The translations under genes were made by a program, and so were the position numbers. This document shows, one piece after another, positions 1-20,186 of a DNA stretch of 20,186 nt (positions are counted from its first letter, which is position 1; every line of letters starts with the position of its first letter). Below the pieces are notes generated by a model. The model was not told the origin of the DNA, did not search any database, and worked only from the letters and a program-made list of their open reading frames with translations. Origin of the DNA: a virus; IMG/VR virus record IMGVR_UViG_3300029442_000017, positions 8,782 to 28,967 of that record; one strand, written 5' to 3'.

Positions 1-1565
1 GCTGCTCTTTTTTCTGAAGCAACTCCAGCGGTTTCAGAAATTTGTTTTGACCTAACAACGCTTTCCATTGGACTTCTCAGCTCAGGGAATACCCTAAAAA
101 ATCCTTCATTGTCTCTGACAAATTGATTTGCCTGACTAGCAGACATATTTTCCATTTTTGTTCTAAAGAAACCACGAACAGAATTAACCAATTCTTGTTT
201 TTTACCGCCAACCAAATCTAATAATCTTTGAGCTTTTTCTTGGCTTCCGTCTAAAAAGTAATTTGATGCAGATTTTTTGTCGGAAGAAAATAAAGCATTT
301 TCTTCTGCTTGTATTTCCATATCTGTTAATGCTTTTCCTCGCCCGACTGTTGCTCTCGAAATAGGTTCTGACAATTCTTTATATTTGTTAATATATTCGC
401 CTACTCTGGGTTCGTAAGCGTTCATTGCTTTACGAAGCTCAACAGCGAGGTCTTTCATGCGAGACGCTTCTCCCGCCTTAAATCCAGTAACCGATGACAA
501 GTCTTCTTTCTCTAACAACCTACGCATAAATTCTGCTTGGTCAAGAGTCATTGGCTGAAATTTGGTTGTCTTTGGTTCACGACCATCTATTGAAGCTCTT
601 AATTGTTCAACCGCCCACTCTCCGTTATCTAAAGGTATTTCTTCTCCTCTAATGGCAGAATACCTTTTTGCTAAATCACTTCGATAAGGTTCTGGCAATC
701 GACTAATTTGAGTTTCAATTTCCCCCATAACTTTATTAAATTCTTCAGCACTTTTAGGATTTGTGGCAATAAAATCTCCACCAGCTTCTCTATTTCTAGC
801 TGCCTCAAAAGCAGGTTCTTTTAATTTAGTTATTGATTCTTCTTGGCGAGTGCCTTTTAATGCTTGAAGGTTCTTTTGTCCTTCTGGCTGAATAACCGCC
901 CCAACATCTTCTGCTAAAACAGTTTTTTGAGGGCTAAGTTTGTCGAGGGAATTACTAACCTCTTGCTCTCTAGCTGCTTGACGAGATGCAGCAACAGATT
1001 CTCTACCACCTAATTGTTCTTGGGCTTTACCAACGGCAGCCAATTTAGATTTAGGAGCTTGCATTGCTTTTTCAGCTCCCAATATTACATCCTCAGCTTT
1101 CCCTGATAAATTTGTCTTTAATGCGTTTGCCAGACGTTCAGCTTCCGTTCCTTTTGCTAAAGAATAATAATCTTTTGCTTTCTTAGCCAAATTAACAGCC
1201 CCTTTGGCTGCACCAACTCCTCCCGTAGCAATAGAAGGCGCAAGCTGAGTCAATGTTTCTGCTATTGGTCTTCTCTCTGGAGTAACAAGCCCTAAGTCTT
1301 GCATTTTTTGACCAATCCATTCAGAACCACCCACAGGTTTTTCTTCTCTGTACCCAAACGGCCTCAAAGCCATTGTTGCAAGGTCAACGGGAGCGCCTAA
1401 AGTTCCTGCAACCAAAGCTCTATTTCCTACATCTGTAACAGGACGAACAACATCTGATATTGGAGTTTCACTTTGCTTAGACTCAAAAGGGTTGTGAGAA
1501 ACCGTTTGACCGCCAGTTAATTCAGCAGTTGCAAAAGGGTCATAGGATACTTTTTCACCAGCCAT
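1..1565 (-). CDS. Large putative internal/ejected virion protein, partial (C-terminus beyond window)
   Basis: Reading leftward from an ATG at 1565, the frame stays open for 521 codons to the window edge with no stop, so the C-terminal part is missing. The start overlaps the TAA of the gene to its right by one base (TAATG), implying coupled translation. The N-terminus (about residues 37-110) reads like a segment often seen near the start of very large phage proteins: an LGAPVDLATMALRP stretch followed by PVGGSEWIGQKM. The rest is mainly alpha-helical, rich in Ala, Glu, Lys and Gln (for example around residues 125-260 and 380-500), with no enzyme motif I can recognise. Position at the end of the structural operon, after other helical virion proteins, suggests an internal core or DNA-ejection protein, possibly one carrying enzymatic domains further downstream. 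The role is inference; the reading frame is certain. Confidence 0.85.
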   Translation of the reverse strand, partial: MAGEKVSYDPFATAELTGGQTVSHNPFESKQSETPISDVVRPVTDVGNRALVAGTLGAPVDLATMALRPFGYREEKPVGGSEWIGQKMQDLGLVTPERRPIAETLTQLAPSIATGGVGAAKGAVNLAKKAKDYYSLAKGTEAERLANALKTNLSGKAEDVILGAEKAMQAPKSKLAAVGKAQEQLGGRESVAASRQAAREQEVSNSLDKLSPQKTVLAEDVGAVIQPEGQKNLQALKGTRQEESITKLKEPAFEAARNREAGGDFIATNPKSAEEFNKVMGEIETQISRLPEPYRSDLAKRYSAIRGEEIPLDNGEWAVEQLRASIDGREPKTTKFQPMTLDQAEFMRRLLEKEDLSSVTGFKAGEASRMKDLAVELRKAMNAYEPRVGEYINKYKELSEPISRATVGRGKALTDMEIQAEENALFSSDKKSASNYFLDGSQEKAQRLLDLVGGKKQELVNSVRGFFRTKMENMSASQANQFVRDNEGFFRVFPELRSPMESVVRSKQISETAGVASEKRA

Positions 1566-2977
1566 TATTGCCCCCAGTTAATATAAGGATTGTTATCTTT
1601 GTCCCAGGGTTTGGACGGGTCTGTCAAACTATACCAATTTTTATCAGCAGCTTGTTTAGCTGTTTCTGGGGCATTAGATGGACGTTTAGATTCTTGAGTA
1701 ATGCTTTGAGGATTGATTCTTCCTCTCATATCATTTGCCATTTCATCCATAATTGCAAAAGTCAAATTTGTACTAGCTTTTCCAGCCGTTCTTGCCATTT
1801 CAAGTTGCATATCATCAAATAATTGATTGATAGACGCAGCATTAAATTGATTTTGAGACAACAAATCGTTATATCGTTTTTGGAAAGCAACCGTAGACCC
1901 AGAGCGACCAGAGCCTGCTAATCCTTGCTCGTATCTGGTTAGCATAGAAGCGTATTTTTTTGCAAATAATAAAGCCTCTTGGTCTGCGGGAGGAATAGAT
2001 GACTCATCAAAAGGCTGACCACCTGGTTGCATTGATTTCAAATATTTATCAGTAAATTGACGTATTTGTCCTTGCCTACCGACTAGATTAGGATTTTTTG
2101 CCACCTCATCTTTTAAATCTTTAAGCTCTCCCATAGAACTGACTGCGCTTTGAACAGCAGCTTTTTGAGCTTTGTCAGCAATGTGAATTCCTTTTGAGTC
2201 AAGATATTGAGAAACGTCATCAAATCCTTTAAGTTTCTGACGTTCCATATCAAGACGTTCTCGACCTTGACGTTCTATTTCTCTTTCGTGAGAACGTCTT
2301 TCTGCACGGTCTTCTTCCGCACGTTTTTCAGCTTTTAATTTTTCGTTGATTTGCCAAGCCTTTTCAGACAACTCATAAGTCGCTGCAACTCCCATCTTAT
2401 CCAAATATTCACCCATTTGTTTGGCTTGATGGTTGGCAATAGCCTGTCTAGCTTGTGCTAATCCCAGTTCTTTGTTGACGGAAGCAGTATCAGCAGCACG
2501 TTTAAGTTCGTCTCTTAATCCTTCTACCGCCTTACTGAGAGACTTTTGATTTTCGTCAAAGATGTCTTTTTGTTTTTTGTATACGTCTTGTTGGCCTTTT
2601 TGATACCCTTCTAACATTCCATTTTGGGCAGATAAAGCAGCCTGAGCAGAACCTTTAGCTCCACCGCCAATCAAGAAACCAAGAATGTTGGTCATTGCAA
2701 AAATATTTCCCAAATTACCAGCAGTCTGTTGAGTGGGAATAAAAGGTTGACCTAACTCATCAATAGTCTTTTCGTATTTTTGCTTTAATTCTGTAGGTTC
2801 ACGTTCTTTAGCAAACTGTTCTGTTGTTGCAGCCTCAGCTTTAGCCATTTCTTGTTGACCATAAGCCTTTTCTTTTTTTTCGGCAGCCTCAACTTCGCCC
2901 TTGGCTTTTGATGCTTCAAGAACGTTTTTGGCAAATGGGTCTTTTATGCCCATGATGTCGGATAGTGTTTCAGCCAT
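1565..2977 (-). CDS. Putative internal virion protein with long coiled coil (470 aa)
   Basis: The ATG at 2977 has a good upstream AAGGGG ribosome site. The product is strongly helical and charged. Residues 1-75 are Lys/Glu/Ala rich. Residues 87-118 form a hydrophobic glycine-rich stretch (NIFAMTNILGFLIGGG) that could insert in or cross a membrane. Residues 125-255 look like coiled coil, most highly charged at about 210-250 (Arg/Glu repeats). The C-terminus ends in an aromatic Trp/Tyr/Pro tail. No catalytic motif is visible. A helical protein with a buried hydrophobic segment among late structural genes fits the inner-core proteins of short-tailed phages, which are expelled into the host and form a DNA conduit. 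That role is inferred from context and composition only. Its stop codon overlaps the start of the next gene. Confidence 0.85.
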   Translation of the reverse strand: MAETLSDIMGIKDPFAKNVLEASKAKGEVEAAEKKEKAYGQQEMAKAEAATTEQFAKEREPTELKQKYEKTIDELGQPFIPTQQTAGNLGNIFAMTNILGFLIGGGAKGSAQAALSAQNGMLEGYQKGQQDVYKKQKDIFDENQKSLSKAVEGLRDELKRAADTASVNKELGLAQARQAIANHQAKQMGEYLDKMGVAATYELSEKAWQINEKLKAEKRAEEDRAERRSHEREIERQGRERLDMERQKLKGFDDVSQYLDSKGIHIADKAQKAAVQSAVSSMGELKDLKDEVAKNPNLVGRQGQIRQFTDKYLKSMQPGGQPFDESSIPPADQEALLFAKKYASMLTRYEQGLAGSGRSGSTVAFQKRYNDLLSQNQFNAASINQLFDDMQLEMARTAGKASTNLTFAIMDEMANDMRGRINPQSITQESKRPSNAPETAKQAADKNWYSLTDPSKPWDKDNNPYINWGQ

Positions 2978-2986
2978 GTCTACCCC

Positions 2987-4066
2987 TTATGATGTTTGTT
3001 GAACTGTAGTTGTAGTCGTATTCTGACCAGGTAATCCAGTAGCCCCCGCAACCGTTCTAGCAATGTTTTGAGCATAGCTAGAAGTAAGTTGATTGATGTA
3101 CTGGTCAGCTTGTATTCCTGTTTGGATAGCTCCCTGGGCAATCTTATCTCCCACGCCTTGCAACTGGATACCCATGTTCATCTGGTTAGCTAACAAGCTC
3201 TGAGTCAAATTAGCTATTTGATTAGCTGCTTGAGCTGCGCCTACACCGCCCCTAGCTTCTGCTCCTTGAGCCAATTGGGCACGTGCAGCCTGTAGGGTTT
3301 GTTGGTTAGCAGGAGTTAGCTGACCTTGATTAGCCAACTGTTGTAACTGCTGACCTTGCTGTTGATAAGGTGCAGCCATAGACTGAAGTTGTTGTTTTGC
3401 CTGAGCAGCTTCATTTTGAGCTTTCTTGACGGCATTAGCTCCTAAAATAGCCTGCGTACCGCCAATGCCAAGAGCAGCTAAAGTTTTAGGCTCACTCAAA
3501 TAATCTAATGTTTTTTGACCAAAAGATTTTTCTGGGGCGGTAGGAGTTGCTGCTATTGGCTGGCCTCCTGTTTCCCCTAGTTGAGGCGAACTAGCGTCAG
3601 AAGTTTGACCAACAGCAGTTCCTCCTGGCGTAAATGTTGTTCCAGCAGGAGTTAAAGAATAGTCTGTTGACGGAGAAAAACCAGAAGTTATAGGTGCGGT
3701 AGAAGGTACGCCCGCTGGTTGTGGCGCAATACTGTAATTGGTTGACAAAGATGATGGGGCGCTAATATCTCCTGTATTTGACGCAGGAGAAAGAGTAGTT
3801 GCCTGAATATCAGGCATTAATACAGGCGCAGTAGTAGGGGTTTCTGTTGCAGGAGATGCCCCTGATATTTGCAAATTATCGTCTAGCTCGTAAGAAGGAA
3901 TACCCTCTGGAGTAATACGACCAGAACCACCTCTACGCTTTAGTAACGCGGCTTCTTCTTCATTGATGAAGGCAAGTTTGTGCCCAGGAGGAGCTTTTGC
4001 TTGAAGCAATTTAGCAATCTGGCGAACATCTCCGCCCATGCCTGTAAGTTTTCTAATTGCACTCAT
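2987..4066 (-). CDS. Putative virion/internal protein, Gln-rich C-terminal half (359 aa)
   Basis: The frame is open upstream to 4108, but the ATG at 4066 is preferred: it forms an ATGA overlap with the stop of the preceding gene (4065-4063) and has an AAGGAAGG sequence upstream. The first 60 residues are a compact domain (DVRQIAKLLQAKAPPGHKLA then EEEAALLKRRGGSGR). A Pro/Ser/Thr linker of about 120 residues follows. From about residue 195 the protein turns helical and is very rich in Gln and Ala, beginning with a short Gly/Ala hydrophobic run (LAALGIGGTQAILGANAV), and it ends in a Thr/Gln tail. The helical Gln/Ala part with its hydrophobic start resembles small internal virion proteins of T7-like phages in style, but I see no decisive motif. 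It shares an FTPGG-containing motif with its upstream neighbour. Confidence 0.82.
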   Translation of the reverse strand: MSAIRKLTGMGGDVRQIAKLLQAKAPPGHKLAFINEEEAALLKRRGGSGRITPEGIPSYELDDNLQISGASPATETPTTAPVLMPDIQATTLSPASNTGDISAPSSLSTNYSIAPQPAGVPSTAPITSGFSPSTDYSLTPAGTTFTPGGTAVGQTSDASSPQLGETGGQPIAATPTAPEKSFGQKTLDYLSEPKTLAALGIGGTQAILGANAVKKAQNEAAQAKQQLQSMAAPYQQQGQQLQQLANQGQLTPANQQTLQAARAQLAQGAEARGGVGAAQAANQIANLTQSLLANQMNMGIQLQGVGDKIAQGAIQTGIQADQYINQLTSSYAQNIARTVAGATGLPGQNTTTTTVQQTS

Positions 4067-5094
4067 ACGTTTAAGCCTTCCTTCAATGATGAATATTTGT
4101 CGCCCCATGCCAACTCTGGAGCTTTTCCCGTACTAGGGTCTAGTTCAGTTCCCCCAGGTGAGCCTCCTGTTGTAGAAGACGTTGTCCCTGTACTTCCTCC
4201 AGAACTTCCTACGCCAGTTGTACTTGCACTTATAGCCCCAAGTCCTGGTGATTTAGGGGCTAATGCCGTGCTTAGGCCAAATCCAAAAACAGATTGCAAT
4301 GCGGATTGAGCTTCTGGGGACAACCCTGGCGTTGTTTGTGGCGTAGAAGTTAGTGTATCTGTTGGAGTGTCTCTAGTAAACCCGTAATCAACGCCTCCAG
4401 GCGTAAATACAGTAGGAGATAAAGTGTACTGTATACCTGGAGCTTGAGGTTCAGCAGGAGCAACCGTTTCTCCCGTTAAAACGCTAGAAGGCAATTTCAA
4501 CCCTTCTGTGCTTGTGGGGGCGTCTTCAAATTGACTAACTTGTGGCAACGCATTTGTCGGTACGGTCAGACCTGTACCAGACATTGGTCCAGGCGAAGTT
4601 AATGAAGATACTTCTTGTGCTCCCGCTGACGCTAAACCACTTACTGCGCCCCCTGTTAACGCACCTTTTGCAACATCTTGACCCGTAAGCGCTGCTTGCG
4701 TAGCTCCTCCCGCAGCTCCTCCTGCTGCGGAAGCCAAAGGATTGGTGCTATTAGTTGCAGCTCCAGAAATTGGAGACGGACCAACTTCGGGAGCAACCAG
4801 TTGAGTTACCTCTGACCCTACTCCTGCACTAGCAGCAGCCGTTGCTATTTGATTTACATTACCACCATTAGCAGCCTCAACAGCAGCAGCAGACACAGCA
4901 GCAGTCGCAGGAGCACCAATAGCGCTAGATAAAGCTATTCCTTCTGGGCCAAGTGCAGCAGTTAACACCGAAGTTTCAATAATTGGCAAAGGATTGTTAA
5001 TAATAGCTTGACCAACGTCACCAACTTGTTTAACTGCTTTATTGACTGCGTTACCTAAATCGCTGATTGGATTTGGATTGGATGAACTGCTCAT
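4063..5094 (-). CDS. Low-complexity Ala/Gly/Ser/Thr virion protein (343 aa)
   Basis: The ATG at 5094 is preceded by AGAGGTG at good distance and lies one base past the stop of the upstream gene. Residues 10-35 look amphipathic. Residues 45-165 are very rich in Ala and Gly with repeated AGGA/AAG runs, compatible with packed helices or a membrane-active segment. The second half is Pro/Thr/Ser rich and probably extended, and the protein ends in a short conserved-looking segment (KAPELAWGDKYSSLKEG). A module near residues 222-236 (YTLSPTVFTPGG) recurs in altered form in the next gene. No family is recognised with certainty. Its place in the late operon next to helical internal proteins suggests a structural or ejected protein. 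Confidence 0.8.
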   Translation of the reverse strand: MSSSSNPNPISDLGNAVNKAVKQVGDVGQAIINNPLPIIETSVLTAALGPEGIALSSAIGAPATAAVSAAAVEAANGGNVNQIATAAASAGVGSEVTQLVAPEVGPSPISGAATNSTNPLASAAGGAAGGATQAALTGQDVAKGALTGGAVSGLASAGAQEVSSLTSPGPMSGTGLTVPTNALPQVSQFEDAPTSTEGLKLPSSVLTGETVAPAEPQAPGIQYTLSPTVFTPGGVDYGFTRDTPTDTLTSTPQTTPGLSPEAQSALQSVFGFGLSTALAPKSPGLGAISASTTGVGSSGGSTGTTSSTTGGSPGGTELDPSTGKAPELAWGDKYSSLKEGLNV

Positions 5095-5095
5095 A

Positions 5096-5476
5096 TTACA
5101 CCTCTACCACAACAAACATTTGACCACCAGGCATAGGTTGCAACTTATATTGCAAACCAGCCATCGTGAGAACTCTCTCAATTTGGGGGTTAGCCATGTG
5201 AAATCTTCCTTGATGAAACTTTGCAACCTTCATCGCTTTAGCAAATTCTTTTACGTCTTTGACTAATTCTTGTGGCGTAGCAGCCGTATCCATTGCAACG
5301 TCAGCAACCCCATTGCCTTTGTTGTAATAAGAAAATAGAGTGTTACCTGACCGCATAACTCTAAATTTAGGGTCAGTTTGAACCAGGTGTGCCATAGCCC
5401 CGTGTACTTTCTTGGGGTCTTGACCGCTACGAGCTAGGCTCTTTGCCAAAATATCTTGTGTGCTCATCTTAACCAT
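5096..5476 (-). CDS. Conserved-type phage protein of unknown function (126 aa)
   Basis: The frame could be extended upstream to 5536, but that would overlap the preceding gene by about 60 bases. The ATG at 5476 overlaps the preceding TAA by one base (TAATG) and has a TAGGAG site upstream, so it is taken as the start; a second ATG at 5467 is possible. The product begins MVKMSTQDILAKSLARSGQD and contains alternating helix and strand segments (for instance NTLFSYYNKGNG and GGQMFVVVEV at the C-terminus). It looks like a small globular alpha/beta protein without signal peptide or membrane segment. No function is recognised. The position between two structural-type genes suggests a virion component or assembly factor. 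Confidence 0.8.
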   Translation of the reverse strand: MVKMSTQDILAKSLARSGQDPKKVHGAMAHLVQTDPKFRVMRSGNTLFSYYNKGNGVADVAMDTAATPQELVKDVKEFAKAMKVAKFHQGRFHMANPQIERVLTMAGLQYKLQPMPGGQMFVVVEV

Positions 5477-5817
5477 TACACAACTCCTAAAGCGGTTGCT
5501 ATTTGTTGATGAATATCTTGATGGACTCCTATCCAATCATAAAAATCATCCTCAACGTTAAAATCTGCATCCAGCAACTGAAACGGGTTATTCAGGCTAA
5601 GAATAGTTGCTAATGATTCGTGCATCTGGTTGTGAATCAGTAACCAATCGTCAATATTGGACGGGTCTATTTCTTCTATAGGATAAAAAGGCGTAGACAC
5701 TCCTCTGCTATTAAGTGTTTCAAAAAATAACTGGTGTTGCAAATAGTTTTCAAACGCAAGCCTACCGAGACCTTGGACATCCCCAAATTCTACGTAAGCT
5801 AAGTCGTCTTGATTCAA
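5476..5817 (-). CDS. Small acidic phage protein of unknown function, TTG start (113 aa)
   Basis: The start must be TTG at 5817: only one sense codon separates it from an in-frame TAA upstream, and the next Met is at residue 65, deep in the conserved-looking sequence. The TTG shares two bases with the TGA of the preceding gene (TTGA), so initiation probably depends on ribosomes ending there; only a distant AAGG is seen upstream. The protein is acidic and aromatic, with helix-rich segments (FENYLQHQLFFETLNSRG; DDWLLIHNQMHESL; FYDWIGVHQDIHQQIA). The two His-containing helices (IHNQMHESL and VHQDIHQQI) look like internal repeats of one another. Function is unknown. It is translationally linked to both neighbours. 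Confidence 0.8.
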   Translation of the reverse strand: MNQDDLAYVEFGDVQGLGRLAFENYLQHQLFFETLNSRGVSTPFYPIEEIDPSNIDDWLLIHNQMHESLATILSLNNPFQLLDADFNVEDDFYDWIGVHQDIHQQIATALGVV

Positions 5818-6038
5818 GATTTATCTGCCTTGTTATCTAGCTTGTTGAAAATCTGTTTACAAATATCTTTGATTTCGTCAATATCTCTGCGATAGTCTTC
5901 TTTTGTAACGTAATCTTTTGGCATATCCCGAATGTCTAAATCCAAACGGTCTATAGCCTTAGTGATATTGTTCAAGACCCATCCCGCAAGAAATCCTGCA
6001 ATAGTTACAGCAATATCAAATAGTTGTTGTAGTTCCAT
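5814..6038 (-). CDS. Small single-span membrane protein with charged helical tail (74 aa)
   Basis: The ATG at 6038 lies three bases past the TAA of the upstream fibre-like gene. There is no convincing Shine-Dalgarno sequence in front of it, so reinitiation after the upstream gene is likely. Residues 7-24 (FDIAVTIAGFLAGWVLNN) form one hydrophobic helix. The rest (DYVTKEDYRRDIDEIKDI onward) is a highly charged amphipathic helix, probably a coiled coil facing the cytoplasm. Tiny phage proteins of this layout lie among late genes in many phages and are candidates for lysis or membrane-delivery functions. A holin-like or lysis-accessory role is possible but unproven; no endolysin is next to it. 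Confidence 0.82.
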   Translation of the reverse strand: MELQQLFDIAVTIAGFLAGWVLNNITKAIDRLDLDIRDMPKDYVTKEDYRRDIDEIKDICKQIFNKLDNKADKS

Positions 6039-6041
6039 GTT

Positions 6042-7217
6042 TTATTGGGCGTAATAAGGGACTTTCACGACAGTACCATTCAAGTCAAAAAGCATATATC
6101 CCTGCGGAACAAGAGGAATACTAGCCGTAGACATAGTGGCGTTGGCGTTAGTTGTAGCCGTGTGATTGATTGTTTGAACGTTTTGTGTACCAGCAGCAAT
6201 AGTTACGTTGGCAATATAAGCCGTGTTGTTTGCGTATACGGTAATAGCGTCCGTAACAGAACCGTTGGCAAGAATGTGAATTGCGTTAGCAGTTGTTGTA
6301 CCAATGACAACATCTGAGTTAGCACCGTACACATAAGTTGCATTAGGAAGGTTTAACGAGCCTGTGCCGTTAAATCCAGAGCTGTTCATGCCGAAGTCAC
6401 CGTAGTACCCGTTGGCAGCCCCTTTATCGTTACTCACAACAAAGTCCGAGGAAGAATTACCTCCTGGGTTTATGTTTTGTAAAATAATTTGAGCGTAATT
6501 GTTTGAGTTTATAGAGTAAGACGCAAATATGTTTACGTCAGAATACCCTAGCGTTCCGTAACTAAATGCACCAGCAGATAGGGCGGGTGAAATTGATTCT
6601 GTAGCTATAAAAGCATTAGCAGTAATCGTATTATCTGTTATGTTTCCACCAATAATAGTTACGTTAGAAAGCGTCAGATTACCCAGGCTAGTTACTGTAC
6701 TGCCTAACGCTACTGTTGTATTACCTATAGTTACAGAACTATTTGCTAACTGGCTATTTGCAATACTACCTAACGTTCCGCCTAAAGTAATATTTCCAGA
6801 AGAAGTAACGTTTCCAGTTAATGTTATTCCGTTAACAGTTCCGTTTCCTTGTACCTGTGTAACAGTACCGCTATTGGTGTTGGTTGCGGTAAGCGTTACG
6901 TTACCTGTTAATGCCCCACCTCCAGTTAGTCCAGAACCTGCAATAACATAAACAGTATTAGCCACTGCCCCTGCAACGTTAGCCACAGGTATAGTAGATA
7001 TTGAACCACCTAGCGGTACAGATGTTCCTGTAATTGTGATTGCACTATTTTGTAATTGTGCGTTGGTAACTCCAAATAGAGTACCTCCTAACGTGAGGTT
7101 ACCAGACGTAGTTACATTGCCCGTAAGCGTAATACCGTTGACAGTACCATTACCCTGTACTTGTATAACAGTTCCGTTAGTAACAGTTCCAGATATTGTA
7201 GTTACAGTTTTTAACAT
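6042..7217 (-). CDS. Tail fibre-like beta-rich protein with internal duplication (391 aa)
   Basis: The first 200 residues are a repetitive, Gly/Thr/Asn/Val-rich sequence typical of trimeric beta-structured phage fibres and of proteins associated with them. A segment of about 58 residues (15-72) is repeated at 117-174 without gaps, the first half nearly unchanged (QVQGNGTVNGITLTGNVT). Between and after the copies are short linkers with the same Thr/Asn character. The C-terminal half (about 205-391) is less repetitive and probably globular, ending with a compact strand-rich segment (GYMLFDLNGTVVKVPYYAQ). The start at 7217 has only a weak AAAG in front, within the inverted repeat ATACT-AA-AGTAT. 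Probable role: receptor binding or fibre. No S74 chaperone or lyase motif is visible. Confidence 0.82.
   Translation of the reverse strand: MLKTVTTISGTVTNGTVIQVQGNGTVNGITLTGNVTTSGNLTLGGTLFGVTNAQLQNSAITITGTSVPLGGSISTIPVANVAGAVANTVYVIAGSGLTGGGALTGNVTLTATNTNSGTVTQVQGNGTVNGITLTGNVTSSGNITLGGTLGSIANSQLANSSVTIGNTTVALGSTVTSLGNLTLSNVTIIGGNITDNTITANAFIATESISPALSAGAFSYGTLGYSDVNIFASYSINSNNYAQIILQNINPGGNSSSDFVVSNDKGAANGYYGDFGMNSSGFNGTGSLNLPNATYVYGANSDVVIGTTTANAIHILANGSVTDAITVYANNTAYIANVTIAAGTQNVQTINHTATTNANATMSTASIPLVPQGYMLFDLNGTVVKVPYYAQ
6696..6869 (-). repeat. Second copy of the 58-residue fibre module
   Basis: This codes residues 117-174 of the fibre-like protein and aligns without gaps to the copy at 7002-7175. 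Roughly 70 percent of residues match by eye, while many third codon positions differ, pointing to an old duplication kept at the protein level. Confidence 0.8.
7002..7175 (-). repeat. First copy of the 58-residue fibre module
   Basis: This codes residues 15-72 of the fibre-like protein and pairs with the copy at 6696-6869. The first 33 residues of the two copies are almost the same (both contain QVQGNGTVNGITLTGNVT); the last 25 have drifted. Confidence 0.8.
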
Positions 7218-7232
7218 AGTAATACTTTAGTA

Positions 7233-7568
7233 TCAATCACCATCGCCAGGCGTGATGTATATTGTTGCAGTGCTTGTTGTTGCATTTGCAGAAAAATACG
7301 CATTAGGTACAAACGTAATAATCTCGTCTGTTCCTGGCAATAGTGGTAAGCAATTAGACTGCGTACTTGTTGGGACAACAGCACCAGAAGACGCTAACGC
7401 AGATGTCTGCCCATATCCCAAAATAACAACAACAGCACCACTATTGATAATCCTGTATTGGTTGCCACCAAGTGTTGCAGACGGTACTTGTACAGGCGCA
7501 GGAGCAGTTGTAGTAGCCGTAATGACTACTGTGTTGCCGCAAGGAGAAAATGGTGCTGATACTGACAT
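7233..7568 (-). CDS. Small beta-rich virion-type protein (111 aa)
   Basis: The ATG at 7568 overlaps the TAA of the preceding 47-codon gene by one base (TAATG) and has AGGA about seven bases upstream. The sequence is Ala/Thr/Val/Pro rich with alternating hydrophobic strands (NTVVITATTTAPAPVQVP; GAVVVILGYG; DEIITFVPNAYFSANATT) and no charged coiled coil or membrane helix, so a small beta sandwich is likely. It has two Cys residues (11 and 73) of no evident role. It lies between a membrane-protein cluster and the fibre-like gene, so a tail or fibre-attachment part is plausible. No family is recognised. Confidence 0.78.
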   Translation of the reverse strand: MSVSAPFSPCGNTVVITATTTAPAPVQVPSATLGGNQYRIINSGAVVVILGYGQTSALASSGAVVPTSTQSNCLPLLPGTDEIITFVPNAYFSANATTSTATIYITPGDGD

Positions 7569-7711
7569 TATTGTTCCTGTGGAGGCGTTTGTTGTTCTAC
7601 TATTTCTTTTTGAATAGCGTCAATAAGTTGTCTAACTTCTCCGTGAGGTTTAGTATTCAAATATTGCATAAGAGCGTTAAACAACTGAACTGGTAAAGTG
7701 ATTTTTTCCAT
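7568..7711 (-). CDS. Small soluble protein of unknown function (47 aa)
   Basis: This short ORF begins at the ATG at 7711 and reads MEKITLPVQLFNALMQYLNT then KPHGEVRQLIDAIQKEIVEQ, ending in a Gln/Pro/Glu tail. The ATG overlaps the TAA of the upstream membrane-protein gene by one base, and its own TAA overlaps the next ATG at 7568 in the same manner. An AGAGGG ribosome site lies about six bases upstream. The product is two predicted amphipathic helices with no membrane span. The tight overlaps on both sides are strong evidence that it is translated. Comparable tiny helical proteins occur in many phage tail regions; function unknown. Confidence 0.72.
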   Translation of the reverse strand: MEKITLPVQLFNALMQYLNTKPHGEVRQLIDAIQKEIVEQQTPPQEQ

Positions 7712-7890
7712 TAGATTCCCTCTATAAATTTAAGTAAAACAATAACTACAGAAATAATTAAACCAACAATCATTTGGTGAACTGGGGTTAGAGATAGCTC
7801 CATAACAAAGCCTTGCAATACAGAAAGAATTGCAACAACCAAAGCCCATTGGACCTGCTTAGATTTTAATGTTGTGATTAGTTGGTTCAT
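7711..7890 (-). CDS. Two-helix small membrane protein, holin candidate (59 aa)
   Basis: The ATG at 7890 forms an ATGA overlap with the TGA of the upstream fibre gene. The product has two hydrophobic helices, about residues 14-29 (QWALVVAILSVLQGFVM region) and 39-53 (QMIVGLIISVVIVLL), separated by a short polar turn (ELSLTPVH). The N-terminus (MNQLITTLKSKQ) is polar and basic and a short acidic tail (KFIEGI) follows the second helix. Two membrane spans in under 70 residues, within a late operon, match the general form of small phage holins. This call rests on size, topology and position; no endolysin is found beside it, and small tail-associated membrane proteins can look alike. Confidence 0.72.
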   Translation of the reverse strand: MNQLITTLKSKQVQWALVVAILSVLQGFVMELSLTPVHQMIVGLIISVVIVLLKFIEGI

Positions 7891-8780
7891 ACGCCTACCT
7901 TAGTTTGTAATGCGGTTACTTGGGTTTGTAGGGTTGTTACTTGGGCTGAGAGTTCTTTTATAGCGGCAACCAAAAGAGGAATTGTTTCCGTATAACTAAC
8001 ACCAAGATACTCTGTTTTATCTTCAGAATTATATTTTGTTGTTAAACTAATAACTTCAGGTAATACTGATTGAACATCTTGAGCTATTAAACCAACTTGC
8101 GGTTTATTGCTTGCATCGTCTTTCCAAGTAAACTCTGCGGCTCTTAAAGAGCAAACTTTTGATAAACCATTTTGTATTTCACCTGTTATGTTTTTAAGTC
8201 GCTCATCTGATGAGTTTGTCCATGAAGTTCCACCTGCGGCAACATAGGGCCCTGCTGTATAACTAATTGAAGCTCCAGCCGAAGATGTCCCAGAAGTGGT
8301 TAATATAATAACTCGACCAGTTCCATTATCGTTTAACGCAACAATTTGAGAATATCCAGTTGTAATTGCTTTATCAGCACTACCATTCCAATAGCCGTTA
8401 TTTCCATATCCTGAAGAACCACCATTAGGTGTTGCAGAACCATAATTTAATTGACCTGCCGCACCAAACTGAAAAGCAGTTCTTCCACTCCACCCACTAG
8501 GAGTAACTCCTAATCCTAAATTTGCCCCATCAAAATCTAATACAGATGGATTTGACACCGCTACGTTGCTACTGTTGATGTACACCACACCGTTGGCGCT
8601 ACCACCAGACAATCCGCTTATAGTTGCATTTGTTAACGTCAAGTTTCCAACAGTAGTGGTTGTATTCCCAAGACCTACAGTTGCGTTACCAAGCGTTGCA
8701 TTTGTTGCAAAGTTAACGTCTAACTGCGACAACGGTATAGATGTTGTTGCATTTCCAAAAATATAGGGTACACCAGACAT
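7887..8780 (-). CDS. Tail fibre/spike with C-terminal S74 self-cleaving chaperone domain (297 aa)
   Basis: The N-terminal 60 residues (including IPLSQLDVNFATNATLG and VGNLTLTNATISG) are a fibre module of the type that attaches to a tail. Residues 65-185 are Gly/Ser/Asn-rich beta sequence, presumably the trimeric shaft or receptor-binding part. Residues 190-297 match the intramolecular chaperone auto-processing (peptidase S74) domain: SSDERLKNI, then VGLIAQDVQSVLPEV, then YTETIPLLVAAIKEL, and a heptad coiled coil at the end (LSAQVTTLQTQVTALQTKV). Ser191 and Lys196 are spaced as the catalytic Ser and Lys of the family, so trimer assembly followed by cleavage just before Ser191 is expected. That would leave a mature fibre of only about 190 residues. 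The start at 8780 has GAGG upstream. Confidence 0.9.
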   Translation of the reverse strand: MSGVPYIFGNATTSIPLSQLDVNFATNATLGNATVGLGNTTTTVGNLTLTNATISGLSGGSANGVVYINSSNVAVSNPSVLDFDGANLGLGVTPSGWSGRTAFQFGAAGQLNYGSATPNGGSSGYGNNGYWNGSADKAITTGYSQIVALNDNGTGRVIILTTSGTSSAGASISYTAGPYVAAGGTSWTNSSDERLKNITGEIQNGLSKVCSLRAAEFTWKDDASNKPQVGLIAQDVQSVLPEVISLTTKYNSEDKTEYLGVSYTETIPLLVAAIKELSAQVTTLQTQVTALQTKVGV

Positions 8781-8781
8781 A

Positions 8782-10788
8782 TTAGAACCTCACTCTTAAT
8801 TCGTGTTCAAACTCAAACGTATTTACTACAAACCCTGCATTATTGGAAGTCATGGTCAATCCCAAATACTTTCCGTACTGCAAGGCATCCGATTTATACA
8901 AATAATACCCCGTGGATAACAACCACTGGATAACAGTGCCACTGTTATTTACCCAAGATATTACCTGAGAACTGTTATTTAGCCAAGATACTCCTGTATC
9001 TGACAAAGAATAAGTTGGACTAGACCCTTGTTCAGAATCAACAGTTACATTAAATTGTCCACCGTTTGTTAACGTGGCTTCTACCCCAAATTTTAACGCT
9101 TGCTTGGTTCGAATAGGGTCTCCCATATCCTGCAAAGCCGTCTGAATATAACTAGGAATAGACGCAGTTGTACTGTTGTAAAACAAATATAGCGCATTAG
9201 ATGTATTTGTACCGTAAAGATTTACTTTTCCACCTATTGGCGCAGATGTGACATATTGAATCTGACCCTGGTACGTAATAAACCATTTTTTCTCAAAAAA
9301 CACGGCTTGAATGTACCTAGACCCACCAAATCCAAACGGACAAGACGAATTAACATAAAAGTTAAAGACAGCACACAAAATATTATTGAGCAGTGCCTGT
9401 CCAGCCGTTACTGGCTTTGTAAAGTCTATATAAGGGAAAATACCGTCTAATGGGTCGCTAATCTTGGTGGTCGTAGAACCCACAAGAGCGTACACCCCAT
9501 AGTCATTTAGGAACAATACAGACCTAAAATACGGAAATATGGCGTAAATACGCTTAGAACCGATAGAAGCAGATACGTTGGTATTGGTAAATACGGTACT
9601 TCCTGTAGAAGTAACTTGTAAGTTACTGAATACGTTAATGCTATCGTCCCCAAAAATGTACAAAAAGTTGTTGGCGGACAAAATGGCCTGAATGTTGCCG
9701 TGCAAAGTTGAGTCTGTCAGATTAAACGCTACCGCAGACACAGAACTAAAATCTGTAGGGCTAACTGCACTAGACGCATAAACTGTACGCCCTGCCGCTA
9801 CCCAAACACGCCCTGAGAACGTAGCTACATCCACAATTCCGTTAGTATTGACAATGGCAGTAGCAGTTGCATTGGCAGTCACGTTGGCTGTATACCCGTT
9901 TGCAAAGCTCACTGTAGGCGCTGAAGTGTACCCAGAACCAAGATTGTTCATAATAACCTGGGTTACAGCGTTGCCAGAAACGATTGCAGTACCGTTAGCT
10001 CCTGAGCCTCCACCGCCCGTAAAGGTTACGTAAAAAGACCCGTTAGCACCGTATCCAAAGCCTCCAGAATTGATTAAAACAGAGACTGTACCCGTAGCAA
10101 AAGTGGTCAGTTGGGCAATAGCTGTAGCGTTTGTTGTTGCTCCACCGCCCTTAATCGTAATTGACGGGGGTGACGTGTACCCAGAACCCGCATTTGTAAG
10201 CACGACAGTATTAACTGTGTTAGCCGTGGTAATTGTAGCCACAGCAGTAGCCTGTATACCGCCAGTCTGATTAGGCGCTCCAATAATCACGTCAGGAGCA
10301 GCCGTGTAACCAGCCCCAGGGTTAGTAATGCCAATAACACCGATAGAACCTATGGCTACAAGGTTGCCTCCATCCCATTCATAAAGACCGTTTACAGGGT
10401 CTCCAATAAACAAATTTGTATTCTGATACTGAGCAGTAGATATACCTGAGCCTGTAAACGTTCCCGCAGCAGCAATATTTCCACCAGATAAACTGGTTAA
10501 ATCAAAATATTGCATTGCGCCATTAGATTCGGCTGCAACTAGGTAATCATCCGTAATATTGGCGCTTGTCAAATAAGTGACAGCGTTGGAAAAAACGACA
10601 GCATTACCTGACGCATTATTGACGGTTGTAGATTGAGGTGTAATACGCAAATTACCCGAACCAACGGGCATAGCGTTCTCTAGCCAATAAAACTCATCTT
10701 TTTCGATTGCCGTGCGGTTGGCTTTGGTGTCAATTCCTTTGAATTGTTTGATAACCGCATAACTTTTCTTTTGCTCGGCTGCTGCCAT
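8782..10788 (-). CDS. Tail nozzle/tubular-type protein with repeat insertion (668 aa)
   Basis: The ATG at 10788 has GGAGG six bases upstream. Sequence at both ends fits the beta-propeller-like tail proteins of short-tailed phages (T7 gp12 and P22 gp10 type). The N-terminus carries FKGIDTKANRTAI and ends a first blade section at GLYEWDGGNLVAIG. After an insertion come FSGRVWVAAGRTVYASSAVS, LYIFGDDSINVF and FFEKKWFITY segments, with VEATLTNGGQFNVTVDSEQG near the C-terminus. Residues 148-312 are an insertion of four related units built on GxGYTxxPxV. It follows the adaptor gene directly, as expected for the next tail component, which would form the narrow tube through which DNA exits. Assignment is by motif style and order and is fairly secure at the level of tail protein. 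Confidence 0.82.
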   Translation of the reverse strand: MAAAEQKKSYAVIKQFKGIDTKANRTAIEKDEFYWLENAMPVGSGNLRITPQSTTVNNASGNAVVFSNAVTYLTSANITDDYLVAAESNGAMQYFDLTSLSGGNIAAAGTFTGSGISTAQYQNTNLFIGDPVNGLYEWDGGNLVAIGSIGVIGITNPGAGYTAAPDVIIGAPNQTGGIQATAVATITTANTVNTVVLTNAGSGYTSPPSITIKGGGATTNATAIAQLTTFATGTVSVLINSGGFGYGANGSFYVTFTGGGGSGANGTAIVSGNAVTQVIMNNLGSGYTSAPTVSFANGYTANVTANATATAIVNTNGIVDVATFSGRVWVAAGRTVYASSAVSPTDFSSVSAVAFNLTDSTLHGNIQAILSANNFLYIFGDDSINVFSNLQVTSTGSTVFTNTNVSASIGSKRIYAIFPYFRSVLFLNDYGVYALVGSTTTKISDPLDGIFPYIDFTKPVTAGQALLNNILCAVFNFYVNSSCPFGFGGSRYIQAVFFEKKWFITYQGQIQYVTSAPIGGKVNLYGTNTSNALYLFYNSTTASIPSYIQTALQDMGDPIRTKQALKFGVEATLTNGGQFNVTVDSEQGSSPTYSLSDTGVSWLNNSSQVISWVNNSGTVIQWLLSTGYYLYKSDALQYGKYLGLTMTSNNAGFVVNTFEFEHELRVRF
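9853..10347 (-). repeat. Four GxGYTxxP repeats inserted in the tail nozzle protein
   Basis: This codes residues 148-312. Units start near residues 148, 195, 235 and 277 with cores PGAGYTAAPDV, AGSGYTSPPSI, GGFGYGANGSF and LGSGYTSAPTV, each followed by an Ala/Thr/Asn-rich strand pair. The third unit is the most divergent. Confidence 0.8.
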
Positions 10789-10790
10789 TC

Positions 10791-11663
10791 CTAACCTCCA
10801 CTACTATAGGGGTTCGGAATCCTTCTTGTATAGGTACTATTTAGTACGTTCAAGACGTGTTTGTTATATTCTTGTTTAAATATCTCTGCTTCACCGTAAG
10901 ATTGTTCGTAAAACTTAGCTTTGTAAGCTGCGTAATACTGTGCACAAGTTGACCAAGGGTCTAGTATTTGGTCTACGGCTGTAGGCGTACTCAAAGACAG
11001 AGCTGTCGGTAAAATGACAGTATCTAACTCAATGTAATAAGACTGGTCAGGTACAGGAGCAATATAAATCTGTTGTTGACCGTATACGGAGAAACAAATA
11101 GGTCTGCCTATGTAATTTTGCCAATAACGTAACTGAGCAGTGAAGTCAGACCAAGGAAGATAACGCATAGGTATACGAGAGTTACCCCAGTATAGGTTAA
11201 TACCAAGAATATCAATCGTGTTAATGCTATTAGGAAGTGACTGAAACGGTATGATTTCAGCGTTTTGCACAAATAGCAAAGTTGCTGTACCGTCTGCAAA
11301 AGCAGTAGATGGGGGAAAAACATTAGTGCCAGTAGGGTACGAAGGTGCAGAAGACCCAGAAGTTCCCGAAGTTTGGTACTGATAAATGTAGACGTTACTA
11401 AAAACATATTGCCCCGCAGTCACAGCCGTATTCGCCAACCAAGTCGTGGCTGGCGTTTGATTTGTGTTTGTATTGTTGTACGGGTTAGAGGATGCTATTG
11501 GGGTGGACGTGGTTTGTACCGTCCGCAAGCATCCTGTGTCTCTAACTAATCTTTCTCTAGCCTCGTTAATGTAATTCGTTAACTGAGACTGCGACCAAAA
11601 GTTATTGTTGGAGTCATGCAACAGGTTTTCAACTTGATAAAGATAATCATTGAGCGTTGGCAT
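10791..11663 (-). CDS. Adaptor (head-tail connector) protein with inserted beta module (290 aa)
   Basis: The N-terminus (TLNDYLYQVENLLHDSNNNF then LTNYINEARERLVRDTGCLR) is a helical domain typical of adaptor or tail tubular A-type proteins that bind below the portal. The C-terminal part continues this fold: WGNSRIPMRYLPWSDF, a strand pair (YGQQQIYIAPVPDQSYYIEL) and a helical end (AQYYAAYKAKFYEQSYGEAE). Between them, residues about 73-132 form a separate Trp/Tyr/Gly module (TTWLANTAVTAGQYVF, then YQYQTSGTSGSSAP, then FADGTATLLFV) that resembles carbohydrate-binding-like beta modules found in phage tails. The start at 11663 has only a weak GGATG upstream. It directly precedes the nozzle gene, as expected for a podovirus tail operon. 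Confidence 0.83.
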   Translation of the reverse strand: MPTLNDYLYQVENLLHDSNNNFWSQSQLTNYINEARERLVRDTGCLRTVQTTSTPIASSNPYNNTNTNQTPATTWLANTAVTAGQYVFSNVYIYQYQTSGTSGSSAPSYPTGTNVFPPSTAFADGTATLLFVQNAEIIPFQSLPNSINTIDILGINLYWGNSRIPMRYLPWSDFTAQLRYWQNYIGRPICFSVYGQQQIYIAPVPDQSYYIELDTVILPTALSLSTPTAVDQILDPWSTCAQYYAAYKAKFYEQSYGEAEIFKQEYNKHVLNVLNSTYTRRIPNPYSSGG

Positions 11664-11676
11664 GAAGCATCCATAG

Positions 11677-12018
11677 TTAAGCTACCCGTCTTTCAGAGGA
11701 TTTTCCCCCGACAGATTTTTCAATCCGCAGGGGTACTACGCCTACAGCCGAGGGTAACGAGCTGTTTTTTACTGGCTTCTCAGTTGTTATTTCAAACTGG
11801 TCTAGCTTTTTTAAACTTTCCTCTAGTTCTGCATGAGTTTTAATCCACCCATGCCTTACCAAAATATGTTCTCTATCTTCTAACCCGTAACCAAACAACT
11901 GTACTGCTCCAGCTAGTGGAATCTGTACAGACTCGTTACGTTTAAACTCGTAGACAACACCGTCATAACCAATGGTTAATTCAGTGTTGCTACGATTTGT
12001 GACAAATACATTTTCCAT
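11677..12018 (-). CDS. Small conserved-type virion protein (113 aa)
   Basis: The ATG at 12018 overlaps the upstream TAA by one base (TAATG) and lacks a clear ribosome site, so coupling with the upstream gene is likely. Residues 1-35 form strands (VTNRSNTELTIGYDGVVYEF). A central segment (VQLFGYGLEDREHILVRHGW) looks like the core of a small family I have the impression of having seen next to capsid genes in environmental phages, where a similar FGYG...RxGW pattern occurs. The C-terminal 30 residues are basic and probably disordered. No known function. The position between capsid-associated beta proteins and the adaptor suggests a head-completion or head-surface role. Confidence 0.78.
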   Translation of the reverse strand: MENVFVTNRSNTELTIGYDGVVYEFKRNESVQIPLAGAVQLFGYGLEDREHILVRHGWIKTHAELEESLKKLDQFEITTEKPVKNSSLPSAVGVVPLRIEKSVGGKSSERRVA

Positions 12019-12479
12019 TAGAACTGGACAACGTCACCGTAAACTTGGAAGTTAACTGTGTTTGCATTACCAGAAGCTGTTGTTACGTTAACGTACAAAG
12101 CTGAAGTAACTGAACCAGAAACAACTGTGTTTGACAGGTATGGTTGAGCAATGGTTAAGTCTTGGTATCTGCCTGTAGCAGTCATATTAGACAAAGCTAC
12201 GTTGGCAACAACTGCGTTAGAAGCGTTGCCATCATTACTTGTCGTGATTGTGACGTAAGCGGAAGAAACTGAACCTGTTGGGTTATTCACCGTAATTCTA
12301 CGAAGAATAACCGCCCCAGAGCCAGTAACTGCTCCACTATTTGTCAAACCACCATTAACAAACGGCATCGTAGCTACTGCATTTGCCACCGTTGCTAGTG
12401 AAACTACTTGAGCAGAACCAATACGACCATTCCCAAATGAATCTAAATATAGCTGCGCTATTGAATCGGGATTAGCCAT
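12018..12479 (-). CDS. Beta-rich capsid-associated protein, possible decoration protein (153 aa)
   Basis: The ATG at 12479 has AAGGAG about six bases upstream. After a short N-terminal helix (DSIAQLYLDSFG) the sequence is a long run of short strands rich in Ala, Val, Thr, Asn and Ser (ILRRITVNNPTGSVSSAYVT and TSALYVNVTTASGNA). There are no Cys residues and very few charges. This composition, and its place two genes after the major capsid gene, suggest an outer capsid decoration or stabilising protein. The opening SIAQLYLDSFGNGRIG is compact and charged compared with the rest and could be the capsid-binding part. No family is named with confidence. Confidence 0.78.
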   Translation of the reverse strand: MANPDSIAQLYLDSFGNGRIGSAQVVSLATVANAVATMPFVNGGLTNSGAVTGSGAVILRRITVNNPTGSVSSAYVTITTSNDGNASNAVVANVALSNMTATGRYQDLTIAQPYLSNTVVSGSVTSALYVNVTTASGNANTVNFQVYGDVVQF

Positions 12480-12489
12480 TGTTTACTCC

Positions 12490-12837
12490 TTAAACGTTGT
12501 TATAAGTACCAGAAACGTTCTGACCGCCTTCGACTGTCAAGACAGTTACGTTGGCTACGTTAGTCGTTGCGTTTGCAAATACGTTAACACCGTCAGAAAT
12601 AACCATACCACCTGTGTTAATAGCGTACAAATTAGAAACAGCAGTGATGTTTCCAGTTGTTGCATTAACGGCAGTAGCCACAGTAATGAACACGTTAGCC
12701 GTGCCAGGAATCAAATATGTTCCTGCTGGGATAACGTTACCAGTGGTTGTTGCTGAAATGTTAGCAAAAGTGAAATACGCACCAGGCGTGTTCGCTGTTG
12801 CATTTGCAAGGATGATTTTGTTTAATGCTAATGACAT
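12490..12837 (-). CDS. Beta-rich protein next to the capsid gene, possible decoration protein (115 aa)
   Basis: The ATG at 12837 has AAGGAG about seven bases upstream and follows the capsid stop by about a dozen bases. The product is almost free of charged residues and rich in Ala, Thr, Asn and Val (VFITVATAVNATTGNITAV; ANATTNVANVTVLTVEGG), in keeping with a small beta sandwich. In many phages the gene just after the major capsid gene codes a decoration or head-fibre protein. The similarity in composition to the following 153-residue protein suggests they may be diverged duplicates or work together, although I see no clear residue alignment. Confidence 0.78.
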   Translation of the reverse strand: MSLALNKIILANATANTPGAYFTFANISATTTGNVIPAGTYLIPGTANVFITVATAVNATTGNITAVSNLYAINTGGMVISDGVNVFANATTNVANVTVLTVEGGQNVSGTYNNV

Positions 12838-12848
12838 TATTGTGCTCC

Positions 12849-13871
12849 TTACAGTGAGATGTAGTTGTAGTTGTTAATCTTCGACATTGACTTGGGCTTG
12901 ACAGACACCAACTCAGCAATCATAAGAACAGCACCTACGTAACCAATTTGCCAATTCGGGAGTGTGGACTCAAATCCTGTGAACACAAATGAACCTTGCT
13001 CGTGAATGTACAAGCTGAGGTAGTTAGTGTTCAGGAAGTACACAGTACCTTCTGGGCAATATGGGTCTGGATAAATTGGAACGCCAGCAACCATCAATGC
13101 TCTGAAAGCTGCTTGAGGACCATTGTTGTCACCGTCAAAGCCTGAGCCTGGAGTGATAACGTATTGCTCTTGACCTACAAAGTCTTGAGCTAAAAGTGTC
13201 CAAGTACCAAATCCACAAACACCAAACGAAGGCATTTCTGCGCCACGCTTAACTGTTCCAGAGATGTACTGAAGAATGTTTTGACGAGTTGGGTTTACGT
13301 TTCCTGCGTTGTAAACCTTAGACTGCCACCATGAGTAGGTGCTACGGTTAATGTTACCGTAAGTAGTCTGGTAAGTTGCTCCACCAGTACCGTCATCAAT
13401 CGCTGCGGGCAAACCGATAAACTGTTGGTTATTTGTGGTGTTGTTGTACAAGGCTGTTGCCATTGCATCCATCATCACGTTGGTTGCGTCATTCATACGA
13501 GCTTCAATCAATGGAATGATTGCAGCGTCTTGTTGAGCAACACCTTCCATACCGAGGAACGGCACGGGAGAAATCATCAACTTGAGGTCGTATTCAGCGT
13601 TATAAGCACCTTGTTGTACTGAAGGCTGGGCAAAAGAGCCAGAGTAATCAGACCACTGTGCGTTAACAAACTGTGCACCCTGAACAGGTACAGTTACGGA
13701 AGATACACCACCGCTAGCTTGTTGACTGTTTGCAATCAACGCTGCCATTAGAGGCGTGCTGTTGTATAACTGCACAACCAGTTTAGGGATGAACGCTCTA
13801 CGAGTAACGTAAGTTAACTCATTAAATTGCGAACTACCTGTCTGGGGCAGAATTCCACCACCTATAGCCAT
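12849..13871 (-). CDS. Major capsid protein, HK97-type fold likely (340 aa)
   Basis: The ATG at 13871 has AAGGAG about six bases upstream. Length, location after a scaffold-like gene and sequence style indicate the major capsid protein. The N-terminus (LPQTGSSQFNELTYVTRRAF) is followed by a strand-rich region (VTVPVQGAQFVNAQWSDYSG) and then the segment YDLKLMISPVPFLGMEGVAQ. A long helix with IEARMNDATNVMMDAMATAL matches the spine helix usual in this fold, and the middle region (ALMVAGVPIYPDPYCPEGTV then YFLNTNYLSLYIHEQGSF) matches A-domain style. Many capsid proteins of this kind in environmental short-tailed phages look alike. The call as capsid is firm; the exact subfamily cannot be given from the sequence alone. 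Confidence 0.9.
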   Translation of the reverse strand: MAIGGGILPQTGSSQFNELTYVTRRAFIPKLVVQLYNSTPLMAALIANSQQASGGVSSVTVPVQGAQFVNAQWSDYSGSFAQPSVQQGAYNAEYDLKLMISPVPFLGMEGVAQQDAAIIPLIEARMNDATNVMMDAMATALYNNTTNNQQFIGLPAAIDDGTGGATYQTTYGNINRSTYSWWQSKVYNAGNVNPTRQNILQYISGTVKRGAEMPSFGVCGFGTWTLLAQDFVGQEQYVITPGSGFDGDNNGPQAAFRALMVAGVPIYPDPYCPEGTVYFLNTNYLSLYIHEQGSFVFTGFESTLPNWQIGYVGAVLMIAELVSVKPKSMSKINNYNYISL

Positions 13872-13888
13872 ATTAGCTCCTTAAAGAT

Positions 13889-13902
13889 GGGCATCTCTGC
13901 CC
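13889..13902 (-). other. Stem-loop with GAGA loop upstream of capsid gene
   Basis: On the minus strand, GGGCA and TGCCC pair around a GAGA (GNRA-type) loop 17 bases before the capsid ATG and just upstream of its AAGGAG site. There is no T-run after it, so a terminator is unlikely. It might shape capsid mRNA stability or translation. Confidence 0.45.
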
Positions 13903-13922
13903 TGACAAAATTACACCCTCTT

Positions 13923-14453
13923 TTACAAACCGATGGGGCGCTGTGGCTTACGCAAATCTGCAAATGCCTTCACCGCCTCTTGCTGCGCTGCACCTCGTGG
14001 GTCTTTCCAAAATTTGCCAAGGTCAAATTGGCGAACTGCGGAAGGATTGTATCCAGTAGGTGTAGGCTTTGCAGCCTCTTTCATAAACTTATGATACTCA
14101 GCAGCAGTCTCGTGGTCAGAGATTTTTTTCTCTAACATGATTTTTTCAACTGCATCTACTTCGTCTTCAGAAGAAACCAAACCTTTTTTTACAAGTGATT
14201 TTCTGCGCTTGTCTAGTTCAGCCTGTGCGTCCCGTGTTCTTAACTCGTTACGAATAGACTCATTTTCCTGACGCATTTGTTGTAATGCGCTGTTGGTATT
14301 GTCCTTGAGGTCAATTTCAGGAATGTTGAGGCCAGGCTTAACTCTCTTAGTCAAACGCAAAATGTCCTCCCGTGTGTCGGGGGACTCAGCCAAAGTCTGC
14401 ATCAATGATGCTAACTCGTCTCGTGCTTCTAAGGAAAGATTTTCTAATGCCAT
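13923..14453 (-). CDS. Scaffold-like coiled-coil protein (176 aa)
   Basis: The ATG at 14453 has an AGAGGGT ribosome site. The product is charged and helical: residues 5-40 (ENLSLEARDELASLMQTL onward) and 55-90 (ALQQMRQENESIRNELRTRD) look like coiled coil. A middle basic region (RRKSLVKKGLVSSEDEV) follows, and the C-terminal tail is basic and Pro/aromatic containing (PSAVRQFDLGKFWKDPRG; LRKPQRPIGL). Scaffolding proteins are typically this size, mostly helical, end in a basic capsid-binding tail and sit directly before the capsid gene. No protease or catalytic motif is visible. The assignment comes from position and composition, not from a named match. Confidence 0.72.
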   Translation of the reverse strand: MALENLSLEARDELASLMQTLAESPDTREDILRLTKRVKPGLNIPEIDLKDNTNSALQQMRQENESIRNELRTRDAQAELDKRRKSLVKKGLVSSEDEVDAVEKIMLEKKISDHETAAEYHKFMKEAAKPTPTGYNPSAVRQFDLGKFWKDPRGAAQQEAVKAFADLRKPQRPIGL

Positions 14454-14473
14454 AATGTTACCCTCTTATCGTT

Positions 14474-14656
14474 TTATATAACTTTTTTACCATCTGCTGG
14501 CTTTTCAACTCTCATGCCGCCAAAAGCAGCTTTAGCAGCGCCTGACAAACCACCCAACTGAGAATAACGTGGAGTATTAACTACTACGCCATTTTTCTGG
14601 TTGTTGTCTGTAGGTCTACGTGGTTGAGAATTACCTCTGGGTTTGTATAAATCCAT
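14474..14656 (-). CDS. Small basic protein of unknown function (60 aa)
   Basis: The ATG at 14656 is preceded by AGGAG about five bases upstream and lies 12 bases from the stop of the upstream gene, so translation is well supported. The sequence is basic and likely disordered in the first half (MDLYKPRGNSQPRRPTDNNQ), with a short conserved-looking stretch later (YSQLGGLSGAAKAAFGGM). No membrane segment, signal peptide or motif of known function is seen. It sits in the head-gene block between the Gly/Met/Pro-tailed protein and the scaffold-like gene, so a small assembly factor or structural component is possible. Confidence 0.75.
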   Translation of the reverse strand: MDLYKPRGNSQPRRPTDNNQKNGVVVNTPRYSQLGGLSGAAKAAFGGMRVEKPADGKKVI

Positions 14657-14668
14657 GATTACTCCTGT

Positions 14669-15154
14669 TTACATTGCGGGTGGGGGCATACCTGGTGGCA
14701 TACCGCCAGGTGGGGGAGGCATACCACCGCCAGGTGGCATACCAGGAATTGGTGCATTAGCCATCGCTTTACCTTCAGGTGTTCCCCCGCCAGCTTGCGG
14801 TAGTGTTTGCAACATCTGAAGAATCTCTGACTGTTGAAGTTCATTTGTCTTGTTTTTACGTGCACCCAAGACTTTATTGATTGCACTTATTGCGCTTAGA
14901 GCTGCTTTACCTTCTTCGGTATCTGAGCCAAGTGCAGGTAAGGATTGCTCAAGTAAATCCTGAGCCATGCCTAAGTTAATTTTTGCTGCTTCTTTAGAAC
15001 CCATCTTAGGTTCTGGAGTAGTCATTGGCGAAGCCATTGGAGGAACTTCAGCATCAGACATATTTGCCCCAGGTGGGGGCGCATTAGGGACAGGAGCACC
15101 AGCGGACCTTGGTCCACCCATTAACTCCATTAACTTATCTGACGGAACACTCAT
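14669..15154 (-). CDS. Head-region protein with Gly/Met/Pro-rich tail (161 aa)
   Basis: The ATG at 15154 has a perfect AAGGAG five bases upstream. After a Pro/Ala-rich N-terminus, residues 50-115 form one or two helices (AAKINLGMAQDLLEQSLPAL and GKAALSAISAINKVLG). The last 30 residues are nearly all Gly, Met and Pro (PGMPPGGGMPPPPGGMPPGM), coded by a repetitive DNA tract. The gene opens the head block and follows a promoter-like pair and two stem-loops. The position between portal and scaffold suggests a head assembly or structural role. No family is assigned. Confidence 0.8.
   Translation of the reverse strand: MSVPSDKLMELMGGPRSAGAPVPNAPPPGANMSDAEVPPMASPMTTPEPKMGSKEAAKINLGMAQDLLEQSLPALGSDTEEGKAALSAISAINKVLGARKNKTNELQQSEILQMLQTLPQAGGGTPEGKAMANAPIPGMPPGGGMPPPPGGMPPGMPPPAM
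14685..14743 (-). repeat. In-frame GGTATGCC repeats coding Gly-Met-Pro
   Basis: Four copies of GGCATACC (plus strand), starting at 14685, 14697, 14718 and 14736, are spaced in multiples of three and code GMP units in the protein tail. Such a tract can change length by slippage. Confidence 0.8.
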
Positions 15155-15169
15155 ATTTTCTCCTTGCCC

Positions 15170-15193
15170 TAGTTTGTAACCACTTACAAACTA
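15170..15193 (-). repeat. Perfect 10-bp inverted repeat just before the head-gene start
   Basis: TAGTTTGTAA (15170-15179) and TTACAAACTA (15184-15193) are exact complements around a four-base centre (15180-15183). The site ends 16 bases before the ATG at 15154. It could be an operator or an RNA hairpin; no T-run follows on the minus strand. Confidence 0.85.
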
Positions 15194-15201
15194 TTTGTCA
15201 A
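15173..15201 (-). promoter_or_regulatory. Promoter-like TTGACA-17-TACAAA pair before head genes
   Basis: Minus strand TTGACA (15201-15196, exact sigma70 -35 consensus) is followed after exactly 17 bases by TACAAA (15178-15173, 4 of 6 consensus). Transcription would start near 15166, leaving about 12 bases before the ATG and keeping the ribosome site. The -10-like hexamer lies inside one arm of the inverted repeat, so regulation by a dimeric binder is possible. The weak -10 limits confidence. Confidence 0.35.
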
Positions 15202-15206
15202 TAGGG

Positions 15207-15234
15207 TGGGCAGTATTTTACGACATACTGCCCA
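15207..15234 (-). repeat. Perfect 10-bp stem-loop in the long intergenic interval
   Basis: TGGGCAGTAT (15207-15216) and ATACTGCCCA (15225-15234) pair exactly with an 8-base loop. The stem is strong, half G/C. No T-tract follows on the minus strand, so it is not a classical terminator. It may mark an mRNA processing or stability site between the packaging and head genes. Confidence 0.8.
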
Positions 15235-15251
15235 ATGTCGGTTCATTTCAA

Positions 15252-15263
15252 GGGGTTGCCCCC
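15252..15263 (-). other. Short GGGG-GCAA-CCCC stem-loop after the 11-codon ORF
   Basis: On the minus strand GGGG pairs with CCCC around a GCAA tetraloop, seven bases after the stop of the 11-codon ORF. It is short but GC-rich and closed by a GNRA-type loop, and is the first of three stem-loops in a row on the transcript. Confidence 0.45.
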
Positions 15264-15386
15264 AAGAAATTACTTACGCTTGTGTTTACGAGCTTTACGT
15301 GCCATGAGATTTCTCCTTTAGCAGCGGTCACCTACTTATGAGGGGAGGCAGCCACACCCTTTTTCTTTCTCAAGAAATTATCTACG
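15261..15386 (-). repeat. Duplicated 18-base tail shared by the two tiny basic ORFs
   Basis: The ends of both tiny ORFs and the bases after their stops match in 15 of 18 positions. The copies are 15261-15278 and 15369-15386 (plus strand CCCAAGAAATTACTTACG and CTCAAGAAATTATCTACG). On the minus strand both read CGTA, two bases, TAATTTCTTG. This suggests the ORFs arose by tandem duplication. Confidence 0.7.
15270..15305 (-). CDS. Tiny polybasic ORF (11 aa, MARKARKHKRK)
   Basis: The ATG at 15305 is preceded by AAAGGAG at the proper distance, one of the best ribosome sites in the window. The product MARKARKHKRK has eight Lys/Arg residues plus one His in 11. It lies in a stretch with no other gene. 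If made, it could bind nucleic acid or an acidic surface, or the ORF could act as a leader whose translation controls the downstream head genes. Too short to compare with families; translation is inferred from the ribosome site and from the similar neighbouring ORF. Confidence 0.5.
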   Translation of the reverse strand: MARKARKHKRK

Positions 15387-15422
15387 AGTCTTGCGACCTT
15401 TTTTACCGTATCTGTGCATCAT
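15378..15422 (-). CDS. Tiny polybasic ORF (14 aa, MMHRYGKKGRKTRR)
   Basis: Two adjacent ATGs (15422 and 15419) follow an AAGGGA site at good spacing. The product MMHRYGKKGRKTRR has eight Lys/Arg residues in 14. The stop and following bases match those of the 11-codon ORF downstream, so the pair look like duplicated cassettes. It lies 19 bases after the 56-residue basic protein. Function unknown: a DNA-condensing or packaging-associated micropeptide, or a regulatory leader, are both possible. Confidence 0.5.
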   Translation of the reverse strand: MMHRYGKKGRKTRR

Positions 15423-15441
15423 GATTGTTTCCCTTGGTTAA

Positions 15442-15612
15442 TTAACTTCTGGCGTAGTTACGCTGTGTTCTACCGCCAGATGAAACTTTAATCCCAGTAG
15501 TTCTTGATGTCAAGCCTGGACCTGAAGTTTGTTTGCGTAAAGTTTCTGTCGTCACCCGTGGCTGGTCTGCTTTGGGCGATGTTTGTGGTCCACCTACACT
15601 TTTTGTAGCCAT
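15442..15612 (-). CDS. Small basic Gly/Thr-rich protein after portal (56 aa)
   Basis: The ATG at 15612 overlaps the portal TAA by one base (TAATG), and the last portal codons contain a near-perfect AAGGAGG four bases upstream, so translation is strongly supported. The sequence begins MATKSVGGPQTSPKADQPRV and ends SSGGRTQRNYARS. It is basic, low in hydrophobic residues and probably unfolded alone. It heads a run of three small basic ORFs between the portal and head genes. Function is unknown; binding to DNA or to the portal/capsid interior would fit its charge. Confidence 0.75.
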   Translation of the reverse strand: MATKSVGGPQTSPKADQPRVTTETLRKQTSGPGLTSRTTGIKVSSGGRTQRNYARS

Positions 15613-17243
15613 TATCCCTCCTTCTTAGCGCCAGGGGCTTTGTGTTGTTTGTGTTCACCAGGAGGCTGCTGTGGCTGTGCAGCTTGCTTGGCCTCCATTT
15701 GTTTCAATCTTTCCAAGAGTTCTTCTTTCATTGGTGGCTCTATTAAATCAAGTAAAGATTTTTTGTCAATAGCCCCTGCCTTGAGTAAGTTGAACGCCAG
15801 TGTGCGGGTGTCTTCCGTAAATATCGGGCTGTTTGAATGTCCGTCCACTTTAACCGTAAATTCTTTGGTGAATTGCTCGGCAATGAAAGGTACACCGTGC
15901 GTATCTTTGAGGTGGGTATCATCATAAAGTTGCATACACTTTAGGTAAAGGGTTGCTAGTTTTTCCAATGAATCTTCAATTATTAGCGCTCGTTTTTTAA
16001 CTCTTGATGACCCCAGTCGAGCTAACTGGCTTGCGTGTCCTGCTGACCTAACTCCTGCTTCTCCTTTACCTTGGAGAACGTTGCCCACGCCAGATGCTTC
16101 TTCAAACATAGCGTCTATTTCACGCATCTCTGTAAACAAATCTGGAGGCATAGTTGGTGCTAATTTTTCTACTTTAGCGTTAGGCATATCTGTGGATAAC
16201 AATCCCCCTGCACGGTTGAGTGCAAAGTTTTTCTCATCCAGTATTCCTGTGAACCCAATCAAAGCGGTTGGAGGAGAAACTTGTTTTGACAATAAGTCAA
16301 GAATCTCCGTCATCCGTCTGTTGCGTAACTGTTGAAGGTATATGAGGCGCTGTACTTCAGAAGCGCCCCAATAGTAGTCGTACAGTGGGTTAGGGCAAAT
16401 CTGAATAAAGGGTAACTCACCCTTCATAAACATTTCTTCGCCTGAACGCTCATAGATAATGATGTCTGGGTCTGCTTTGGTGACAACTCTATAATCCGCT
16501 GCCTCGTCATCCCAAATCCACAACTCGGTCATCTCTACCGTATCTTCTGAGACTTCTGCTTTGTATCTATTGCCACCAGCCAAATCCAAGTTAACGTTAC
16601 CGTAGATAGTGGGGTTAGACTGAGAAATAATAATGCGTTCAAGTCCGTTGGCAATTTCTGTCCTCTCGTGGGGCATGGAGTTCATGCGATGAATAATCTT
16701 GTCCCTGTTTGGATGGCTGTACAGCCTAGTGTATAACTCAGACTTGGTAATGTAATATTTTTGAATCAGGGCTTCTTGCCTGTCAGTGTACGTAATGTCC
16801 TCACGCAACACACCTACACAACCAGGCTCTACCATGTACGGGTGGATTCCGTTGTTCATAATGAGCTTGACGTAAGTTGTTCCGTAAACAAGCGCCCAAG
16901 TAGTAGCTGTAGAAAAAACTTGGTCAGCGTTGCTATTTAACCACTCATTGTTGAGTGATTTTGTCAACGTTGGGATTTTTCTGTGTTCATTATCGTGAAC
17001 AGACGCCCCCAAGTTAATGGAAAAACGGGTGGTCTCAGCCGAGTACAGGAAAGAAGTTACCTGGTCTAAGTGAGGAAATATTTTGTTGTAGAGTGCAGGA
17101 GCCTCGTCAGGCCCGTTACCAAAGAGATACCAGTTTCTCAGGGAGGCGTAATCTACCTTCCTAGAGTTTAAAGACACTTCACATTTGTAAATGATGTCCC
17201 TAAAGAACTCATCTCTGTCTAGCATCCCCTTTGGTATTTTCAT
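15612..17243 (-). CDS. Portal protein (543 aa)
   Basis: The portal is the dodecameric ring through which the terminase pumps DNA into the head. The ATG at 17243 has GGAG upstream and lies two bases past the preceding stop. Length and order (terminase, two small genes, portal, scaffold, capsid) are as expected. The segment at residues 279-310 (PFIQICPNPLYDYYWGASEV then QRLIYLQQLRNRR) is the usual portal core, in which a Pro/Tyr/Gly loop leads into a Gln/Asn/Arg helix. Residues 381-435 (EEASGVGNVLQGKGEAGVRS then a long helix) match the stem/crown region. Residues 510-543 are Gln/Pro/Lys rich and probably flexible. No protease domain or fusion is seen. Confidence 0.88.
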   Translation of the reverse strand: MKIPKGMLDRDEFFRDIIYKCEVSLNSRKVDYASLRNWYLFGNGPDEAPALYNKIFPHLDQVTSFLYSAETTRFSINLGASVHDNEHRKIPTLTKSLNNEWLNSNADQVFSTATTWALVYGTTYVKLIMNNGIHPYMVEPGCVGVLREDITYTDRQEALIQKYYITKSELYTRLYSHPNRDKIIHRMNSMPHERTEIANGLERIIISQSNPTIYGNVNLDLAGGNRYKAEVSEDTVEMTELWIWDDEAADYRVVTKADPDIIIYERSGEEMFMKGELPFIQICPNPLYDYYWGASEVQRLIYLQQLRNRRMTEILDLLSKQVSPPTALIGFTGILDEKNFALNRAGGLLSTDMPNAKVEKLAPTMPPDLFTEMREIDAMFEEASGVGNVLQGKGEAGVRSAGHASQLARLGSSRVKKRALIIEDSLEKLATLYLKCMQLYDDTHLKDTHGVPFIAEQFTKEFTVKVDGHSNSPIFTEDTRTLAFNLLKAGAIDKKSLLDLIEPPMKEELLERLKQMEAKQAAQPQQPPGEHKQHKAPGAKKEG

Positions 17244-17245
17244 TT

Positions 17246-17770
17246 CTACTCCGCACTGGTGTTAATCTTTAAACCCTCATGGTCAACCTGAGTCCCTGCG
17301 CCTGGTTTGGGTGGCACAAATTGTCCTACACTTTTTGGTAAAACGCTAACAGACTCGTCAGCTACGGGCTTAAATTGCCCTCCCATGACGGATTTGAGGT
17401 TGATATTACCACCATTACCCCACATTGCGCCAGATAATCGTTGCTGAACCAGTTGTTCCTCTTGCATTTTCTGATTATGAGCCATAGCCTCACCAGCTTG
17501 TTCAAATTCTTTGTTAGATAGCTTATTTTTGCGTTTTAGATAGCCTTCTTGGTGTTCACCCGCTTTTGTAGACTTAATATCGGTCATATCAAACTCCAAA
17601 GCCAGTTGTTTTAAGTTTCTGTCATTAGATTTGGTCTTTTCGGACTTCATCCCCACTGGTTTTAAGAAAATTACCGATAATTCGCCTTTACAGAACTTCA
17701 TGGGGCATTTTGCCTCCCAAGATTCAAATACACCATGCTCTGTGCACATATAGTCTTTTAAGACACTCAT
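17246..17770 (-). CDS. Small putative zinc-knuckle protein (174 aa)
   Basis: The ATG at 17770 is preceded by AGGGGG at good spacing. The first 30 residues hold a Cys/His cluster, Cys9, His12, Cys22 and Cys27 (YMCTEHGVFESW then KCPMKFCKGE), arranged like a small zinc-binding knuckle. The remainder has no more Cys and is Lys/Glu/Gln-rich helix (about 60-115) followed by a flexible Pro/Gly/Val tail. It lies between the HTH-like gene and portal. A role in DNA recognition or in linking packaging components is plausible but unproven. Zinc binding itself is an inference from spacing of the four residues. Confidence 0.78.
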   Translation of the reverse strand: MSVLKDYMCTEHGVFESWEAKCPMKFCKGELSVIFLKPVGMKSEKTKSNDRNLKQLALEFDMTDIKSTKAGEHQEGYLKRKNKLSNKEFEQAGEAMAHNQKMQEEQLVQQRLSGAMWGNGGNINLKSVMGGQFKPVADESVSVLPKSVGQFVPPKPGAGTQVDHEGLKINTSAE

Positions 17771-17785
17771 ATTTACCCCCTCTAG

Positions 17786-18172
17786 TTAAGTTTTCAACAG
17801 AATATTGTCAAAATTGCTGTAATCATGCCTATTTAAAGGCTTGCTTTGAACTTTAAACCCCCCGTTAGTAAAGACTAACTTGTTCATTGGTATGACTGGG
17901 GGCGCTGGTTCTTTCCTGTAATCAGGATAAGTCTCGTTGGTATGCTTCTTCATAACCCGTATCTTGCCCTCTTTCCAGTGTAAGTAAGCTCTGTTAAGTC
18001 CACGTTGAGTTGATTCGGTCATGGGTAGTTTGTCTTCTTTTATGATGTACACAAACAAACGTTCAGAGATACCCGCTATTTCGCAAAAATTCTTAATAGA
18101 AATACCTCTATCCTTGTCTGCTAAGAATAGTTTTAGTTCTTTTTTAAGCGTTCTCTTATCTAGAGGTTGCAT
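17786..18172 (-). CDS. Small helix-turn-helix-like protein in the packaging block (128 aa)
   Basis: The frame is open to a TTG at 18193, but the ATG at 18172 is preferred because GGGGGTAAAG precedes it directly; the gene still overlaps the terminase end by 17 bases. After a basic start (MQPLDKRTLKKELKLFLADK), residues 23-66 read as a helix-turn-helix (GISIKNFCEIAGISERLFVY) followed by a charged helix. The C-terminal half is Pro/Lys/Asn rich, with no further domain. Small HTH proteins next to the large terminase can be small terminase subunits or regulators. Placement after, rather than before, the large subunit makes either possible. Confidence 0.75.
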   Translation of the reverse strand: MQPLDKRTLKKELKLFLADKDRGISIKNFCEIAGISERLFVYIIKEDKLPMTESTQRGLNRAYLHWKEGKIRVMKKHTNETYPDYRKEPAPPVIPMNKLVFTNGGFKVQSKPLNRHDYSNFDNILLKT

Positions 18173-19931
18173 CTTTACCCCCGTATACGCCAATCATTTT
18201 GAGGTAGTTACTTACATTCTTGCCAACAGCCAGTTGTTCAGGGGTGTACTCGTCTTGTTTTAAAGACATTTCTTTTGACAAACGCATACCAATTAACCTT
18301 GGCTGAACTTGCTCGGCCCAAGCAATAGTTGCTAGGGCTGTTGCAATAACTCTATCGTCTTTGCCACGACCAGGTGCGCCTATGAATCCGTCTTCACGAA
18401 CAATACCCTTCATTTCTTCTAAGGTATCCATACTAAAGATGCCCATCATTCCACGCTCAAAATAATCTTTCATGTAAGAAAGCATACGTTCTTTAGATGA
18501 TGAGGTGGTATAGAAGCCTATGGAGTTGGACAGACCGCCCATCGCATCGTTTCTACGCCAGATGTAATTTTGCATACTGCCAAGTACGTCCATCATGTCC
18601 TTAGCCATAGGACCTTGAATAGCCGCTGCTAGGCGTTTTAGATTTCGTAGTTCATTGATGACGGCTTGTCCTGGTCCGTTGACTTCGAGGTTAAGAGTCG
18701 AGTTTTTGTATGCTCCAGCAAGGTGAGCAATGACCCAAGCGAACTGGTAAGTGTTAAGCTCCGATGTGGCGAACTCAGCAACTTGGTCAAGTCCGTCTGC
18801 ATAGACTCTAAAGACTTGTATGCAAAATCTGTCAGCCCAGTCTGAGCTGCCGTAAGCTGGGTCCGCCCCGATAACGTAGTAGGCGGTATCAATGGGTTGT
18901 TGCCATACCCGAAGCGTTGCCAAACGGTCTGAGGACGGTAGGCACTCTGTGTCTTGAAAGAGTTGTCCAAAGGCGTATCTGTAACATTCGTAGTCGAGGG
19001 ATTTTGCGTATTTGGCTGCATCTGTACACCTGCTGTTAGAAAAGAAACTTGTTCCTGTCATTACAAAAGCATAGTCTTCTGTGGGTGGGAACTCCTGGTA
19101 CATGAGGGTTTCGTCTTTAATACCCTCTGCCATTTTCCACCGCCACCACGCCATTTGACGGGAGTTTATCTCAACCCCGTACAGTTTTTTAATCTCTTTC
19201 ACCCATTCTTTCTCATCAGGCTTGAGCTTGCCGTCCCAGTAAACTTTGTATTCTTTAGAGTCTGGTCCAACAGAATAATACTCGTTACGCCACCATCCGC
19301 AAAAGATTGCTCTCTGTGTTCTGGCTCTCTTAGCCGTCTTGTACATATCATGGAACATATTGAACCCTTGTGCAGTAGATTCAAAGATGTACAGACGTTG
19401 TGGGTTTTTTTCCGCAAGAGAAGCAATCAGGGAAGCTAGACCTTCGTCATTGCCCCAAGACGCTGTTTCAGTTGCGTGTAGGTATGTAATAGCTTTTCCT
19501 TGACCCAAGCGAGATTTGTTACCAGCGATTTGATAAAAGATTCTTGACCTGTTTTTGAGGACCATTTGATTGCGGTTGTGAGCAACCAAAGGAATCTTGT
19601 ACTCCTTGGGTAAACCGTCAATATACATTCCCAAAGTTGACCTGAACATATCTCGGTTTTCTTCAGTATCGGAGACAAGAGTACCTTGCCACCCAGGATG
19701 AGTAAATTGCCAATACAAATCAAGGGCAAGGCTAACAGTAGTAATACCCAACTGCCGACCTTTAAGAATAACGAAAAAATGAACGTCATCTTTTAACCCC
19801 TTATCTATTTCTTCCATGACATAGGTTTGGGTCCCCAGTAACTTACCCATCTTTTTGAGACCTTCTTCCTTGGTCTCAATTTTTAGCTCGGCACAGAACT
19901 TGTAAAACTTTTGTAAATCAAAATCCATCAT
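18156..19931 (-). CDS. terL: Terminase large subunit (591 aa)
   Basis: This is the ATPase-nuclease motor that packages DNA through the portal. The ATP-binding loop is at residues 57-65 (KGRQLGITT), a Walker A variant. Walker B with the catalytic acid is at 148-156 (ITYLHATET, Glu155), and ESTAQGF (184-190) fits the coupling motif. The RNase H-like nuclease follows: VIGADPAYG (Asp357), LNLEVNGPG (Glu416) and GKDDRVIATAL (Asp525/526), all three acidic sites present. Length is normal for the family. The start is an ATGATG pair: the first ATG forms an ATGA overlap with the preceding gene, but GGGAGG is better spaced for the second at 19928. The stop overlaps the HTH-like gene. Confidence 0.95.
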   Translation of the reverse strand: MMDFDLQKFYKFCAELKIETKEEGLKKMGKLLGTQTYVMEEIDKGLKDDVHFFVILKGRQLGITTVSLALDLYWQFTHPGWQGTLVSDTEENRDMFRSTLGMYIDGLPKEYKIPLVAHNRNQMVLKNRSRIFYQIAGNKSRLGQGKAITYLHATETASWGNDEGLASLIASLAEKNPQRLYIFESTAQGFNMFHDMYKTAKRARTQRAIFCGWWRNEYYSVGPDSKEYKVYWDGKLKPDEKEWVKEIKKLYGVEINSRQMAWWRWKMAEGIKDETLMYQEFPPTEDYAFVMTGTSFFSNSRCTDAAKYAKSLDYECYRYAFGQLFQDTECLPSSDRLATLRVWQQPIDTAYYVIGADPAYGSSDWADRFCIQVFRVYADGLDQVAEFATSELNTYQFAWVIAHLAGAYKNSTLNLEVNGPGQAVINELRNLKRLAAAIQGPMAKDMMDVLGSMQNYIWRRNDAMGGLSNSIGFYTTSSSKERMLSYMKDYFERGMMGIFSMDTLEEMKGIVREDGFIGAPGRGKDDRVIATALATIAWAEQVQPRLIGMRLSKEMSLKQDEYTPEQLAVGKNVSNYLKMIGVYGGKDATSR

Positions 19932-20186
19932 GCCTCCCAGGGCATCGTCTCACCATACTTCTCAGTCATGTGTTTGTGACCAGCGTCAAAGAACTCTTTT
20001 GTAACGCTACCAGGGTTACCCCCTAATCTGAAATTAAAAGAATGTTTCTTGGTTGTCCCGTATTTAGGAAACATCTGTTTGGCAACACGGTAGAACTCTC
20101 TGTCAGAACCAAAGCCAGGCATACCAAGGATGGCTGATATTCCCTTTAGTTTTTCTGTTCTCATGCCCCACATACACCAGTCCACA
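19928..20186 (-). CDS. Partial unknown gene upstream of terminase (C-terminal 85 residues)
   Basis: The frame is open to the window edge, and the first visible GTG/ATG codons cannot be judged as starts because the upstream sequence is missing, so this is treated as the end of a longer gene. The visible part (GISAILGMPGFGSDREFYRV, then MFPKYGTTKKHSFNFRLGGN) is basic and aromatic, with an acidic Trp/Pro end (GETMPWEA). Its TGA overlaps the first ATG of the terminase (ATGA). No family is recognised. Position before the large terminase would suit a small packaging protein, but nothing in the sequence proves it. Confidence 0.7.
   Translation of the reverse strand, partial: VDWCMWGMRTEKLKGISAILGMPGFGSDREFYRVAKQMFPKYGTTKKHSFNFRLGGNPGSVTKEFFDAGHKHMTEKYGETMPWEA

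Follow-up and report, generated by a model that had tools for sequence, protein, structure and literature searches.

Two adjacent micro-genes in the head cluster of a short-tailed phage, micro-ORF A and micro-ORF B, encode arginine- and lysine-rich peptides of 14 and 11 residues. Comparison with the sequences of relatives indicates that both are almost certainly protein-coding genes, selected as peptides, in a large uncultured family of freshwater phages. The window, by which we mean the whole 20,186-nt stretch of DNA analysed here, is a fragment of this phage taken from a 28,967-bp IMG/VR virus record. Terminase, portal and adaptor genes identify it as a tailed double-stranded DNA phage, and in profile searches the portal and adaptor match the Pfam families SU10_portal and SU10_adaptor. 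On the minus strand, the head cluster runs in the order TerL, portal, p56, micro-ORF A, micro-ORF B, a 161-aa gene, p60, a 176-aa gene that its position suggests is scaffold-like, and the major capsid protein (MCP). A and B occupy the 287-nt gap (15155–15441) between p56 and the 161-aa gene, with the following features.

15612–17243, minus strand: portal gene, matched by the Pfam SU10_portal profile.
15442–15612, minus strand: p56, a 56-aa basic gene of net charge +8 upstream of A, read from the sequence.
15430–15435, minus strand: Shine–Dalgarno-like AAGGGA of A (AGGAG or AAGGA in relatives), from the sequence and relatives.
15378–15422, minus strand: micro-ORF A, MMHRYGKKGRKTRR, 14 aa plus stop, kept in 204 of 209 distinct intervals.
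15313–15318, minus strand: Shine–Dalgarno AAGGAG of B, from the sequence and relatives.
15270–15305, minus strand: micro-ORF B, MARKARKHKRK, 11 aa plus stop, kept in 204 of 209 distinct intervals.
14669–15154, minus strand: 161-aa gene downstream of B, the first head-operon gene after its own promoter, without a family match.

The first-pass annotation had described two polybasic ORFs with ribosome sites that follow a 56-residue basic protein; the ORFs and both sites are present, and p56 lies directly upstream. Another small basic protein, p60 (60 aa, net +7; 14474–14656, minus strand), sits between the 161-aa and scaffold-like genes, and p60, p56, A and B are thus four small basic products around the portal–scaffold junction. 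Neither p56, p60 nor the 161-aa protein has a PHROGs or Pfam profile match, and a 24-aa variant of B likewise has none (scan length of at least 20 aa).

Chance rarely produces such ORFs. With an ORF defined as 10–16 aa long, at least 50% K/R and started by an ATG with a Shine–Dalgarno (SD) motif, dinucleotide shuffling of the gap gave a single one in 2 of 3000 trials and two in none of 3000, and A and B are the only ORFs of this kind on both strands of the 20-kb window. For comparison, we gathered relatives by portal and capsid queries, independently of the micro-ORFs. The resulting ~380 loci, mostly freshwater viral contigs, gave 209 distinct portal-to-161-aa intervals. Automatic scanning detected two and only two K/R-rich micro-ORFs preceded by an SD motif in 183 of the 209, and the remaining intervals were inspected individually. 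Both micro-ORFs are present in 199 intervals, only A in five (L161, L315, L316, L352 and L360) and only B in five (L258, L262, L265, L305 and L307); one micro-ORF can go, never both. Losses read off the drawn portal tree, whose bootstrap values are rough, place the absence of A in three separate lineages and that of B in two.

The retained genes are recognizably the same across the family. A always starts with ATG and B with ATG or GTG, and an SD-like motif precedes 201 copies of A and 203 of B. The consensus of A is M-Y-K-x-x-K-R-G-R-K-T-R-R; that of B is M-(A)-R-K-x-R-K-G-R-K-x-R-K or the shorter M-A-R-K-A-R-K-H-K-R-K. Lengths range from 10 to 24 residues, mostly 10–15, with longer versions of B (up to 24 aa) in one clade. 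In the gathered loci, which include some fetched by codon pattern alone, all 563 of 563 matches to the A and B codon patterns adjoin the portal or 161-aa genes of this phage family. IUPAC scans of the viral collection with each pattern revealed no copy away from these genes among the matches listed (at least 120 for each). The GenBank relatives MW202753 and MW202825 both carry A and B. We found no cultured relatives of the phage; no comparable K/R micro-ORFs occur in MCP relatives at ~27% identity (BUCT555, ppBjS10J-1 and Mx8) or in the TerL relative HP1.

Several observations concern the wider genomes of these phages. A Betaproteobacteria-1 RNA (RF02932, 90.7 bits) is found in the genome of a close relative at L385:15361-15480 (minus strand), and another relative, L162, sits within a betaproteobacterial MAG, which together point to a betaproteobacterial host. 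The initial 9 kb of the phage record yielded a single tRNA, tRNA-Lys(UUU) (L384:3719-3792; G000, outside the window), and the same tRNA stands alone in the initial 19 kb of a close relative (L385:9367-9442); it is a curious companion for lysine-rich micro-genes. L162 also contains a sub-threshold match to a type II hammerhead ribozyme (L162:548-596, minus strand; 28.7 bits, gathering threshold 37).

Selection on A and B follows the reading frame. The 13-residue variants of A show an in-frame pN/pS of 0.39 against about 1.7 (1.65 upward) in both other frames, and for B the values are 0.24 and 0.31 in frame and 2.6–6.1 out of frame. The last arginine of A does not change in any of 80 distinct sequences despite being written as CGT, CGG, AGA, CGC or CGA, codons drawn from both arginine boxes, and Lys 10 of A is invariant with the codons AAG and AAA. 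Spacer residues vary, but the register of K/R is maintained. The 78 distinct A peptides all have a net charge of +6 to +8 and the 27 distinct B peptides one of +7 to +8, and an acidic residue appears in only one of the distinct A and B peptides. Conserved RNA structure and promoters abound in the interval, as might be expected if the ORFs were not coding and were by-products of conserved RNA or DNA signals. We nevertheless regard that explanation as very improbable, given the contrast in pN/pS between frames (0.24–0.39 versus 1.65–6.1), codon switches that preserve K/R, the constancy of charge, and changes in length that involve whole codons only, with ATG and SD kept.

The first-pass annotation had offered real arginine/lysine micropeptides as one interpretation and had named broken frames, lost ribosome sites or amino-acid-blind drift in relatives as signs against it. 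With frame-specific purifying selection, constant charge and retention of ATG and SD in ~200 distinct relatives, the coding claim survives this comparison. It was also correct in supposing that gene finders leave out genes this small: A and B are unannotated in MW202753 and MW202825, where the only GenBank annotations over the micro-ORF region are opposite-strand hypothetical CDSs (MW202753.1:4740-5038 and MW202825.1:25683-25943), which are probably spurious. The pseudoknots and embedded promoter of the same region had been missed. These elements, together with the post-stop hairpins and a second promoter, are as follows.

15485–15513, minus strand: Sigma70-like promoter embedded within p56, TTGACA-N17-TAAAGT, from the sequence and synonymous constraint.
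15362–15377, minus strand: hairpin immediately 3′ of the A stop, from folding; present in 91 of 120 distinct relatives.
15326–15360, minus strand: pseudoknot PK1, from covariation, a shuffle test and a chimera test.
15245–15270, minus strand: hairpin at the B stop, AUUUC..GGGG-GCAA-CCCC..GAAAU, with a fold z of −3.7; present in 85 of 107 distinct relatives.
15207–15240, minus strand: pseudoknot PK2, with S1 CGACA/UGUCG, L1 U, S2 UGGGCAGUA/UACUGCCCA and L3 UAAAA, from energy and relatives.
15171–15201, minus strand: promoter of the 161-aa gene, TTGACA-N17-TACAAA, overlapping the palindrome AGTTTGTAAGTGGTTACAAACT; TTGACA is present in 190 of 209 distinct relatives.

Many compensatory changes among relatives argue that PK1 and PK2 are very probably real, conserved RNA structures, and what is conserved is their shape, not their sequence. 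In the window, S1 of PK1 pairs AGGG with CCCU (15360–15357 with 15344–15341) and S2 pairs GGCUGCCU with AGGUGACC (15353–15346 with 15333–15326), with one C-A mismatch and two G-U pairs. This is a weak copy: in addition to its mismatch, it is not the top-scoring pseudoknot and its nested fold is no stabler than those of shuffles. In relatives, S1 takes the forms CGGG/CCCG, UGGG/CCCA, GAGG/CCUC, GGGG/CCCC and CCGG/CCGG, and S2 the forms GGCUGCUU/AAGUGGCC, GGUUUCUC/GAGAAACC and others. PK1 covariation is 0.306 versus 0.129 in shuffled sequences, with 0 of 500 shuffles as high. Across 33 sequences, 89.9% of PK1 cells pair versus 80.3% in shuffles, 39 cells are changed on both sides versus 11.5, and the signal is lost when the partner strand is slid.

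PK2, with the linear order CGACA-U-UGGGCAGUA-UGUCG-UAAAA-UACUGCCCA, is the strongest H-type pseudoknot in the window (−27.5) and forms in 58 of 58 diverse relatives, using 19 different S1 and 44 different S2 stems. Its mean energy, calculated by simple stacking without loop penalties, is −24.6 for native sequences versus −10.2 for chimeras of non-matching left and right halves. The MAFFT alignment of PK2 was structurally poor, so pair counts were not taken from it and shuffle and chimera tests were used instead. Pseudoknot energies of −20 or below occur for PK1 in 48% and for PK2 in 67% of 66 diverse relatives, compared with 2–3% of shuffles; p56 coding controls never reach this level (0%). 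In the hairpin after A, the stem is variable and the loops are mostly of GNRA or C-GNRA type; after B, loop types differ widely and many are not GNRA. A simple post-stop hairpin is missing in about a quarter of sequences.

Searches with Rfam gave no match in the window at the gathering threshold, none in the region at E ≤ 10, and none at the hairpin or pseudoknot elements of relatives; a single sub-threshold SNORD52 match in L343 probably reflects chance. The minus strand has no intrinsic-terminator site (a stem plus U-run), and the sequence after PK2 is ACCCTATTGACA. A candidate third micro-ORF between A and B (MAASP..) was rejected. Its ‘codons’ make up the 5′ arm of PK1, and as a frame it either remains open or closes irregularly, so we attribute its conservation to RNA structure.

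The order micro-ORF, hairpin, pseudoknot is present twice, as A-hairpin-PK1 and B-hairpin-PK2. Where B has been lost, PK2 stays and the stop codon of A is joined directly to it; where A has been lost, the hairpin and PK1 stay and the stop codon of p56 lies directly before them. From these layouts, whatever stop codon remains, the RNA element comes after it. Extra small genes occur at cassette boundaries in L266, where a gene of ~50 codons lies between A and PK1, and in L078, between portal and p56, which suggests that these junctions tolerate recombination.

A and B are probably paralogous, judging from the C-terminal pattern common to the two peptides (GRKTRR/GRKSRK) and the shared order of ORF, hairpin and pseudoknot; convergence instead of duplication could also have produced the likeness. 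The first-pass annotation had proposed duplication of a unit from a string that follows both ORFs, CGTA-NN-TAATTTCTTG. The string is literally there and is not kept in many close relatives (for example, L023 and L095). Because TAATTTCTTG forms the 5′ arm of the post-stop hairpin in the window and is absent in many close relatives, the match is weak evidence for duplication, and we replace it with the shared cassette layout.

In relatives, the promoter embedded in p56 reads TTGACA-N17-TAAARN. Leucine at this site is encoded by TTG in 128 of 130 cases versus 45 of 167 elsewhere in p56, and threonine by ACA in 108 of 115 versus 202 of 517, counts whose Fisher values are not true probabilities because the sequences are related. 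From this codon bias, nucleotides at the site are constrained beyond the needs of the protein. The promoter is kept in most relatives and lost in an L001-like clade, in which the site reads ATGCAR. The TTGACA box of the 161-aa gene comes a few bases after PK2. The palindrome over this second promoter, which is possibly an operator, is usual in relatives and differs in sequence by clade while remaining palindromic (in L162, TTTACTTT-CACG-TAAAGTAAA). As sequences, both putative promoters are conserved. Given a promoter inside p56, A-hairpin-PK1-B-hairpin-PK2 can be read as a short transcription unit of its own.

This layout bears on whether the micro-ORFs could be cis-acting leader peptides, whose basic nascent chains would stall or slow the ribosome at the stop codon and, with the hairpin or pseudoknot, tune B or downstream genes. 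A and B are short enough to remain inside the ribosome tunnel, a stable hairpin abuts each stop codon, and PK1 is just upstream of the ribosome site of B. A is upstream of B in the proposed transcript, but in 190 of 209 relatives a promoter that belongs to the 161-aa gene intervenes after B and PK2. Moreover, either micro-ORF can be lost while the RNA elements and downstream gene remain, and it is the entire K/R pattern that is conserved, not a few residues near the stop. We therefore think a leader function quite unlikely, and the earlier suggestion of translated leaders that tune the head genes loses ground, as the promoter of the 161-aa gene is downstream of both ORFs.

Peptide and RNA could also be partners. 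In such a model, which we consider unlikely, A and/or B would be Arg-rich peptides that bind the GNRA-type hairpins or the pseudoknots and regulate their own or the head mRNA at the level of stability, translation or transcription, in the manner of lambda N at boxB. Each cassette does pair a basic peptide with a hairpin and a pseudoknot, many post-A hairpins have GNRA or C-GNRA loops, so that an Arg-rich peptide adjoins a GNRA-type RNA hairpin as in lambda N/boxB, and the pseudoknots share a T4 gene 32-like geometry (PMC3014915). However, stem sequences vary freely (19 S1 and 44 S2), post-B loops are diverse and the simple hairpin is missing in about a quarter of sequences, leaving little sequence for a peptide to read; the conserved, peptide-read loop of lambda N/boxB is not found here. 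In addition, loss of A leaves PK1 in place and loss of B leaves PK2, so that, in contrast to lambda N/boxB, either of two partners adjacent in cis can be lost alone.

Judged by geometry, the nearest RNA is the T4 gene 32 pseudoknot, an autoregulatory translational operator that precedes the start codon of its gene by 67 nt (PMC3014915). The T4/T2 gene 32 pseudoknot and PK2 of the window are alike, in geometry only, in having stems of 5–6 and 7–9 bp, a 1-nt L1, an A-rich L3 and a position upstream of a phage gene. By contrast, there are two pseudoknots here, each after a micro-ORF stop, and they have no sequence similarity to that of gene 32. PK1 is upstream of ORF B and PK2 is upstream of the next gene’s promoter, and PK2 is therefore not in the leader of mRNAs begun there. 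No single-strand-binding protein gene was recognized near PK1 or PK2.

We propose that the selected product of A and B is the peptide itself, a short, unstructured polycation of net charge +6 to +8 that is almost surely disordered. First, the peptides would be made late in infection from the short unit that starts at the promoter inside p56. Second, they would act in trans, at high copy and in a partly interchangeable manner, by binding nucleic acid during head assembly, where they could neutralize the charge of packaged DNA; alternatively, they might keep the phage's nucleic acid and its acidic head proteins orderly. Finally, the hairpin and pseudoknot after each micro-cistron could act as a physical RNA barrier, independent of sequence, by which the short mRNA is insulated or stabilized. 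We put this account of abundant late polycations that bind nucleic acid in head assembly, with insulating or stabilizing RNA folds, at a little below an even chance. In it, we infer timing, abundance, nucleic-acid binding, presence in the head or virion and the role of the RNA folds. Several observations count against it: a conserved net charge would suit whatever target is a nucleic acid or an acidic protein, SU10 and phiEco32, which are tailed phages whose portals are related, manage without such peptides, the embedded promoter is not kept in the L001-like clade, and the window has only a weak copy of PK1.

A DNA-neutralizing or packaging-linked role, as the first-pass annotation had suggested, is plausible. 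Nearest in kind are protein J of the Microviridae and VP8 of gokushoviruses, short Arg/Lys-rich peptides important for DNA packaging (PMC11281519). Like A and B, J and VP8 are short, rich in arginine and lysine, little conserved beyond charge and encoded among capsid genes, and a similar duty for A and B would be the neutralization of packaged DNA. J and VP8 are longer (38 residues for SpV4 VP8, compared with 10–24 for A and B), and their C-terminal residue is buried in the capsid, whereas the C terminus of A and B is itself basic. They guide single-stranded DNA in microviruses, whereas A and B belong to a double-stranded DNA tailed phage with a terminase, and there is no homology.

The kuraviruses SU10 and phiEco32 share portal and adaptor families with the phage, as well as the order TerL, portal, small gene, scaffold and MCP. 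In contrast, their genomes are 77 kb, their portal-to-next-gene gap is 9 nt and that next gene overlaps the scaffold gene, leaving no room for micro-ORFs; A and B are therefore a trait of this freshwater family and not of SU10-like phages at large. Restriction of the peptides to one phage group would also suit a host-directed role, in which they act late in infection on an acidic or nucleic-acid surface of the host, such as the ribosome, nucleoid or an RNase. Small phage proteins often target the host (reviewed in PMC11323111), and polycations bind many host targets. On the other hand, A and B lie in the head cluster, between portal and head operon, and not in an early region, and their sequences suggest no host target. 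We find such a role rather improbable.

With respect to what is already known, a worldwide survey of phage genomes predicted small-gene families in more than 40,000 groups (Fremin et al. 2022, as cited in PMC10356776). As far as that citation describes them, they resemble A and B in being unannotated small phage genes recognized by selection, and A and B may be among them. Unannotated small phage genes and basic packaging peptides are of a known kind; for the cassette architecture with its pseudoknots, our literature search found no description. More tentatively, and with considerable doubt, we suggest that the cassette may constitute an undescribed expression unit: a dedicated short late transcript, begun inside a neighboring gene, that encodes two interchangeable polycations of 10–15 residues, with a separate hairpin and pseudoknot closing off each cistron.

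More broadly, A and B indicate that stable genes for proteins of just 10–14 residues can persist under selection throughout a large phage family and yet be invisible to gene finders and profile libraries. There is a practical consequence, as annotators of these freshwater phages now get spurious opposite-strand genes at the A/B site. About 200 natural variants of the micropeptide–pseudoknot cassette are available for testing the roles of the peptides and pseudoknots. If the proposed functions are correct, A and B would rank with the shortest conserved peptides known to condense the genome or serve assembly in tailed phages, and the pseudoknots would be a new class of sequence-independent RNA boundary element.
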